Origin: Flavihumibacter cheonanensis
GTDB taxonomy: Bacteria > Bacteroidota > Bacteroidia > Chitinophagales > Chitinophagaceae
Length of the DNA stretch: 64,000 nt
Direction of reading: 5' to 3'
Assembly (NCBI RefSeq): GCF_022352215.1
Contig: NZ_JAKRWF010000001.1
Span: forward strand, 1,550,001 to 1,614,000
In this document: piece by piece, positions 1 through 64,000 of the stretch
How positions within the stretch are numbered: position 1 is the first letter of the stretch
How the letters are laid out: each line of letters starts with the position of its first letter
Notes under the pieces: model-generated
What the model was told of the DNA's origin: nothing
What the model saw: only the letters and a program-made list of their open reading frames with translations
Database searches by the model: none
Made by a program: the position numbers and the translations under genes

Positions 1-407
1 CACCAAAATTGCCGGAGAAACCATTGTTCAGTCGCCATGCAGAACAACCCCATTTTGTTGTAATTGTACTAACGAATGTGGATCCCGTATATGTTAATGA
101 AACAAAAAATGCATTTGATCGCTATCACCGGGAAAAATATTATAACCAGCCAATGAATGTAGCCATTACTTCAATTGCTGATACGGTGAAGCTGGTTACT
201 ATTCGCGGCATGGCAAATGAAGCTGCTGCACTCGATTATATTGAAAGGGCAAAAGCACTGGCTGAACGTGATATCATTCCCTGGATGAAAAAGGAAAACT
301 ATTATTTTATGCCGGTAGCGGAAGACAATCTGAATTTATTACTTGACAGCACCAATTTGCCGGCGTACAGAAGTTTTCTGCAACAGGTATTCCCTAATTT
401 AAAGTAA
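1..407 (+). CDS. C-terminal end of a large TPR/PorW(SprE)-like protein (partial)
   Basis: The reading frame is open to the window edge (a TTG at 9 is only an internal Leu codon), so this is the last ~135 residues of a longer protein. The visible part has a hydrophobic strand (HFVVIVLTNVDP) followed by an alpha/beta pattern and ends in a YRSFLQQVFP helix. This resembles the C-terminal domain of the tetratricopeptide lipoprotein PorW/SprE, a type IX secretion and gliding component of Bacteroidota. The match is from memory of the family and the TPR part is outside the window, so function is tentative. It ends 25 nt before the PBP gene and is probably co-transcribed with it. Confidence 0.55.
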   Translation, partial: PKLPEKPLFSRHAEQPHFVVIVLTNVDPVYVNETKNAFDRYHREKYYNQPMNVAITSIADTVKLVTIRGMANEAAALDYIERAKALAERDIIPWMKKENYYFMPVAEDNLNLLLDSTNLPAYRSFLQQVFPNLK

Positions 408-432
408 ACAGCTCCGTTCGAAAAACAACAAT

Positions 433-2838
433 ATGAAACAGGTAACACGCGTATTTTGGAAAATTTTCTTCATTGGCTTTGGACTCTTCCTGGTGTTGAT
501 CTTATCCATCAATCTCGGAGTGTTTGGCAAACTACCTTCTCTCAGTGAATTGGAGAACCCGTCTATACTCCAGGCAACAGAAGTGTATGCTGCAGATGGA
601 ACACTAATGGGAAAATATTTTCGGGATCGGGGCAACAGAAGTAATGTGGAGTATCGGGATATCAGCAAACATGCAGTAAATGCCCTGATAGCAACGGAAG
701 ATGAACGTTTTTTTGATCATTCAGGAATTGATGGAAAATCGGTTTTGCGTGCCATTATATTCCTTGGACGGGAGGGAGGTGGCTCTACCATTACACAGCA
801 GTTGGCGCTCAACATGTTTGCTGAGCGCTCCAAAAATCCAATCCTTCGCGTTGTGCAGAAGCTGAAGGAATGGGTTATCGCCATTAAGCTGGAAAGAAAT
901 TTTACTAAACAGGAAATATTAACGCTTTATCTCAATACAGTTCCGTTTGGAGAGAATGTTTATGGTATCCGCAATGCATCGCTGACATTTTTTCAAAAAG
1001 AGCCCGACCGTCTGGCACCTGAGGAAGCAGCTGTATTGATTGGACTATTAAAGGGGAATACCCTTTACAATCCAAGAAGAAACCCGAAGGCGGCTGTTAG
1101 TCGCCGTAATGTAGTACTGGACCAGATGACCAAAAACGGGTACCTCACAGAAGAAGAAGGAGCTAAACTGAAGAAAAAGCCGATAGCACTCAATTACCGG
1201 AAGCAGGATGAAACTGCCGGATTAGCACCCTATTTCCGTGAAGTACTCAGAGAAGATATAAAGAAATGGTGTAAGGAAACCACCAACCCTGCTACCGGTG
1301 AACCTTATGATATTTACAAAGATGGATTGCGAATTTATACAACCATCAATCCACGCATGCAGATCTATGCGGAAGAAGCAGTTGCCAAACACATGCCGGT
1401 ATTACAGAAAGCCATGGATGCCCAGTCTTCCATAAAAAAAGGAACGGTTTGGGAAGGGCGGAACAGTGTACTGGAAGCAGCCATGAAAGCAAGCGACCGT
1501 TGGAAAAATGGCAAAGAAGATGGAATGACAGAAGAAGAATTACGGAAAAGTTTTAAAACCAAAACACCGATGAAAGTTTTTGCGTGGAATTCACGCAGGG
1601 AAAAGGATACGGTGATGACTCCGCTGGATTCCATTAAATACCATCGCCAAATGCTGCAAACTTCCTTTATGGTAATGGATCCGATTACAGGTGAAGTTAA
1701 AGCATGGGTAGGTGGAATTGATTTTAAAACCTATAAGTTTGATCACGCTAATATTAATACCAAACGTCAGGTAGGTTCCAGCATCAAACCATTTTTATAT
1801 TGTCAGGCAATAGAAGAAGCAGGTTTTACACCGGAAACTCCGGTTGAAAATGTAGCACAGGATTTTCCAGGATTCGGATTGGTACCAGCAAAGGGTGTGT
1901 GTAAAGGAAATACAGTATCAATGGCAACAGCCCTCACTTATTCCTACAACTGTGCAACTGCCTATATTATGAAGCAGATAGGGCCCAAACGTTTTGTTGA
2001 ATTCCTGCACAATATCAATATTAAAAGTAAAATGGACCCCTACCCTTCTATTTGTTTGGGTGCAGTGGATTTGTCTATGTATGAAATGTTGTATGGCTAT
2101 ACCATGTTTGCCAATAACGGATTCAGCACCGAACCCATTTATATTACAAGAATCGAAGACCGTAACGGCAACGTGCTCGAAAGTTTCCAGACCCGAATGA
2201 ACCAGGTAATTAGTGAAGCTGCGGCCTATACAACTACAAAAATGTTAGGCGGACCAGTAGAAGTAGGCACAGCCGCAGGTTTAAGAGCCCGATTGGGAGC
2301 TGCCGAGATGGCGGGTAAAACAGGAACCACGAATGACAATGCCGATGCCTGGTTTATTGGATTTACCCCACAGTTGCTGGGTGGAACCTGGGTAGGATGT
2401 GATGATCGATTTATCCGTATCGAAAACAACCTCGGGTATGGCGGACAGGCATCAAGACCAATTTGGGAGTATTTTTTCCAGAAAGTTTATGCAGACAAAA
2501 CACTTGGTATAGACAAGGACGCCCGTTTTGCGCAACCGGAACAAATGCGCAATGAAGTGATGTACGATTACATGAACATAATTGACCAGGCGCCGCTGCC
2601 GGGTGCGGAAGGTGAAGACCAGGGTAATGGAGCAGCTGATCAATACCTGATGGATCCGGTTGATAACTATGTACCTATTGAGTCGGAGATTCCAAAGGAA
2701 GAACAGGATGTATTAAAGGAAGCGCGGCAGTCAGAAAAGAAAAACGATAAAAAAGCTCCAGACACACCCGCTGATGAACCTAAGAAAAAAGGAATATTGA
2801 GAAAGATTTTTGGAGGTAAGAAGAACAAGGAACAATAA
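433..2838 (+). CDS. class A penicillin-binding protein (PBP1A type, transglycosylase/transpeptidase)
   Basis: This is a bifunctional peptidoglycan synthase of 801 residues. An N-terminal anchor (about residues 8-30) is followed by a GT51 glycosyltransferase with the EDERFFDHSG motif (catalytic Glu89) and GGGSTITQQLA. The transpeptidase domain has SSIK (nucleophile Ser449, Lys452), a SYN motif (TYSYNCAT) and KTGTT. The ~110-residue tail is acidic, then lysine-rich, and looks disordered. It would polymerise lipid II and cross-link glycan strands at the outer face of the inner membrane. A second, shorter class A enzyme (PBP1C) lies at 40998-43298. The ATG at 433 gives a normal N-terminus with the membrane anchor. 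Confidence 0.95.
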   Translation: MKQVTRVFWKIFFIGFGLFLVLILSINLGVFGKLPSLSELENPSILQATEVYAADGTLMGKYFRDRGNRSNVEYRDISKHAVNALIATEDERFFDHSGIDGKSVLRAIIFLGREGGGSTITQQLALNMFAERSKNPILRVVQKLKEWVIAIKLERNFTKQEILTLYLNTVPFGENVYGIRNASLTFFQKEPDRLAPEEAAVLIGLLKGNTLYNPRRNPKAAVSRRNVVLDQMTKNGYLTEEEGAKLKKKPIALNYRKQDETAGLAPYFREVLREDIKKWCKETTNPATGEPYDIYKDGLRIYTTINPRMQIYAEEAVAKHMPVLQKAMDAQSSIKKGTVWEGRNSVLEAAMKASDRWKNGKEDGMTEEELRKSFKTKTPMKVFAWNSRREKDTVMTPLDSIKYHRQMLQTSFMVMDPITGEVKAWVGGIDFKTYKFDHANINTKRQVGSSIKPFLYCQAIEEAGFTPETPVENVAQDFPGFGLVPAKGVCKGNTVSMATALTYSYNCATAYIMKQIGPKRFVEFLHNINIKSKMDPYPSICLGAVDLSMYEMLYGYTMFANNGFSTEPIYITRIEDRNGNVLESFQTRMNQVISEAAAYTTTKMLGGPVEVGTAAGLRARLGAAEMAGKTGTTNDNADAWFIGFTPQLLGGTWVGCDDRFIRIENNLGYGGQASRPIWEYFFQKVYADKTLGIDKDARFAQPEQMRNEVMYDYMNIIDQAPLPGAEGEDQGNGAADQYLMDPVDNYVPIESEIPKEEQDVLKEARQSEKKNDKKAPDTPADEPKKKGILRKIFGGKKNKEQ

Positions 2839-2848
2839 AATTTCATAG

Positions 2849-2893
2849 GTGGCCCACTCATTCGGAAGAAGCCCTTCCGGATGAGCAGGCCAC
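2849..2893. terminator. long hairpin between convergent genes (PBP1A and lanC)
   Basis: Arms GTGGCC / GGCCAC, CTCAT / ATGAG and CGGAAG / CTTCCG form one long imperfect stem with a 5-nt loop. It lies 10 nt after the PBP stop and 15 nt from the lanC stop. There is no good U-tract on either strand, so it may act as a bidirectional 3'-end stabiliser rather than as an intrinsic terminator. Confidence 0.6.
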
Positions 2894-2908
2894 AGGTTTA
2901 ATGGTACA

Positions 2909-4132
2909 TTAGTTTATCAAAAAGAATTCTTTCCATTGTCCTTTATTGGGATATACTGCATCCTGCAGCACCAGTGAAATTCCTGGCAAACCTTCCAAAA
3001 GAGAAAGATCCCGATCCTCATAATCCAGATTTATATGCCCACGTTTCAATAATTCAAGGCATCGCTGAATCCAGGAAGTTGAAGCTTTTTTATAGTAAGC
3101 ATGACCGCTGACGGTGGATAAGGAATTGTACATGGCAGCAATACCTGCAGCGCCATGACAAAACTGAGCATCAACGCACATGGTGGAGGAGGCGTCTAAA
3201 CGTTCCAGTGAGCTGGCACCAATCAAATCGGCTATTTCTATATATTGTTTAATACCAAAGCTCAGCCCAACCTTATAGAGTAGGAAAGCCTGATTCAAAT
3301 CTCCATAACACCAGGCCAGTCTGTTGTTATATGTTTTTTCTTTGGTTGCTTCATGAACGGAATTTGGGAATATAGAATACCTGTTATTTTCAGGATCAGT
3401 TGGCATCGTTTGTTTTAAGAGCAGGGAAATCATGGAACGTATGGTATCATGCAACTGCTCAAAAAGCACCCCCTCTTCAAACGCTTTTAACAGAACCAGA
3501 ATGAAGCCTGTTTGTCCATGTGACAAACTAAGATTGATCTCACTGGTTTCTTCTTTTGAAACAATATAGTTCCTGATAAAACTTCCCTGTTTATTGTGAA
3601 CTACTTTTCTAAGTATTGCTTCAATCAGACATTCTGCATGCAGTTGAATGGCTGGATCAGGTAATCTGTCAATAAAATAATTAAGCACTCCAAATGCACC
3701 ATGCAGGTAATCATTGAAATCATGATCAACCTGATGAAGTGCCTGTTTCAGCAAAAATTTATCAATCTCCTCAAACTCATGGAGATCCTGATAGATGTAT
3801 TGTTTTTTAGTAAGATAATTCAGAAGCGACATAAACCCGCCTAGTCCTGTACTCAAGGAAGGGTTTAATAAAGAACTACCACTTTCATTGAAATGACTAA
3901 ACACTTCATCCAGATAATTGCGGCCTTTTTCAATGTGTTCTTCGGCACCGGTATACTCAAAACTGGTGTAATGATAAAGTGATAATCCGAGTTTTCCCAG
4001 GAAAAGTGAATCATTAGCAGCATTGCCAATACTAATTGAGTGATCAATCGTTTTGATCTGGCTGATAATATCTTTTGAAATACCTGATGAAGTTGGTGTG
4101 GAAAAATCAACAGGATATGGGTTGACTTGCAT
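2909..4132 (-). CDS. lanC: lanthionine synthetase C family cyclase (LanC)
   Basis: A 407-residue LanC-like cyclase. The zinc and catalytic residues of the family are all visible: His205 in SHGQTGF, Cys275 in AWCYGD, and Cys325-His326 in CHGAAG. Their spacing is close to that in NisC. Further GxxG-type barrel repeats occur (YLHGAFG at ~142, LLEGLPG at ~378). The family adds a cysteine thiol to dehydroalanine or dehydrobutyrine to form (methyl)lanthionine rings. It is the last gene of the lan cluster, separated from the LytTR gene by 87 nt that carry a probable promoter and a 14-bp motif shared with the precursor gene. All key residues are intact, so activity is expected. Confidence 0.9.
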   Translation of the reverse strand: MQVNPYPVDFSTPTSSGISKDIISQIKTIDHSISIGNAANDSLFLGKLGLSLYHYTSFEYTGAEEHIEKGRNYLDEVFSHFNESGSSLLNPSLSTGLGGFMSLLNYLTKKQYIYQDLHEFEEIDKFLLKQALHQVDHDFNDYLHGAFGVLNYFIDRLPDPAIQLHAECLIEAILRKVVHNKQGSFIRNYIVSKEETSEINLSLSHGQTGFILVLLKAFEEGVLFEQLHDTIRSMISLLLKQTMPTDPENNRYSIFPNSVHEATKEKTYNNRLAWCYGDLNQAFLLYKVGLSFGIKQYIEIADLIGASSLERLDASSTMCVDAQFCHGAAGIAAMYNSLSTVSGHAYYKKASTSWIQRCLELLKRGHINLDYEDRDLSLLEGLPGISLVLQDAVYPNKGQWKEFFLIN

Positions 4133-4149
4133 AACTTTTATTTACAGGA

Positions 4150-4197
4150 TAAAAGTAAATGCCGTATTCCCAAAATCTAAGTTTAATACACTAACTG
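4150..4197 (-). promoter_or_regulatory. putative regulated promoter of lanC
   Basis: Read on the minus strand, the motif CAGTTAGTGTATTA (4197-4184) is followed, 35 nt after its CAGTT, by TACTTTTA, which resembles the Bacteroidota -7 box TAnnTTTG. The same motif with the same 35-nt spacing precedes the lanthipeptide precursor gene. No clear -33 TTTG is present, which would fit an activator-dependent promoter. The assignment is inference from the two-site comparison. Confidence 0.45.
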
Positions 4198-4219
4198 GCT
4201 ATTTGTAAGGACATATTCC

Positions 4220-4939
4220 TTATTTCATGGTACTATCCCTGGTACGGGATACCAATTGATCCTTGTAAATATCACCAATAGGAACTTGTTCCACCCGGTT
4301 CCGCAATTTGAGAATATTGTTTTCTATGGAAACAATATTTTTAAACGGCACAATAAAGGAGCGATGTACACGTACAAATATATTTTTGGGTAACCGATCC
4401 TCTATATCTTTTAAATTAAGCAAGGTCAGAATTTTTTCTTTGCCTTTGTGAAAGGCGACGTAATTTTTTTGTCCCTCAATAAAATCAATTTCATCATAAT
4501 TGATTTTAACAAGTTTTCCTCTTTGTTCTGTTTTCACAAAAATGTAATCATTCGGAATGGTATCAACAACTGCCACTTTACCGGCCATGATAATTCCCAT
4601 AGCACGTTGTACAGCTTTCATAAAACGAGGAAATGCAATTGGCTTCATCAGATAATCCACCGCTTCATAATCAAATGCATCCAATGCAAAATCAGAATAG
4701 GCAGTACAAAAAATAACCCTGGTATGATTACCAACAATTTTAAGGATATCAATACCACTCATTTCTTCCATCTGGATATCAAGAAATACCAAATCAGGCT
4801 TATGCCTGTTGATCAGATCAATTCCAGTAATTGGATTGGTGGAGGTAGCAATCAGTTCCAGGTGTTCAATCTTGGAAACATAATTCACCAGCACATCAAT
4901 TGCTGCCTTCTCATCATCTATAATCATGCATCTAACCAT
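4220..4939 (-). CDS. LytTR-type response regulator
   Basis: A 239-residue regulator with an N-terminal receiver domain (acidic pocket Asp8/Asp9, phosphoacceptor Asp54 in VFLDIQM, conserved Lys in YLMKPI) and a C-terminal LytTR DNA-binding domain (about residues 135-235, with IDFIEGQKNYVAFH and FVRVHRSFIVP). The gene starts 6 nt after the histidine kinase stop, so the two are an operonic pair. Its place between the lanthipeptide precursor and lanC suggests that it controls this cluster. LytTR proteins usually activate from direct-repeat sites, and a motif fitting the LytTR half-site pattern lies upstream of the precursor. Confidence 0.93.
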   Translation of the reverse strand: MVRCMIIDDEKAAIDVLVNYVSKIEHLELIATSTNPITGIDLINRHKPDLVFLDIQMEEMSGIDILKIVGNHTRVIFCTAYSDFALDAFDYEAVDYLMKPIAFPRFMKAVQRAMGIIMAGKVAVVDTIPNDYIFVKTEQRGKLVKINYDEIDFIEGQKNYVAFHKGKEKILTLLNLKDIEDRLPKNIFVRVHRSFIVPFKNIVSIENNILKLRNRVEQVPIGDIYKDQLVSRTRDSTMK

Positions 4940-4945
4940 ACGATA

Positions 4946-5962
4946 TCATACATACAGGGTTAACTCCAGCGTATAGAATTCCTCTTCATTATTTGTTTCC
5001 ACTTCATATTTCCCTTTGTAGGAAACATCCAGTCGTTTCAAAACATTCTGGATACCAATTCCACTGCTTTTCTCAAACACTTTTTTCTTTTTCTTATTAC
5101 GGCAATAAAAACGAATCCTGTCCTGATAGGCATCCAGCCGGATAATCAAAGGATGGGAGCTGTTTTTTAATTCGCCGTATTTAAGCGCATTTTCAACAAA
5201 GGTAATGAATACGAGCGGTGGAATGGTAAAATCTCCCACCGGTCCGCTTACTGAAAAGTCAATCTGGAGTTCGTTGGAAAACCTTAGCTGGTGGATATCG
5301 ATCAGGTTATGGAGGTGATGAACTTCATCTTTAAGGTTAACCATGCCATTATCCTTATCTAGTCCCTCTATGCTATAGCGCATGATTTCAGACAGTTTCA
5401 GGATGTTATCGGCCAGTTCTTCTGAATAATACTGGGCATGAGAAAACAGTGTATTCAGGGTATTGTATAAAAAGTGGGGGTTTACCTGGGCTTTCAGGAA
5501 GTTATATTCGGTATGAAGTTGCTGGATTTCCAGCTGGCGGTTATTTAGTTCAAGTTCCTGGATTCGCTTTTGTCGTTCGAGGGAATAGATAAAATAGGAG
5601 TACCCAAGTGCAAATATGCTGTACTGCATGTAATAAGCTAACGAATAGCCAATTTCTTCTCTGTTTTTGACAAACTCAACAAAATCAAATTGACCATAAA
5701 ACAAAAGTATCAAATACCTTAAAAAATAGAAAGCAGGAAACAAGAATAACAAAAGCACAACCTTTCGTATCCTTGTTTTATGGTTTGCAAAAATACCCTT
5801 AAACAAGATGTTAGTGCAAAAATAGAACCATCCAATACTGGGTATGTAATAAGCTAATGATGGTAAAATCACAATCTCACCTCTGGTCACTAAAACCATC
5901 ATCTGAGTTGTTCCGATCCATGTAACCCAGACAAGCAAATGCTTTAGAAATTTGGTGTGCAT
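4946..5962 (-). CDS. LytS-family sensor histidine kinase
   Basis: A membrane kinase of the His_kinase (PF06580) type, about 338 residues from the chosen ATG at 5962. An ATG four codons upstream (5974) also exists but lies inside a 14-bp stem. The chosen ATG is preceded by AGG at suitable spacing. About four hydrophobic segments span the first ~130 residues, then a short coiled coil (LELNNRQLEIQQLHTEY) and the H-box VNPHFLYNTLN (His167 counted from the upstream ATG). A HATPase domain follows, with FVENALKYG and SGIGIQNVLKRL. The signal sensed is unknown; membrane integration fits sensing of a secreted peptide or envelope stress. Confidence 0.92.
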   Translation of the reverse strand: MHTKFLKHLLVWVTWIGTTQMMVLVTRGEIVILPSLAYYIPSIGWFYFCTNILFKGIFANHKTRIRKVVLLLFLFPAFYFLRYLILLFYGQFDFVEFVKNREEIGYSLAYYMQYSIFALGYSYFIYSLERQKRIQELELNNRQLEIQQLHTEYNFLKAQVNPHFLYNTLNTLFSHAQYYSEELADNILKLSEIMRYSIEGLDKDNGMVNLKDEVHHLHNLIDIHQLRFSNELQIDFSVSGPVGDFTIPPLVFITFVENALKYGELKNSSHPLIIRLDAYQDRIRFYCRNKKKKKVFEKSSGIGIQNVLKRLDVSYKGKYEVETNNEEEFYTLELTLYV

Positions 5963-5968
5963 TTTTTC

Positions 5969-6015
5969 CTGCATTCAGAATTATTTCAGCATATAGTTAC
6001 AAATTCTGAATGCAG
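5969..6015 (-). promoter_or_regulatory. 14-bp perfect inverted repeat between precursor and kinase genes
   Basis: CTGCATTCAGAATT (5969-5982) and its exact complement (6002-6015) flank a 19-nt spacer. In the transcript this forms a strong stem just before the kinase ribosome-binding region, and an upstream in-frame ATG is buried in it. There is no U-tract in the direction of transcription, so an mRNA-processing or stability element, or a translational barrier, is more likely than a terminator. Many lantibiotic operons have a hairpin after the precursor gene that lowers expression of the downstream genes. Confidence 0.7.
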
Positions 6016-6034
6016 CCACCAAAAAAAGACCAGT

Positions 6035-6229
6035 TTAAATCATAATCCCGCCTTTTGTAGTTGGCTTCGGAGTAGATGGACCGCATACTTCAATGAATGA
6101 CGGTATAAACCGAATATCATTCCCCTTTACGAAAGGCTGCTGACTGGTAGGTACTTCCGCCTGCTTTACCATAATAGCAATAGTTTTCTTCTGGATATTC
6201 AGTTTGGATTTGATTTGCTCGGGTCTCAT
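6035..6229 (-). CDS. lanA: class I lanthipeptide precursor (single cysteine)
   Basis: A 64-residue peptide. Residues 8-20 (SKLNIQKKTIAIM) match the KLxLxKxTIAxL-type leader of Bacteroidota class I lanthipeptides. The C-terminal part ends IEVCGPSTPKPTTKGGIMI and has one cysteine (Cys49), Ser44, Ser52, Thr53, Thr57 and Thr58, plus upstream Thr28/Ser29. At most one lanthionine ring can form per molecule; Ser44-Cys49 is one geometric option and the C-terminal Ser/Thr are others. No GG or other clear protease site is visible. The gene sits between lanB and the two-component genes. Its identity rests on the leader pattern and context, which together are convincing. Confidence 0.85.
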   Translation of the reverse strand: MRPEQIKSKLNIQKKTIAIMVKQAEVPTSQQPFVKGNDIRFIPSFIEVCGPSTPKPTTKGGIMI

Positions 6230-6230
6230 T

Positions 6231-6267
6231 GTCAGATGATTTATTTTTAATGAATGAATTATCTGAC
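6231..6267 (-). promoter_or_regulatory. 7-bp inverted repeat abutting the precursor start codon
   Basis: GTCAGAT (6231-6237) and ATCTGAC (6261-6267) are exact complements with an A+T-rich 23-nt spacer. One arm ends one base before the ATG of the precursor gene. In RNA this hairpin could hide the initiation region; in DNA it could be an operator. Confidence 0.4.
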
Positions 6268-6271
6268 GAAA

Positions 6272-6315
6272 CTATCCCGGCCTACAGGCACCACCTTATC
6301 TATTACACCAACTGA
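6272..6315 (-). promoter_or_regulatory. putative regulated promoter of the lanthipeptide precursor
   Basis: On the minus strand the motif CAGTTGGTGTAATA (6314-6301) is followed, 35 nt after its CAGTT, by TAGTTTCG, close to the Bacteroidota -7 box TAnnTTTG. TCAGTTGGT (6315-6307) fits the published LytTR half-site pattern [TA][AC][CA]GTTN[AG][TG]. A weaker CCTGTTCGT lies exactly 21 nt upstream, in the 3' end of lanB, which is the repeat spacing expected of LytTR dimers. Confidence 0.5.
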
Positions 6316-6321
6316 CGTATT

Positions 6322-9300
6322 CTAGGTACGAACAGGTTTTTTTTGCATTTTTTCAGCATAATAATAACGATACAAAAAATCATAACAGATCATTTCATGC
6401 TGCCGCGGCTGTGATGGAAAGAGGCGATTCAATTGCATATGTATCAGGCTTGCAACCAACTCCTCCAGAATTGGATCCAGCAGCTTTTGTTGTTGAAGAA
6501 ATAATATCTCGCGCACTGCAGACTCTATTTCAGCAACTCTGAAATCCGCTCCAATAGCGGCTTCCAGCTCACGCTTCAATTGATCACGATATTTTCTGTA
6601 TCGGTAATCCAATTGCTGCTTTAAGAGTTTCCCTGTATGAAATTCTTCCGCAAAAGCGTTTTTCAGTTTTTCTACTAGTGTAGTTTTCTTATCAAGATCC
6701 CATCCAAAACAATTAAGTAATACATCAATTCCTTTCAAGCCCCAAAGCCACCTCGCATGCTCCCGCTCATCTCCTTCCGTATTACGTAACCAATGTACAG
6801 TTGCAATACTATTCTGATGAAAAATCGCTTCGACTGCTGTTATCGAACGGCTACCATACCGCGCTGTTTCGCGCTGGTAAGTGTCCAACTGGACTCTCCA
6901 GATAAATCCCTGTTGCTCGAATTCAGAAATGGATGAATGAACTAATTGTATGACTTTTCCAAATAGCTCCGGATCCCTGAGTTGAAGTCTGAACCGAATA
7001 TGAAAATGAGGATCCAGGTAGCGTATAAAGAACCATTTTTGGATCAGCCCCTCCTTTTCGAGGTATTGTGTTAGCGGATACAGGGCTTCGGTGAGAATTT
7101 TTTCCGCAGATCGACTTCCACAATATAACTTAACGTACAACCACTCCGATCCAATCGAAAAATGGTCTGCAACAGGTAAATAGTTCGGTTCGGGCAACGA
7201 ACCCGAATAGGTTGCTTCCTGCTTCTGCAGAATTGCGATAAACTGATTTGCGTGGAATGCTCCTTGCGAATTCCGGACACCAGTATGGTTGCTGTATAGA
7301 AATTCCTTAATTATCAGCATCTGATGTTTGGATAAAATATCCTGGAACAGCTGCCTCAGCAAGGGGTCGGAAAAATTGATCAATAATTCATTATCCCCAT
7401 CCGCGAGTACAATTTTTTCTGGCAGTTTCCATTTGATTAGCCAGGTTTGCAAGGTCCGATCGCGATCCACTTCATCAGCCTTTAGCAACTCCTCCCAATC
7501 CGCTTTTTCAAGGTTCCAGGTAGCAGGATGCAATACCACTTTTTTATATTGAACCCGAGGCAGGAATTTATAAACCCGGGCAACTCCTCCCCAATTAAAT
7601 TGATAGCCTCCGGAAATACCCTGGCTTTGCAGATCACATAAGAACTCATACACCGGAAGTGGCTGGATTCGAAAATTATGTGCACTGGTTAAGCGCGGGA
7701 TAATTTCCCTGTTTAATTTCCTTGATCGCAGGACCACCCGGTTGTTTCTTACAGAAACCAGTAAATCACTTGCCGGAACCTGGAATTCATCCAGCACCGA
7801 AGCTTTTGCCAGGTAAGGAATCTCATATAACCTGAATGCCGGGTGTAGCAAAATATTCCCCACTCTGCTTTCTGGCAGATGCACAATTTCTGCGTATAAA
7901 ATGGTAGGGTCCAATTCCTGCTCCCGTTGGGTTACATCGTTCACAATCTTTCCAATTTCAGGCGAACCATGTGCAAATCTGCCCAACAGATTAGCAGCAC
8001 TGGAACCAGCTGCAGACTCCAGGTATAAAACCGATTGTTCCGCATCAAGCAGCCGAAACATAAGTGACAAAGAAGGGGCAGCAACCAATTCCACTTCCTG
8101 GAATTGTTCCAGGTCTTTTTCGTCCAGTTCAATCATCAATTTCCGCTCTTCCAGCGCTTGCCGGATTTTTGCATCCCAGAATTTTTCCAGTTTTCCCCAG
8201 GGCAGAGTTTCCGGCACATCGGGCCGGATAAACACAAAATCATTGAGCAGGGGGCTTAATTCTATTCCCGAATTTCCGCGGTATGGAATACCTGTTTCCG
8301 TATCCAGGAGTTCGAGCAATGGCATTTCCCGATCTTCATATCGCTCTTTAAACAATCGAATAAACTCCTGCATTTCCTGTGCCGGCACAGGGCTCAGGCG
8401 ATGTAATGCCGCCAAAGCTTCCAGTAATTGATCCTGGTACCGGTCATGCACCTGGTTTTGTTCCAGAGAAAAAAAGAGATCACACTGAAACAGTTTGCCG
8501 GCATCAAAGGCAACCGGTAAGCGAACCAGTTCTTTCTGGATTTCTTCATAAGCCGCTTCGGGATTGATACGCTGAATATCCAATTGTTCCAATCTCTCTG
8601 CTATACCCGTTAAAAAATCAATCAGAACGCTCAGCATTTCCTGATTTTCCGCTTCCAGTCTGCCTAGAATAGATTTAAGCTGGAAAATAAACTCCGGTCC
8701 TGTAATGGCTGGTTCCAATTCACTGACCAGGACCTGGGCATCTATTAATCCATGAATGAATTCCTTCACCTCTTCGGTTGAAATTTCCGCATCCACCACC
8801 TGAGTCGCCAATTCTTCTATTCGCTTAAAATCGGTAGCTGCCAATAACACCCGATCAATGTATTCGGTACGCTGAATAGAACTGATTTTATGGACGCGAT
8901 TCCCTTCCTGGTAATAGTATTCAATGTATCTTACTTCATCACCTATTGTGTAAAGGGTTGAATTCCTCGTAAATCCAAGTTTCTCCTTTATACCAGATGC
9001 CCCTGCCAGATACTGGGCAAGTGCACAGAGAAAATGCATATCAAACCGCGTATGACGATAAAATTGATCCTGATCCAAAACCAATTTCGTATCCCCCGTA
9101 TTCCAATTCGCTACAGCACAGCCTGAAAAGAGTCCGAAAGGAGTACATCTGCTATACATTCGTGTGTAATACTTCAGTATTGCCTGTTGCATTTTTTTAA
9201 TTGCACGTGCATCGGTTTCCTCCCCTTCCAGCCATTTCACGCAGGCTGTATGTAGTACCGGTGATGCCAGGTAAACAGCTTCCATGAAAAGCTTGTCTTT

Positions 9301-9399
9301 CAACAATTCCTGCCAATTCCCGGAATTCAGGTTTGTTGAAAGTGGGAACTGCGGTGTCCGCAGCACCAGCTTTGAATGGAATTGATAGCGCCCTTTCAT
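6322..9399 (-). CDS. lanB: lantibiotic dehydratase (LanB), full length
   Basis: About 1025 residues from the ATG at 9399. That start gives the family's usual N-terminus (LVLRTPQFPL shortly after Met), whereas the longer open frame runs back through the ompA terminator and is not credible. The N-terminal ~700 residues match the lantibiotic dehydratase domain (YYTRMYSRCTPFGLFSGCAV is typical). The last ~280 match the SpaB/thiopeptide-type C-terminal domain (WFFIRYLDPHFHIRFRLQL). LanB enzymes glutamylate Ser/Thr of the precursor from glutamyl-tRNA and then eliminate to dehydro amino acids. Both domains are in one chain here, as in NisB, rather than split. It is first in the lan cluster; the precursor follows after 92 nt. 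Confidence 0.93.
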   Translation of the reverse strand: MKGRYQFHSKLVLRTPQFPLSTNLNSGNWQELLKDKLFMEAVYLASPVLHTACVKWLEGEETDARAIKKMQQAILKYYTRMYSRCTPFGLFSGCAVANWNTGDTKLVLDQDQFYRHTRFDMHFLCALAQYLAGASGIKEKLGFTRNSTLYTIGDEVRYIEYYYQEGNRVHKISSIQRTEYIDRVLLAATDFKRIEELATQVVDAEISTEEVKEFIHGLIDAQVLVSELEPAITGPEFIFQLKSILGRLEAENQEMLSVLIDFLTGIAERLEQLDIQRINPEAAYEEIQKELVRLPVAFDAGKLFQCDLFFSLEQNQVHDRYQDQLLEALAALHRLSPVPAQEMQEFIRLFKERYEDREMPLLELLDTETGIPYRGNSGIELSPLLNDFVFIRPDVPETLPWGKLEKFWDAKIRQALEERKLMIELDEKDLEQFQEVELVAAPSLSLMFRLLDAEQSVLYLESAAGSSAANLLGRFAHGSPEIGKIVNDVTQREQELDPTILYAEIVHLPESRVGNILLHPAFRLYEIPYLAKASVLDEFQVPASDLLVSVRNNRVVLRSRKLNREIIPRLTSAHNFRIQPLPVYEFLCDLQSQGISGGYQFNWGGVARVYKFLPRVQYKKVVLHPATWNLEKADWEELLKADEVDRDRTLQTWLIKWKLPEKIVLADGDNELLINFSDPLLRQLFQDILSKHQMLIIKEFLYSNHTGVRNSQGAFHANQFIAILQKQEATYSGSLPEPNYLPVADHFSIGSEWLYVKLYCGSRSAEKILTEALYPLTQYLEKEGLIQKWFFIRYLDPHFHIRFRLQLRDPELFGKVIQLVHSSISEFEQQGFIWRVQLDTYQRETARYGSRSITAVEAIFHQNSIATVHWLRNTEGDEREHARWLWGLKGIDVLLNCFGWDLDKKTTLVEKLKNAFAEEFHTGKLLKQQLDYRYRKYRDQLKRELEAAIGADFRVAEIESAVREILFLQQQKLLDPILEELVASLIHMQLNRLFPSQPRQHEMICYDFLYRYYYAEKMQKKPVRT

Positions 9400-9414
9400 T
9401 AGTGCAATCTTCCG

Positions 9415-9451
9415 AAAAAAAAACTGGTCCGCGTTGGCGGACCAGTTTTTT
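9415..9451 (-). terminator. intrinsic terminator of ompA, 15 nt upstream of lanB
   Basis: AAAAACTGGTCCGC (9419-9432) and its exact complement (9437-9450) form a 14-bp stem with loop GTTG. On the minus strand it is followed by nine T residues. It lies 22 nt after the ompA stop. Because it is symmetric it could also stop transcripts on the plus strand. Its U-tract ends only 15 nt before the lanB ATG, leaving no space for a promoter between them. Confidence 0.9.
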
Positions 9452-9472
9452 ATACAAACTATAAGTATTCGA

Positions 9473-10795
9473 TTACTGACTAACCTTGAATTCAACCCGG
9501 CGGTTTTGTGTACGACCGGCGGCAGTGCCATTATCAGCAACTGGTTGATCCTGGCCAAATCCTATCGCATTCAATCGATCGGCGGCTACACCCTTCTTAA
9601 CCAGGTAAGCTACTACGGCAGCAGCACGCTTTTCAGATAACTTCTGGTTGAATTCAGCTTTACCCGTGTTATCCGTGTGACCACCGACTTCAACTTTCAA
9701 CTGCGGATACTGCTCATTGAGGATACGGGCAGCTTTATCAAGTTCCTTGCGGGCAGCGGCTGTAAGTGTTGCACTTCCGGTTACAAACTGAACTGCGCTT
9801 GCGTTGAATTTAGACGCTTCCAGTTTTGGACAGCCACCATTATCAGCTGGACCAGCCAAATCCGGGCAACGATCTTCTTCATCATTCACACCATCGTTAT
9901 CGCGGTCAGGAATCGGGCAACCCTGGTAACGGGCAACACCTGCAACGTCCACACATTTATCTTCTTCATCGTTAATGCCATCACCATCGGTATCTGGAAT
10001 CGGACATCCGTTATAACGGGCAATACCAGGTACATCCGGGCATTTATCATCTTTATCAGCGATGCCATCACCATCTTTATCCGGACAACCCTGCAAAGAG
10101 GCAAGACCTGGAATTTCAGGACAGGCATCAATTGAATCCACTACACCATCCTTATCGGTATCAACTGGTTCAACCATTGGAGGAGGCGGAGGAGGAATTA
10201 CTTTTACTTCTTTGGGCTTACCGATATTTCCGGCGAAACCTATGCTATGGTAAAAATGGTTCTCCGTTGTATTGGTAATTCTCATGCGGTACTGAGAATT
10301 GATCAACAGGAAGGCTTCGTCAAAGAAGTTTACCTGCCAACCTACTCCCACTGGAAGAATTGCACCATAATATCCTTTGAATTTGGAAGCCCCCAAACCG
10401 GCAGACAAATAGGGAGTAACCCAATACTTGTCAGACAGCATTTTGGCATTCACCATGGCATCCCACTCAAACAATGCACCATCGCCAACGGGACCCTTAT
10501 CACGAATCGGGTAATCCAGGAAAGAAACACCCAGGGTTGTTGAGAAATCGAGGTGATTTGTCAAACCTTTCAGGTAATTCACTCCAAAACCAAAATTGTG
10601 ATCACCCAGTTTTGCCCACTGTTTGTCTTTCAAAACAGTACTCAAAGAGGAATTGCGGATTTTCTCAGGAGTTTCAAAGTCATTACCGAAGAAATGAATT
10701 CCGAGTGCGGGGCGCTTTTTATACTCATTGTTTTGTGCGAATACAGCAGAAGTTACAGTGCATCCAACCAACAATGAAACTATTAATTTCTTCAT
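9473..10795 (-). CDS. OmpA-family outer-membrane protein with thrombospondin type 3 repeats
   Basis: A 440-residue protein. It has a signal peptide (residues 1-20, ending VFAQ), a beta-strand-rich domain to ~residue 205 (predicted barrel), a proline stretch (VIPPPPPPM), and about four calcium-binding TSP3-type repeats (DxDxDGxxDxxDxCP, ~212-325). The C-terminal OmpA domain (~335-440) has the peptidoglycan-binding signature GHTDNTGKAEFNQKLSEKRA. The expected role is a structural link between outer membrane and peptidoglycan, typical of abundant Bacteroidota OmpA proteins. It has its own strong terminator. The TSP3 repeats create antisense open frames that are not genes. Confidence 0.95.
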   Translation of the reverse strand: MKKLIVSLLVGCTVTSAVFAQNNEYKKRPALGIHFFGNDFETPEKIRNSSLSTVLKDKQWAKLGDHNFGFGVNYLKGLTNHLDFSTTLGVSFLDYPIRDKGPVGDGALFEWDAMVNAKMLSDKYWVTPYLSAGLGASKFKGYYGAILPVGVGWQVNFFDEAFLLINSQYRMRITNTTENHFYHSIGFAGNIGKPKEVKVIPPPPPPMVEPVDTDKDGVVDSIDACPEIPGLASLQGCPDKDGDGIADKDDKCPDVPGIARYNGCPIPDTDGDGINDEEDKCVDVAGVARYQGCPIPDRDNDGVNDEEDRCPDLAGPADNGGCPKLEASKFNASAVQFVTGSATLTAAARKELDKAARILNEQYPQLKVEVGGHTDNTGKAEFNQKLSEKRAAAVVAYLVKKGVAADRLNAIGFGQDQPVADNGTAAGRTQNRRVEFKVSQ

Positions 10796-10872
10796 ATGCG
10801 TAGTTTATTTAAACTGCCGCAAAAATAAACCCTCCTTCTTAAACTTGGAAATTATTTATTATTGGTAGGTGT

Positions 10873-11304
10873 CTATTGTTCAACTGGTTTCTTTTTTCCC
10901 AGCACTTCTACCTTCACTTTGGTGAGCCCCCTTGAGTAAAAACCCAGCTTTTTGGCCGCTGCAGCAGACAAGTCCACCACCCGCGTATTGGCATGGTGCA
11001 GGCGATCATTGATTTTTACAATCACAGAACGTTTATTTCTTCGGTTGGTTACCCTTACCCAGGTTCCGAATGGAAGTCCATTATGCGCTGCCGTTAGTTT
11101 CGTGGAATCGTATTTTTCACCACTTGCGGTTAAACGCCCTTGAAATTTAGCCGCATAGTAACTGGCCACCCCATATTGGACAGAATCCAGGTTGACGATT
11201 CTTTTTTTAGCCGGCGGAAGTTTGGTGGAATCCTGTGCAAATGAAGCTACAGGGCATAGTAAAACGAGAAATCCCAGGATGGATAATACGGTTTTTACAG
11301 TCAT
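10873..11304 (-). CDS. RlpA-family septal ring protein (double-psi beta-barrel)
   Basis: A 143-residue secreted protein with a signal peptide (cleavage near SFAQ, residue ~24). The RlpA-like double-psi beta-barrel has GVASYYAAKFQGRLTASGE, AAHNGLPFGTWVRVTN, VKINDRLHHANTRVVDLS and AAAKKLGF. The family contains lytic transglycosylases acting on denuded glycan strands. In the RlpA catalytic core an Asp in the 'NDRGPF' segment is used, and here it reads INDRLHH, so the Asp is kept but the following residues differ. There is no SPOR domain. The start codon overlaps the stop of the L,D-transpeptidase gene by ATGA, so the two are translationally coupled. Confidence 0.85.
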   Translation of the reverse strand: MTVKTVLSILGFLVLLCPVASFAQDSTKLPPAKKRIVNLDSVQYGVASYYAAKFQGRLTASGEKYDSTKLTAAHNGLPFGTWVRVTNRRNKRSVIVKINDRLHHANTRVVDLSAAAAKKLGFYSRGLTKVKVEVLGKKKPVEQ

Positions 11305-12977
11305 GGATTATTTGATTTGGAAGAAAAATACCTTTCCTTCAGGCGTTTGTCTTCCTCATAAATATCGGGAAAAAACCGAATATCTCCATCGGCACCTGTG
11401 GCCGTTATATAGCGAATATAGATTGGTACCTGCGGGAAATCACTGATGGTTTTTTTTTCCTGGCGCTGTATCAACGCCCTGATTGTATCCGGATGATACC
11501 GTATTTCGTTGTTCCGAACCAGGAAATGCGACAAATCTTCCCATTTCTGGACCCTCACGCAACCGTGGCTAAGCGCCCGGTTGTCCTTTGAGAACAAACC
11601 TCTTGCATTGGTATCGTGCAGATATACGCTGTACTTGTTCCGGAAATTGAATTTCATTACACCCAAACTGTTATCATCACCTTGTCGCTGGCGCAGCAAA
11701 TAGGGGAAACTGTTTTTATTTACTTTATTCCAGTCAATTGTTTCAGGTGCAATTACACTGTCGTAGCGGTCCACTACCATAAGGTTTTCCTTGGCCAGGT
11801 ATTGGATATCCTTCCTGATTTTAGGCAACATTTCTTTAAAAATGATGCTGTAAGGTACTGTCCACTGTGGATAGGTGATAAAATTCGTAATGGAACTATT
11901 TAATACAGGTGTTGGCGTTTTAGGGGTCCCAATTATAATTTTTGACTGAAGTGCAACGGTGTCGTAATCCATCACTTCCAGCTGATAAGCCGGCAGGTTC
12001 ACCCACAAATAGGTTTCCGGCATAGTGTCAGGCAACTGCCGGTAACGATCCAGGTTAAGCGCTATTGTTTTGAAATAATCCCAATCGGTAGTATTCAGAC
12101 TGGCTACCGTTAGCTGGGCAACAAACCCTGTTGTAACAATGCCCTTGGATGCCTGGTATTTTTTAACCGCTTTGGCAAAGACAAGCGAGTCATCTCCGGC
12201 TACCCAGCTACTGTCCAGGAATCCCATTGCCTTTAATTTTTTACCTACCTGCTGAATAAATGCCATGGAATCAGAAGCAGGGTACTGAATGGATTCAACA
12301 GGTTGAAAATTTGCTTTCGCAAGGAAAGCAGCCAGTCCTTTTTTCAGATCCTGGTACCCTTTATGCTTTGGCTCCATCCGGTTCAACATCGTTTGTACCT
12401 GCCCGTTACGATGGAGGGCTCCCAGCAGATTCAGCTTCTCTTCATTCGAAAATGCCGAATCTTTTCGAATGGTTATACTGTCGCGGTTCAGATGCCCATA
12501 TTTCAGATGATGAGCCATTTTCCAGCAGGCATCTGTCAACAACAGATCGGCCCTTGCCCAAAGTGCTGCATTTTTCCTGCTAACAGAATCCAGGATTATT
12601 TTATTCCGGATTTCCAGTAAAAGGGAATGATGATAATCAGTTGGAAACAGTCCATAGGATTTTGCCTGGCTTATCATAAAGAAGAGACTGTCTCCAGCCG
12701 GCTTCCAGAGATCAGCTTCACTCCAGACCGGATGATATCCGTTTTTTTCATAAAACTCCTGCATTAGGGAATATTCCGTCAGCAGTACACTATCCTTAAG
12801 ATATCCATCCCGGTTCGTCAGATAGCGAAGCAGTTCATGAATCTGTTCACTAACCACCATGGGCACTTCTTCCTTCTTATCCACCAAAACCACTTCCTCT
12901 GGTGCAGTAGAGCTGAAACAGCCGGTTAACGTACTGATTAAACAAACAATTCCAATGCAACGAAGTATATTTCTCAT
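11301..12977 (-). CDS. murein L,D-transpeptidase (YcbB-like)
   Basis: A 558-residue lipoprotein-like protein (LTGCF lipobox, Cys20). A large N-terminal helical region is followed by a peptidoglycan-binding-like segment (~250-300, FAKAVKKYQASKGIVTTG). The YkuD catalytic domain has LSHGCVRVQKWEDLSHF, containing the HGCVR nucleophilic Cys. This arrangement is that of YcbB/LdtD, which makes 3-3 cross-links between meso-DAP residues. It is the first gene of a pair with the RlpA-like gene (ATGA overlap), suggesting coordinated remodelling of the wall at the outer-membrane face. Confidence 0.92.
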   Translation of the reverse strand: MRNILRCIGIVCLISTLTGCFSSTAPEEVVLVDKKEEVPMVVSEQIHELLRYLTNRDGYLKDSVLLTEYSLMQEFYEKNGYHPVWSEADLWKPAGDSLFFMISQAKSYGLFPTDYHHSLLLEIRNKIILDSVSRKNAALWARADLLLTDACWKMAHHLKYGHLNRDSITIRKDSAFSNEEKLNLLGALHRNGQVQTMLNRMEPKHKGYQDLKKGLAAFLAKANFQPVESIQYPASDSMAFIQQVGKKLKAMGFLDSSWVAGDDSLVFAKAVKKYQASKGIVTTGFVAQLTVASLNTTDWDYFKTIALNLDRYRQLPDTMPETYLWVNLPAYQLEVMDYDTVALQSKIIIGTPKTPTPVLNSSITNFITYPQWTVPYSIIFKEMLPKIRKDIQYLAKENLMVVDRYDSVIAPETIDWNKVNKNSFPYLLRQRQGDDNSLGVMKFNFRNKYSVYLHDTNARGLFSKDNRALSHGCVRVQKWEDLSHFLVRNNEIRYHPDTIRALIQRQEKKTISDFPQVPIYIRYITATGADGDIRFFPDIYEEDKRLKERYFSSKSNNP

Positions 12978-13012
12978 ATTGACTGTTCTACCCTCATCCC
13001 TAAATATAATAT

Positions 13013-14008
13013 TTATGGGAGGACCCGGGAAATTTGGCCCGATTGAATCATCAGATCCGCCAATACAATAGCAGTTACTGCTTCCAAAACAACCGGCACG
13101 CGAAGCGCAATGCAGAGATCATGCCTTCCTTTCACAGAAAAAGTTTCCTGCTCACCGGTCTCCCAGTTTAGGGTCAGCTGTTCTTTTGGCGTGGAAGAAG
13201 TTGGCTTGATGGCTATCCTGAATACCAGTTCGTTTCCATTGGTGATACCTCCAACAATTCCGCCTGCATGATTGGTTCGGGTTTTACCGGTGGAATCCTC
13301 AATGGCATCGTTGTGCTGAACGCCAAACATCCGGGCCGCAGCAAATCCGGTTCCGAATTCTATCCCTCGTACGGCAGGTATGGCAAATACAGCATGACTG
13401 ATCAGGGATTCTACCGAATCAAAAAAGGGTTCGCCCATGCCAATGGGTAAACCACTAACCCTGCATTCAACTATTCCACCTATCGAATCCTTGGCATCAA
13501 TTGCTTTCTGCAGACCTTTCTCAAGGTCAGCTTCTCCCCCGATCTCAAGGATGGCTGCTGTTACAGAGATGGGATTCAGCATTTTTTTTGCTACCACTCC
13601 TGCCGCTACTAATCCCACTGTCAATCGGCCACTGAAATGCCCACCGCCCCGAAAATCTTCAAAGCCGCCGAATTTTTTATGGGCAACAAAATCAGCATGA
13701 CCAGGCCTTGGCACAGCACGCTGCTTTTCATAATCCCCCGAACGGGTATTTTTATTTTCAAACAAAATGGTCAGGGGTGCACCGGTTGCTCTTCCATTAA
13801 AAAGTCCGGTTTGAAAAAGGGGCAGGTCATCTTCCTTTCGGGGAGTGGTACCTTTTTGTGTGCCGCCTTTCCGGCGTTCGATATCAATATGAAAATCTTC
13901 CAGTGCAAGTGGCAGGCCAGATGGAACACCGTCAATGATCACACCTACCGCCGGACCATGAGATTCCCCTACTATGGATACCCGAAAATTACGTCCGAAT
14001 GAATTCAT
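13013..14008 (-). CDS. aroC: chorismate synthase
   Basis: 331 residues. FGRNFRVSIVGESHGPAVGVIIDGVPSG at the N-terminus and the flavin/substrate motifs RPGHADFVAHKKFGGFEDFRGGGHFSGR mark chorismate synthase, which converts EPSP to chorismate using reduced FMN. The protein is slightly shorter than many (about 350-360) but all conserved blocks are present. It is the last gene of the aromatic operon and overlaps the aroA stop by ATGA. Only 35 nt separate it from the L,D-transpeptidase gene downstream, with no obvious terminator, so some read-through is possible. Confidence 0.97.
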   Translation of the reverse strand: MNSFGRNFRVSIVGESHGPAVGVIIDGVPSGLPLALEDFHIDIERRKGGTQKGTTPRKEDDLPLFQTGLFNGRATGAPLTILFENKNTRSGDYEKQRAVPRPGHADFVAHKKFGGFEDFRGGGHFSGRLTVGLVAAGVVAKKMLNPISVTAAILEIGGEADLEKGLQKAIDAKDSIGGIVECRVSGLPIGMGEPFFDSVESLISHAVFAIPAVRGIEFGTGFAAARMFGVQHNDAIEDSTGKTRTNHAGGIVGGITNGNELVFRIAIKPTSSTPKEQLTLNWETGEQETFSVKGRHDLCIALRVPVVLEAVTAIVLADLMIQSGQISRVLP

Positions 14009-15279
14009 ACTTCTTGGTTTAGTTTGGCTCCCAGTGAACGTATATGTTCATAAAAATCGGGATAGGATTTATTGATGGCTTCCGCCTTTTCGATGGTTGT
14101 GCTGCCCGTGGCTTTTAAGGCTGCTACGGCACAGGCCATTGCAATGCGATGGTCATGATGGGAATGCACTTGTGCACCGGTAAGTCCTTGCCCTCCTTTA
14201 ATCAACATAAGATCGTCCTGCAATTCAATCGAAAGTCCCATTTTCCCAAATTCTTCCTGCAGGGTCAGGGCGCGATTGCTTTCCTTGTGCGTAAGCCTTC
14301 CAACCCCTTCAATTACTGTTGTGCCTTCACAATAGGCTGCCAGCGCAACAAGCGGAGGAAATAAATCCGGACAATCAGTTGCATTGAAATGAAAAGCCTT
14401 CATAGGCATCGGACGAACGGTGATTTGTTCGGATTCAATGCTAATGCCGGCACCACAACTCATCAGCGCCTGCAGGATAGCTTTATCCGCCTGGGTTGAA
14501 AAAACATCCAGTCCCGAAATAATTGTTTCACCCGCAATTGCTGCTGCTACTAATAAAAAAGCGCCACCACTCCAGTCGCCTTCTACTGTGTAAGTTCGGC
14601 TATCCGTTACTGTTGGGCGATTGCCGGTAAAATAAAAACTTTCATAATTGTTATTCTGCGGCACTTCCAAACCGAAATCTTCCATCACTTTGAGCGTGAG
14701 ATCGACATAGGGTTTACTTTTTAAATTCGTAACCGTAATGGTTACATCTTTAGCGCCAGCTGCTGCATAAGCCAGCAATATTCCGGTTAGAAATTGTGAA
14801 CTGAGTGATCCATCGATAGTAATATTACCGGGTTTAAGCGGGCCTTTGACAACCAATGGCAATTTACCTTGTCGCGATTGAACCGACACCTGCAATTGTG
14901 GTAATACTTCATCAAAAAAATCCATGGGACGTGTTACCAGGCTTCCCTCACCAGTGATGGTAATCGCTTCCTCATTTAATGCCACCAGCGGTGTAAACAT
15001 CCGGATACCCAACCCACTTTCACCGCAATGTACAGTGGTAGAGCGGGCATGGATACCCGAAGAACGAATGATCAGTTCACTATCTTTCTGTTCGATAGCC
15101 GCACCCAAAGCCTGGATCACACCCAGGGCAGCTTTGTCGTCGTTTGATTTTCCGGGATTGCGGATGATGCTGGTGCCACCGGCGGCAATCGCTGCCGCGC
15201 AGGCGCGCTGCATGGAGCTTTTGGAAGCTGGTGCCCAGATTTCACCCTTTATGGAAGAAGGTTCTACCGTAACTACCAT
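14005..15279 (-). CDS. aroA: 3-phosphoshikimate 1-carboxyvinyltransferase (EPSP synthase)
   Basis: 424 residues. The N-terminal phosphate-binding segment (ASKSSMQRACAAAIAAGG), the GLGIRMFTPL block (equivalent to the usual G-TA-RxxxxL) and the C-terminal DHRIAMACAVAAL are visible. The enzyme joins shikimate-3-phosphate and PEP. The gene overlaps aroC by ATGA and starts 9 nt after the aroB stop, deep in the operon. The conserved 'GNAGTA' loop reads CGESGLGIR here, a known type of variation that matters for glyphosate sensitivity in other EPSP synthases; no prediction is made. Confidence 0.95.
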   Translation of the reverse strand: MVVTVEPSSIKGEIWAPASKSSMQRACAAAIAAGGTSIIRNPGKSNDDKAALGVIQALGAAIEQKDSELIIRSSGIHARSTTVHCGESGLGIRMFTPLVALNEEAITITGEGSLVTRPMDFFDEVLPQLQVSVQSRQGKLPLVVKGPLKPGNITIDGSLSSQFLTGILLAYAAAGAKDVTITVTNLKSKPYVDLTLKVMEDFGLEVPQNNNYESFYFTGNRPTVTDSRTYTVEGDWSGGAFLLVAAAIAGETIISGLDVFSTQADKAILQALMSCGAGISIESEQITVRPMPMKAFHFNATDCPDLFPPLVALAAYCEGTTVIEGVGRLTHKESNRALTLQEEFGKMGLSIELQDDLMLIKGGQGLTGAQVHSHHDHRIAMACAVAALKATGSTTIEKAEAINKSYPDFYEHIRSLGAKLNQEV

Positions 15280-15288
15280 TATGCTGTA

Positions 15289-16308
15289 TTATATCTGTTC
15301 TATTAATTGTTTAACCTGCGCCAATGGAAGTGTATGAACAACTCCCTTTCCAATTTTTTGCAGCAGGATATAATGAAGATTGGAGCGATCTCTTTTTTTA
15401 TCGTGTTTCAATACATCAAAAACTTTGGTACGATCAAAATCGGCATAGGTGGGTAACCCGTACTGATCAATCACTTTCACCAATGCAGCCGCCTGCTTAA
15501 ATCCGAGTAATGCTTCTGATAAATGTGCCGCATAGGTCATACCAATCGAAACCGCCTGCCCGTGCGACAATTCATACTGATTCTCCAGGGCATGCCCTAG
15601 GGTATGTCCGAAATTCAGCAGTTTGCGGTCGCCCTGTTCGGTTTCGTCGAGCTGCACCACTTTTGTTTTTAACAGGGCATTTCTTCGAACCAGGGCAGCA
15701 AGGTCTGATTTCTTTTTCTGGAACCAGGCGGCATCGTGTTCCTTTAATTCGCGAAACATGGCTGCGTCCTTGATAGCTGCATGTTTGATGATCTCCGCAA
15801 ATCCGTTTTGCCATTCGGCCATCGGCAGGGTTTGAAGCAGACTGGTATCAAAAAAAAGAAAGGAAGGCTGACGGATAGTACCTACCAGGTTCTTGTAAAC
15901 TTCCACATCCACACCGTTTTTGCCACCGATAGAAGCATCCACCATGGCCAGCAGACTGGTTGGAATAAAACCGGTTCGGATCCCACGCATGTAAATCGCA
16001 CCCACATATCCTGCCAGGTCAGTTATTACTCCTCCTCCCAGGCCGATAAGGGTGGTTTTACGGTCGGCTTCCATCTCAATCAGCGAATCAATAACAGTAT
16101 CCGCTGTTTGCTGGATCTTGTATTCTTCACCCGCTTTAATAACAATGGTATTCCAGCCTTTCAACTTTGATTTACAAACTTCAAATACATGTTCATCGGT
16201 TAGGATGATACTATGTTTTTTATCGGCAACATTTTTCAGTTGGGACAAACTCGCACCAAAATAGTAATCGGTGATGGTCTGTCCAATGCGGATTTTTTTT
16301 ATTTCCAT
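15289..16308 (-). CDS. aroB: 3-dehydroquinate synthase
   Basis: 339 residues. The NAD-binding GLGGGVITDLAGYVGAIYMRGI, the LLAMVDASIGGKNGVD substrate block and the metal-binding NFGHTLGHALE are all present. The enzyme converts DAHP to 3-dehydroquinate. It sits 9 nt after the DAHPS-chorismate mutase gene and 9 nt before aroA, in the usual order for an operon. The family is typically 340-360 residues, so it is full length. Confidence 0.96.
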   Translation of the reverse strand: MEIKKIRIGQTITDYYFGASLSQLKNVADKKHSIILTDEHVFEVCKSKLKGWNTIVIKAGEEYKIQQTADTVIDSLIEMEADRKTTLIGLGGGVITDLAGYVGAIYMRGIRTGFIPTSLLAMVDASIGGKNGVDVEVYKNLVGTIRQPSFLFFDTSLLQTLPMAEWQNGFAEIIKHAAIKDAAMFRELKEHDAAWFQKKKSDLAALVRRNALLKTKVVQLDETEQGDRKLLNFGHTLGHALENQYELSHGQAVSIGMTYAAHLSEALLGFKQAAALVKVIDQYGLPTYADFDRTKVFDVLKHDKKRDRSNLHYILLQKIGKGVVHTLPLAQVKQLIEQI

Positions 16309-16317
16309 GCGCCCTGC

Positions 16318-17409
16318 TTAGCTGTTCATGATTTTGTTCTGGTGGTTGATGGATTCCATATGCACCGCATCAAAGTAACGGGTGATGAATTCCTTGCTCA
16401 AGCCCAGTTTATCGCCTTTCAGAAAAGCACGATCCAGGATTTCATTCCAGCGATTGGTTTGCAGGATGGTAATATTATTATTCTTTTTGTAGGTACCGAT
16501 TTGTTCAGCCACTTTCATACGTTGTCCCAGAATTTGCATCAGTTCATCATCGAGGTGATTGATCTGCTGGCGGAGTTTTTCAAGTGCCGCATGATATGCT
16601 TCAGAATCCACGTCTTCTCTTCTCCAGGTAATGCTGTCAAGCATTTCTGCGAGACGGGCGGGGGTTACCTGCTGCTTGGCATCACTCCAGGCATTATCAG
16701 GATCAATATGGCTTTCGATGATCATGCCGTCGTAATCAAGGTCAATAGCTTTCTGCATCACATCCAGCAGGATATCTCTTCTGCCGCAGATATGGGAAGG
16801 ATCATTGATCATCATCATTTCCGGGAAGCGGCGTTTCATTTCGATTGCCAGATGCCACATCGGTGCATTTCGGAATTCGGTATTTCCATATGAAGAGAAA
16901 CCGCGATGGATCAAACCAATCTGGTTGATACCGGCTTTCGCAACACGTTCAACCGCGCCGAGCCACAATTCCAGATCAGGGTTGATCGGGTTCTTGATGA
17001 GTACAGGCACATCCACTCCTTTAAGCGCATCAGCTACTTCCTGCACGCTAAAGGGGTTAACGGTAGTTCTTGCACCAATCCACAACACATCCACGTCGAA
17101 GTGCAGCGCGTCTTCCACTTGTTTGGCTGTAGCTACTTCCACTGCAACCGGCATCCCGGTGAGCTTTTTAGCCTGCTGTAACCAGGGTAGCCCTTTGGTA
17201 CCGATACCTTCAAAAGAACCCGGACGTGTACGTGGTTTCCAGATACCGGCTCTCATGATATCAACTTTACCGGTTTGTGCCAATTGCTGGGCAGTTTGTA
17301 ATACCTGCTCTTCGGTTTCTGCGCTGCAGGGACCCGCGATGATCAATGGGCGCTTGGCCCATGCTTCCTGTGTTACCTGTTTCATTGTTTTGTTGTCGGT
17401 TGCTTGCAT
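16318..17409 (-). CDS. bifunctional DAHP synthase / chorismate mutase (type II order)
   Basis: 363 residues. The N-terminal ~260 residues form a type I-beta (KDO8P-synthase-like) DAHP synthase: IAGPCSAE, RAGIWKPRTRPGSFEGIG, GARTTVNPF and LIKNPINPD. The C-terminal ~90 residues are an AroQ-type chorismate mutase (LEKLRQQINHLDDELMQILGQRMKVAEQIG). This C-terminal mutase arrangement is characteristic of Bacteroidota. It catalyses the first step of the shikimate pathway and the chorismate-to-prephenate branch. In related enzymes prephenate binding to the mutase domain inhibits DAHP synthase. The 87-nt gap upstream carries a purine-rich repeat. Confidence 0.95.
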   Translation of the reverse strand: MQATDNKTMKQVTQEAWAKRPLIIAGPCSAETEEQVLQTAQQLAQTGKVDIMRAGIWKPRTRPGSFEGIGTKGLPWLQQAKKLTGMPVAVEVATAKQVEDALHFDVDVLWIGARTTVNPFSVQEVADALKGVDVPVLIKNPINPDLELWLGAVERVAKAGINQIGLIHRGFSSYGNTEFRNAPMWHLAIEMKRRFPEMMMINDPSHICGRRDILLDVMQKAIDLDYDGMIIESHIDPDNAWSDAKQQVTPARLAEMLDSITWRREDVDSEAYHAALEKLRQQINHLDDELMQILGQRMKVAEQIGTYKKNNNITILQTNRWNEILDRAFLKGDKLGLSKEFITRYFDAVHMESINHQNKIMNS

Positions 17410-17448
17410 AAAATTACTGTATTTAAAAAGTTTACTATTTATTGTTTA

Positions 17449-17502
17449 ATTTCTCCATCTTCCATTCCTCCATCTTCCATTCTCACGTTTCACGTCTCAC
17501 TT
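17449..17502 (-). repeat. purine-rich intergenic repeat at the tyrA 3' end
   Basis: On the coding (minus) strand the stop codon TGA is part of GTGAGACGTGAAACGTGAGA, followed by repeats of the unit GGAAGATGGAGGAAT. A 25-bp block (17454-17478) is identical to 24892-24916 after the DUF6249 gene. The same stop-codon-proximal layout is seen at four gene ends in this window. Confidence 0.75.
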
Positions 17503-18345
17503 TATTATCCTGCTAATCCTGTTCGCATTCTCTATCAATTCCTGCAAATACGCATAGTTCTCTTTCTCCAGGCAGGCTTTGAATTTGCGTAGCTGTGTAA
17601 TATGTTCATTGAGCACATCGAGCACATTCTCGCGGTTTTGCATAAAGATAGGAACCCACATGGAGGGATTGGATTTAGCAAGGCGCACGGTACTCTCAAA
17701 ACCACCACTCGCCAGTTCAAAAATCGCCTGGTCTTCTCTTTCTTTCTCCAATACGGTATTGGCGAGCGCGAAGGAAGTAATATGGGAAATATGACTCACA
17801 TAGGCAGCATGCAGATCGTGATCATGTGCATTCATTTCCAGCAGGTGCATGCCAATTTTCTGAAAAGCATTTTTTACCCAGCTAACAGCATCCGCATCAC
17901 TTTCTGCGGCGTTGCACAATACGACAGCCTTATTTTCAAATGCATGTTTTACAGCGGCGGCAGGGCCGCTGTATTCCGTACCCCACATCGGATGTGAAGC
18001 TACATATCGCCCTCTACGGGGATGTTCTTTCACTGCATCAATCAATTGCCCCTTGGTAGATCCGGCATCCAGCACAATCTGATGGCTAACGCGGTCCAGC
18101 ACTTTGGGCAACAATCCTGTCATTTTATCAACGGGAATGCAGAGGATAACGACATCCGATTCTTCAATTGCCTGCTCCAGCGGCAACACTTCGTCCACCA
18201 ATCCCATTTCCAGCGCTTTTGCTGCGTGATCCGGATTGGCTTCCACACCAACAATACCGGCCGCCAGGCCTTTTTCATTTAACTGCAATGCCAGCGATCC
18301 GCCAATCAGCCCCACTCCAACTATTGCAATTCGTTTTCGTTCCAT
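17497..18345 (-). CDS. tyrA: prephenate dehydrogenase
   Basis: 282 residues. It has an N-terminal Rossmann fold (IAIVGVGLIGGSLALQL) and the TyrA active-site segments DAGSTKGQLIDA, SHPMWGTEYSGP and HDLHAAYVSHISHI. It oxidatively decarboxylates prephenate to 4-hydroxyphenylpyruvate, the tyrosine branch. It lacks an ACT domain, so allosteric tyrosine control through ACT is unlikely; control may come from the operon leader. The stop codon lies inside a purine-rich repeat, which might have altered the C-terminus. Confidence 0.94.
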   Translation of the reverse strand: MERKRIAIVGVGLIGGSLALQLNEKGLAAGIVGVEANPDHAAKALEMGLVDEVLPLEQAIEESDVVILCIPVDKMTGLLPKVLDRVSHQIVLDAGSTKGQLIDAVKEHPRRGRYVASHPMWGTEYSGPAAAVKHAFENKAVVLCNAAESDADAVSWVKNAFQKIGMHLLEMNAHDHDLHAAYVSHISHITSFALANTVLEKEREDQAIFELASGGFESTVRLAKSNPSMWVPIFMQNRENVLDVLNEHITQLRKFKACLEKENYAYLQELIENANRISRIIK

Positions 18346-18376
18346 GCTATTTTCAACTTTACTGTATGTTTTATTA

Positions 18377-18455
18377 GTCTCTCCTGTCTCCCGCCTCCTT
18401 TGTCTCCCTTATCCTTTGTTTCCCTTCTCCATTCTCCTTTATCCTTTCTTCCATC
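18377..18455 (-). repeat. purine-rich intergenic repeat at the aminotransferase 3' end
   Basis: The coding strand reads GGATGGAAGAAAGGATAAAG around the TAA stop and continues with GGAGAATGGAGAAGGG, GGGAGACAAAGGAGG and GGGAGACAGGAGAG. Composition and units match the repeat after the S41 protease gene (24650-24720). It fills the whole 93-nt gap to tyrA, so it is transcribed inside the operon. Confidence 0.7.
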
Positions 18456-19620
18456 CTCCGGAATTTTTCTGTATCCGCTCCATCGCTTCTATTAGTTTCT
18501 CCTCCGGACTGCAAAGACTCACCCGAATAAATCCATTGCCTGCGTTACCGAAAATGCCACCCGGTGTAATGAACACATTCGCGCCATAGAGGATTGCATC
18601 ACTCATTTCAAAACCATCTTTGTACTGTTCAGGAATTTTTGCCCAAACGAACATGCCTACCTGTTCCGGGTTATACGTTGCGTTCAATTCATTCAGTAAT
18701 TCAAATACCAGTTTCCTGCGCCTGCGGTAAACATCATTTACTGATGCATACCAATCAGCTCCCAGTTGCAAGGCTTTTGCAGCAGCTAGCTGAGCAGGCA
18801 AAAACATACCACTGTCCATGTTGCTTTTGAAACGGATCACTTCATCAATACGATCCTTTGCTCCTGCCAGCATACCGATTCTCCAGCCCGCCATATTCTG
18901 ACTTTTACTTAGTGAGTTCAATTCCACTACTACTTCCATAGCACCAGGTACAGCCAGCAGACTAACGGGCTGCTCATTCAGAATAAAACTATAGGGATTA
19001 TCGTGGCAGATCAGGATCTGATTTTTTTTCGCAAACTTTATCAATCGGGCATAAAACTCAGCTGATGGTACCTGCCCGGTTGGCATATGCGGATAATTCA
19101 CCCACATCAGTTTCACCTTACTCAGATCCGTTTTATCCAGTGCATCCAAATCCGGCTCCCAGTTTAAGGATTCCACCAGTTCATATGATACTGGTTCTCC
19201 CCCTGCCAGTTTCACGGCACTGCTATAAGTTGGGTAACCCGGGTTGGGAATTAATGCCTGGTCGCCCGTATTCAGATAGGTCATGCAGATATGCATGATT
19301 CCCTCTTTACTTCCGATCAACGGCAGAATTTCGGTATCCGGATTCAGCTCCACCCCATACCAGGTAGCATACCAGTTGGCCATTGCCTTGCGTAATACCG
19401 GTGATCCCTTATAGCTCTGGTAAGCATGCACATTGGGTTTTGCAGCTTCTTCCTGCAGGGTTTTTATCACATCGGGATGTGGCGGTAAATCCGGACTTCC
19501 AATACCCAAATTGATAATCGCCTTGCCCTCTTTATTAAGTGCATCAATCTCACGAAGCTTCTGAGAAAAATAATATTCTCCAATGCCATTCAGTCGGTCT
19601 GCGGTTTTCAGTTGCATCAT
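18439..19620 (-). CDS. PLP-dependent class I/II aminotransferase (aromatic operon)
   Basis: 393 residues of the fold-type I aminotransferase family: NLGIGSPDLPPHPDV, YQSYKGSPVLRKAMANWY, NPGYPTYSSAVKLAGG, HDNPYSFI, and SLSKSQNMAGWRIG with the Schiff-base Lys. It is related to LL-DAP and aspartate aminotransferases. Its place between pheA and tyrA suggests that it transaminates phenylpyruvate and 4-hydroxyphenylpyruvate, completing Phe and Tyr synthesis; this is inferred from context. Its ATGA overlap with pheA indicates coupling. The repeat at its 3' end supplies the last codons and the stop. Confidence 0.9.
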   Translation of the reverse strand: MMQLKTADRLNGIGEYYFSQKLREIDALNKEGKAIINLGIGSPDLPPHPDVIKTLQEEAAKPNVHAYQSYKGSPVLRKAMANWYATWYGVELNPDTEILPLIGSKEGIMHICMTYLNTGDQALIPNPGYPTYSSAVKLAGGEPVSYELVESLNWEPDLDALDKTDLSKVKLMWVNYPHMPTGQVPSAEFYARLIKFAKKNQILICHDNPYSFILNEQPVSLLAVPGAMEVVVELNSLSKSQNMAGWRIGMLAGAKDRIDEVIRFKSNMDSGMFLPAQLAAAKALQLGADWYASVNDVYRRRRKLVFELLNELNATYNPEQVGMFVWAKIPEQYKDGFEMSDAILYGANVFITPGGIFGNAGNGFIRVSLCSPEEKLIEAMERIQKNSGGWKKG

Positions 19621-20444
19621 TGCTTACCATTTTTATAGATTCCATAAACCTGCAAACTCACAGTCAGCGGTTCAATTTCTTTTATTACTCCCTGGAACTG
19701 TTCCAGGCTGTCGAATTCCATATCTGCATGGAAACTGTATTGCCAGTCGCTACCGGGAATCGGAAAACTTTGCAACTTGCTCAAATTGATTCCTCCTTCC
19801 GCAATTCTGGTCAATACTTTCGCAAGGCTTCCCCTGGAGTGATCGGTATGAAAATTAACCGAAGCTTTGTTGGCATCCGGAATCTCCTGCGCCATATCCT
19901 TTCTTTGAAGAATGAGAAAGCGGGTATAGTTGTTTTTCATCGTGTGGATATTCGGAGCCAGCACTTCGAGATCAAACAGATCTGCCGCCAGTTTACTGGC
20001 AATAGCAGCGGCATGTTTATTGTGCTTCTGATGAATGTGTTTGGCACTAAGGGCAGTATCCTCCGTTTCCACCAGTTTCCAGTTGAACTTCTCAAGGTAA
20101 TCAATGCATTGCAGAATGGCCATCGGATGCGAATGCACTTCCCGGATATCTTCCAGTTTTACACCTGGATTTACCAGTAGGTTCTGTTTAATCTGGAGAT
20201 ACACTTCGCCTACTACCTGCAGGTTACTTTTCTGTAATAAATTATAGTTGGGAAGTATGCTGCCAGCGATGGAATTCTCAATTGCCATTACACCGCCTTC
20301 GCTTTCTTTTTTACTGGAAGCAATTTTTACTACCTCGCGGAAGGTATCGCAGGGAATGACTTCAACATCCTTGCCGAAAAATTGCTGGGCTGCCACCTGG
20401 TGGAAGCTTCCTTCATAACCCTGTATGGATACTCTTGTTGCCAT
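19617..20444 (-). CDS. pheA: prephenate dehydratase
   Basis: About 275 residues from the ATG at 20444. The frame can be extended to a TTG at 20453, but that codon lies in the terminator stem. The catalytic domain has VSIQGYEGSFHQVAA, GVMAIENSIAGSI, SHPMAILQC and the NNYTRFLIL motif with the essential Thr-Arg-Phe. The ACT domain (~190-275) has SLAKVLTRIAEGGINLSKLQSFPIPG, like the Phe-binding GALxxxLxxFxxxxINLTxIESRP block. It converts prephenate to phenylpyruvate and is probably feedback-inhibited by Phe. It is the first structural gene of the operon. Its start codon directly follows the U-tract of the attenuator terminator and has no Shine-Dalgarno sequence. Confidence 0.95.
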   Translation of the reverse strand: MATRVSIQGYEGSFHQVAAQQFFGKDVEVIPCDTFREVVKIASSKKESEGGVMAIENSIAGSILPNYNLLQKSNLQVVGEVYLQIKQNLLVNPGVKLEDIREVHSHPMAILQCIDYLEKFNWKLVETEDTALSAKHIHQKHNKHAAAIASKLAADLFDLEVLAPNIHTMKNNYTRFLILQRKDMAQEIPDANKASVNFHTDHSRGSLAKVLTRIAEGGINLSKLQSFPIPGSDWQYSFHADMEFDSLEQFQGVIKEIEPLTVSLQVYGIYKNGKQ

Positions 20445-20482
20445 AAAAAACAAGAGTCCCGGCCTTTCGCCGGGACTCTTTA
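20445..20482 (-). terminator. attenuator terminator before pheA
   Basis: AAGAGTCCCGGC and its exact complement (20452-20463 and 20469-20480) form a 12-bp GC-rich stem with a 5-nt loop. On the minus strand it is followed by G and six T residues, and then at once by the pheA ATG. The 5' arm can instead pair with leader nucleotides 20534-20521 (see findings), so it is an alternative structure rather than a constitutive stop. Confidence 0.9.
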
Positions 20483-20500
20483 TGTTTAGTTTTAGTGATC

Positions 20501-20596
20501 TTAATTCGTTGATCTAACACAAAGCATCGCCGGCCTTCTGCCTGTAAAAAAGTAGAAGTAAAAATAAAATCGGCCAAATGCATTTGCTGTGATCAT
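20501..20596 (-). CDS. Phe/Tyr-rich leader peptide of the aromatic operon
   Basis: A 31-codon open frame with ATG start and TAA stop, too short for routine gene calling. Residues 10-17 read FYFYFYFF. In total there are six Phe (7, 10, 12, 14, 16, 17) and three Tyr (11, 13, 15). It ends 19 nt before the terminator stem upstream of pheA. This is the layout of amino acid biosynthetic leader peptides such as E. coli PheL and TrpL: scarce charged tRNA stalls the ribosome on the aromatic codons and permits the antiterminator. The mixed Phe and Tyr codons fit an operon containing both branches. No Shine-Dalgarno sequence is seen; the message may be nearly leaderless. Confidence 0.88.
   Translation of the reverse strand: MITANAFGRFYFYFYFFTGRRPAMLCVRSTN
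20521..20534 (-). promoter_or_regulatory. antiterminator half of the pheA attenuator
   Basis: GCCGGCGATGCTTT on the minus strand can pair with AAAGAGTCCCGGC, the whole 5' arm of the terminator. Five G-C pairs, a one-base bulge, two pairs, a G-U, one mismatch and four more pairs can form. It begins about 12 nt after the last Phe codon (20548-20546), where a ribosome stalled there would just leave it exposed. Confidence 0.75.
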
Positions 20597-20600
20597 GAAG

Positions 20601-20633
20601 TAAAAATATACAATGATTGAATACAACAAAAAA
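20601..20633 (-). promoter_or_regulatory. putative promoter of the aromatic operon
   Basis: On the minus strand TTTTTTG (20633-20627) is followed after 16 nt by TATATTTTTA, resembling the -33 TTTG and -7 TAnnTTTG boxes of the Bacteroidota primary sigma factor with shorter spacing than usual. The leader ATG lies only a few bases downstream, so the transcript would have almost no 5' UTR. The box match is imperfect. Confidence 0.4.
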
Positions 20634-20665
20634 GTTTTTTCCTTACGAATGTTAGTTAAACCGCC

Positions 20666-21229
20666 TCATTGCAGGCGTTTCATCTGTTGTTCATCCATTT
20701 TCCGGAAAAGGTGAAAAGGTTTAAACGTACGCCAGTTATCCAGCTCCACCAGCTCTATTATCCGTTGTAATTTAGATTTCCGGAAATCATACTGTGTTTG
20801 TTCCGGCATATTTAATAAGACAGCCCATCCGTTTTCATCCACCATCTCCTCGTACCACTCTTCATAGTAATCGCGGTCTCCGGAATGATAGTTCAACACA
20901 TTTTCAGCAATGAAGATGAACTTATGAATGCCTGCTTCCTGGAACTTGTCAATCACCTCCCTTTTAAGTTGCATGATGTCATTCTCAATGGCATCATTCC
21001 ATTCACCCAGCAGTTCAATGATAGCGTACTGTTCTTCGTAATCTGCCAGGATGACTTTCAGATAGAGGGTTCTAGATCCAAACTCATCCCACTGGGGATG
21101 GATATAGAAATTATAAATGGTTTGGGAATATTCAAACTCAGAATAAACGCGCCCGTAAAAAGGTGATCGCTCATCTTCTTCGCTCACATAGATATGACGC
21201 CAGTTGTAAAATGGTTCAATTTCGTGCAC
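20666..21229 (-). CDS. conserved hypothetical protein, acidic, 187 aa
   Basis: I do not recognise a named family. The protein is soluble, with no signal peptide or membrane segment, rich in Glu, Asp, Tyr and Trp in the first ~140 residues (FYNWRHIYVSEEDERSPFYG, YYEEWYEEMVDENGW) and basic at the C-terminus (HLFRKMDEQQMKRLQ). Alternating strands and helices (LYLKVILADYEEQYAIIELLGEW, DKFQEAGIHKFIFIAENVLNYH) suggest a compact alpha/beta domain. It lies 32 nt after murQ and is probably co-transcribed with the recycling genes. Coding potential is convincing: no credible overlapping frame, ATG start, long frame. Confidence 0.75.
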   Translation of the reverse strand: MHEIEPFYNWRHIYVSEEDERSPFYGRVYSEFEYSQTIYNFYIHPQWDEFGSRTLYLKVILADYEEQYAIIELLGEWNDAIENDIMQLKREVIDKFQEAGIHKFIFIAENVLNYHSGDRDYYEEWYEEMVDENGWAVLLNMPEQTQYDFRKSKLQRIIELVELDNWRTFKPFHLFRKMDEQQMKRLQ

Positions 21230-21261
21230 ACCGGCAAGTTACTAAGTTCTCCCAAATATGC

Positions 21262-22092
21262 TTAAGCCGGATTGGCTGCTCTCCAGGCGTCTACTGCTTT
21301 TTTAACACTACCGTATTTTAGCAGTAACCCTTTTGCCGCTTCGTAATCGTCCAGTTTCAGTTGCTGCAAAACCATATGGGTACCACGGTCTACCAGCTTT
21401 TCATTACTGAGCTGCATGTTCACCATTTTATTGTCTTCCACCCTTCCGATTTGTATCATGACAGTAGTGGAAATCATATTGAGCACCAGTTTTTGTGCGG
21501 TTCCACTTTTCATGCGGGTTGATCCGGTAACGAATTCGGGGCCAACCACTACTTCAATTGGGAAATCTGCTTCCTGGCTTACAGGAGAGTTGGGATTGCA
21601 GGAAATGGAGCCGGTGAGTATACCATTTTCGCGGCATTTTTTTAAAGCACCGATTACATAAGGAGTGGTACCACTTGCAGCAATTCCAACCACCACGTCC
21701 TTTTCACTGACAAAATGTTTTTTAAGGTCTTCCCAGCCCTGCTGCAAACTGTCTTCTGCATTTTCCACCGCTTTCTGAATGGCTTCCTCACCACCGGCAA
21801 TCAATCCGATTACGAGCCCATACGGCATGCCATATGTTGGCGGAATTTCACTGGCATCCAGAATTCCCAAACGCCCGCTGGTACCTGCTCCCAGATAGAA
21901 TAAACGTCCGCCTGCAAGCATATTATCTGTAATAGCGGAAACCAGTTTTTCAATCTGAGGGATTGCTTTGGCAACGGCCAACGGTACTTCCTGGTCTTCT
22001 CTGTTTATATTCTGCAAAATCTCCGACACCTCCATTTTTTCCAGGTGACGATACCGGCTTTCCTGCTCGGTTACTTTAACAAATTCGGGCAT
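21262..22092 (-). CDS. murQ: N-acetylmuramic acid 6-phosphate etherase
   Basis: 276 residues with the SIS-domain signature of MurQ: RLFYLGAGTSGRLGILDASEIPPT, AGGEEAIQKAVENAEDS, VVGIAASGTTPYVIGAL, GSISCNPNSPVS and TRMKSGTAQKLVLNMIST. It cleaves the lactyl ether of MurNAc-6-phosphate to give GlcNAc-6-phosphate and D-lactate during peptidoglycan recycling. The C-terminal UBA-like segment (DYEAAKGLLLKYGSVKKAVDAW) is kept. It lies 21 nt after a BadF-type kinase gene, which could feed it its substrate or handle GlcNAc. Confidence 0.95.
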   Translation of the reverse strand: MPEFVKVTEQESRYRHLEKMEVSEILQNINREDQEVPLAVAKAIPQIEKLVSAITDNMLAGGRLFYLGAGTSGRLGILDASEIPPTYGMPYGLVIGLIAGGEEAIQKAVENAEDSLQQGWEDLKKHFVSEKDVVVGIAASGTTPYVIGALKKCRENGILTGSISCNPNSPVSQEADFPIEVVVGPEFVTGSTRMKSGTAQKLVLNMISTTVMIQIGRVEDNKMVNMQLSNEKLVDRGTHMVLQQLKLDDYEAAKGLLLKYGSVKKAVDAWRAANPA

Positions 22093-22113
22093 ATGCTTGC
22101 GTTGATCTTGAAA

Positions 22114-22953
22114 TTATTGGTGGTACTGAATCAATCCTTCAATCGGATGCTGAAGAATTTTTCCAAGTTCCAGTTCGTACGAGGAACAAAGGTCGGAAAC
22201 CACATCACGGAATCCAAATGCTACCCCACCCACAAAATGAATCGGATAGTTCCAACTTTCCTTGTATTTGATCACATGTTGAAAGAAGAAATCATTCAGG
22301 CCATCTTCAATGATATTTTCAATCATGTAATGGCCGCGGTTTTCAGCCAGGAAAAGTGTGAAGCTGGCCAGAAAACGGTTGGGCAGAGGTTGTTTATAAA
22401 CCCGATCCAAGATATCAACATCGTTCATTTTAAACTTGTCTTCAAACCGGTAGGCCAATTCTTCATCAAAGGTTTTATACAGGTAATACTGAATTACTTT
22501 TTTCCCCAGGTAGGCGCCGCTTCCTTCATCGCCCAGTACATAGCCCAAACCCGGACTGTTCTTCACAATTTTTTTTCCATCGTAATAACAGGAATTACTA
22601 CCGGTTCCAAGGATACAGGCAATGCCTTTCCCCCGCTGACAAACTGCACGGGCAGCACCCATCAGGTCGTGATTGACTTCCACCGGCTGACCCGGAAATA
22701 CCCGTTGAATGGCTTTCTGTACAGATTTCCGGTTGGCGGGATTTTTGCACCCCGTACCGTAATAGTAGATTGCTTCCAGTTTATAACGACTGATTTCGGG
22801 GTATAAATCACGCCGAATCAGTTCTTCGATTTGGTCAGTATTGAGAAAATAGGGACTGATACCCAGGGTGAAAACCGTTTTTTTAACCTTTCCTTTGTCC
22901 ACTACACACCATTCGCACTTGGTTGCACCACTGTCTGCAAGTAATATGGCCAT
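22114..22953 (-). CDS. BadF/BadG-family N-acetylglucosamine-type kinase
   Basis: 279 residues of the ASKHA ATPase superfamily: LLADSGATKCEWCVVD (phosphate 1 motif DxGxTK), IACILGTGSNSCYYDG (phosphate 2), and GLGYVLGDEGSGAYLGKKVI, which is typical of eukaryotic-type GlcNAc kinases. HFVGGVAFGFRDVV is the adenosine segment. With murQ next to it, the substrate is likely GlcNAc or MurNAc liberated from wall turnover; MurNAc kinases of this family are known in Gram-positives, so either sugar is possible. It is divergent from the S41 protease gene across a 108-nt region that must hold both promoters. Confidence 0.85.
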   Translation of the reverse strand: MAILLADSGATKCEWCVVDKGKVKKTVFTLGISPYFLNTDQIEELIRRDLYPEISRYKLEAIYYYGTGCKNPANRKSVQKAIQRVFPGQPVEVNHDLMGAARAVCQRGKGIACILGTGSNSCYYDGKKIVKNSPGLGYVLGDEGSGAYLGKKVIQYYLYKTFDEELAYRFEDKFKMNDVDILDRVYKQPLPNRFLASFTLFLAENRGHYMIENIIEDGLNDFFFQHVIKYKESWNYPIHFVGGVAFGFRDVVSDLCSSYELELGKILQHPIEGLIQYHQ

Positions 22954-23061
22954 GAATTCACTTTAATGCTGGGACGAAAATAAAACTATGTTAGCATACT
23001 GGAGCAATAATATGGAGAGCGGCTCCGGGCATTTCAGTAATTTGCAGCTTTAGAACGTAAT

Positions 23062-24675
23062 ATGAAGCAAGGAAAAAAAGTTCAGGTTTGGCTTCCCCTG
23101 CTCTTCGCAGTTGTCATGATCGGGGGAATGGTAATAGGTTACAAACTGCGCGATAATACACAGGTTGCCAGTAATGTTTTCAGGTTTGATACCAAAAGAT
23201 CACCACTTCAGGAAGTACTGGACCTGGTGATGTTGAAATACGTAGACAAAGTATCGGTGGATACACTTGGAAATGCTGCTATCCAGGATATGCTGACCAA
23301 ACTGGATCCGCACAGCAATTTTATCCCGGCGCAACACCTGGGTGCTTTAACAGAAGACCTTCAGGGAAATTTCCAGGGTATTGGAATTGAATTCCAACTA
23401 TTCCGGGATACCGTCAATGTTGTAAATGTGGTTCCGGGCGGCCCAAGTGAAAAAGCCGGCCTTCAGGTTGGGGATAAATTTCTCAAAGTGGGTGATACCA
23501 CTGTTACCGGAGGTATCAGTTCGGATCGTATCAAGGAACTGCTGCGTGGCCCTGGCGGCTCCAAAGTAACCACGACCCTCCTGCGGAATGGCCAACCTAT
23601 AACGGTGACAATTACGCGTGGAACCATCCCGCTTCCTTCCCTGGATGCAGCCTATTTACTAGAACCTGAAACAGGTTACATGCGGATCAGCAAATTTTCA
23701 GAAACTACCTATGAAGAATTCATGGCTGGACTGGAAAAATTGCTGGGTGAAGGGATGAAATCGCTGATTCTTGACCTCCGTGGCAATGGTGGCGGCATTT
23801 TGGGTGAAGCGGTTGATATGGCGGATGAATTTCTGGATGGCGATAAACTGATCGTATACACCGAAGGAAATAACATGAAACGCCAGGAGTATCGGTCCCG
23901 CCGGAATGGGTTGTTTGAAAAAGGCAACCTGGTGTTGTTGATGGATGAACAATCTGCCTCCGCCAGTGAAGTGTTGGCAGGTGCCCTGCAGGACTGGGAC
24001 CGGGCTACCATAATAGGCAGACGCAGTTTTGGCAAAGGATTGGTGCAGGAACAGTATCAGTTGAGCGATGGGTCGGCTTTGCGCCTCACTGTTGCCCGTT
24101 ATTATACTCCCAGTGGACGCAGTATTCAGAAACCCTACGATAAGGGTATTGAAGACTACCAGGATGACCTGCACAAGCGATTTGAAAACGGCGAAATGAA
24201 CAATGCTGACAGCATTCATGCAGCCAATGGTAAAGCTTATAAGACCAGCAAAGGCAGAACAGTTTATGGTGGTGGCGGAATAGTACCCGATGTATTTGTT
24301 GGGGCTGATACCACCCTTTTATCCAATTCAGTAACTGCCTTGTACCGCAACAACACGATTGGCAATTTCACCTACCTCTATTATGTCCGTAACCGCGCAT
24401 CTGTAGATGGATTCAAGAGTCCGGTTACCTACAATGATGCCATCCGGTTTTCAGAAAATGACTGGCAAAGCCTCAAAAAGATGGCTGAACAGGACAGCGT
24501 TAAAGTGGGTGATTTTACATCCGCTGACCGATCCTTTCTATCTGAGCGCATGAAAGCCCTTATTGCCCGGTATCGCTGGAGAAGCGAAGGGTATTTTCAG
24601 GTACTGAATGAAGGGGATGAAGTGGTGAAGAAGGCAGTGGAGGAAGTGAAAAAGCGAGACAAAGGAGACAGGTGA
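23062..24675 (+). CDS. S41-family C-terminal processing protease
   Basis: 537 residues. An N-terminal membrane anchor (~9-27) is followed by a PDZ domain (~75-160, with GIGIEFQ and VVPGGPSEKAGLQVGDKF) and the S41 protease domain (~185-375). The catalytic dyad is Ser300 in QSASASEVLAG and Lys325 in FGKGLVQ, spaced 25 residues as in other CtpA enzymes. GGGIVPDV follows the active site. It would act in the periplasm on C-termini of envelope proteins. A ~150-residue C-terminal extension of unknown role ends in a charged tail (EEVKKRDKGDR) whose last codons merge into a purine-rich repeat. Confidence 0.95.
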   Translation: MKQGKKVQVWLPLLFAVVMIGGMVIGYKLRDNTQVASNVFRFDTKRSPLQEVLDLVMLKYVDKVSVDTLGNAAIQDMLTKLDPHSNFIPAQHLGALTEDLQGNFQGIGIEFQLFRDTVNVVNVVPGGPSEKAGLQVGDKFLKVGDTTVTGGISSDRIKELLRGPGGSKVTTTLLRNGQPITVTITRGTIPLPSLDAAYLLEPETGYMRISKFSETTYEEFMAGLEKLLGEGMKSLILDLRGNGGGILGEAVDMADEFLDGDKLIVYTEGNNMKRQEYRSRRNGLFEKGNLVLLMDEQSASASEVLAGALQDWDRATIIGRRSFGKGLVQEQYQLSDGSALRLTVARYYTPSGRSIQKPYDKGIEDYQDDLHKRFENGEMNNADSIHAANGKAYKTSKGRTVYGGGGIVPDVFVGADTTLLSNSVTALYRNNTIGNFTYLYYVRNRASVDGFKSPVTYNDAIRFSENDWQSLKKMAEQDSVKVGDFTSADRSFLSERMKALIARYRWRSEGYFQVLNEGDEVVKKAVEEVKKRDKGDR

Positions 24676-24720
24676 CAAAGGAGGCATGGAAGATGGAACA
24701 ATGAAAGATGGAAGAAGGGA
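24650..24720 (+). repeat. purine-rich repeat at the S41 protease 3' end
   Basis: The coding strand reads GCGAGACAAAGGAGACAGG, then TGACAAAGGAGGCATGG with the stop codon TGA inside the unit, then GGAAGATGGAAC and GAAAGATGGAAGAAGGG. The units are the same as after the aminotransferase gene (18377-18455). Confidence 0.7.
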
Positions 24721-24883
24721 AGAAATGACCCCTAAACCCATTTAATAGCACTTGACCGAAAGCAGGGCGTTTCTAAGGAAAGTGAGATGTCAGACGTGAG
24801 ACGTTTACTATTCAGGGTGAAGGTTCAGTATTTATTTTTTAAAGGGTCAGCATCAAGGAATTTAGCGTAAACCACAGGGGTCT
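24721..24883. other. intergenic segment with a GTGAGACGT-type repeat
   Basis: No gene is supported between the convergent S41 and DUF6249 genes. A GTGAGATGTCAGACGTGAG unit at 24782-24800 is related to the repeat at the tyrA and DUF6249 stops. The rest shows no clear structure. Confidence 0.5.
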
Positions 24884-24965
24884 CCCCTTCTTCCATCTTC
24901 CATTCCTCCATCTTCCTTTCCCCCTCTTCCCTTCTCACGTCTGACGTCTGACGTTTCACTTTTCC
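24884..24965 (-). repeat. purine-rich repeat at the DUF6249 gene 3' end
   Basis: On the minus strand the stop codon is part of AAGTGAAACGTCAGACGT, followed by GTGAGAAGGGAAGAGGGG and a 25-bp block (24892-24916) identical to 17454-17478. Orientation is opposite to the repeat at 24650-24720, so each copy follows its own gene. Confidence 0.75.
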
Positions 24966-25309
24966 CCCTCCTTATCCAACAACTCCTTCTTCTCAATCTG
25001 ATAGGATCTGATCAGGCCAAGACCACCACCTATGGCGATCAGCGCGAACCAGAGGGCAGGGTTTTCATCATCGTGCAACATATATTGGGTAATGATATAC
25101 GCAAGGGCCAAACCGATACCGGCGCCCAGGAAAAGCAAACCATTCTTAAGGTTGCGGTAAGGAGCGGGGCGATTGGCAAACTCCTTGGGATTGAGTCCTC
25201 TTTCAATCATTGCCATATTCTCACGGCTTTTCAGGTAAACGATACCAAATACCATGGCGAAGGCGCCCAGGGGAACTAAAATCGGGATCAAAACTTCTGC
25301 GGTTTGCAT
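24956..25309 (-). CDS. DUF6249-type small membrane protein
   Basis: 117 residues with three hydrophobic segments (~5-25, ~52-73, ~83-101) and the connecting motif MIERGLNPKEF, which I associate with DUF6249 proteins of Bacteroidota. The function is unknown. In other genomes such proteins often lie next to an ECF sigma factor gene; here the sigma gene starts 262 nt away, divergently. The C-terminus is charged (QIEKKELLDKEGEK) and its stop codon is part of a purine-rich repeat. Confidence 0.75.
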   Translation of the reverse strand: MQTAEVLIPILVPLGAFAMVFGIVYLKSRENMAMIERGLNPKEFANRPAPYRNLKNGLLFLGAGIGLALAYIITQYMLHDDENPALWFALIAIGGGLGLIRSYQIEKKELLDKEGEK

Positions 25310-25570
25310 ACAATGTTTTTTATGGTTGTGTTTTAATTGTTTCTGTTCAATCAGACTACCGCTTCCGGATCCAGGTTACAGCAGCGAAGAACTTTTTTTT
25401 GACTGGTTGTATAAACCCCGATCAGTCAACAACCGGGTTCCGGGAATATGACGGCAGGTTTTTCTATCAGGTTACAGCCGAATCCGAAATACGCCCAACT
25501 TATCTTAATTTTAGTGTTGTACATTATTACCTGTAACCTAACAACCGCAACCGGCGTCCTACTCCCTGTA

Positions 25571-26155
25571 ATGCAACCAGCAACACCGGATAACGAGATC
25601 ATACAAATGGTGAAGAATGGTAATCAGCAGGCCTACAGCCAGTTGGTTACCAGGTACCAGAACTATGTATTCACCATAGTGTTAAGGTATATCAACAGTC
25701 GGGAGGATGCTGAGGAAGTGGCCCAGGATGTGTTCATCAAAGCCTATAAAAGCCTCGCAGATTTCAGAGGAGAGAGTAAGTTCAGTACCTGGATCTATAC
25801 GATTACCACCACCAGCTGCCTGACCTTCCTGAGAAAGAAAAAACTGGAAGTACATTCGCTGGATAATGAAAAGGTAATGGCCCATGCGGAACAGGTTGAC
25901 AGTGGAATGCGGGCCAACCAGGTGGAACAGAAATCCAAACTGGCGATGGTGAACCAGGCTATTTCCCTTCTGTCGCCGGATGACGCCCAGGTAATTACCC
26001 TTTTCTATAAGGGAGAACAGAGCCTGGATGAAATTGCGCAGATATTGGGACAAGAAACCAATGCGGTCAAGGTAAGGTTACATCGGGCCAGGCAACGACT
26101 TCGGGATAAAATGGAAAAATTCTTCCCCCAGGAAGTCCGCGACCTGACCACTTAA
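25571..26155 (+). CDS. ECF-family RNA polymerase sigma factor
   Basis: About 194 residues from the ATG at 25571. The open frame continues 123 nt upstream, but that part encodes a hydrophobic stretch unlike sigma factors. Region 2 has the family pattern (YSQLVTRYQNYVFTIVLRYINSREDAEEVAQDVFIKAYKSLADFRGESKFSTWIYTI). Region 4 has LLSPDDAQVITLFYKGEQSLDEIAQILGQETNAVKVRLHRARQRLRDKM. The 38-nt gap to the following membrane protein suggests a sigma/anti-sigma pair. The 260 nt upstream hold no other gene and should contain its promoter. Confidence 0.93.
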   Translation: MQPATPDNEIIQMVKNGNQQAYSQLVTRYQNYVFTIVLRYINSREDAEEVAQDVFIKAYKSLADFRGESKFSTWIYTITTTSCLTFLRKKKLEVHSLDNEKVMAHAEQVDSGMRANQVEQKSKLAMVNQAISLLSPDDAQVITLFYKGEQSLDEIAQILGQETNAVKVRLHRARQRLRDKMEKFFPQEVRDLTT

Positions 26156-26193
26156 ATTATAATTCACAATTCATCATTCATAATTTTTACTTC

Positions 26194-26706
26194 ATGTCAC
26201 AGAATATAGAAATGGAAGCCCGCCTCTGGGAATACATCGACGGGATAGCGAAGCCGGAAGAACGTTCGGTGATTGAAGCCCTGATTCAAACCCAGCAGGA
26301 ATGGAGGGAGAAATACCAGGAGATGGTAGCACTTCACCAGGATTTGCAGGAACATCTGGAGTTGGAAGCCCCTTCCCTTCGTTTTACCAAAAACGTGATG
26401 GAGGAAATCGCGAGATTACATATCGCTCCCGCTACCAGCACTTATATCAATAAAAAGATCATCTACGGAATTGCAGGCTTTTTCATCACCCTGATTGTAG
26501 GCTTTGTAATATATGCCATAGCACAGATCGATTGGAGCAGCGGATCCGGTAGTGGTGGCTTTGAATGGAACCGCATCGATTTCTCCGGAATTTTCAACAA
26601 TCAATTCGTGAATATTTTCATGATGGTGAATATTGTATTGGGATTGATGCTCTTTGACCGGTATCTCACTGCACAGAAAAAAAACTGGAAAAAGCAAGCT
26701 TCCTGA
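26194..26706 (+). CDS. putative anti-sigma protein with two membrane segments
   Basis: 170 residues. A cytoplasmic helical region of ~85 residues (EARLWEYIDGIAKPEERSVIEALIQTQQEWREKYQEM) resembles the start of anti-sigma factors, although the zinc-binding HxxxCxxC is absent. TM1 lies at ~90-112, a Gly/Ser-rich loop follows, and TM2 lies at ~138-154. Being directly behind an ECF sigma gene, it probably holds that sigma factor at the membrane; this is inferred from order and topology. The ATG follows an A+T-rich stretch (TTCATAATTTTTACTTC) with no Shine-Dalgarno. Confidence 0.75.
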   Translation: MSQNIEMEARLWEYIDGIAKPEERSVIEALIQTQQEWREKYQEMVALHQDLQEHLELEAPSLRFTKNVMEEIARLHIAPATSTYINKKIIYGIAGFFITLIVGFVIYAIAQIDWSSGSGSGGFEWNRIDFSGIFNNQFVNIFMMVNIVLGLMLFDRYLTAQKKNWKKQAS

Positions 26707-26811
26707 GGTATTGGGCTTCCTTTGGCAAAATCACTCAAACGGTTGCATATGGAAGGATGAGACTGAATGTGTAAGTTCGGTCTACAAAAGGCCTTATCCA
26801 TATAAGCAAAC

Positions 26812-27894
26812 ATGGAACAACAGATTTTGCCAGCCTATCTGAAAGAAACAGCCAATCTTTCAACCGAAACCTTCGGATCGGGATTGATCAATACAACCTG
26901 GAAAGTAACGGATAAAAACCGCTCCTATATTCTGCAACGCATTAACCAGGATGTATTCAAACATCCGGAATGGATTGCGTCTAATCTGAGGCAAATCGCG
27001 AGCTACCTTAAAGTTCATCACCCTGATTATCTGTTTGTAGAACCGTTTAAAACGCTTGACAACCAGGATCTCGCTATTTCAAAAGAAGCAGGCTATTTCA
27101 GATTACTCCCCTTTATTAAAGATTCTCACAGCATTGATGTGGTAACAGAACCTTCCCAGGCCTATGAAGCTGCCAAGCAATTCGGAAGGTTTACCGCTTT
27201 GCTGGAAGGTATGAAACTGGATGAACTACATACCACGATCGCGGATTTCCATAATCTCACCTTGCGTTTCCGTCAGTTTGAAGAAGCCATTGCTACCGGC
27301 ATTCCGGATCGGATACAGAAGGCCAGACCTGAAATTGATTATCTCAAAAAGAAATCGGAAATCGTTACGATCTACCAGGATATTTGCAATAACCCTTATT
27401 TCCATTTACGCGTAACCCATCATGATACCAAGATCAGTAATGTATTGCTGGATGCTTCCAATAAAGGGCTCTGTGTGATCGACCTCGATACCGTGATGGC
27501 AGGCTATTTCATCAGTGACGTGGGTGATATGTTACGAACCTACCTCTCTCCCGCCAGTGAAGAAGAAACAGACCTGGAAAAGATCCGCATCCGAACGGAT
27601 ATATTTGAAGCCATCGTAAAAGGGTACCTGTCCGAAATGAACGCAATTCTTTCAGCCGATGAAAAGAAGGCATTCATTTATGCAGGGAAATTCATGATCT
27701 ATATGCAGGCCATTCGATTTCTCTCCGACTACCTGAATGGCGACACTTACTATGGGGCCAGGTATGCGGAACACAACCTCCAACGTACGCGCAATCAGAT
27801 CCGCCTTTTACAGGAACTGGAAGCGAAGGAACCAGAACTAACAAAGATCCTTAACCGATATATTTTTCATCAAGATCAAACACCATCAATATGA
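26812..27894 (+). CDS. aminoglycoside-phosphotransferase-fold sugar kinase (NahK-like)
   Basis: 360 residues of the APH/choline kinase fold. FGSGLINTTWKV is the nucleotide loop, YILQRIN carries the lysine-loop equivalent, and THHDTKISNVLLD (~202-214) is the Brenner motif with catalytic Asp205 and Asn210. IDLDTVMAGYFISDVGDMLRT provides the metal Asp. The overall pattern is that of N-acetylhexosamine 1-kinases, which make GlcNAc/GalNAc-1-phosphate. The stop overlaps the start of a GH109 gene by ATGA, so a GalNAc-type substrate released by that enzyme is a reasonable inference. Confidence 0.85.
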   Translation: MEQQILPAYLKETANLSTETFGSGLINTTWKVTDKNRSYILQRINQDVFKHPEWIASNLRQIASYLKVHHPDYLFVEPFKTLDNQDLAISKEAGYFRLLPFIKDSHSIDVVTEPSQAYEAAKQFGRFTALLEGMKLDELHTTIADFHNLTLRFRQFEEAIATGIPDRIQKARPEIDYLKKKSEIVTIYQDICNNPYFHLRVTHHDTKISNVLLDASNKGLCVIDLDTVMAGYFISDVGDMLRTYLSPASEEETDLEKIRIRTDIFEAIVKGYLSEMNAILSADEKKAFIYAGKFMIYMQAIRFLSDYLNGDTYYGARYAEHNLQRTRNQIRLLQELEAKEPELTKILNRYIFHQDQTPSI

Positions 27895-29321
27895 GTTCAA
27901 ACAGAAGAAAATTCCTGCGGAACCTCACAATGGGTACCGGCGCTCTGGTGAGCAGCTGGCCTGTTCTGGGCAAGAACCTTTCAGAAGATGCACCCCATCC
28001 GGCAGCAAAGGCCTCACCCTCTTTTAATATGTGCGGATATGCTGCACCCAAACTTGAAAAGGTTCGAATCGGGTTTATCGGACTGGGTATGCGCGGTCCG
28101 GGGGCTGTTGAGCGCATGAGCCATATTGAAGGAGTAGAAATCAAAGCACTCTGTGATCTTTATCCCGAAAGAGCTGCTGCCGCACAGCAAATCCTCACCA
28201 AAACAGGATTACCCAAGGCGAAAGAATTCTCAGGTGAAAATGGTTGGAGACAGGTTTGTGAGCAAAAAGATATTGATTTGATTTATATCACAACACCCTG
28301 GGACTTACACACTCCAATCGCTCTTTATGCTATGAACAATGGCAAACACGCAGCTACTGAAGTACCGGCAGCGCTTAGCATTGATGAATGCTGGCAGCTC
28401 GTAGAAACATCCGAGCGCACCCGTAAACATTGTATGATGCTGGAGAACTGTTGTTATGATTTCTTTGAACTGCTTACGCTGAACATGGCGCGGAATGGCC
28501 TGTTTGGAGAAGTACTCCACGCAGAAGGTGCCTATATCCACGATCTGCTGGATCTTAATTTCAGCAAAAAGGGGTATGCCAACATGTGGCGACTAAAAGA
28601 GAATATCCGCATGAACGGCAGTCTCTATCCTACACATGGTTTGGGTCCCGTAGCACAATGCATGAATATCAATCGCGGCGATCAGTTCGATTACCTGATC
28701 TCCATGTCAACCAATGATTTCACCATGGGAGCACATGCGGCAGAACTTGCAAAAGCCGATTCTTTTTTCTCCCCCTATGTAAATCAGAAATACCGGGGAA
28801 ATATGAACAACACACTGATCCGCACCCATAAGGGCAAAAGCATACTCATCCAGCACGATGTCAGCTCTCCCCGCCCCTACAGCCGCATACACCTGGTAAG
28901 TGGCACAAAAGGGGTGGCACAGAAATGGCCCAGTCCTGCGAAGATCGCCTTTGGCCACAGTTGGATAAAACAGGAAGAATTTAAGGCTTTGGAAGATAAA
29001 TATACTCCACCCATCGTGAAACATATTGGAGAAATAGCCAAGGGTGTTGGTGGACATGGGGGCATGGATTTCATCATGGACTGGCGACTGATCGATTGTT
29101 TGCGTAATGGTTTGCCACTGGACCAGGACGTGTATGATGCAGCACTCTGGAGTTGTGTTATTCCGCTCTCTAACCAGTCGGTAAATAACAGGAGCCGTAG
29201 TATGGATATCCCTGATTTCAGCAGGGGCAACTGGATCACTAATAAACCGGTGGATCTGACACTCAATGGAGGAGGCAATACGCCGGTTCGCAAAATTGAC
29301 AAAAGCGGCAAACAGCTATAA
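27891..29321 (+). CDS. GH109-type Gfo/Idh/MocA protein (alpha-N-acetylgalactosaminidase-like)
   Basis: 476 residues. A twin-arginine-like N-terminus (NRRKFLRNLTMGTGALVSS) is followed by a Rossmann domain (VRIGFIGLGMRGPGAVERMSHIEGVEIKALCDLYPERA) and TTPWDLHTPIALYAMNNGKHAATEVPAALSI. The GMRGPGAVERM block and EVPAA are typical of GH109, whose characterised members use bound NAD+ to hydrolyse alpha-GalNAc. Export via Tat with cofactor bound fits this mechanism. It is translationally coupled to the upstream kinase, and a terminator follows 30 nt after the stop. Substrate specificity is inferred from family only. Confidence 0.88.
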   Translation: MSSNRRKFLRNLTMGTGALVSSWPVLGKNLSEDAPHPAAKASPSFNMCGYAAPKLEKVRIGFIGLGMRGPGAVERMSHIEGVEIKALCDLYPERAAAAQQILTKTGLPKAKEFSGENGWRQVCEQKDIDLIYITTPWDLHTPIALYAMNNGKHAATEVPAALSIDECWQLVETSERTRKHCMMLENCCYDFFELLTLNMARNGLFGEVLHAEGAYIHDLLDLNFSKKGYANMWRLKENIRMNGSLYPTHGLGPVAQCMNINRGDQFDYLISMSTNDFTMGAHAAELAKADSFFSPYVNQKYRGNMNNTLIRTHKGKSILIQHDVSSPRPYSRIHLVSGTKGVAQKWPSPAKIAFGHSWIKQEEFKALEDKYTPPIVKHIGEIAKGVGGHGGMDFIMDWRLIDCLRNGLPLDQDVYDAALWSCVIPLSNQSVNNRSRSMDIPDFSRGNWITNKPVDLTLNGGGNTPVRKIDKSGKQL

Positions 29322-29350
29322 AGAAGGTTTTCGTTGATTGGTTTTACTTT

Positions 29351-29382
29351 AACCCGTTCTCTTAAAGGAGACGGGTTTTTTA
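29351..29382 (+). terminator. intrinsic terminator after the GH109 gene
   Basis: AACCCGT and ACGGGTT (29351-29357 and 29371-29377), extended by CTC/GAG, form a stem with a short A+T loop and are followed by TTTTTTAATAA on the plus strand. Confidence 0.85.
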
Positions 29383-29637
29383 ATAAAAATTGGCAGCGCG
29401 GCGGTTCGTAGAAACAATCCATCGGCTGCCAACAAAACGACTGCTAAATTGCTCATTCTGGAAGAACCAAAACGAAGCTGTAAAATATTTCATATTTCAG
29501 CAGATTTTTAATACTATTTTACTCAATCTTCATACTTTCATTTCCAAACCGGTTGCTGATCATCGATCTCTGGCAATAATCATATTCCTGATTTTTTGTA
29601 ATTTACCCCAGACTAATACTATTTTGACTAGCAACAT
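29383..29637. other. intergenic region upstream of the AraC regulator
   Basis: About 255 nt, A+T-rich, with no supported gene. Near its 3' end TTTG (29595-29598) and TACTATTTTG (29617-29626), 18 nt apart, resemble Bacteroidota -33/-7 boxes and may be the promoter of the AraC-type gene, 12 nt before its ATG. I see nothing else in the rest. Confidence 0.4.
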
Positions 29638-30528
29638 ATGAAAAACGATCTGCTGAGAGAAATTACGCCCCTTACCCAAAGTGATTGTTTTACCCTTTTT
29701 TCCCGGGTGAAATCAGATTTCGATTTTCCGCTGCACTATCACGAAGAGTTTGAACTCAACTTTATTGAAAATGCAACCGGGGCAAGGAGGATTATCGGTG
29801 ATCACATGGAAGAAATCAGTTCCTTTGAACTGGTATTAGTAGGCTCCAACCTGCAGCATGGCTGGTTCAATCACAAATGTGAGAGTAAAGAGATTAAAGA
29901 GGTAACTATACAATTTCACAAGGATCTGTTTGATGAAAAATTCCTGCGCCGTAATCAGTTAAGTTTTATCCGGGCCATGCTGGAGAAATCCAACCGGGGT
30001 ATCCTGTTTTCGCAGGAAACTACGATGCAGGTAGCTAGCCGGATAAAAGCATTGAACCAGAAACATGGGTTTGACTCGGTATTGGAATTGTTTTCCATCC
30101 TGCATGATCTCTCTACCTCCAGAAATATGCGCATTCTTTCCGATGCCAGTTTCAACAATGCAGAACACTTCACGTATAACAGTCGCCGTATTGGCACAGC
30201 AATGGATTACCTCAACAATAATTTTGAAAAGCCGATCTCGTTAACCGATGTGGCCAAACTGGTCAATATGTCGGATGTGGCTTTCAGCCGGTTTTTCAAA
30301 AACAGAACGGGCAATAATTTCATCGACAGCCTGATAGAAATCCGGTTGGGGCATGCTTCACGTATGCTCATTGACACCACGCATACCATCGGAGAAATCG
30401 CTTATCGTTGCGGCTTCAACAATATGTCCAATTTTAACCGGGTTTTCAAAAAGAAAAAAGGTTGTACTCCCAAAGAATTCCGTGAAAATTACAATGCCGT
30501 TGGAGCAGGTACCCGTGTCTTTATCTGA
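29638..30528 (+). CDS. AraC-family transcriptional regulator
   Basis: 296 residues. An N-terminal cupin-like sensing region (FPLHYHEEFELNFIENATGARRIIGDH, with HYHEEFEL as the typical sugar-binding-type start) is followed by a linker. The C-terminal double HTH (~195-290) has TDVAKLVNMSDVAFSRFFKNRTGNNFIDSLIEIRLGHASRML and IGEIAYRCGFNNMSNFNRVFKKKKGCTPKEFR. It likely activates sugar-use genes, possibly the GH109/kinase pair or the amidohydrolase gene whose stop codon abuts its own (TGATCA). Confidence 0.93.
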   Translation: MKNDLLREITPLTQSDCFTLFSRVKSDFDFPLHYHEEFELNFIENATGARRIIGDHMEEISSFELVLVGSNLQHGWFNHKCESKEIKEVTIQFHKDLFDEKFLRRNQLSFIRAMLEKSNRGILFSQETTMQVASRIKALNQKHGFDSVLELFSILHDLSTSRNMRILSDASFNNAEHFTYNSRRIGTAMDYLNNNFEKPISLTDVAKLVNMSDVAFSRFFKNRTGNNFIDSLIEIRLGHASRMLIDTTHTIGEIAYRCGFNNMSNFNRVFKKKKGCTPKEFRENYNAVGAGTRVFI

Positions 30529-31623
30529 TCAGTGGGGAAACAGGCTCAAATCAATGCCCGGAATAATGCGAAGTGCATTTTTGTAATATACCTTTTTCAG
30601 TACTTCATCCGGTAAATCAAGTCCGTACATTCTCCAGAACGCGTGGTATTTTTTATGGTAGGGAAAATATTCATCGGCTGTTTCCAGTACTCTGAAATAG
30701 GTTGCATATTCAGAAGGTACCCAACTGTCTTTTCCAAAAAGGATGCGATCCTGGTATTTAAGGAAAAAATCATGCGCCGTACGGGGCTGCCGCCCCAGTT
30801 CTGCGATCACCGCTCCAAACTCCACCACCACATTCGGCAGGGCAGTCAACAGGGAATCCAGTTTTTTCAGATTGTTAGGGTACCAGCCAAAATGCGCAGC
30901 AATAAAAGTAGTGCCAGCGTGTTTTTTGAACATCCGGTGCTGCTCTGCAATTAACACCTCCCAGGGAGCCGGATCCTCGTTTGAACGTTTGCGACGAGGA
31001 TGCGTATAAAGTTCCAGTAAGCGCTCGTTTTCATTCGTTAATGCTTCCCAGAAAGATGCGGGATCAGCAGTATGAATAAGGACAGGAATCTTCAGTTCGC
31101 CGCATTTTTTCCAGATGGGATCAAGGCGTGCATCATCAACAGCTACCCGGTTACCTTTGGTATCCTTCACCGAAAATCCCAGGTTTTTGAACACTTTCAA
31201 ACCGCGTGCACCATTATTATAATCCTCCTGTAATTGCTTTACCGCTTTTTCCGACCAGCCATCAGTACCAATTCCTGCAAAATCAATATTGTGAAACACG
31301 ATAAACCTTCCGGGATATTGCTTACGCGCGTTTTCAACTTTTTGTTTGAGCTCAGCACCGTTACCACCACTCAGGTTGACCATTACCTTCATATTGAGTG
31401 CATCCATATTACTGACGATATCAGCCAGTGAACCTGACCCCATACGGTATTGGTGGTTATGCACATCAACAAATGGAAATTTCGAACGGCTTACCGGATT
31501 TTCGGGCACCACCAGCGTAGAGGGAGGGTCATAGGATTCAAAATCAATTTTAGGTTGTTGGGCACAGGCGATCAGGGTAGTTGACAACAAAACAGAACCC
31601 AGAACTGTAATTCGTTTAAGCAT
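30529..31623 (-). CDS. amidohydrolase-family TIM-barrel lipoprotein
   Basis: 364 residues. The N-terminus is a lipoprotein signal (LLSTTLIACAQQ, Cys20). The amidohydrolase-2 barrel shows FVDVHNHQYRM (HxH metal motif), KVFKNLGFS, PVLIHTADP, FIAAHFGWYPNN and FGKDSWVP (terminal Asp). The family includes decarboxylases and lactonases; the substrate here cannot be named. Outer-membrane or periplasmic placement suggests action on an imported plant or sugar-derived compound. It converges with the AraC gene with directly adjacent stop codons, so there is no room for separate terminators between the two. Confidence 0.85.
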   Translation of the reverse strand: MLKRITVLGSVLLSTTLIACAQQPKIDFESYDPPSTLVVPENPVSRSKFPFVDVHNHQYRMGSGSLADIVSNMDALNMKVMVNLSGGNGAELKQKVENARKQYPGRFIVFHNIDFAGIGTDGWSEKAVKQLQEDYNNGARGLKVFKNLGFSVKDTKGNRVAVDDARLDPIWKKCGELKIPVLIHTADPASFWEALTNENERLLELYTHPRRKRSNEDPAPWEVLIAEQHRMFKKHAGTTFIAAHFGWYPNNLKKLDSLLTALPNVVVEFGAVIAELGRQPRTAHDFFLKYQDRILFGKDSWVPSEYATYFRVLETADEYFPYHKKYHAFWRMYGLDLPDEVLKKVYYKNALRIIPGIDLSLFPH

Positions 31624-31686
31624 ATCGGTTTAATTAAGCAGGTTGCTGACGTATCTTGCGCTCAGTTTAATCAGAAACATAAAAAT

Positions 31687-33588
31687 ATGGCAAGAGGACG
31701 GTATAGGAACAAGGAGGATAAAACAGAGGAGCGTCCAAAAGTTAAAATTTCCAAAGAATCACTTCGCCAGGCCCTGGTGCTCTTCAGGTACCTGAAGCCT
31801 TACCGCGGTCAATTTATCATGAGCCTGGTATTCATCGCTTTATCGGCTTTAACCACCAGTCTCTTCCCTTTATTTCTAGGAAAAATGATAGATGCGGCCG
31901 TTCCGGGTGGCGGCACTGCGGTTGTTCCTCCTGCCCCTTCCAATCTGCCATTCGGGCAGCAGTTGAAGGAAGTGAAATGGAGTCTGAATACTAGCCTGCT
32001 TTTCATCTTTATTACACTCAGTTTTCAAATGTTCTTTTCCTATATGCGGGTATACCTGCTGACTGCAGTCGGTGAACGGTCCCTTGCGGGTATGCGGAAA
32101 GACGTTTACAGCAAACTACTGAGCATGCCCATGTCCTACTTTTCTGAAAAAAGAGTAGGTGAACTGAGCAACCGGATTTCATCAGATCTTTCCCAGATTC
32201 AGGATGCGATCTCTTTTACCCTGGCTGAATTCCTTCGGGGCATATTCACCCTGGTAATCGGGCTTTTCTTTATTTTCTGGATCAGCCCGGAACTGGCCCT
32301 GGTAATGCTGGGCGTGGTACCTGTAATTGCAATCCTGGCCGTTGTTTTTGGCAAGCGTATTCGCAAAATGGCAAGGAAAGCACAGGATGAACTAGCTGAA
32401 AGTGGCACAATTGTGCAGGAAACTTTTCAGGGCATAACCGTTGTAAAAGCTTTCACGAGCGAGTTTCATGAGATCAAGCGCTATGTAAAAAGTATTTTTG
32501 CGGTTGTTGATACATCCATCAAAAATGCACGTTATCGGGGTGCTTTTGTTTCCTTTATGATCTTCAGTGTGTTTGGAGCTATCGCATTTGTAATGTGGTA
32601 TGGTGCCAATATGATTCAATCAGGTGAACTCACCCTGGGATCGCTCACCATGTTCGTCATTTTTTCCATGTTTGTAGGTGGCACTTTTGCAGGCTTTGCC
32701 GATATGTTTTCCCAACTGCAGAAAACCCTGGGAGCAACCGAAAGCATCCGCGAGATACTGAGAAGCGAAAGCGAACCGGTTTCGCTGGAAGCAATCACGG
32801 TAGCACCGGAAAACCGCATCCGTGGGGATGTACAGTTTGAACATATTTTCTTTAGTTATCCATCCCGGAAAGACACACCAGTGTTAAAGGGACTAAGTTT
32901 AACGGCGCAAAATGGACAACAGGTTGCGATTGTCGGACCTAGTGGTGCAGGTAAATCTACCCTGGTCTCCATGCTGCTCCGCTTTTATGAACCCGATGCG
33001 GGGAATTTGTTTTTAGATGGCAAACCTGCTTCCAGTTTTCCTTTATCAGAGTTACGGGCGCAGATGGCCTATGTACCACAGGAAGTATTGCTGTTTGGTG
33101 GCACCATCCGGGAAAACATCGCTTATGGAAAACCAGATGCTTCAGATGAAGAAATCACCCAGGCAGCAATCAAAGCAAATGCACATCGGTTTATTGAAGC
33201 TTTCCCTGATCAGTATAATACTGTTGTGGGTGAAAGAGGTATCCAACTGAGTGGCGGACAAAGACAACGGGTTGCCATCGCGCGAGCGATCCTGAAAGAT
33301 CCGGCTATCCTGATACTTGACGAAGCTACATCTTCTCTTGACAGCGAAAGTGAACAGCTGGTTCAGGAAGCGCTCGACAATCTGATGAAAGGCAGAACCT
33401 CTTTTGTGATTGCACACAGGCTCTCAACCATCCGGAATGCCGATAAGATTGTTGTAGTGGATAAAGGCGTTGTACACGAGTCTGGCACCCATGCAGAACT
33501 GATGGCAAATGACGGGCTCTACCGAAAGCTGAATGAAATGCAATTCGAATTTGGGGTGGTTACCCAATCAATTACGGAAACCATTTAA
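31687..33588 (+). CDS. ABC exporter, fused permease and ATPase (MsbA/BmrA type)
   Basis: 633 residues. Six predicted membrane helices span ~35-340. The nucleotide-binding domain (~375-615) has Walker A GPSGAGKST (from Gly417), the Q-loop VPQEVLLFGGTIRENIAYG, signature LSGGQRQR, Walker B ILILDEATSSLD and H-loop IAHRLSTI. It would work as a homodimer exporting a lipid or drug-like substrate from the inner membrane. The start at 31687 gives a basic N-terminus (MARGRYRNKED). Only 3 nt separate it from the esterase gene, so they are co-transcribed. Confidence 0.95.
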   Translation: MARGRYRNKEDKTEERPKVKISKESLRQALVLFRYLKPYRGQFIMSLVFIALSALTTSLFPLFLGKMIDAAVPGGGTAVVPPAPSNLPFGQQLKEVKWSLNTSLLFIFITLSFQMFFSYMRVYLLTAVGERSLAGMRKDVYSKLLSMPMSYFSEKRVGELSNRISSDLSQIQDAISFTLAEFLRGIFTLVIGLFFIFWISPELALVMLGVVPVIAILAVVFGKRIRKMARKAQDELAESGTIVQETFQGITVVKAFTSEFHEIKRYVKSIFAVVDTSIKNARYRGAFVSFMIFSVFGAIAFVMWYGANMIQSGELTLGSLTMFVIFSMFVGGTFAGFADMFSQLQKTLGATESIREILRSESEPVSLEAITVAPENRIRGDVQFEHIFFSYPSRKDTPVLKGLSLTAQNGQQVAIVGPSGAGKSTLVSMLLRFYEPDAGNLFLDGKPASSFPLSELRAQMAYVPQEVLLFGGTIRENIAYGKPDASDEEITQAAIKANAHRFIEAFPDQYNTVVGERGIQLSGGQRQRVAIARAILKDPAILILDEATSSLDSESEQLVQEALDNLMKGRTSFVIAHRLSTIRNADKIVVVDKGVVHESGTHAELMANDGLYRKLNEMQFEFGVVTQSITETI

Positions 33589-33591
33589 CCT

Positions 33592-34539
33592 ATGCTAATA
33601 CGGGCAGTTTTGACAGGGATGCTGTCGGGATTCATTCTTACTAACACACAAGCACAGCCGAAAGTGAGCATTCGGTACAAAGACATCCAGTTTGAAAAAG
33701 TGGACCATAAAAGAAATCTTTCCTACCAGGAACAGGAAACACCTGGCGTTAAAAAAAGGTTCCACAAATTCGACTGGTATGCATCCTCCGAAGACAAAAA
33801 CCGCAGACGTCCCTTGATCATTGCCATGCATGGCGGCGGATTTAAACTAGGTAATAAAGCATCCGACAGTACTCCTTTCTGGGCTAGAGAATTTGCCAAA
33901 AGGGGATATGCTGTTGCATCGATCAATTACAGGAAGAGTAAAAAAAAGCCCCTCTCCCGTTTTGAAGATCTTGCCGACGGTTGTTTTGAAGCATTGAAAG
34001 ACCTGCAATTAGCCATTGATTACTTCAAACGGAATCACGAACAATACGGTATTGATCCGGATAAAATCATCCTGGCCGGAAATTCAGCCGGTGGCATGAT
34101 GGCACTCCACGAAGTTTGCAGCAGTGAATCGGAACTGGCCACCTATCTTAAACGTGACAATAGTGCCAGTCTCGACACCACCCACAATCCTAACCGGGTA
34201 CTGGCCGCTGTCAATATGTGGGGTTCAATATATGATAGTACGTGGATTAAAAATGCCAGGGTTCCGATTGTCTCCATACACGGCAGCAAGGATCGGGTAG
34301 TACCTTCCAATAATACGGCAGGACCATTTTTCGGCACTGAAATCATTGCCCGGGAAGCCCATCGTGCAGGTATTGCCCATTATGTTCAGTTATATGAAGG
34401 CGCCGGACATGAGCTTCACAAACATTTCAATCCGGTGTTCGGAGGGGGCCCGGGTGCGAGACGCCGCTGGCGCGATATGACCCAAAGGATTGCTGACTAC
34501 CTCCAGGAAGAACTTTCCTTAAGGGATGCTTCTCAATAA
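33592..34539 (+). CDS. secreted alpha/beta hydrolase (esterase/lipase type)
   Basis: 315 residues with a signal peptide (ending TNTQAQ, ~22). The hydrolase fold has an oxyanion motif HGGGFKLG (His80-Gly83) and nucleophile elbow GNSAGG (Ser165). Asp in SIHGSKDRVVP and His in YEGAGHELHKH complete the triad. HGGG plus GNSAGG place it with the hormone-sensitive-lipase/BD-FAE-type esterases, some of which deacetylate or deferuloylate plant polysaccharides. It follows the ABC exporter gene after 3 nt. Its 3' end overlaps the convergent flavoprotein gene by 21 nt. Confidence 0.88.
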   Translation: MLIRAVLTGMLSGFILTNTQAQPKVSIRYKDIQFEKVDHKRNLSYQEQETPGVKKRFHKFDWYASSEDKNRRRPLIIAMHGGGFKLGNKASDSTPFWAREFAKRGYAVASINYRKSKKKPLSRFEDLADGCFEALKDLQLAIDYFKRNHEQYGIDPDKIILAGNSAGGMMALHEVCSSESELATYLKRDNSASLDTTHNPNRVLAAVNMWGSIYDSTWIKNARVPIVSIHGSKDRVVPSNNTAGPFFGTEIIAREAHRAGIAHYVQLYEGAGHELHKHFNPVFGGGPGARRRWRDMTQRIADYLQEELSLRDASQ

Positions 34540-35508
34540 AGGATGCAGGGCAGCGGTATGAATGTTTCTCCACACACGATTTAGTTCAGTATGTTCTTTA
34601 GCGCCGGCCAGCGACTGATATCCGTACAGATTCTGCACTAATACTAAGCCTAGGCGGGTAAGGTTTCTGGCTTCATTACAGGCAACACCAATAGCCGTCT
34701 GCCCGGGATGTATGCCTCGCTTCACCTGTTCCCAGTTTTCCCGACAGGCTTCAAAGAGCTCCATTCTCAATTGATTAAAGGGTTGCGTTGAAATCCTGGC
34801 CTGATGTTCTGCCAATTCAACAAAACGTTTAACCATTCCTGTTATATTGGCTGCGAGCGTATAGGCTGCCAGTAATTCAAAAGGTAATTTAAAAACCGGA
34901 TCCGGATGGGTTGCCCTTTCCGGATCAATATCAAAAGCTCTTCGTGCAGGAATCCATTGCGGAGCAACCCGAAAACCATTGCTAGCCGTAGCTTTCATTC
35001 CCATGGTTGACCAGTTTTTGACCAGCTCTACTTCTTTTGCATCCAGCAACATTGCAACAACTGTTCCATTCATAGTAAAATTGGCAGTCAGGTAAGTTGC
35101 CCTGGAAGCACCACTTGCATGCTGCCATTCTCCTTTTATCCAATAACCACCATCCAATGGAACCGTAACACCTCCGGCATGCCCACTACCTGTAATACAC
35201 AAGCCTTCCTGGATCAGTAAATCAGCCTGTAAGGTTTTATCCAGATAACCAAGAAACCAGTGTGCCCCACTGCAAAGCGTGATGGTCCAACCTAGTGAGC
35301 CATCTATCCATGCTAATTTTTCCAGAGCTTCCACTGCTTCCGGGAATTCCATGCCCATTCCTCTCAGGTCTGCCGGCAGATAGAGGTTCAGCCAGTTGGC
35401 TGTAATTACCTGATCCCATACAGCCTCCGGCAATTCTCCTCTCAATTCCGCTTCCCTGGCTGTATCCCGTACCAGCTTTATGAACTCAACACTCGTATCA
35501 ATATTCAT
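34519..35508 (-). CDS. acyl-CoA-dehydrogenase-like flavoprotein
   Basis: 329 residues, shorter than classical acyl-CoA dehydrogenases (~380). The N-terminal helical domain (NLYLPADLRGMGMEFPEAVEALEKLAWIDGSLGWTITL), a middle beta-domain (GGYWIKGEWQHASGASRATYLTANFTM, WSTMGMKATASNGF) and a C-terminal helical bundle are visible. It resembles the HsaA/DszC-like group of flavin-dependent monooxygenases more than true dehydrogenases, and the catalytic Glu of dehydrogenases is not evident. The substrate is unknown. It lies 2 nt after the alpha-2-macroglobulin gene, so it is probably in the same transcript. Confidence 0.75.
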   Translation of the reverse strand: MNIDTSVEFIKLVRDTAREAELRGELPEAVWDQVITANWLNLYLPADLRGMGMEFPEAVEALEKLAWIDGSLGWTITLCSGAHWFLGYLDKTLQADLLIQEGLCITGSGHAGGVTVPLDGGYWIKGEWQHASGASRATYLTANFTMNGTVVAMLLDAKEVELVKNWSTMGMKATASNGFRVAPQWIPARRAFDIDPERATHPDPVFKLPFELLAAYTLAANITGMVKRFVELAEHQARISTQPFNQLRMELFEACRENWEQVKRGIHPGQTAIGVACNEARNLTRLGLVLVQNLYGYQSLAGAKEHTELNRVWRNIHTAALHPLLRSIP

Positions 35509-35510
35509 TT

Positions 35511-38500
35511 TTACCGGCTTGTGATCACTATTTTCCCTGCACCATGATAGGAATGATAATCATTGTTATACATAGCATCTGCGCTTACTGGTCCCTGTTG
35601 AAATGTACCTGGAGAAACCGCACGCACCGTGTAATAATACACTTGCCGGTTATTAGTAGCATCCACAAACAGATGCAGCCGGTCATCGCGTATATCCATT
35701 GCTGTTGGAGTACCTGCATCTTTTATCCAGTCCATACCAGGAATATCTTTTATCCTTGGATTTTCAATTTCAAATCCGGCAGGAAGCAAATCCGTAATAA
35801 CTACATTATCAATAGCACCTGCATACGCTTTTTCAAGGGTTAGCTGAACCACAACGAGGTCGTTCTGCCGAAAATTTCTGCCTGCAATCGGTTTCCCGTT
35901 CCGGTCAAAGAAAGCTCTCCGGATTTTGAGGTATTGGTCCTCCTGCTTATAGGATCCGCTTGCACTGATCCCTTCCGCTTCCCACCAGTAATAAACGGGT
36001 CCACCGTTTGAACTGATCTGTACTGGCCCATTACCGATTGAAGCAGCTTCAACCGTCAGCAGTTTATCTTTCAGCGTGGCAATCGTTTTACCATTGATCT
36101 GAATCGTTGCGGTTGCTGTAGTAGTGGCCTGTCGGGCTGCAAGTTTCCCCAGAGCCAGCATACCAAACGATGCTTCCTGGGTGCTGAACCAATTTAATTC
36201 TTTAAAACGCTTTGCTACATTTTTAGCCATGCCCGCCACCTGTGGATGATCCGGCTGCACTTCAATTAATACATTGAGCGCAATTGCTTCATCCCGAAGG
36301 GGAGAATAAAAACTACCACCTGTAACAGCTACAGATTGCTCTCCTGAAAAGGAGGAGGGTAATAATTCAGCAAACCGATTGCGATCCCCCGCCAATGCAA
36401 AAGCGGCAGACAACAGGTATTTGCTATCCAGGCTCAGCTGATCGGGTTTTGATTTGTAATAATTCATCACTGATATATTTGCCTTACCACCCAGCGCAAG
36501 TACGTATAAGCTGTAAGCCACTTCTTTAGGAGCTATCTTCTTCTGCTGGTTGTCATTGTAATAGTAAGTAATGGTATTTCTAACACTCAGGCGTTGATTG
36601 ATGTAATTCAGAAGCGTTTCCAACAGGGAACGATCCACTTCAAATCCGGCTTTTCTTGCTTCAATCAAAAAATGAGCCGCATAAATACTGGTCCACCATT
36701 GCTCGGTGCGGTCATTGTCCCAAAGCGTTACGGCGCCATTGTACAATTGCCGCATTTTAATTTTACGAATCGCTTCCAATACATTCGCTGCTGCCGCCTT
36801 GCGCGATGCATCTCCTTTTTGTAGTAATTCACTAAACTCTCCAAAATACAATTGTGGAAAGGCCGCTGAAATACTCTGTTCTGTACACCCATATGGATAG
36901 TTAACCAACCTTTCCAGTATATTTCCCAATTCCAGCACCGGAGAACGACTCACTACCAGTTTTTTCCGTTCCGATGTGGGCATAAAATCAGGATCTCCAA
37001 TGTTCAGGTTCACTGAACCATTTGCCTTTACAACTCCTGACCCGGTTCTTTTCTGCAAGGTAGAAGCAGGTCGAACTGTAATATCTACTTCTTCTGAATA
37101 AATCGCCCCTCCTGCTTTCACATCAATTTTCACCTGTCCGTTGCCGATAGACGGGTTTGCTGCCGCTGTAAATACAAGCCGTTGTTCTGAGTTGGCATCA
37201 ATCGTAACTGGTTGTTCTGCAGCTCCGTAGGCTGTTATTGAGCCGCTGACTTTGATAGTGGCAGTGCCCGTCATTGATTTGGCAGTTGTATTACTAAGCG
37301 TTACAGGTATTTCAATACTATCACCCGGACTCATAAACCTTGGCAAAGCAGTACTAATGACAACCGGATCCGCAATTTTCATCGTTTTTTCAGCTGAACC
37401 GAACCGGTTGCCTGCGTGCGCCACTGCCATCAACCGAACCTCCCCCGAAAAGGCAGGTATCTCAACATTGAACGAAGCTTCTCCATCACTACCAGTACTT
37501 ACCAATCCGCTCCAGTACGATAAAATCTTTACCCGTTTATTCGGCATGGGATTCACCCGCTGGTCCATTCTGAGCTCACCATCCCCACCCGTACTGCTTC
37601 GTGTCGTTTTCAATTCCGGAAACAGTAGCGGATACATATCAAATGCATTTACACCAAGGGATCTGTCAGCATAAAAATATCCGTATGGATCCGGGGTTTT
37701 GTAATCTGTAACCTGCAGCACGCCATTATCCACCGCAGCCAAAGTAACCATCGAACCTGGCACTGCTTTTACCCGTACCTGCTGGGTTTTCTTAGACCGG
37801 CTCGAGACTTCAGCCAGGATTTCTACCGGAATAGAACGGCGTTTATCCCTTACCGTTAATCCTTTAAATCCATGAGCAACTGTCAGTGGAAGATCACTTA
37901 CCGTATGTGCTTTTATGAGGGTTGCTGTGACGTATACATTCGGCAAATGAGCTTCGCTGATTGGCAAGGTAAGTGTAGCGCTTCGCTTCTCCACATTCAG
38001 GTATTGGTAGCTCAGTACTTTGTCATGCTCCATTGTAACCAGCAAACGACCGCTGAACGGTGTTTTAAAAAGAAGCTTTACTTCCTCTCCCGGGTTGTAT
38101 ACTTCCTTATCGGTTTCAATGTCAATATTCCCATCCGTATTTACTTCGAAAGAGGTATAATCACCACCCCAACTTCCATAACTATAAAAAGTTCTGCTCA
38201 CATAGGTGGTACTACCAGGAAGGCTTAAACGAAGTTCATAATTACCCGGAGACCTGGGTATAAAACTATAGGACGAGTTCTCTCCGGAAATGGTTACCGT
38301 GCTGCTGGCCAGGATCTTTTCCTCCTTCTGGCTTTCATACCGGAAATAGGATCCACTTTTGCTTAATACGGTCCTGTATTCATGTTTGATTACTTCCACA
38401 GTTGCTTTCTGATTTGTTACTACCTGCTCAGCCTTATTCAAGGCAATCAGGGGAAACTTCACGGCCTGGTTCAAAGGAAAATAATCATATCCATTGTCAC

Positions 38501-40907
38501 CAATTCCAAGGAAAGCGTCCTGCGTACTGATATCCGCCTGCACCATCCTGCTTACTGGCCGGCCGGTTTCATCAAACACAGTAGTAAAGAATTTCGCCTG
38601 CAATAATCCGATCATCTTATACAAAGCAGGAACCGTATAAGAAATACGGGCTTGGCCCTCCGCATCGGTTTGCCCCTCTTCCAGTTTTTTATCAAAGAAG
38701 CTTTGCTGGTTGGTGAGGGAAAACTGGTAGCTACTGTATTTCTTCGGTGAGAAAAGGACTTGCTTTACCTGGATTTCGGTTTCATAATTCCGGTTGGCAG
38801 CAGGCGGACCAAAAAAATTCTGTGCCTCCAAAAACAGCGTGGCTGTTTCACCGGGCTTGAGCTCTTTTTTATCCAGTGTGGTTTGTACTTTGATACGATC
38901 TGGCACAAATTCTTCTACCTGGATGGGCAGACTGTTCAGCAGTACATCATTCCCACTGTACAATTCAAGGATATAGGTGCCTGTTATAGCCGCAACAGGG
39001 ATATCAATACTTCCATCCGTACTGCCTTCTTTATTCAGCGTTTTTCGGAAGTTTCTCATCTCTTTACCAGTAGGGAACAATACTTTTCCCTTAATCGGAA
39101 GATCAGCAACCGGATTCCAGTTATAGTCACGTACGATGGCAGCAAAATGCACCTGTTCACCCGGACGATAAATTCCCCGCTCTGTATAAACAAATGCATC
39201 AAGTCCGGTTGCATTCAACCGTTTCCCACCTACATCAAAACGGGATGTATTCACACGGGTATTGCCAAAGAGCAGATAGTTGAAGTCAGTAGCGGTTTTG
39301 GCAATAATCATAGCCGGACGAAAACCAGCCTGTTCCTTTCTGGCATAACTGATTTCTGCAACCCCTTCTGAATTGGTGGTCCCCATACCCAACACCTGGT
39401 TATTGGCCCCATAAGCCACGAGGTTCACACCGGTGAGGGCTGTTGCGGACGTAATGGAATTGGCAAAGACAAAAATCTTCTCCTGTCCTTCTTTCACAAT
39501 CAACCCAATATCTGAAAGTGAAATCATACGATTGTCACTCACCCAGTAATCATCCATCGACCGAACCTTAATATGATAGGCACCTTTGAGTTCCGGCAGA
39601 CGGTCCTCCAGGTTAAATTCAAGTAATTGGGAACTGCCAACACGCGGCAACGAACGGGTATCGATCTCTTTTTCAAAGATCACATCGCCGAGGGTAAAAT
39701 CGCCTTCTCCCTCATAATAATATTCATCATAATCAGTTACGCCATTTGATTCTTTGGGATAATAGCCATAGCGATTCGCTGCAAGCAGATTGGATTCATA
39801 AATTTTTGAAACAACCAGTTTCACCTTTGCCACATTCACTATTTTGATCTCGATATTGCGCGCTCCTTCCGCTGATAAATAACTGGCTTTGCCGTTCATA
39901 AAACGAATGGATGGCTCCAGTTCTCCAAAAGCAATTGACTCGATTTGTTCTTCTTTTAATTGCCCGCCCAATACCCCTTTCAGTCCTTTTTTAATTTCCA
40001 GTTGATATGATTTTTCGGAGTCGAATTTATCACTCATGATCATAAACCCATCTTCCATGGGTTGCACCTGAAAAGCAACCGCGGGATCCAGGGTGATAAA
40101 GTTTTTTATCCCCGCTTCGACCACCTGCTGGCTGGTTCGCACCAATATGCGGCCGGTAGTTCCGTCGTGTTCGGGTTGCACGCCATTGATGGTAAGCACA
40201 AATGGGGAGGCCAGCACCACCGGCTGTTTAACTGCTTCTTTCAATCCCTGTTTCCCTCCATCCGGGGCAAGTCCCTTCTCCAGTACAAGGTCCAGAGAAA
40301 GGTCCTTATCTTCTGCTTTTAGTCCTTGCAGACGCAGGGTCATTTTGGAATCTATACCCACCGTCAGCAATGAATAAGGTATAGCTGTTTCTCCTTTTAA
40401 TATGCGAAGTTGTTCTTTCAGCCGGGAAGGATCCAGTTTATAATTAAAGTAAAGATCCAGTTGCGGAACCGGATTCGTACTGCCTTCTTCCGTCAACACC
40501 CAGGAAGCATTTATTTCATCCAGGTTGAGTAGCGGTGTACTGAATTGAAGTTTATCGCCGTTTTCTATCTGATTAAATGCAGATCCATTCAAAATAGCGG
40601 AGGTAAGTCGCGCGGTATAATTTGTTGCCGGCAGCAAAGGAGCTGCGGGAGAAAAGACCAGCAGATTGGATTGTTCCCACCGGAATTTGCCCCGAATTGC
40701 CGGTTCAAACTGCACATACTCCGTAGAATCCCATCGATTCAGCAAACTGTCAGAAACGATGGGATGATTGAACCGGAATACCAGGTTCTGCAAGGGCATC
40801 ACTTCTTTTTCAGCATTGGTATATTCAAGCACTACTGCTTTTCGGTTACAGGCCAGGAAGGAGAAAAACAGGATAAGGTAAAAGGAGATTCGTTTCAGGG
40901 AAAACAT
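35511..40907 (-). CDS. bacterial alpha-2-macroglobulin family lipoprotein
   Basis: 1798 residues. The lipoprotein signal SFLACN (Cys20) is followed by repeated MG-type beta-domains. The bait and central region includes GIYRPGEQVHFAAIVRDYN (MG2 start). The thioester-type motif CTEQ lies at residues 1341-1344 in LVNYPYGCTEQSISAAFPQL, then the alpha/alpha toroid TED domain and a C-terminal receptor-like domain (NVVITDLLPAGFEIENPR). Bacterial alpha-2-macroglobulins trap attacking proteases covalently in the periplasm. The kept Cys and Gln imply a working thioester. The gene is divergent from pbpC with 90 nt between starts; co-occurrence of these two genes across bacteria is well documented, with PBP1C proposed to repair the wall. 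Confidence 0.95.
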   Translation of the reverse strand: MFSLKRISFYLILFFSFLACNRKAVVLEYTNAEKEVMPLQNLVFRFNHPIVSDSLLNRWDSTEYVQFEPAIRGKFRWEQSNLLVFSPAAPLLPATNYTARLTSAILNGSAFNQIENGDKLQFSTPLLNLDEINASWVLTEEGSTNPVPQLDLYFNYKLDPSRLKEQLRILKGETAIPYSLLTVGIDSKMTLRLQGLKAEDKDLSLDLVLEKGLAPDGGKQGLKEAVKQPVVLASPFVLTINGVQPEHDGTTGRILVRTSQQVVEAGIKNFITLDPAVAFQVQPMEDGFMIMSDKFDSEKSYQLEIKKGLKGVLGGQLKEEQIESIAFGELEPSIRFMNGKASYLSAEGARNIEIKIVNVAKVKLVVSKIYESNLLAANRYGYYPKESNGVTDYDEYYYEGEGDFTLGDVIFEKEIDTRSLPRVGSSQLLEFNLEDRLPELKGAYHIKVRSMDDYWVSDNRMISLSDIGLIVKEGQEKIFVFANSITSATALTGVNLVAYGANNQVLGMGTTNSEGVAEISYARKEQAGFRPAMIIAKTATDFNYLLFGNTRVNTSRFDVGGKRLNATGLDAFVYTERGIYRPGEQVHFAAIVRDYNWNPVADLPIKGKVLFPTGKEMRNFRKTLNKEGSTDGSIDIPVAAITGTYILELYSGNDVLLNSLPIQVEEFVPDRIKVQTTLDKKELKPGETATLFLEAQNFFGPPAANRNYETEIQVKQVLFSPKKYSSYQFSLTNQQSFFDKKLEEGQTDAEGQARISYTVPALYKMIGLLQAKFFTTVFDETGRPVSRMVQADISTQDAFLGIGDNGYDYFPLNQAVKFPLIALNKAEQVVTNQKATVEVIKHEYRTVLSKSGSYFRYESQKEEKILASSTVTISGENSSYSFIPRSPGNYELRLSLPGSTTYVSRTFYSYGSWGGDYTSFEVNTDGNIDIETDKEVYNPGEEVKLLFKTPFSGRLLVTMEHDKVLSYQYLNVEKRSATLTLPISEAHLPNVYVTATLIKAHTVSDLPLTVAHGFKGLTVRDKRRSIPVEILAEVSSRSKKTQQVRVKAVPGSMVTLAAVDNGVLQVTDYKTPDPYGYFYADRSLGVNAFDMYPLLFPELKTTRSSTGGDGELRMDQRVNPMPNKRVKILSYWSGLVSTGSDGEASFNVEIPAFSGEVRLMAVAHAGNRFGSAEKTMKIADPVVISTALPRFMSPGDSIEIPVTLSNTTAKSMTGTATIKVSGSITAYGAAEQPVTIDANSEQRLVFTAAANPSIGNGQVKIDVKAGGAIYSEEVDITVRPASTLQKRTGSGVVKANGSVNLNIGDPDFMPTSERKKLVVSRSPVLELGNILERLVNYPYGCTEQSISAAFPQLYFGEFSELLQKGDASRKAAAANVLEAIRKIKMRQLYNGAVTLWDNDRTEQWWTSIYAAHFLIEARKAGFEVDRSLLETLLNYINQRLSVRNTITYYYNDNQQKKIAPKEVAYSLYVLALGGKANISVMNYYKSKPDQLSLDSKYLLSAAFALAGDRNRFAELLPSSFSGEQSVAVTGGSFYSPLRDEAIALNVLIEVQPDHPQVAGMAKNVAKRFKELNWFSTQEASFGMLALGKLAARQATTTATATIQINGKTIATLKDKLLTVEAASIGNGPVQISSNGGPVYYWWEAEGISASGSYKQEDQYLKIRRAFFDRNGKPIAGRNFRQNDLVVVQLTLEKAYAGAIDNVVITDLLPAGFEIENPRIKDIPGMDWIKDAGTPTAMDIRDDRLHLFVDATNNRQVYYYTVRAVSPGTFQQGPVSADAMYNNDYHSYHGAGKIVITSR

Positions 40908-40997
40908 AGTAGGTTGGAATTGTTACCAAATGTATTCACTAGTTTAACGAAATCAAAATATCGGAAACCAGTAAGTTTGTTAAAGCAATCAAGTACC

Positions 40998-43298
40998 TTG
41001 AAGTTTTCCAATCGAATCAAAAAAACTGTCCTCCTCCTACTGGGAGCGGGAATGTTCTTTTTGCTTTTGCAATTGTTGTTCCCCCTTCCTGATGAACCGG
41101 AATGGTCACCAATTATTAAAGACAACAAAGGCAGGGTGGTGCATGCATTTTTAACCTCCGATCAGAAATGGCGGATGAAAACAGAGCTTATTGAAATCTC
41201 ACCTTTACTGCAAAAAGCCATCCTTGAAAAAGAAGATCGCTGGTTTTACTATCATCCCGGAGTAAATCCGGTTGCCGTTATTAGAGCAGGCTGGAATAAT
41301 CTCATCAAAGGCAAAAGAACTTCCGGCGCTTCCACCATTACGATGCAGGTAGCAAGGGCCCTGGAACCTGGCAGGAGAACCTGGTGGAAGAAGATAACTG
41401 AAAGTTTTCGTGCCCTGCAGATAGAGATTCGTTACAGTAAAAAAGAAATACTACAACTCTACCTGAACCTTGTGCCTTATGGGGGTAACATCGAAGGCGT
41501 AAAATCTGCATCGGTCCTGTATTTTGAGAAAAATCCTGATCATTTATCCCTGGCAGAAATCATGGCCCTTTCAGTGATCCCGAACCGTCCCAATTCCCTG
41601 GTTATGGGCAAACACAATGATCGAATTGTAACAGAACGCAACCGATGGCTGCAACAATTCCGGCAAAACGGCATCTTCCCTGAAAACGATATCCGGGACG
41701 CCATCGAAGAACCACTTACTGCTTACCGGCATTCGGCACCGCGATTCATCCCACATCTTTCATACAAATTACGCAACTCAGGCGCCAGCACCATTCCAAC
41801 CGCCATCGATTTAAACACTCAATTACAAGTGGAGAAACTGGTGGCTGATTATATCCGGCCCCTTCGGTATCAATCCATTCGCAATGCTGCTGTTATTGTA
41901 GTGGAAAACGCCAGTGGAATAGTCATAAGTTACCTGGGATCTGCAGATTTTAATGATGTTGCAGATGGCGGACAGGTAAACGGCGCGGCTGCTATCCGCC
42001 AGCCAGGCAGTACCTTAAAACCGCTGGTATATGGGTTGGCGATTGATGCCGGACTCCTAACACCTAAGACCATGTTGTCTGATGTAGCCACTAACTATGA
42101 AGGATATGCGCCCGAAAATTTTGACCGTCAGTTCAATGGAGCAGTAAGCATGGAATACGCCCTGGATCACAGCCTCAATATTCCGGCGGTTCGCACACTG
42201 GCTTCGCTGGGCAAGGACAAACTGATTGAAGCCCTTTCCGGTATTGGCTTTCAGCAGATCAAAAAAGACCGGGGAAAACTGGGATTATCCATGGTGCTGG
42301 GCGGTTGCGGAACCAGCCTGGAAGAGTTAACCTCCCTGTTCAGTAGCTTTGCACGGGGAGGTATTTATCGTCCTCTCCAATTTACCAGCATCGACACCAA
42401 TCAATTCCAGCAAACTGTATTATCTACTGCTTCGGCCTACATGATCAACCAGGTTTTAAGCAAGGTAAACCGGCCTGATTTTCCGTTGAGCTGGCAGAGC
42501 ACAGAGAAAATGCCTAAAATTGCCTGGAAGACCGGCACCTCCTATGGACGTCGGGATGCCTGGAGCATCGGTTATAACCAGCGTTATACAATTGGGGTTT
42601 GGGTGGGCAATTTTTCAGGTGAATCCGCAGCATCCCTCAGTGGGGCAGAAACTGCTACCCCCCTGTTATTCCGGCTCTTTAACATCATTGATTATGATTC
42701 CGACCAGGATTGGTTTACACAGCCCGCTGATTGTGACATACGAAAAGTCTGCGCTACGAGTGGACTACCAACAGGAGAATACTGCGAATCACAGATCACA
42801 GATTATTTTATTCCATTGGTGTCTGGCAACAAAACCTGCGAACACAGCAGGGAAATTCCCATTCGTTCGGATGGCATCTATTCCTATTGTATGCAATGCC
42901 TCCCCGTTGCCGGATATAAAAAAGAACGGTACCCGCTATATGAACCGGCATTGTTGCGTTGGATGGATGAACGCAAAATTACCTTTAAAAAAATCCCTCC
43001 GCATAACCCCGACTGTGAGCAGGTATTTCGGGAGGGAGCGCCTGCGATTCTTTCTCCACGCAATGGCAGTGAGTACTTATTGGAAAAAAGCAACCCGGAA
43101 CCGCTTTTGCTGCAGTGCCAGGCTGCTTCGGATGTACTACGGGTTCACTGGTATATCAATGATCGTTATTTTAAATCAGCCGGCGTGAAGGAAAGAGTAT
43201 TCTTTCAGCCTGTAGCCGGACCTGTAAAAATTTCCTGTACAGATGACAAGGGCCGCAACCGGGATATCCGGATCCAGGTGCAATACTGGGGAAACTGA
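40998..43298 (+). CDS. pbpC: penicillin-binding protein 1C
   Basis: About 766 residues from a TTG at 40998, which is in frame and gives MKFSNRIKKTVLLLLGAG followed by the membrane anchor. The frame is open much further upstream, but that part overlaps the alpha-2-macroglobulin gene and has no PBP homology; no ATG is available at the right place. The GT51 domain has EKEDRWFYYHPG and GASTITMQVAR, the transpeptidase has RQPGSTLKPL and KTGTSYGRRDAW, and the C-terminal ~90 residues form the BiPBP_C domain. The length is close to E. coli PbpC (770). Peptidoglycan polymerisation is the expected role. Confidence 0.93.
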   Translation: MKFSNRIKKTVLLLLGAGMFFLLLQLLFPLPDEPEWSPIIKDNKGRVVHAFLTSDQKWRMKTELIEISPLLQKAILEKEDRWFYYHPGVNPVAVIRAGWNNLIKGKRTSGASTITMQVARALEPGRRTWWKKITESFRALQIEIRYSKKEILQLYLNLVPYGGNIEGVKSASVLYFEKNPDHLSLAEIMALSVIPNRPNSLVMGKHNDRIVTERNRWLQQFRQNGIFPENDIRDAIEEPLTAYRHSAPRFIPHLSYKLRNSGASTIPTAIDLNTQLQVEKLVADYIRPLRYQSIRNAAVIVVENASGIVISYLGSADFNDVADGGQVNGAAAIRQPGSTLKPLVYGLAIDAGLLTPKTMLSDVATNYEGYAPENFDRQFNGAVSMEYALDHSLNIPAVRTLASLGKDKLIEALSGIGFQQIKKDRGKLGLSMVLGGCGTSLEELTSLFSSFARGGIYRPLQFTSIDTNQFQQTVLSTASAYMINQVLSKVNRPDFPLSWQSTEKMPKIAWKTGTSYGRRDAWSIGYNQRYTIGVWVGNFSGESAASLSGAETATPLLFRLFNIIDYDSDQDWFTQPADCDIRKVCATSGLPTGEYCESQITDYFIPLVSGNKTCEHSREIPIRSDGIYSYCMQCLPVAGYKKERYPLYEPALLRWMDERKITFKKIPPHNPDCEQVFREGAPAILSPRNGSEYLLEKSNPEPLLLQCQAASDVLRVHWYINDRYFKSAGVKERVFFQPVAGPVKISCTDDKGRNRDIRIQVQYWGN

Positions 43299-43304
43299 CC
43301 CAAT

Positions 43305-43931
43305 TTAAAATCTGCCAAACTTTAAGGTGATATTTGCCGATATCCCACTCAGGTCTTCATCACTCAGGCCTTTACTGTTGGAACCAAAAGCACGGCGGTA
43401 AGAAACACCCGGACTGAAACGCATCCAGTTCGTAAGATTTAACTCAACTTGTGCGCCGGGTTCCATCAGGAAAAAAAAGTTTGGATTACGGCTGTCATAG
43501 TCTTCCCAATGGTCGTAATCGCCACGGTCGTATTGCAGTATGAAGCCGGCACCGGTAATTAGGTTGACAGTGAAATGAACTTTTTTGGTAGAACCGACCA
43601 CATATTCTGTCATCAAACCGAATTGTCCGTATTGATAGGTCATTCGTTCTCCGTCCCAGATCTTATTGGCATCCGGTACAGCGATTCGGTTGGTCGTTGC
43701 TCCACCTGCAACACCAATCAGAAAAGAGCGATTGATATACCAGCCACCATACACTTCATTGATATTGGCAAACTGTCCATTGATTCGGGTAAACTTATTG
43801 GTGATCGCACCATATCCGCCGGATTTGCGAATGCCATTGGATTTAAAAATGGTTTGGTTTTGCTGTGCCTGAAGTGACAGGTTTCCGAGGGTGAGCAACG
43901 CCATTGCCACCAGCATTGATTTGATCGTCAT
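43305..43931 (-). CDS. outer-membrane beta-barrel-like protein, unknown function
   Basis: About 208 residues from the ATG at 43931, which starts a clean signal peptide (TIKSMLVAMALLTLGNLSLQAQ). An ATG nine codons upstream adds a non-hydrophobic extension and is less likely. The mature part has alternating aromatic-rich strands (YGGWYINRSFLIGVAGGA, MTYQYGQFGLMTEYVV, VHFTVNLITGAGFILQYD) and ends in ITLKFGRF, with a terminal Phe typical of outer-membrane barrels. No family name can be given. It lies downstream of uxaC on the same strand, 65 nt away, and converges with pbpC. Confidence 0.75.
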   Translation of the reverse strand: MTIKSMLVAMALLTLGNLSLQAQQNQTIFKSNGIRKSGGYGAITNKFTRINGQFANINEVYGGWYINRSFLIGVAGGATTNRIAVPDANKIWDGERMTYQYGQFGLMTEYVVGSTKKVHFTVNLITGAGFILQYDRGDYDHWEDYDSRNPNFFFLMEPGAQVELNLTNWMRFSPGVSYRRAFGSNSKGLSDEDLSGISANITLKFGRF

Positions 43932-43996
43932 GATTCTTGCTATTTGAGAATCCGACAACGAATAATACCCTTACCCCTATTCCGGTGCCAAAAAAA

Positions 43997-45418
43997 TCAG
44001 GGCTTTTCAAAATAGGCTTTGGCATTGTGATAGCAGATATCCGCAACAATGCCACCCATCCAGTTCAGATCATTTGGCAATAACCCCTTTTTAATATCGG
44101 TACCAATCAGATTACACAAGAGCCTCCGGAAATATTCATGCCTTGAATAGGAAAGAAAACTTCGGCTATCGGTAGTCATTCCGATAAAACTGCTGAGCAA
44201 ACCTATATGGGAAAGTGCGTTTAATTGTTTTTCCATGCCATCCAACTGATCCAGGAACCACCAGCCCGATCCAAACTGAATTTTGCCGATGGTTTTCCCA
44301 TCCATAAAATTGCCGGCCATACTGGCAAACACTTCATTCAGCGCAGGATTTAGGTTATACAGGATGGTTTTAGCCAATTGATCTGTCTGGTCCAGGGCAT
44401 CGAGGAACCTGGCCAGGCGCATGGCCTGCTGGTCATCACCAATGGAATCCACTCCTGCATCAGCGCCCAGCTTACGCAGTAAGCGTGTATTGAGATTTCG
44501 GATGGCCCCCAGGTGAAACTGTTGCACCCATCCCTTTGCATGATAACTACGGCATAAATGCAGCAGGATAAAGCCAGACAAAGCATCCGGGGCCTGAACC
44601 TGGTAATTTTTGGTAGCCAGTAAAAGTCGGAAATCCTGCTCTACCTGTTTTTTATCTTTCAACTGCGTAAGATCCGGTAATTGTACAAGTCCAAGATCTG
44701 CCACTCTGCAACCATTTGCATGAAAATAATCAATGCGGTTATCCAATACCGTTAGCAAGTCATCGAGTTCATGAATGGATTGCCCGCTTACCGTTTCAAG
44801 TTTCTCTATATAACTCAGCCAGGCTGCCTGGTTGTTCACATTCAATACTGGATCCGGGCGGAAGCTGGGCAGCACTTTAAAGTCTGCCTCCGGTTTTGTG
44901 AATGCCTGGTGATAGCGGAGATCATCACAGGGGTCATCGGTTGTTCCAACCATTTCAACCTTACGGTTACGAATAAGCGCTTGTGTTCGGAACGCATCGG
45001 TGTTTAGCAAATCATTGCAATGCCGATAAATGGAATCAGCTGTTTTACTGTTCAGGAATTCATAAATACCAAAAGGATTGGCCAGTTCCATTGTGCTCCA
45101 GTGAAACAAGGGATTACGAACAGTACGTGGTGCGATCGAAGCCCATGCTTTGAATTTTTCTTCATCTGACGCAGCACCGGTAATCAGTTCTTCAGCTATT
45201 CCCAGTGCCCGCATCGCCCTCCATTTATAATGATCCCCTTTGAGCCAGATCTCAGTCAAATTGGCAAATTGTTTATTGGTGGCAATCTCTTCCGGGGAAA
45301 GATGACAATGATAATCAATGATCGGCAGGTCTTTGGCAACATCAAAATATAGGCGGCGGGCAGGTTCATTTTGTAAGAGAAAATTTTCTCCCGGCCATTG
45401 TATGGACAGCTTTTGCAT
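43997..45418 (-). CDS. uxaC: glucuronate isomerase
   Basis: 473 residues with the UxaC pattern: LPIIDYHCHLSPEEIATNKQFANLTEIWLKGDHYKWRAMRALG, VGTTDDPCDDLRYH, GCRVADLGL, GSGWWFLDQLDGMEKQLNALSHIGLLSSFIGMTTDSRSFLSYSRHEYFRRLLCNLIG. It interconverts D-glucuronate with D-fructuronate and D-galacturonate with D-tagaturonate. The next gene upstream in the operon is an SDR dehydrogenase, the expected partner for fructuronate reduction. No mannonate dehydratase (uxuA) gene is in the window. Confidence 0.97.
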   Translation of the reverse strand: MQKLSIQWPGENFLLQNEPARRLYFDVAKDLPIIDYHCHLSPEEIATNKQFANLTEIWLKGDHYKWRAMRALGIAEELITGAASDEEKFKAWASIAPRTVRNPLFHWSTMELANPFGIYEFLNSKTADSIYRHCNDLLNTDAFRTQALIRNRKVEMVGTTDDPCDDLRYHQAFTKPEADFKVLPSFRPDPVLNVNNQAAWLSYIEKLETVSGQSIHELDDLLTVLDNRIDYFHANGCRVADLGLVQLPDLTQLKDKKQVEQDFRLLLATKNYQVQAPDALSGFILLHLCRSYHAKGWVQQFHLGAIRNLNTRLLRKLGADAGVDSIGDDQQAMRLARFLDALDQTDQLAKTILYNLNPALNEVFASMAGNFMDGKTIGKIQFGSGWWFLDQLDGMEKQLNALSHIGLLSSFIGMTTDSRSFLSYSRHEYFRRLLCNLIGTDIKKGLLPNDLNWMGGIVADICYHNAKAYFEKP

Positions 45419-45444
45419 GAATACTTCTTTACTGAAAGTTTGAA

Positions 45445-46266
45445 TTACACACCACTAAAAATGGAAAAACCTCCATCAATCACTACCTGGGAGCCGGTCA
45501 CAAACCGGGAGGCATCACTCAACAACCAGATCAGCGCACCAGTGAGTTCTTCTGGTTTGCCAAAGCGTTTGAATGGGGTATTACTGATGATGGATTGTCC
45601 GCGTTCAGTCAGCGTTCCATCAGGTTGCCATACCAGTTTGCGATTCTGTTCCGTCAGGAAGAAACCCGGTGTAAGCGCATTCATACGGATACGGTCTCCA
45701 TACCGTTTGGCCAGTTCCACTGCAAACCATTCGTTATAACAATCCACCGCCGCTTTGCCAAGATTGTAGCCGAGCACTTTGGTAACTGCCTGTTTAGAGT
45801 TCATGGAGGAAATATTCACGATACTGGCGGTTTCATTTTTTGCCAGTGCAGGACCAAAAATTTGTGTCGGCAGTATGGTACCCCACAGATTAATATCCAT
45901 TACGGTTTTCATGCCTTCAAGATTCATGGTGAACAGATCCTCGTTGTTTTGCAATACACCTATCGGCATGTTACCACCCGCACCATTTACGAGTCCGTCT
46001 ATCTTGCCAAACTCATCAATCATCCGATCCCTGGCTTTCAGCAATTCCTCTTCCTTCATGACATCGGCCACCAGGGCGATCGCTTTTCCGCCGTTCAAGC
46101 GGATCTTTTCTGCCCTTTCTTCTGCCACTGCGGCATTGCGACCCAATACTCCAACAGCAGCTCCGGCATCACCGATCGCCTCTACAAATGCACCACCTAA
46201 AACTCCGGTGCCACCGGTAACAATTACAACTTTTCCTTCGAGAGAGAAATTTTTTAAAAAAGACAT
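45445..46266 (-). CDS. SDR-family oxidoreductase, probable fructuronate (D-mannonate) reductase
   Basis: About 273 residues from the ATG at 46266 (two codons upstream is only a TTG). Classical short-chain dehydrogenase: GKVVIVTGGTGVLGGAFVEAIGDAGAAVGVLGRN for NAD(P), NGAGGNMP, SIVNISSMN with Ser, then YNLGKAAVDCYNEW with the Tyr-x-x-x-Lys pair, and a C-terminal VTGSQVVIDGGFSIFSGV. Its place 26 nt before uxaC and its resemblance to SDR-type D-mannonate oxidoreductases suggest it replaces the long-chain UxuB enzyme; this is inferred from context. Confidence 0.85.
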   Translation of the reverse strand: MSFLKNFSLEGKVVIVTGGTGVLGGAFVEAIGDAGAAVGVLGRNAAVAEERAEKIRLNGGKAIALVADVMKEEELLKARDRMIDEFGKIDGLVNGAGGNMPIGVLQNNEDLFTMNLEGMKTVMDINLWGTILPTQIFGPALAKNETASIVNISSMNSKQAVTKVLGYNLGKAAVDCYNEWFAVELAKRYGDRIRMNALTPGFFLTEQNRKLVWQPDGTLTERGQSIISNTPFKRFGKPEELTGALIWLLSDASRFVTGSQVVIDGGFSIFSGV

Positions 46267-46308
46267 AAACAAGTGAGAATTATGAATTATGAATTTAGAA
46301 GTAAATAA

Positions 46309-47667
46309 CTACTTCATACTTCTAACTTTAATTGATCTGTAGTCTACTGCATCGCCATGGTCCTGCAACAAAATATGTCCCTGGGGAGCCATACCGAAAT
46401 CTTTCCAGTTTGCATATTTGCTACGGGCAACAAGTGCATAATAAATGGGAGTTCCGCGCACGTATTCGACTACTTTATATCCGTTTAAAAAATGTTCGAT
46501 CCGGTTATCGGGGTATACACGGATCATGCCTTTGTTCCACTCGCCGGGTTTGCGCCTCGACTGGTCCATTTTCAGGGAAGGTATCAGGTCATAAAGAGAT
46601 GCCATCGTACGGTTACCCACCACTCCCATTTTCGCATCCGGATGTTTTTCATCGTCGAGCACCTGGTATTCCAGCCCAATAGCAGAACCACTGCTTTGTT
46701 CATTTTCTGTTACGAAGTATTTTACGCCACTGTTGGCACCCGGCGTAATCCGGAATTCAAACTGCAATTCAAAAGCACTGAATTCTTCTTCAGTAACAAT
46801 ATCGCCACCGTTGGTGGATTCACCACCCCCACCAGGCAGTACACTTAAAACACCGTTCTGAATTTGCCAGCCTTTTTCCGGGAACTTATCCTTATGCGCC
46901 CCTCTCCAGCCTTTGGTATCTATGCCATTCCAAAGCAGCCTTACTCCCTGGGCTTTTTCTTCAGCGGAGAGACTGTTTGGATTCAGGTTTACAATAAAAA
47001 TGGGTTCAGCTTTTTTGGGCTGAAGATTAGTTGTCTGAATGCGGATATTTCTCCATTTGATTTGCTTGCCAGGCTGGTCGTTTTTCCCTATGGAATGTAC
47101 CTGCAAAGCAATAAATCCGCTTGTGAGCATACTGTCTTCCAGATGTGCAGTGGGGATTCCATTCACAAATGTGCGAACGGTTTTGCCCAAACATTCAATC
47201 CGGTAATGATTCCACTGGTTGTTTTTAAAAGCGGATTTGCCTTTCTCATTGTATTCGAGGGAATACAGCCACAATCTTCTGGCTTCATCATAAATGCCGC
47301 CACTCCAGGCTCTTTTGGAGGGATCAATTTCCATCTGGTAACCGTGTACCCGACCATTCATATAGTCTGCCCTGCTCTCACTTCGAAATTGTATACCGGA
47401 ATTCATACTCGGATCCACCATAAACTCCAGTTCGAGAATAAAATCGGTGTAATTCTTTTCGGTCGCCAGGAAAGAATTCGGTTCATCGGATACTGTGGTA
47501 CCTACAATTGCACCATCTTTCACTTCGTATTTGGCTTTGCCATTCAACTGTTTCCAGCCTTTTAAATCGCGACCGTTAAATAGTGATACCCATTGTTCGC
47601 GACTGTTTTGCGCCGCAGCAACAAAAAACAAGCTCATGCAACCAATCGTCAGTAGTAGATTTCTCAT
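46309..47667 (-). CDS. secreted protein with two DUF1080 (3-keto-disaccharide hydrolase-type) domains
   Basis: 452 residues. A signal peptide (MRNLLLTIGCMSLFFVAAAQ) precedes two concanavalin-like DUF1080 modules, ~25-215 (WVSLFNGRDLKGWKQLNGKA, DFILELEFMVDPSMNSGIQFRS) and ~235-450 (LWNGIDTKGWRGAHKDKFPEKGW, FELQFEFRITPGANSGVKYFV). DUF1080 proteins are common in Bacteroidota; some are reported to hydrolyse 3-keto-glycosides. A Gfo/Idh/MocA oxidoreductase gene lies 16 nt upstream, and such enzymes can make the 3-keto sugar, so the pair may cleave glycosides by an oxidation-elimination route. Confidence 0.88.
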   Translation of the reverse strand: MRNLLLTIGCMSLFFVAAAQNSREQWVSLFNGRDLKGWKQLNGKAKYEVKDGAIVGTTVSDEPNSFLATEKNYTDFILELEFMVDPSMNSGIQFRSESRADYMNGRVHGYQMEIDPSKRAWSGGIYDEARRLWLYSLEYNEKGKSAFKNNQWNHYRIECLGKTVRTFVNGIPTAHLEDSMLTSGFIALQVHSIGKNDQPGKQIKWRNIRIQTTNLQPKKAEPIFIVNLNPNSLSAEEKAQGVRLLWNGIDTKGWRGAHKDKFPEKGWQIQNGVLSVLPGGGGESTNGGDIVTEEEFSAFELQFEFRITPGANSGVKYFVTENEQSSGSAIGLEYQVLDDEKHPDAKMGVVGNRTMASLYDLIPSLKMDQSRRKPGEWNKGMIRVYPDNRIEHFLNGYKVVEYVRGTPIYYALVARSKYANWKDFGMAPQGHILLQDHGDAVDYRSIKVRSMK

Positions 47668-47683
47668 ACCAGTAGTTTAAGGA

Positions 47684-49006
47684 TTATAATTTCATTTCCC
47701 AGCCCTTCGCATACTCACGGTGCCAGAGTTGAGCAGCCTGTTTATCATTCAGAATATATCCGTTTTGGGGATCACAATTCAGGACGCGTCCGGTACGCCA
47801 GGAGATATTTCCCAGTTGTGCCAGCAGGGTACTTTTATGTCCTTCCAGAATGGGAGATGTCAGCACCTGCTGTTTACGGATCGCTTCAATAAAATTATGC
47901 AGGTGGATCGTATCCAGGTTGGCCCCCATACCTACCGTATTGGTGGCATCAATCTTTCCAATTTCTGTCTCCACTTTTTTGATGAGTTTATTGTCCAGAT
48001 CAAATACCTGGTAATCATCGCCGCCAGGTATTACCATCGTACCTTTTTCGCCATAGAAAATCACGCCTCTTCCGCTGCCTTCTACCGTATGTGGATTGCA
48101 ACTGCGCGACTCCCACAACATCGCTTTCCGGTCGGGGAATTCCAATGTAATGGTTTGTGTATCGGGGGTTTCCCAATCGTCGTTAAATGCATACCGCCCT
48201 CCCGCTGACACCACTTTGGTGGGATAGTCCACACCCAACCCCCAGCGCATAACATCAATTTCATGCGTGCCATTATTCAATGCTTCTCCGGTCCCCCAAT
48301 TCCAGAACCAGTGCCAGTTGTAATGAATCAGGTTATCGCGGTAGGCCGTCCGGGGAGCAGGCCCCTGCCACAGTTCATAATCCAGGTGTGACGGTACAGC
48401 TGCCGGCTTGCCTTTTCCAATGGATTTTCGATTGGCAGCATACCATCCCTTTGCAAAATAAACACGGCCGATTACATCATTTTTCAACTCCTGCATAGCC
48501 TGTTGTACTTTAGGAAAGGAACGACGCTGGTTTCCCATCTGTATCAGCTTACCGTATTTTACTGCAGCCGCAACGAGCAGCTCTCCTTCGGCAGGATTAT
48601 GGCTACAGGGTTTCTCTACGTAAACATGTTTACCCGCCTGCACAGCCATCAGGGTGGCAGGTGCATGCCAGTGATCCGGTGTGGCAATACAAATGGCGTC
48701 CAGGTCTTTTTCTTCAAGCAGTTTTCGCACATCGGTATAACCTTTGGGCTTTTTACCAGTCTGTTTCTGAATAGCAGCAATGGTTTTTTCCAATACCTGT
48801 TTGTCAACATCACAGATATATCCAACTTCAACACCCTGCATACCCGCAAAAAGTTCAGCCAGATAGGCACCTCTGCTATTGGTACCCACTACGCCAATCA
48901 CCACCCTGGAACTGGGCGGAACACCCGCTTTCATGAAATGGGGAAAAAACAATACACCGGTTGCAGCCAATGCCGACTGCTGGAGAAATTTTCGACGGTC
49001 AGCCAT
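47684..49006 (-). CDS. Gfo/Idh/MocA-family oxidoreductase with Tat-type signal
   Basis: 440 residues. The N-terminus DRRKFLQQSALAATGVLFF is a twin-arginine-type signal. The Rossmann domain (RVVIGVVGTNSRGAYLAELFAGMQGVEVGYICDVD) is followed by ATPDHWHAPATLMAVQAGKHVYVEKPCSHNPAEGELLVAAA, in which EKP carries the catalytic Lys of the family. It is a periplasmic NAD(P)-bound sugar oxidoreductase by family; the substrate is not known. It is grouped with DUF1080, SDR and uxaC genes in one direction behind the LacI regulator. Confidence 0.9.
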   Translation of the reverse strand: MADRRKFLQQSALAATGVLFFPHFMKAGVPPSSRVVIGVVGTNSRGAYLAELFAGMQGVEVGYICDVDKQVLEKTIAAIQKQTGKKPKGYTDVRKLLEEKDLDAICIATPDHWHAPATLMAVQAGKHVYVEKPCSHNPAEGELLVAAAVKYGKLIQMGNQRRSFPKVQQAMQELKNDVIGRVYFAKGWYAANRKSIGKGKPAAVPSHLDYELWQGPAPRTAYRDNLIHYNWHWFWNWGTGEALNNGTHEIDVMRWGLGVDYPTKVVSAGGRYAFNDDWETPDTQTITLEFPDRKAMLWESRSCNPHTVEGSGRGVIFYGEKGTMVIPGGDDYQVFDLDNKLIKKVETEIGKIDATNTVGMGANLDTIHLHNFIEAIRKQQVLTSPILEGHKSTLLAQLGNISWRTGRVLNCDPQNGYILNDKQAAQLWHREYAKGWEMKL

Positions 49007-49085
49007 ACGTTTAATTTATGGTAAGCATGTTGCTCCTAAAATTGCACTTTCCGCAGCTTACCCCCAAGTTTTCTTATGCAAACGT

Positions 49086-50102
49086 TTACGGCCTGAAAGC
49101 CCGGATGGAATCGCCTTCCAATAAAACAGAAGGAAGTGTGGGAGACCCTTCCGCCGGATAGATTTTCTTCTTTTTAATCACTTTAAAAAGTAATTCCGCA
49201 GCTTCTTTTCCGATTTCAAAGGCTGGCTGCACGATGGAAGTAAGGGAGGGACTCAGGAACCGGGCAGCAGCCAGATTGGTGAAGCTGATTATTTGATAGT
49301 TTTCCGGAATAGTTTGACCCTGTTGTCGACTGATTTCATATAACAATAAGGCCATCGATTCGGATGCTCCCAAAAAAGCATCCGGTTGATGAATGGTGAT
49401 AAAGTCCTTCAACCTGGCAATATCTTCATCCATTCGGCCAGTCCCGCTGAAAACCATGGATTCTGTACCAGGTCCGGATTCTTGTAAAGCTTTTTGATAA
49501 CCGGCCAATCTGGTACGGATGATATACAAGTCAGGATTCAGTCCCAGGAAAGCAATTCGTTTAGCTCCCCGCTCAATCAACAACCGAGTTGCTTCATAAC
49601 TGATAACCTCATTATTGGTACTCACTTTCGGAACATCCAGTTCATTAACCAGGCGGTCAAACAATACAAGGGGATAATTGGCAGCCACCAGCTGATCCAG
49701 GTGCGCATATCCGTTTCCGTTATGAGTTACAGAAATGAGTAAACCATCTGCCCGGCCATTACCCAGCAGTTGAACAAATTCGAGTTCCTTTACAGGCTCT
49801 TCATGCGTCAGGTAGATCAATACATGGTAATTGTTTTGCCGTGCGATGCTTTCTACACCACTAATTACCTGCGAAAAAAAATGATTTTCTACTTCCGGAA
49901 CGATAACTGCGATGGTTTTACTGGAACCCGCGCGAAGACCACTGGCATACACATTCGGACTATACCCCAGTTCGTTGGCTGCCTGCTTAACCTTTTCTTT
50001 TGTTGTTGCTGAAATTTCATGACTGTTTTGCAAGGCACGCGAAACAGTAGCAATGGATAACCCCAGCTGCTCAGCTATCGTTTTTATGGTTATCCTTTTC
50101 AT
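49086..50102 (-). CDS. LacI-family transcriptional regulator
   Basis: 338 residues from the ATG at 50102. That ATG is preceded by GGAGGA at good spacing, a rare clear Shine-Dalgarno in this window, and gives the usual N-terminal HTH (ITIKTIAEQLGLSIATVSRALQNSHEISATTKEKVKQAANELGYSPN). The periplasmic-binding-protein-like effector domain follows (~60-335). Its start codon overlaps the end of the MFS transporter region by a single base of spacing, so the genes are coupled. It probably controls the transporter and the following sugar genes in response to a uronate or glycoside. Confidence 0.93.
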   Translation of the reverse strand: MKRITIKTIAEQLGLSIATVSRALQNSHEISATTKEKVKQAANELGYSPNVYASGLRAGSSKTIAVIVPEVENHFFSQVISGVESIARQNNYHVLIYLTHEEPVKELEFVQLLGNGRADGLLISVTHNGNGYAHLDQLVAANYPLVLFDRLVNELDVPKVSTNNEVISYEATRLLIERGAKRIAFLGLNPDLYIIRTRLAGYQKALQESGPGTESMVFSGTGRMDEDIARLKDFITIHQPDAFLGASESMALLLYEISRQQGQTIPENYQIISFTNLAAARFLSPSLTSIVQPAFEIGKEAAELLFKVIKKKKIYPAEGSPTLPSVLLEGDSIRAFRP

Positions 50103-50103
50103 C

Positions 50104-51330
50104 TTATTCCTCCAGGAAATCAAGATCTCTGCCATGTGTTTCAGAGATCGTAAGCGTTGAATAAATACCTATGATAAAACAGATCAGGCCCACCAGTGCG
50201 CCTGCCTGAACCACACTAAATCCACCTTTAAATACACCATAGAGTGTGGTCATTCCTACCACCGTACCACGAACCATATTTGGTATCGTAGTGGCTGCAG
50301 TTGCTCTTAAATTGGTTCCAAACTGTTCCGCACCAATTGTTACAAACATGGCCCAGTAACCTATTCCGAGGCCCAGTAATAAATTGACCCCGTAAAACAT
50401 GGTGGCCGAATTGATACCGGCGAACAGATACACCAGGCTGGCTGCAAGAGTAAATATCATCATGTAGAGTACTGCTTTTTTCCTGGATTCCAGGGCATGA
50501 CTGATCACGCCGCTCGACAAATCACCAATGGATAAGCCCACATAACACCACATGATGGAAAGTCCGGGCTGTATCGGGGTTTCAATTCCCAATGCGGTAC
50601 CGAACTCATTGCTAAATGTGGCAAGAATGCCAATAACAAACCAGGTTGGCAGACCCATTCCAATGCATTTCAGATAGCGTACCAACCGATCTTTATTGGT
50701 AAACAAGGAAAAGAAGTTTCCTTTTTTTACATGATGTTGTTCTTTTAATGCAGAAAAAACACCTGATTCAAATACTCCCACCCGCATTAAAAGGAGGGCG
50801 ATCCCCATTCCTCCTCCAATAAAGTAGGCCGTTCTCCAGTCAAAGAGTTCCACCGTAAAATAAGCAGCTACAGCCCCCAGCAATCCTACGCCGGCAACCA
50901 GGGAGGTTCCAAGGGCACGTAATCTTTTTGGCAATACCTCGGCTACCAGCGTAATGCCCGCCCCCAGCTCACCGGCCAGCCCGATACCTGCAATAAAGCG
51001 GAGTATCTTATAGGTATCCGGATCTTTCACAAAACCACAGGCAATATTGGCAAGTGAATAGGTAAGGATGGATCCAAACAAGACTGATAAGCGCCCTTTT
51101 TTATCGCCCAAAACACCCCACAGAATGCCTCCTATCAATAAGCCGGTCATCTGCCAGTTCAGGATGGAAGCGCCAACGGTGGAAAGCGACGCTTCATCCA
51201 GTCCCATACTTTTCAAGCTGGGTATTCTAACAATTCCAAACAATAACAAATCATAGATATCAACAAAATAACCAAGGGCAGCTACTATAACCGGAATGCT
51301 AAACAGATGCTGGAAGTTCGTTTTCTGCAT
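50104..51330 (-). CDS. MFS transporter (sugar/organic-acid type)
   Basis: 408 residues with about 12 predicted membrane helices. The loop 2-3 motif GDKKGRLSVLFGSI (GxxxDRxGRR type) and the second-half loop SHALESRKKAVLYMM fit the MFS. Met-Gln-Lys start with GYFVDIYDLLLFGI in TM1, where the Asp pair resembles proton-coupled metabolite:H+ symporters. Adjacent LacI, SDR and uxaC genes make uptake of a sugar acid plausible, but the specificity cannot be read from sequence. Confidence 0.88.
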   Translation of the reverse strand: MQKTNFQHLFSIPVIVAALGYFVDIYDLLLFGIVRIPSLKSMGLDEASLSTVGASILNWQMTGLLIGGILWGVLGDKKGRLSVLFGSILTYSLANIACGFVKDPDTYKILRFIAGIGLAGELGAGITLVAEVLPKRLRALGTSLVAGVGLLGAVAAYFTVELFDWRTAYFIGGGMGIALLLMRVGVFESGVFSALKEQHHVKKGNFFSLFTNKDRLVRYLKCIGMGLPTWFVIGILATFSNEFGTALGIETPIQPGLSIMWCYVGLSIGDLSSGVISHALESRKKAVLYMMIFTLAASLVYLFAGINSATMFYGVNLLLGLGIGYWAMFVTIGAEQFGTNLRATAATTIPNMVRGTVVGMTTLYGVFKGGFSVVQAGALVGLICFIIGIYSTLTISETHGRDLDFLEE

Positions 51331-51370
51331 AAGGGAAAATCAAATCGTTTAATAAAGTGCTAAATATAAT

Positions 51371-52327
51371 TTATCTGAGTTGAACGCCAACCGCTGAATC
51401 TGGCTCACAAGCTTCCTCGTGAAATAATTTAATACAACTACCTTCTTCCAGTGTAATAGTTAACAGGTACCCATAACCGACAAATTCAGTTTCTTTGATA
51501 TGTCCTTTAAGCGAAGCCGTATGAACAGCGCTAAGCTGAAGTTGTGCCGGCCGTATGATTTTAGGCCCCTCCAATCGCTCGCCGCTCAATTGCTCCCATT
51601 CCCTTGCACTCAACACTGAATAAGCACCCAGTAAACCGGCTGCATATTCATTTTCAGGCGCATTAAACAGACTAGCAGGATCTCCCTTCTGAAGCTGCTT
51701 ACCCTCACGTAAGATCAACAGTTCATCCGCCCAGCTTAGCCAGTCGCCCGGGTCGTGTGATACCAGTACCCAGTTTATTTGCATAACCTTACCCAGGTCC
51801 AGCATCACTTGTTTCATAGTCTGTTTATGGAGTGCATCCAGATTGGAAAAAGGTTCATCCAGCAGAAACAATACAGGCGCACCTACCAGCAGTCGTGCCA
51901 TGGCAATACGTTGTCTTTCACCACCCGACAACTGATCTGTTTTACGATTCAGCAAATGATCGATCTGGCAGAGCCGGTATATTTCTGCTGCCTCCTGTTC
52001 CGTTACTTTTTCCGCATAGGATAAAATTTCCTGTACCCGGTAATTGTTTCGCAATTCAAAATGCTGCGACAAATAGGCAATCTTCTGATGCCCGGGGATT
52101 AGTTTCTCCCAGGCTTCTTCTACCCGCTCACCTTGCAGATAAACGGTACCGCTTTTCAAATTTTGCAAACCTGCGATGGCTTTCAGCAGGGTTGATTTAC
52201 CCGAGCCTGTTTCACCTGCAACGGCCAGCTTCTTTCCCGCCAGCAACTCCAGGCTGATCGGATACAAGACCATGCGTTCGCCGATCATAACGGAAATTTC
52301 TTGTACCTCTAATATAGCGTTATGCAT
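51371..52327 (-). CDS. ABC transporter ATP-binding protein without a permease partner
   Basis: 318 residues: Walker A GETGSGKST, Q-loop YLSQHFEL, signature LSGGERQR, Walker B VLFLLDEPFSNLD, H-loop VLVSHD, then a C-terminal TOBE-like domain (~235-318, with GPKIIRPAQLQLS and GHIKETEFVGYGYLLTITLEEG). This layout is that of importer ATPases for ferric iron, sulfate, molybdate or polyamines. No permease or binding-protein gene is nearby; the upstream gene (overlap 8 nt) is an MFS transporter. It may serve a permease elsewhere or have another role. Confidence 0.85.
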   Translation of the reverse strand: MHNAILEVQEISVMIGERMVLYPISLELLAGKKLAVAGETGSGKSTLLKAIAGLQNLKSGTVYLQGERVEEAWEKLIPGHQKIAYLSQHFELRNNYRVQEILSYAEKVTEQEAAEIYRLCQIDHLLNRKTDQLSGGERQRIAMARLLVGAPVLFLLDEPFSNLDALHKQTMKQVMLDLGKVMQINWVLVSHDPGDWLSWADELLILREGKQLQKGDPASLFNAPENEYAAGLLGAYSVLSAREWEQLSGERLEGPKIIRPAQLQLSAVHTASLKGHIKETEFVGYGYLLTITLEEGSCIKLFHEEACEPDSAVGVQLR

Positions 52328-53480
52328 GTTTTTTCCTCCAATACATATACACGATGGCTACCAGGGTTATGATGGCAGCGCTGTAAAACAATCCGGGAAT
52401 CCGGCTGATATGATCCTGGTAGATCGTTCCTGCAATCAGGGCTCCCAGGCCGATACCTGCTTCCAGCGCAATATACATGGTTGCCATCGCTTTGCCGCGT
52501 TTATCGGGATCACTCATATCAACTGTCCACGCGTTGATACCGGGAGATAATATTCCGGTTGCAATTCCATAGAGCACTCCACCAGCAAGTAAACCCCAAC
52601 TACTTTGCCAGCTTGCCATTACTATCAGTGAGAATACCAGCATGATCAGTCCGCCCCTTATTACTGTCTCACGGCCACGTCTATCCGAAAACTTACCTGC
52701 TACAAAGCGTACAACCAGGGAAGCGATGGTGAATACCATAAAAAACAAACCTTTATTGTGTATGCCGATAAAATCGCCCCAGTCAGGAACCAGTGTAAGA
52801 ATTGCGCCATAAGAAAGATAGGAAAGAAGGGTAACCAATGCCGCAGGGAAAACTTTCCATTCAAAAATATCGTTCCTGCCCACCTGCAGGTGGCGCAATT
52901 GAAAACGTTGTTTTCCAGGCAATGTTTCTTTCATATTGTAAAGAATAGCAATTGACAGGAGAGCCAGAAAGGAGGATGCATAAAACAAGACATCCATGGA
53001 ATAAAACTGTACGATCGTACTTCCCAATGCTGGGCCGAGGGCCATCCCGGTACTGAAAAAGAGCCCATGTATACCCATCGCCTCTCCCCAGCGCCCAACC
53101 GGTACAAGGTCTGCCACGTAAGCTGCTGTAGCTGTAGGTTTAAAACCGGTTGAGAATCCATGAATCAGTCGCAATAATAAAAAGCCGGCAACAGAGGTGA
53201 GCAGGGGGTATAAAAAACCACAGACAAAACAGACCAGGCTGCCGATGGCCATCACCGGGATTCTGCCAATCGAATCAGTAAGTTTTCCACTAAAGGGTCG
53301 GGAAATACCTGCTGTGAGTGTAAAGAGAGCAATGATTAATCCCTTGTATTCCGCACCTCCCAGGCTCGATAAATAAGCCGGCAATTCCGGTATCAGCATA
53401 TTAAAACTGGCAGAAAAAAAGAGCGAACTCAGACAAACCATTGCAAAAGGCCAGTTATAAATAGGATGTACTGCTTTCAT
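52320..53480 (-). CDS. MFS transporter (efflux type)
   Basis: About 386 residues from the ATG at 53480, which overlaps the stop of the small upstream gene by ATGA; a start 10 codons earlier is possible but less typical. Twelve predicted membrane helices. The motif GKLTDSIGRIPVMAIGSLVCF lies in loop 2-3, GFSTGFKPTATAAYVADLVP in TM5 resembles the drug:H+ antiporter motif C region, and GKFSDRRGRETVIRGG lies in loop 8-9. Probably exports a small molecule. It is part of a three-gene unit with the 106-residue protein and the ABC ATPase. Confidence 0.88.
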   Translation of the reverse strand: MKAVHPIYNWPFAMVCLSSLFFSASFNMLIPELPAYLSSLGGAEYKGLIIALFTLTAGISRPFSGKLTDSIGRIPVMAIGSLVCFVCGFLYPLLTSVAGFLLLRLIHGFSTGFKPTATAAYVADLVPVGRWGEAMGIHGLFFSTGMALGPALGSTIVQFYSMDVLFYASSFLALLSIAILYNMKETLPGKQRFQLRHLQVGRNDIFEWKVFPAALVTLLSYLSYGAILTLVPDWGDFIGIHNKGLFFMVFTIASLVVRFVAGKFSDRRGRETVIRGGLIMLVFSLIVMASWQSSWGLLAGGVLYGIATGILSPGINAWTVDMSDPDKRGKAMATMYIALEAGIGLGALIAGTIYQDHISRIPGLFYSAAIITLVAIVYMYWRKKHA

Positions 53481-53776
53481 GTAAGAAATCGTTTCACCAG
53501 TTCCTTCCACTCTTCTTTTGTATCCAAAGCGGGCATACTGGCTCCTGCCCTGTTATACCAGTACCGGGCATTCCATTCATCACCTTCCACCCGGTGCAGG
53601 TAGGCATGCAGCAATGCAGCTTGTTTATCGGGTAAATCCTGGATAAGCGCATGCGCTTTTTCCCAATTGCCACAACCTTCTTCCCAAAGCGCTTCTTGGT
53701 ATATGCTAAGTCCGGATGGCTGTTGCCGCTTCTTCACAGACTCAATAAATTCATCAACCGATAAATGCGCTGCCAT
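53477..53776 (-). CDS. small conserved helical protein with HAYLHRxEGD...YWYxRAG motif
   Basis: About 99 residues from the ATG at 53776; an upstream ATG at 53827 would overlap the response regulator gene. Soluble and helical, with the conserved-looking block YQEALWEEGCGNWEKAHALI and HAYLHRVEGDEWNARYWY followed by NRAGASMP. I recall small hypothetical proteins of Proteobacteria and Bacteroidota with the same motif; their function is unknown. The repeated helix-turn-helix spacing resembles a single TPR-like unit. The ATGA overlap with the MFS gene indicates co-translation. Confidence 0.75.
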   Translation of the reverse strand: MAAHLSVDEFIESVKKRQQPSGLSIYQEALWEEGCGNWEKAHALIQDLPDKQAALLHAYLHRVEGDEWNARYWYNRAGASMPALDTKEEWKELVKRFLT

Positions 53777-53777
53777 A

Positions 53778-54212
53778 TCAGATAGGTTTAACCGGAAGTT
53801 GAACGATATTGATCCAGAAGGTTTCAATAGACTTTATGACCGTAATAAACTTGGAGAAATCTACCGGTTTGGTAATATAACAATTCGCATGTTTGGAGTA
53901 GGTTTCATTAATATCCCGTTCAGCGGAAGAAGAAGTAAGAATAACTACTGGTATTACTTTAAATCGCTCATGCGTTTTTATATAGTGAAGCACCTGTTTT
54001 CCATCGATTTTTGGAAGATTGATATCCAGTAATATCATATCCGGCTCCTCAACATCTGCAAAGCTTCCTTCTTTATTTAGGTACTGGATGGCTTCTTCTC
54101 CATCGTTCACAACTTTTACACTGTTTGCCAGCCTTATACTTTCAAATGCTTCGAGCGTAAGTACAACATCGCCTTCATTATCTTCTACCAGCAGTATCCG
54201 AATTGGTTCCAT
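53778..54212 (-). CDS. single-domain response regulator (Rcp1/CheY type)
   Basis: About 144 residues from the ATG at 54212, chosen because it starts MEPIRILLVEDNEGD directly; the upstream ATG adds eight residues. Receiver domain only: acidic pair VEDNEGD, phosphoacceptor Asp in MILLDINLPKIDG, Thr/Ser in VILTSSS, and Lys in YITKPVDF. This is the Rcp1-like group that often pairs with PAS/phytochrome-type hybrid kinases. It lies right after the giant kinase gene (25 nt) and is its likely partner, passing phosphate onward to an unseen output. Confidence 0.92.
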   Translation of the reverse strand: MEPIRILLVEDNEGDVVLTLEAFESIRLANSVKVVNDGEEAIQYLNKEGSFADVEEPDMILLDINLPKIDGKQVLHYIKTHERFKVIPVVILTSSSAERDINETYSKHANCYITKPVDFSKFITVIKSIETFWINIVQLPVKPI

Positions 54213-54237
54213 GCAGAGGGTGGTAATTTGCGACAAG

Positions 54238-57200
54238 TTACTTTACAATTGTGAAATAGAACGTGCTTCCTTTCCCGGGTTCTGAATCTACCCAGATTTT
54301 CCCTCCCATTTTTTCCACGATCCGCTTACAAATAGATAACCCAATACCCGTTCCGGTATAGGTTTTTTGCTGATGAAGGCGTTGAAATACCTGGAAAACC
54401 TTATCAGCATAGCGCATGTCCAGTCCGATTCCATTGTCTTTTACATGGATTGTCCAGGTTTCTCCACTATCTTCCACTCCTACCTGAACCAATGGATCCT
54501 TTTCTCCCCTGTATTTTAACGCATTGCCCAACAGATTCTGCATTAATTGCAGCAACTGTGTATAGTTCGCCCTCGGAATAATGGGCAGATGTTCCGTAAG
54601 GATAACTGCATTTGATTCTTCAATCTTGGTTTTGAGTAAGATCTGAACATCCCGAATCACCAGGTTGAGGTCAACCGGTACAGCATCTGCAGACGTATTG
54701 CCAACCCTGGCGTAATCCAGTAACCCGTGGATGAGGTCTTTCATCCTGTTGGCGCCATCCACAGCAAATTCAATATAGGTATCCGCTTTTTTATCGAGCT
54801 GACCATGGTAACGTTGTTTAAGCAATTGCAAAAAACTGGATACCATCCGAAGTGGTTCCTGTAAATCATGGGATGCAATAAAAGCAAATCGTTCCAGGTC
54901 GGCATTAGAAGCGAATAATTCTTCCGCTTTGGCAAGCAGTTCCTGGTTGAGCTCTTCCAGTTTCCGATACGCTTTTCTGAGTTCGGAAATATTTCTTGCA
55001 AAACAGGCTGCTCCAACTACCTCTTCCCTTTCATTTCGCATGGGAGTAAACGAAACCATGTAATACTGTTCATCCTTTCCTGAATCCTGGAAGTATACCT
55101 GTTCTGCTGTAAAGCTTTCCCCCAGCAGTGAGCGCTCGTAGAGCGGTTTCCATTGTTCAATTATATGATAGGGCAATACATCTGACAGTATTGGCATTCC
55201 TTCTTCAATAGGCATCCCCGTGAGAACCTGATAACTATCCAAAAATGCATGGTTAGCCACAATCAGTTCCATCCGCGTATTGTAAGACCAGATCATATCC
55301 CCGGTATTGTTGATCAGTGCATCCAGGTTTTGCTGTACCCTCAATATTTCATTCAGGAATTCTTTCCGATCCGTGATATCCTGTGTTGCGCCAATCATCC
55401 GAATAGCCTTCCCTTCTGCAGTGCGGATGATAAATCCTTTGTCATGTACATATGCCAACTTTCCATCTGCTTTTAGGAATCGGTACTCATCCTGCCAATA
55501 GTTTACCTGGGGATCCATCAGTACATCACCTCTTCTTTTCAGCACTCCTTCAAGATCTTCCGGATGTACCCGTTTCAACCAGAAACTACGATCCTTATTG
55601 GCTTCTTCACTATCGTAACCAAATAGACTTTCTAACCCAAGGCCTGTCCGAACAACCTCGTTTGTGAGCAGGTTCCAATCCCATATGGCATCATTGGTAG
55701 CTTTTGCCACGAGGTTGTACCGTTCGTTGACTTCCAGTATCTCCAAAAGGTATTTTTTTCGCTCCGATATATCGGTATGAATCCCATAAACAGCTTCAAC
55801 GTTGCCATCTTCATCGAAAATCGGACCGGCACTAAGGTATAAATCAAGTACTCGGCCATCTTTTCCCAACAATTGTACTTCACCTGTAAAATAGCCTCCC
55901 GCCAGTATCGTATCAAACATCTCCCAGCCTTGCTCCCTGTTGGCATAAACAAGTGCCGGAGATTCCAGATTTTGAAAATCATCCGGACTATACCCCATCA
56001 TTTCCTGCAGGGCATGATTGAGATAGCTGCTGTTGGTTGCCGGCGTATAAATGGCAACCCCCTCCTGTGAACTATCGAGCACTTTTTTGAATTGTACCAG
56101 GTTGCGCTCGGCTTCTTTTAATTCTGAGATATCCTTACCATAGGCAAATACCACGCCTTCCTCGTATACCAACTCGGAACTGCTCCAAGCCAACCACTTC
56201 CACTCTTCGTTCACGGTTTTGAAACGGCATTCAAATCCCTCCATGCGTTGCCCGGCGAATGCAGCTTCCAGCACATTCAATGCTGCAGCCAGGTCTTCCG
56301 GATGAACAAAGGAAAGAATCGGATTCGATACAATAAACCCTTCTTCAAAACCAAGCAGCCTGATAAAGGCTGGATTAACTTTCTTGAAAAAACCATTCGC
56401 ACTGGCCATACAGAGCGGATCCGGACAATGGGTAAAGAACATACTCAATTCCAGTTCACTCTTCTTGGTTTTGATATCGATTCCCATTTTGGAACCCAGT
56501 TCCGCACAAAACTCCAGTAGCTCCTGGTCCGGTTTTCTTTGATCAGGATAATAAAATTGTAAAAGTGTGATTGTATGCTCCTGGAAAATTACTGGTATGA
56601 GCAGGGTGCTTACCCTGTACTGCTCCTCGTCCAGGATAGCAGGTTCTCCTCTTTTCCAAAATTCACCCAGGTAATGTTTATTCAGGTATAATTCACGGTC
56701 GGTAGCCAACTGTATCCCCCAACTGGCCGTTCGCATTAATTTCAATTGTCCTTCATTCAAAAGCCAGGCATTTCCGCTCCGGGCCTCCAGATAGGTACCT
56801 GTAAGTGCCAACACCTCTTCCAAAGCAACTTCAATATCCTGACTTACCAGTATTGCCTCCGTAATTCTTGCTAATAAGCGATCCTGCTCCTGACGTTTAC
56901 GGATACTGGTTATATCCCTTGAAATGCCTACCAGTCCAAGCACCTCTCCCGTTTCATTTTTAATAGGCACTTTCGTCGTAAGCGCAAAACGCAAACCACC
57001 GTCTTTTGGAAACAGCTTTTCTTCTTTGTTAAAAATGGATTGCCCGGTTTGCAATACTGTCTGATCATCTTTCCAGAAACTGCTGGCCTTTTCTTCTCCC
57101 AGCAGATCATTGATAGTCTTTTGTGAAACCGAAGTTTCCAAATCCACACCAAACAAATCAAGTTGTGCCTGGTTACAAATGAGATGCTTGCCATCCTGAT

Positions 57201-58788
57201 CTTTTACGAAAATATAGTCAGGGATATTATCAATAATGGCTCTGAGTCGATTCCGTTCTTCCTGTAATTTCTTTTCCGCTTCCTTTACAGAACTGATATC
57301 CATCATAGCGCCAATCATTCTTATGGGAGCCCCTTTCTCATCCCGGATATAAAATACCTTATCCTGAACAAAAGTATATTCCCCGTTTACCTTTTTGAAC
57401 CGGTATTCACTCATCCAGGTATCAATTCCCTTATTGGCAAGTACTATCTCCAACTCGGATAAAATACGGTCTTTATCATCAGGATGAATCAATTCCTCCC
57501 AAAGTTCCGGAGAAACGGAATTTCCCTCTAGATTATAACCAAACAGTTTATGAAATCCTTCTCCCCAATAGACATGATTATTTTTCATATCCCAATCCCA
57601 GATTGCATCTGATGTAGCCTTATTCACCAATTCTAATCGTTCATTGGAAATGCGAATGGATTCTGTTCGGTTAACCTCTTCCGTTATATCCTGTGCGGTT
57701 CCTTTAAATTTCAGCACTTCCCCATTAGCACCCAGTTCAAAAGCACCGCGTTCGCGGACATATTTAATAGTTCCATCCTCCAGCAAAATCCGGTGAACGG
57801 CATCCAGTTTACCTACTTCCCTCAAACATCGCTCATTCAATGAAATAAATGATTCCCTGTCGTCTGGATGAATGGTTGAATAAAAATAGTCAAGTGTTGG
57901 CTTTTTAACAGGATCCAGCCCCCATATTGAATACGTTTCAATGGACCAACTCATTTCCTGCAATTGCATATCAACTTCCCAATATCCAATATGTGCCAGG
58001 TTCTGCGCTTCCGCAAGCACCGTATTCATTCGCAACAATTCATCCTGCTGTTTTTTGCGATCTGTTATGTCCCGAAACACATCTACCACTCCTCTGACCT
58101 CCGGATCCTCCAGCAGATTAATCATATTGCCCTCCAGCCATCGCCAATCACCGTTTTTATGTTTCACTCTGGCATCCGCTCCTTTAATCAATTCTCCCGG
58201 AGAGGACAACATTTTCATCCATGTTTCCTTTACTTTATCCTGATCCTCCGGATGCAGCAATTCAAACAGATTCAACCGCCTGCATTCCAGTTCTGAATAA
58301 CCCAGCAATTTTATAACATTTGGGCTTACATATAGGACGCTTCCATCCTCACCCAGCAAGGCAACTGCATCCATTCCGGTTTCCAGCAGCGTCTGCAGGG
58401 TTCGCTCTCTTAGTGTATCGGCATTTTTTTCCTGCGACCGGTGTTCTACTACAACCAAAAAACAATCCAGCTCCTTTATGACAGATAGCTCCATCTTGCC
58501 ACTGTATTCCTGATCCCCAACTATGAATCTCTTATTTTGAATTGTCAGTTCAGGGAGATCAGCAGTAAGTAGAGGAATAGCCGCTTCCAGCTCAGCTACC
58601 CATATCGGGTGGAGAATCTCACTTATATGCATACCTGCTGCTGCTTTTTCACTGGTTCTGAAAACAGAAGATTGCGGAGAACAATCTGCCAACCTGCATT
58701 GCCGGTCAATTACCAGGTAGTCAATTTTCAGTTGCCGTAATAAGGCAGCCTGTACCTGGGTTTGAAATGAACTAGGCGAAGGATTCAA
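54238..58788 (-). CDS. giant multi-PAS/GAF sensor histidine kinase
   Basis: 1516 residues with no membrane segment, so cytoplasmic. About nine PAS-type units can be counted by their ends (DITDRKK, DITEEVN, DISSVKE, DITSIRK, DISELKE, DISERKK, DITDRKE, NISELRK, plus a degenerate first one). One GAF-like domain lies between PAS 5 and PAS 6 (~690-830). After a short coiled coil come HisKA (ASHDLQEPLRM, His1307) and a HATPase (LLGNALKYRGEKD, DNGIGLD, GTGIGLSICKRIVEKMGG). Two PAS units share near-identical motifs (KATSDAIWDWDM and KATNDAIWDWNL), suggesting internal duplication. The signals are unknown; PAS_3 units may bind small ligands. It pairs with the response regulator downstream. Confidence 0.95.
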   Translation of the reverse strand: MNPSPSSFQTQVQAALLRQLKIDYLVIDRQCRLADCSPQSSVFRTSEKAAAGMHISEILHPIWVAELEAAIPLLTADLPELTIQNKRFIVGDQEYSGKMELSVIKELDCFLVVVEHRSQEKNADTLRERTLQTLLETGMDAVALLGEDGSVLYVSPNVIKLLGYSELECRRLNLFELLHPEDQDKVKETWMKMLSSPGELIKGADARVKHKNGDWRWLEGNMINLLEDPEVRGVVDVFRDITDRKKQQDELLRMNTVLAEAQNLAHIGYWEVDMQLQEMSWSIETYSIWGLDPVKKPTLDYFYSTIHPDDRESFISLNERCLREVGKLDAVHRILLEDGTIKYVRERGAFELGANGEVLKFKGTAQDITEEVNRTESIRISNERLELVNKATSDAIWDWDMKNNHVYWGEGFHKLFGYNLEGNSVSPELWEELIHPDDKDRILSELEIVLANKGIDTWMSEYRFKKVNGEYTFVQDKVFYIRDEKGAPIRMIGAMMDISSVKEAEKKLQEERNRLRAIIDNIPDYIFVKDQDGKHLICNQAQLDLFGVDLETSVSQKTINDLLGEEKASSFWKDDQTVLQTGQSIFNKEEKLFPKDGGLRFALTTKVPIKNETGEVLGLVGISRDITSIRKRQEQDRLLARITEAILVSQDIEVALEEVLALTGTYLEARSGNAWLLNEGQLKLMRTASWGIQLATDRELYLNKHYLGEFWKRGEPAILDEEQYRVSTLLIPVIFQEHTITLLQFYYPDQRKPDQELLEFCAELGSKMGIDIKTKKSELELSMFFTHCPDPLCMASANGFFKKVNPAFIRLLGFEEGFIVSNPILSFVHPEDLAAALNVLEAAFAGQRMEGFECRFKTVNEEWKWLAWSSSELVYEEGVVFAYGKDISELKEAERNLVQFKKVLDSSQEGVAIYTPATNSSYLNHALQEMMGYSPDDFQNLESPALVYANREQGWEMFDTILAGGYFTGEVQLLGKDGRVLDLYLSAGPIFDEDGNVEAVYGIHTDISERKKYLLEILEVNERYNLVAKATNDAIWDWNLLTNEVVRTGLGLESLFGYDSEEANKDRSFWLKRVHPEDLEGVLKRRGDVLMDPQVNYWQDEYRFLKADGKLAYVHDKGFIIRTAEGKAIRMIGATQDITDRKEFLNEILRVQQNLDALINNTGDMIWSYNTRMELIVANHAFLDSYQVLTGMPIEEGMPILSDVLPYHIIEQWKPLYERSLLGESFTAEQVYFQDSGKDEQYYMVSFTPMRNEREEVVGAACFARNISELRKAYRKLEELNQELLAKAEELFASNADLERFAFIASHDLQEPLRMVSSFLQLLKQRYHGQLDKKADTYIEFAVDGANRMKDLIHGLLDYARVGNTSADAVPVDLNLVIRDVQILLKTKIEESNAVILTEHLPIIPRANYTQLLQLMQNLLGNALKYRGEKDPLVQVGVEDSGETWTIHVKDNGIGLDMRYADKVFQVFQRLHQQKTYTGTGIGLSICKRIVEKMGGKIWVDSEPGKGSTFYFTIVK

Positions 58789-58915
58789 GGCTATAGGTTA
58801 ATTCCGGAGAAAACTAGCGATTTATGACGTATTCTGCTGTAGAAATTTAACGAAATACTGGTCTGCACAATAAAATCAGTATTCCGGGGTTATAATAAAT
58901 ACTAAAAATCCGTAT

Positions 58916-59122
58916 ATGAAAAGTTTCCGTACCCTGCTGATCGCAGCGATCCGGCATGTCCTGCTGGTATGGGGAATCGCCCTCGCCTGCCTCACCTATT
59001 TTTCCAACAAACCCGCTGATCAACGGTTGGGCTGGTATATTGCCGCCGCCGCTCTGATTCTGTTCCACGCTGTGGTGCGGGTTCGACAAACCAGACTACA
59101 GGCCCGTTTAGCGGCTTCCTAA
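58916..59122 (+). CDS. small membrane protein, 68 aa, unknown
   Basis: A short frame with ATG at 58916. Two hydrophobic helices (~11-28 and ~39-53) are separated by a polar loop (NKPADQRLG), and a basic C-terminus (RVRQTRLQARLAAS) fits the positive-inside rule. It overlaps the end of the convergent esterase gene by 15 nt. The composition looks coding (membrane-protein pattern, acceptable codons), but its size leaves doubt. Confidence 0.5.
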   Translation: MKSFRTLLIAAIRHVLLVWGIALACLTYFSNKPADQRLGWYIAAAALILFHAVVRVRQTRLQARLAAS

Positions 59123-59806
59123 CAAGGGCTGCAAATACTTCCAAATGCTGTTGGCCACCATTTGGTGGCCTTCTGCTGTTGGATGTATACCATCTGCCAG
59201 GTTTAACGATCGTTCACCGGCCACCCCGTTCAGCAAAAATGGTATGAGCGTAGCATTATTAGCCTTCGCTAGGTCGGGGAAAATGGATTGAAAATCTTTT
59301 GCATATTCCGGGCCCATATTCGGTGGCACCATCATTCCTGCCACCACCAGTTTTACTTCCGGATTAGCGGCTTTCACTTTGTCCAGTATGCCCTGTAGAT
59401 TTTTCCTGGTTTCTGCTACCGGTATGCCCCTGAGGCCGTCATTTGCCCCCAGTTCCAGAACAAACACATCTGGCTTTTGCTGAAGAATCCAGTCGATCCG
59501 GGTCAATCCCCCGGCTGATGTTTCGCCGCTCAGTCCGGCATTGATTACTTCATACCCAAGGTTCAAAGAGTCAATTTTTACCTGGGTCAAGGCAGGAAAA
59601 GCCTCTTCCGGATCCAATCCATAACCTGCTGTCAGACTATTCCCAAAAAAGACCAGTTTCTTATCCGCAAGCTTTTTTTGGGTTGCAGCTCCTTCCTGTT
59701 TTGCTTCTTTTTTTTGCTCCCCACCACCACAGGCCATCCATCCCGATGCCAGCAGGATTAATCCCAATATTCTCAACCTTGACATATTTACCTTGTTATT
59801 CGCCAT
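59108..59806 (-). CDS. SGNH/GDSL arylesterase lipoprotein (TesA-like)
   Basis: 232 residues from 59806; an ATG at 59785 would also do and gives a shorter lipoprotein signal. The lipobox is SGWMACGG (Cys26). The SGNH blocks are FFGNSLTAGYGL (Ser57), NAGLSGETSAGG, LELGANDGLRG and DGIHPTAEGH (Asp and His). The family includes E. coli TesA (acyl-CoA thioesterase I / lysophospholipase). Divergent placement from YbbA and YbbP homologues repeats the tesA-ybbA-ybbP order known from E. coli, which supports the assignment. Lipid anchoring differs from soluble periplasmic E. coli TesA. Confidence 0.9.
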   Translation of the reverse strand: MANNKVNMSRLRILGLILLASGWMACGGGEQKKEAKQEGAATQKKLADKKLVFFGNSLTAGYGLDPEEAFPALTQVKIDSLNLGYEVINAGLSGETSAGGLTRIDWILQQKPDVFVLELGANDGLRGIPVAETRKNLQGILDKVKAANPEVKLVVAGMMVPPNMGPEYAKDFQSIFPDLAKANNATLIPFLLNGVAGERSLNLADGIHPTAEGHQMVANSIWKYLQPLLGSR

Positions 59807-59827
59807 ATAAAACAGTTATTTTACCAA

Positions 59828-60538
59828 ATGAGTTTGACATCACCCCCCATTCTGGAAGCAGTTGGTCTTTCCAAAACCTATCCTTCTGCCAACCAACAAC
59901 TCCAGGTGCTACAAGATATTAGTTTTTCCATTCAACCCAGCGAAACGGTCGCTATTGTTGGCCCATCCGGCTCCGGCAAAACCACCCTGTTGGGCCTTTG
60001 TGCAGGGCTAGACCGGGCCAGTTCCGGGCATGTGGCACTCAATGGCATCAAGCTACAGGACCAGTCAGAAGATGCGCTGGCCGGTATCCGCAATAAATAC
60101 ATCGGTTTTGTTTTTCAGAATTTTCAACTCCTGCCCACCCTTACCGCACTGGAAAATGTGATGGTACCCATGGAATTGAAAAAGGAAAAGGATATCCGGT
60201 CGCGCGCACTGGAACTACTGGACCAGGTGGGACTTGCCTCCCGCACCCACCATTACCCTTCCCAGCTTTCCGGAGGTGAACAACAGCGGGTTTCCATTGC
60301 CAGGGCATTTGCCAACCAGCCGAAAATCCTGTTTGCAGATGAACCTACCGGCAACCTCGATGCTGAAACTTCCGAAAAAGTAGAGTCTCTGCTATTCAAT
60401 CTAAATAAAGCAGCAGGTACCACCCTGGTCATGGTGACTCATGACCTCGAGCTGGCTGCCAAAACCGGAAGGATTATCAAACTCAAAGGCGGCAAATTGA
60501 TTTCAGACGAAAGCAACAGGGAGGTAGTTAGACCATGA
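59828..60538 (+). CDS. ABC transporter ATP-binding protein (YbbA-like)
   Basis: 236 residues of the LolD/MacB/YbbA group: Walker A GPSGSGKTT, Q-loop FVFQNFQLLPTLTALENVMVPMEL (typical of the group), signature LSGGEQQR, Walker B ILFADEPTGNLD and H-loop VTHD. It powers a MacB/FtsX-fold permease encoded by the next gene, which overlaps by 4 nt. The gap to the divergent esterase gene is only 21 nt, so the two promoters must overlap. Confidence 0.93.
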   Translation: MSLTSPPILEAVGLSKTYPSANQQLQVLQDISFSIQPSETVAIVGPSGSGKTTLLGLCAGLDRASSGHVALNGIKLQDQSEDALAGIRNKYIGFVFQNFQLLPTLTALENVMVPMELKKEKDIRSRALELLDQVGLASRTHHYPSQLSGGEQQRVSIARAFANQPKILFADEPTGNLDAETSEKVESLLFNLNKAAGTTLVMVTHDLELAAKTGRIIKLKGGKLISDESNREVVRP

Positions 60539-63066
60539 ATTCTGCCTGGATTTTTCAAATGGCCTGGCGCGATAGCCGCCGAAACCGCTCAAGGTTACTG
60601 CTCTTCATTTCCTCCATCATTCTGGGCATTGCAGCATTGGTGGCGATTTACGGTTTAGGGTATACGTTAGAACGCGATATCGATTCACAAGCGAAAACAT
60701 TGATTGGCGCCGATCTTGCACTGGATGCCAACCAACCGCCCGATGCAACCGTTCAGCAATTGATTGATTCACTCGGAAAAACCGGCACTGCCGCTTCCGA
60801 AAACAATTTTGCCTCCATGATTTATTTCACCAAATCAGGAGGTACCCGTCTCGCACAGGTTCGCGCCGTTAGTGCAGGCTTTCCATTTTACGGCGCTATC
60901 GAAACCCGGCCAGCCAATGCCTACCAACGTTTTACCAGGCAGGAAGGTGCAATGGTAGAAAGAACCCTGCTGCTTCAATTCAATGCCCAACCGGGAGATT
61001 CCATCCGGGTTGGTGAAAAGACCTTCCTGATCCTGGGAGAAATAGTACAATCACCCGGTAAAACCGGCTTCTCAGCTGCAGTGGCTCCTGCTGTATGGAT
61101 ACCGAAGCAGGACCTGGAAGCTACCGGCCTTCTCCAAAAAGGCAGCCGGATCAATTACCTCTACTATTTTAAGTTCAATTCCGATAAAGTAGCGGAAGAT
61201 GTACTTCCCCGCATCGAGACAAGGCTGGAAGATGCCGGCTGGGATATTGAAACCGTTGAGAGCCGCAAACGCAATACCGGCAGGGCTTTCGAGGATCTGA
61301 ATGAATTTCTGAAACTGGTGAGTTTTATTGCCTTACTGCTAGGCTGCATTGGCGTTGCCAGTGCTATTCATATTTATGTGAAAGAAAAAATCAGTTCGAT
61401 TGCCATCCTCAAGTGCATGGGTGCCACCAATCGCCAGGCCTTCCTGATTTTTTTGGTGCAAATGCTGGTGATCGGTTTTATAGGAAGCATCCTGGGTGCA
61501 ATCCTGGGTACCCTTATTCAATTCCTGCTTCCTGCTGTGTTCAAAGATTTTTTGCCAATCGAAATTTCGATGCAGGTTTCCTGGAAAGCAATCGGGCAAG
61601 GTATATTGGTTGGACTCCTGGTATCGCTTCTCTTTGCTCTCTGGCCTTTATTGAGTGTTCGGAAAGTATCGCCGCTGAATACCCTTCGAGTAACGGCTAC
61701 GCATAACCGCTGGTGGCAGGATCCCTGGCGTTTACTGGTAAGCGTTGGTGTGCTGGTTTTCATTTTTGGCTTCAGCTGGCTGCAAATCGGAACAGCCGGA
61801 GCCGCTGCCGGCTTCACCCTGGGAGTGATTTTGTCATTTCTTTTATTGTCCGGAGCTGCCTGGTTGCTGATATACGGAATCAGACGTTTTTTTCCAGGTC
61901 GGCTTGCTTATGTATGGCGACAAGGATTCGCGAACCTGTTCAGACCCAATAACCAGACTGTGATTCTGGTAGTGGCTATCGGATTAGGCTCCAGTTTTAT
62001 TGCCCTCCTTTTTTATATCCAGGAAGTACTGACTGGCAAGGTTCAGATGGCTGCCAGCGAAAATCAGCCCAACCTGGTAGTTTTTGATATACAGCCGTCC
62101 CAGAAAGATTCGCTTTTCCAGCTCACCCGGGAATTCAAACTGCCCGTAATCCAGGATGTACCGATTATCACTATGCGCCTGTCAGAAATCAAAGGATACA
62201 GTGCAGCAGATCTGAAAGCCGATACTACCATCGACATTCCAAGAAGAGCATTTGACGGCGAAATCCGGGCCACCTACCGCGATACCCTCACCGAAGCTGA
62301 AACGATTGTGGAAGGAAAATTGCAGGACTCAGCAAGAGCTGCAGATGATATCCTTATTTCTATCGAGGAAGGTTATGCGAAAAGATTAAAAGTAACACTT
62401 GGGGATGAATTAGTTTTCAATGTGCAGGGAGCCCCGATCCGTACCAAAGTAGGCAGCCTTCGCCAAGTCGACTGGAACCGGGTACAAACGAATTTCAGAG
62501 TCATCTTTCCGAAAGGAGTGCTGGAGCAGGCGCCCAAGTTTCATGTACTGGTAACCCGGGTACCGTCTGCCGATTATTCAGCCAGGTACCAGCGTGCCCT
62601 GGTCGAAAACTTTCCAACTGTATCAGTAATCGATCTCAATCTCATTCTGACAGTAGTGGATGATATACTGGATAAAATCCGGTTCGTCATTCAATTTATC
62701 GGGGGATTCAGTATTGTGACCGGCATCATTGTGCTGATTGCATCCATCCTGATCAGTAAATACCAGCGCATGCAGGAAACGGTTTTACTCAGAACACTGG
62801 GAGCAACCAGCAAACAGGTATTTGCGATCACTGCCCTGGAGTATTTTTTCCTAGGAGCTCTGGCCGCTTTCACCGGCATTGTGCTGGCTCTGATTGGAGC
62901 GGCCTTGCTGGCGCGATTTAGTTTCGATACTGTCTTTATTCCTCCACTGGTGCCAACCTTGCTGATTTTTGTTGCCATCACCGGATTAACTGTATTGATC
63001 GGGCTATTAAACAGCAGAAGTGTTTTGAAAGCGCCCCCTCTTTCAATTCTGAATAGTGGAAGCTAG
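60535..63066 (+). CDS. ABC transporter permease with two FtsX modules (YbbP-like)
   Basis: 843 residues. One N-terminal helix (~17-40), a periplasmic domain (~45-250), three helices (~255-380), two central helices (~400-450), another helix near 475 and a second periplasmic domain (~510-690), then three C-terminal FtsX helices (~700-835). The order and size (about 800 residues) match YbbP. The system is thought to remove lipids or handle envelope stress; its actual substrate is not established. Translation is coupled to the ATPase gene by ATGA overlap. Internal repeats of the FtsX type (SFIALLLGCIGVASAIHIYV; IGGFSIVTGIIVLIASILIS) are visible. Confidence 0.93.
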   Translation: MNSAWIFQMAWRDSRRNRSRLLLFISSIILGIAALVAIYGLGYTLERDIDSQAKTLIGADLALDANQPPDATVQQLIDSLGKTGTAASENNFASMIYFTKSGGTRLAQVRAVSAGFPFYGAIETRPANAYQRFTRQEGAMVERTLLLQFNAQPGDSIRVGEKTFLILGEIVQSPGKTGFSAAVAPAVWIPKQDLEATGLLQKGSRINYLYYFKFNSDKVAEDVLPRIETRLEDAGWDIETVESRKRNTGRAFEDLNEFLKLVSFIALLLGCIGVASAIHIYVKEKISSIAILKCMGATNRQAFLIFLVQMLVIGFIGSILGAILGTLIQFLLPAVFKDFLPIEISMQVSWKAIGQGILVGLLVSLLFALWPLLSVRKVSPLNTLRVTATHNRWWQDPWRLLVSVGVLVFIFGFSWLQIGTAGAAAGFTLGVILSFLLLSGAAWLLIYGIRRFFPGRLAYVWRQGFANLFRPNNQTVILVVAIGLGSSFIALLFYIQEVLTGKVQMAASENQPNLVVFDIQPSQKDSLFQLTREFKLPVIQDVPIITMRLSEIKGYSAADLKADTTIDIPRRAFDGEIRATYRDTLTEAETIVEGKLQDSARAADDILISIEEGYAKRLKVTLGDELVFNVQGAPIRTKVGSLRQVDWNRVQTNFRVIFPKGVLEQAPKFHVLVTRVPSADYSARYQRALVENFPTVSVIDLNLILTVVDDILDKIRFVIQFIGGFSIVTGIIVLIASILISKYQRMQETVLLRTLGATSKQVFAITALEYFFLGALAAFTGIVLALIGAALLARFSFDTVFIPPLVPTLLIFVAITGLTVLIGLLNSRSVLKAPPLSILNSGS

Positions 63067-63104
63067 GCAGCCCGCTTTGTAGTATCTTGCAGAAAAACCG
63101 ACGC

Positions 63105-64000
63105 ATGTCGAAGGAAGTTATCGTAATCAAACTGGGAACTGCCGTGATCAGCAAGGCCGATGGAACCATAGATACTGCTATTATTAAAAAAGTGGCGGGA
63201 GAAATTGCAGCATTGAGCAAGCGTTATAATATCGTTCTGGTTTCCAGCGGTGCCGTTGGAAGTGGTAAGAAATACCTGAAAGCTTACAAAGGCAGTTTAC
63301 TGGAAAGAAAGGCTGCTGCTGCTGTGGGCAACCCGATCCTCATACAACTCTATCACAAGTATTTTCAACAGCATTCCATCAATGTTGCACAGGCGCTTTG
63401 TGAACGCGTTCACTTTTCCAATCGCGTACAATTCCTGCAATTAAAACAAACCTTCACTACTTTTTGGGAGAATAATATCGTACCAATTGTAAATGAAAAC
63501 GACCTGGTTAGCAATGTGGAGATAAAATTTTCTGATAACGATGAACTGGCCACACTTATCGCGATTGGCTTTGATGCCAGTCACCTGATCTTGTGCACCT
63601 CTACTGGTGGCGTATTAGACGATCAGAAAAAAATCATCCCATTGGTGGAAAAAGTTGACGGATCAGTTATGAAGTTTATCACCAAAGATAAAAGCGGTCT
63701 GGGCTTAGGCGGTATGTTATCCAAACTAACGTTTACCCGTCTGGCTGCATCTCTTGGCATTGAGGTAACGATTGGAGGCTTGAAAGGCAAGCAGCCACTT
63801 CAAGATGCACTCGCCAGAAAAAATGGAACCAGTTTCCTGGCAAAAAAATCCAATCTGCGGGCCCGACAGAAATGGCTGGCAAGCGGATCGATTACACTAG
63901 GCAAAATAACGGTAGATAAAGGAGCTGCCAAAGCATTGATGAACCGGAAAAGCTTACTCACCCTTGGCATCACTAAAGTGGAAGGGAAATTTGTGGAAGG
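63105..64000 (+). CDS. proB: glutamate 5-kinase (partial, runs off the window)
   Basis: The ATG at 63105 opens a frame still open at the window end (about 298 residues). The amino acid kinase domain shows VIVIKLGTAVIS, VLVSSGAVGSGKKYL, VPIVNENDLVSNVEIKFSDNDELATLIA and GGMLSKLTFTRLAASLGIEVTIGG. The start of a PUA domain follows (GSITLGKITVDKGAAKALM). It phosphorylates glutamate in the first step of proline synthesis and is typically inhibited by proline. It lies 38 nt after the YbbP-like gene; proA could follow outside the window. Confidence 0.95.
   Translation, partial: MSKEVIVIKLGTAVISKADGTIDTAIIKKVAGEIAALSKRYNIVLVSSGAVGSGKKYLKAYKGSLLERKAAAAVGNPILIQLYHKYFQQHSINVAQALCERVHFSNRVQFLQLKQTFTTFWENNIVPIVNENDLVSNVEIKFSDNDELATLIAIGFDASHLILCTSTGGVLDDQKKIIPLVEKVDGSVMKFITKDKSGLGLGGMLSKLTFTRLAASLGIEVTIGGLKGKQPLQDALARKNGTSFLAKKSNLRARQKWLASGSITLGKITVDKGAAKALMNRKSLLTLGITKVEGKFVE

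Follow-up and report, generated by a model that had tools for sequence, protein, structure and literature searches.

What controls the transcription of the aromatic amino acid genes headed by pheA in Flavihumibacter cheonanensis, and which nutrient signal would the control region read? Attenuators of enterobacterial amino acid operons such as pheL, trpL and hisL are ribosome-mediated, the first kind being represented in Rfam by Phe_leader (RF01859), and an initial annotation of the 64,000-nt stretch of DNA analysed here (the window) proposed that pheA is governed by the same logic. This proposal is supported by the leader, both stems, their spacing and their covariation, and we consider it very probable on sequence and modelling grounds that the region acts by ribosome-mediated transcription attenuation, reading the supplies of Phe and Tyr together.

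Genes of the presumed operon

Seven genes on the minus strand constitute the presumed operon. The first, pheA (prephenate dehydratase, 19617..20444), matched NF008865 at E 3.6e-58 and 196.9 bits, under the model cut-off of 219, and overlaps by 4 nt a PLP aminotransferase gene (18439..19620) that matched several aminotransferase models, all under their cut-offs. These are followed by tyrA (prephenate dehydrogenase, 17497..18345; NF006307 above cut-off) and by a fusion of DAHP synthase and chorismate mutase (DAHPS-CM, 16318..17409), in which models of the former covered approximately residues 6-261 and models of the latter approximately 276-361, both under cut-offs. The genes aroB (3-dehydroquinate synthase, 15289..16308; TIGR01357), aroA (EPSP synthase, 14005..15279; TIGR01356) and aroC (chorismate synthase, 13013..14008; TIGR00033), each above its model cut-off, complete the series, with aroC as the last member. 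By these assignments, the genes behind the attenuator are predicted to make the amino acids that it would sense.

Intergenic distances from pheA to aroC are -4, 93, 87, 9, 9 and -4 nt. The two long gaps, 18346-18438 before tyrA and 17410-17496 before DAHPS-CM, are purine-rich with repeat-like units, while the other junctions are tight. Beyond aroC, 35 nt (12978-13012) lead to a 558-aa ORF that overlaps a second ORF on the same strand, and which we take to resemble an L,D-transpeptidase, the overlapping ORF being presumably RlpA-like. None of the four positive gaps between pheA and aroC contains a TAnnTTTG box, and of the three minus-strand sites in 12900-21300 that resemble terminators, the one in the pheA leader alone has more than 5 pairs. 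Counted by order and strand, not contiguity, pheA, the aminotransferase gene, tyrA and DAHPS-CM are conserved in 73 of 80 named relatives (the best 80 of 196); in 47 of these 80 the block extends to aroC. Contig ends or the limits of the fetched flank truncate several of the loci. Based on gene order, the lack of a further strong terminator and the lack of a TAnnTTTG box in the gaps, we infer that the attenuator controls all seven genes, and the transcript may run past aroC.

A leader peptide rich in Phe and Tyr

A 31-codon frame with an unbroken FYFYFYFF run had been described ahead of pheA, and direct reading of the minus strand from 20596 to 20501 confirmed it. The ORF (20501..20596) is ATG-initiated, encodes MITANAFGRFYFYFYFFTGRRPAMLCVRSTN and ends in TAA, and its candidate regulatory codons, five Phe and three Tyr, occupy 20546..20569, giving the putative leader an uninterrupted run of end-product codons. 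Folding of the surrounding region (20440-20660) gave z = -4.1, and none of 200 dinucleotide shuffles was as good.

We do not argue from the rarity of the aromatic run, which was dropped as evidence because a reversed control pattern occurred more often genome-wide (7 matches) than runs of at least 7 consecutive F/Y codons (5 matches, at 3 separate locations, in a genome of 4.84 Mb). The feature that exceeds chance is the location of the run and its conservation, not the run itself. Outside the leader, such runs of at least 7 F/Y triplets occur at G000:C110:1713090-1713110 and G000:C186:277106-277129.

Conservation was assessed by searching, to about 500 nt from pheA, for ATG-initiated ORFs 6-45 codons long whose aromatic segment scored 5 or more. 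Loci of the family Chitinophagaceae comprised 30 + 40 places out of matches in 168 of 244 genomes, along with the 80 best of 196 in named contigs. For class loci, 396 genomes were searched at E <= 1e-20; 277 gave no pheA match, and of the 119 that did, every genome from outside the family (108) was used. A first set of 210 loci was reduced to 190 nonredundant ones by dropping 20 that were duplicates in the last 150 nt or had <200 nt upstream, and 48 class loci entered later without a duplicate check. The search for aromatic-rich frames in other Chitinophagaceae, suggested in the initial annotation, found such a leader at 125 of 130 nonredundant pheA loci, compared with 4 of 1900 shuffled upstream regions (430 nt long, real regions reaching about 530 nt). 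Outside the family it was present in 51 of 60 loci of the first set and, once the 48 later class loci were added, in 81 of 108 loci and 18 of 27 families; all these loci are related by descent, and the counts do not represent numbers of independent events.

The five Chitinophagaceae loci failing the leader test are L084, L194, L198, L201 and L208; the leader of L201 has a GTG start, and that of L084 begins at TTG or an in-frame GTG. Families without a leader ORF in our sample are f4 (1 locus), f13 (8), f22 (2), f25 (1), f26 (1), f54 (1), f62 (2), f66 (4) and f70 (1), and f16 has one in only 4 of 9 loci. The pattern in f13, f22, f62, f66 and f16 looks like loss of the leader or another mode of regulation.

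Of 176 leaders, 18 were set aside because they had no acceptable terminator or spacing; all of the remaining 158 peptides contained at least two Phe and at least two Tyr residues (means 5.4 and 3.7), in agreement with the earlier suggestion that a single leader senses both amino acids; Trp is present in 41. In an alignment of 50 sequences, length differences inside the aromatic run are, by eye, multiples of three. Judged by these sequence features, the predicted Phe/Tyr attenuator is widely conserved in Bacteroidota.

These data also bear on a rival account of the region, namely an ordinary intrinsic terminator belonging to the upstream gene, accompanied by a chance ORF. It would fit the 187-aa gene on the same strand that ends at 20666, as well as the finding that F/Y codon runs alone are not rare genome-wide. 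However, leader, antiterminator and spacing are conserved into 18 of the 27 other families and covary, and only 31 of the 80 named relatives (the best 80 of 196), some of them truncated, yielded a homologue of the 187-aa gene, rendering this account hardly credible.

The terminator and its distance from pheA

Between the leader and the first structural gene lies a predicted intrinsic terminator, with its 5' arm AAGAGTCCCGGC at 20480-20469 and its 3' arm, segment 4 (GCCGGGACTCTT, 20452..20463), delineated by sequence, hairpin and covariation analyses on the minus strand. The earlier description of a 12-bp stem with six U residues ending at the pheA ATG holds for both arms, for the T6 tract (20445..20450) and for its junction with the ATG (20444), but a single G (20451) separates the stem, which has a 5-nt loop, from the U-tract. 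A hairpin of <= -8 kcal/mol directly 5' of a T-run, which we used as the rule for accepting a terminator, was found in 159 of 176 leaders (<= -12 kcal/mol in 144) and in none of 176 mononucleotide-shuffled regions. Three congeners (L003, L017 and L037) have T4 only after the stem and were rejected by this rule. In an alignment of the window with 49 Chitinophagaceae loci, picked from 67 references, 88.4% of terminator cells are paired and 35 cells are changed on both sides, compared with 12.1 after shuffling, a value reached by 0 of 500 shuffles.

The initial annotation regarded both the fusion of U-tract and start codon and the missing Shine-Dalgarno sequence as unusual. Neither holds: the T-run starts within 15 nt of the pheA start in 51 of 158 loci, making the fusion a common variant, and the absence of Shine-Dalgarno sequences is reported as the norm in Bacteroidetes (PMC6847099). 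Such proximity could nevertheless point to translational or combined control, in which a hairpin at the pheA ATG would block ribosome access, the antiterminator would free the start and termination would be secondary. In the window species the stem and U-tract lie immediately before the ATG, and initiation in Flavobacterium johnsoniae is described as tuned by mRNA structure (PMC6847099). Against this, the T-run lies >15 nt upstream of the pheA start in 107 of 158 loci and >60 nt upstream in 42, with hairpin and T-run kept. Since they are kept despite the varied distance, termination is the common feature, and control exerted mainly at the pheA start appears unlikely.

The antiterminator

The competing structure is predicted to form between segment 2 (20514..20534), which lies within the leader ORF, and segment 3 (20469..20489), the 20480-20469 portion of which doubles as the terminator 5' arm; both minus-strand segments were defined by duplex energy, shuffle and swap controls, and covariation. 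The helix joining 20534-20514 with 20489-20469 has a computed energy of -22.8 kcal/mol and is the predicted fold of the window RNA before segment 4 exists. Previously, a shorter stretch, GCCGGCGATGCTTT (20534-20521), had been proposed to pair with the entire 5' arm. It does pair (-13.2 kcal/mol, better than 98% of shuffles), but with interior mismatches, and the helix runs past it to 20514 and 20489.

Across the 158 loci, where segment 2 was sought after the last aromatic codon and before the terminator, its pairing with the terminator 5' arm has a median energy of -14.2 kcal/mol compared with -5.7 for shuffled segment 2. At 141 loci the pairing beats at least 95% of the locus's own shuffles, while 17 fail. 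A locus's own segment 2 outperforms the median taken from other families at 143 of 158 loci, and where the arm lacks CCCGG it outperforms the median of CCCGG-type segments in 45 of 55.

In the 50-sequence alignment the antiterminator comprises about 18 pairs between the RPGMLLL codons and the conserved AACATAAAG linker plus terminator arm, with 83.1% of cells paired and slid versions reaching at most 51.9%. The covariation test that had been suggested for both stems bears them out, the antiterminator having 42 cells changed on both sides compared with 18.9 after shuffling (0/500). This count, the percentage paired and the covariation score all exceed 500 of 500 shuffles; the other two of the five covariation measures fall short, with 10 pairs changed on both sides versus 7.3 (32/500) and 24 further pair types versus 22.2 (117/500). 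RNAalifold, applied to the same alignment, found the terminator alone (8 pairs), the outcome expected of mutually exclusive stems, and we therefore counted the antiterminator as a named structure. Computed energies and comparative data together indicate that the predicted antiterminator and terminator exclude one another. A textbook-type 1:2 protector hairpin is weakly supported here, as it beats 95% of shuffles in 49 of 158 loci.

Ribosome position and the choice between structures

We posit that a ribosome would start the leader while RNA polymerase is still transcribing the leader region. With charged tRNA-Phe and tRNA-Tyr in ample supply, it would pass FYFYFYFF and segment 2 and reach the stop codon, leaving the segment 3 arm free when segment 4 appears; the terminator would then form and transcription would stop just 5' of pheA. 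If Phe or Tyr were short, the ribosome would stall in the aromatic run, segment 2, 11 nt further on, would be left free to pair with segment 3, and polymerase would continue into pheA and the six following genes. Leader translation, coupling of transcription to translation and termination itself are thus presumed in this scheme.

The distances are compatible with it. Segment 2 had been placed about 12 nt past the last Phe codon; the close spacing stands, with the first paired base at 11 nt. Among the 158 loci segment 2 starts at a median of 9 nt past the last aromatic codon (10-90%: 7-12), and the leader stop precedes the terminator 5' arm by a median of 24 nt (20 nt in the window). With a ribosome footprint on RNA of the generally known size, as assumed in our stall model, this spacing would leave segment 2 free of the stalled ribosome. 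Modelled before segment 4 exists, pairing of the arm reaches at least 0.5 in 156 of 158 loci for a ribosome halted on the last aromatic codon and in 1 of 158 for one at the stop (0.90 and 0.07 in the window), a contrast that is partly built in, as a ribosome at the stop leaves less free RNA. At equilibrium the terminator is favoured (median 0.94) and the antiterminator wins in 18 of 158 loci. In most loci, therefore, the choice must fall during transcription.

Alternative stems before amino acid operons are also found in T-boxes, and the region could in principle be a ligand riboswitch or a T-box sensing uncharged tRNA, with the ORF incidental. The window, however, yielded no match at gathering score among 4227 Rfam families, T-box and riboswitch families included, and the features conserved are the aromatic reading frame and alternative stems. 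We regard such a sensor as very improbable. A search of 251 bases at permissive E-values returned sub-gathering matches only. Among the models, Phe_leader aligned with the leader over its full length (1-125) at 19.4 bits and E 0.52, below the gathering score of 55 bits, and by score the leader is not a member of that family.

Promoter position

A weak putative promoter of the Bacteroidota type (20597..20630, minus strand) consists of TTTG (20630-20627) and either TATATTTT or TATTTTTA, with a predicted 5' UTR of 2 or 0 nt. Each of these -7 candidates has one mismatch to TAnnTTTG, a box reported to span -12 to -5 in Flavobacterium psychrophilum (PMC9723704) and F. johnsoniae (PMC6847099). The TTTG is missing in congeners L034, L037 and L003, and in the ten loci of the window's genus that were queried the promoter score was never above 2. 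Among the Chitinophagaceae leaders, 84 of 125 have a box scoring at least 3, and the predicted 5' UTR is 0-6 nt in 74 of 125.

As a control, 2 of 877 long ORFs in the named loci had a box that would give a predicted UTR of 0-8 nt to any ATG within their first 30 codons, this being a looser rerun of a first, stricter control (0 of 879). A scored box anywhere within 70 nt before the first ATG occurred in only 9 of 877 control ORFs; the control is therefore lenient, demonstrating rarity of the box and not an unusual position. Longer predicted UTRs are frequent in other families; in f39, 9 of 10 leaders have one of 13-18 nt. Based on box position, most scored Chitinophagaceae leaders would be nearly leaderless, the box being weak in the window's genus. 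Published transcript maps report 5.5% leaderless transcripts in F. psychrophilum (PMC9723704), 5' UTRs of <10 nt in about 3.7% of cases in Bacteroides thetaiotaomicron (PMC7366714) and >10 nt in 87% of predicted transcripts in F. johnsoniae (PMC6847099).

His and Trp leaders in the same genome

The genome encoding the Phe/Tyr leader also contains putative His (MKRNSNIHHHHVLLPAR) and Trp (MTKNIQTIQWWWHTNSSGVL) leaders. The former lies 5' of a hisG match (1386631-1387173, minus strand of G000:C110; locus L225), is followed by a hairpin and T-run before hisG, and is preceded by a TATTTTTG box ending 8 nt before the ATG. The latter lies 5' of a trpE-like match (1380273-1381625, minus strand of G000:C110; locus L235), likewise with hairpin and T-run, and its CATATTTG box, with one mismatch, ends 7 nt before the ATG. 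Of 17 hisG loci, 15 have a His leader, with a predicted UTR of 3-4 nt in 11; of the 16 trpE loci scanned (24 fetched), 15 have a Trp leader, with a predicted UTR of 2-3 nt and a one-mismatch box in 12. Both sets are drawn nearly entirely from the window's genus. Upstream of ilvD no convincing Ile, Leu or Val leader was seen in a scan in which, unlike the hisG and trpE scans, minus-strand loci were not reoriented.

Taken as a whole, it seems to us evenly balanced, true or not, that the Chitinophagaceae Phe/Tyr attenuator, along with the his and trp attenuators of the window's genus, combines a sigma-A -7 box 4-10 nt before the leader ATG with near-leaderless translation, that tight coupling is the working principle of these operons, and that a joint Phe/Tyr sensor dates from early Bacteroidia.

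Relation to known attenuators

With pheL, trpL and hisL of enterobacteria the system described here shares a leader ORF of cognate codons, an antiterminator located partly in the ORF, a terminator exclusive with it and a biosynthetic operon downstream. It differs in its mixed Phe and Tyr codons, a weak 1:2 hairpin, a larger operon including aroB, aroA and aroC and, probably, in being near-leaderless in many relatives. For trpL of Sinorhizobium meliloti, the leader-peptide mRNA is reported to be leaderless, beginning at its own ATG (PMC7298713). A leader mRNA starting at or near its own ATG would be common to both; the S. meliloti case is alphaproteobacterial, concerns Trp and has a reported 5' end (PMC7298713), whereas here the 5' end is predicted from promoter position.

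Leader-peptide regulation has precedents closer to the window as well. In 2005, a putative attenuator drawn from a database of predicted attenuators was tabulated before the B. thetaiotaomicron genes pheA>hisHb>aroAIbeta-aroQ>tyrA (PMC1173090, Table 7), the same position before a homologous operon in the same phylum; the passages on this prediction describe no leader peptide. Some B. thetaiotaomicron 5' UTRs are also stated to contain short ORFs reminiscent of leader peptides (PMC7366714). In 2021, a structured element 5' of pheA was reported for F. psychrophilum, kept in other Flavobacteriaceae genera and without an Rfam hit, together with 'strong clues' for leader-peptide attenuation at amino acid operons (PMC9723704). 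The passages on that element (PMC9723704) give neither the peptide, the sensed amino acids nor the stems, which are defined here and followed in 19 families including Chitinophagaceae. The authors of a 2010 study stated that they knew of no leader-peptide system beyond Proteobacteria and Actinobacteria before adding Firmicutes (PMC2965389). Titles and abstract openings in the open-licence PMC literature yielded no description of a Phe/Tyr leader peptide in Chitinophagaceae. This type of attenuation, and an attenuator or element upstream of pheA in this phylum, are hence already known; what is new is the depth of conservation, the joint reading of Phe and Tyr, and the promoter position.

Implications for Bacteroidota

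For annotation, the analysis places a putative 31-codon gene, together with a predicted regulatory RNA roughly 150 nt long, inside an apparently empty intergenic region. In the literature surveyed, leader-peptide attenuation in Bacteroidota receives brief mentions only, and no Rfam 15 family matches the version in the window. The element described here, defined by conserved sequence and covarying structure, is a probable main regulator of aromatic amino acid synthesis in Bacteroidota. If the near-leaderless reading is true, the first ribosome, initiating without Shine-Dalgarno pairing, would load as the RNA emerges and follow the polymerase. As an attenuator of this kind works only with a ribosome close behind RNA polymerase, it would provide a handle on transcription-translation coupling in bacteria that initiate without Shine-Dalgarno pairing.
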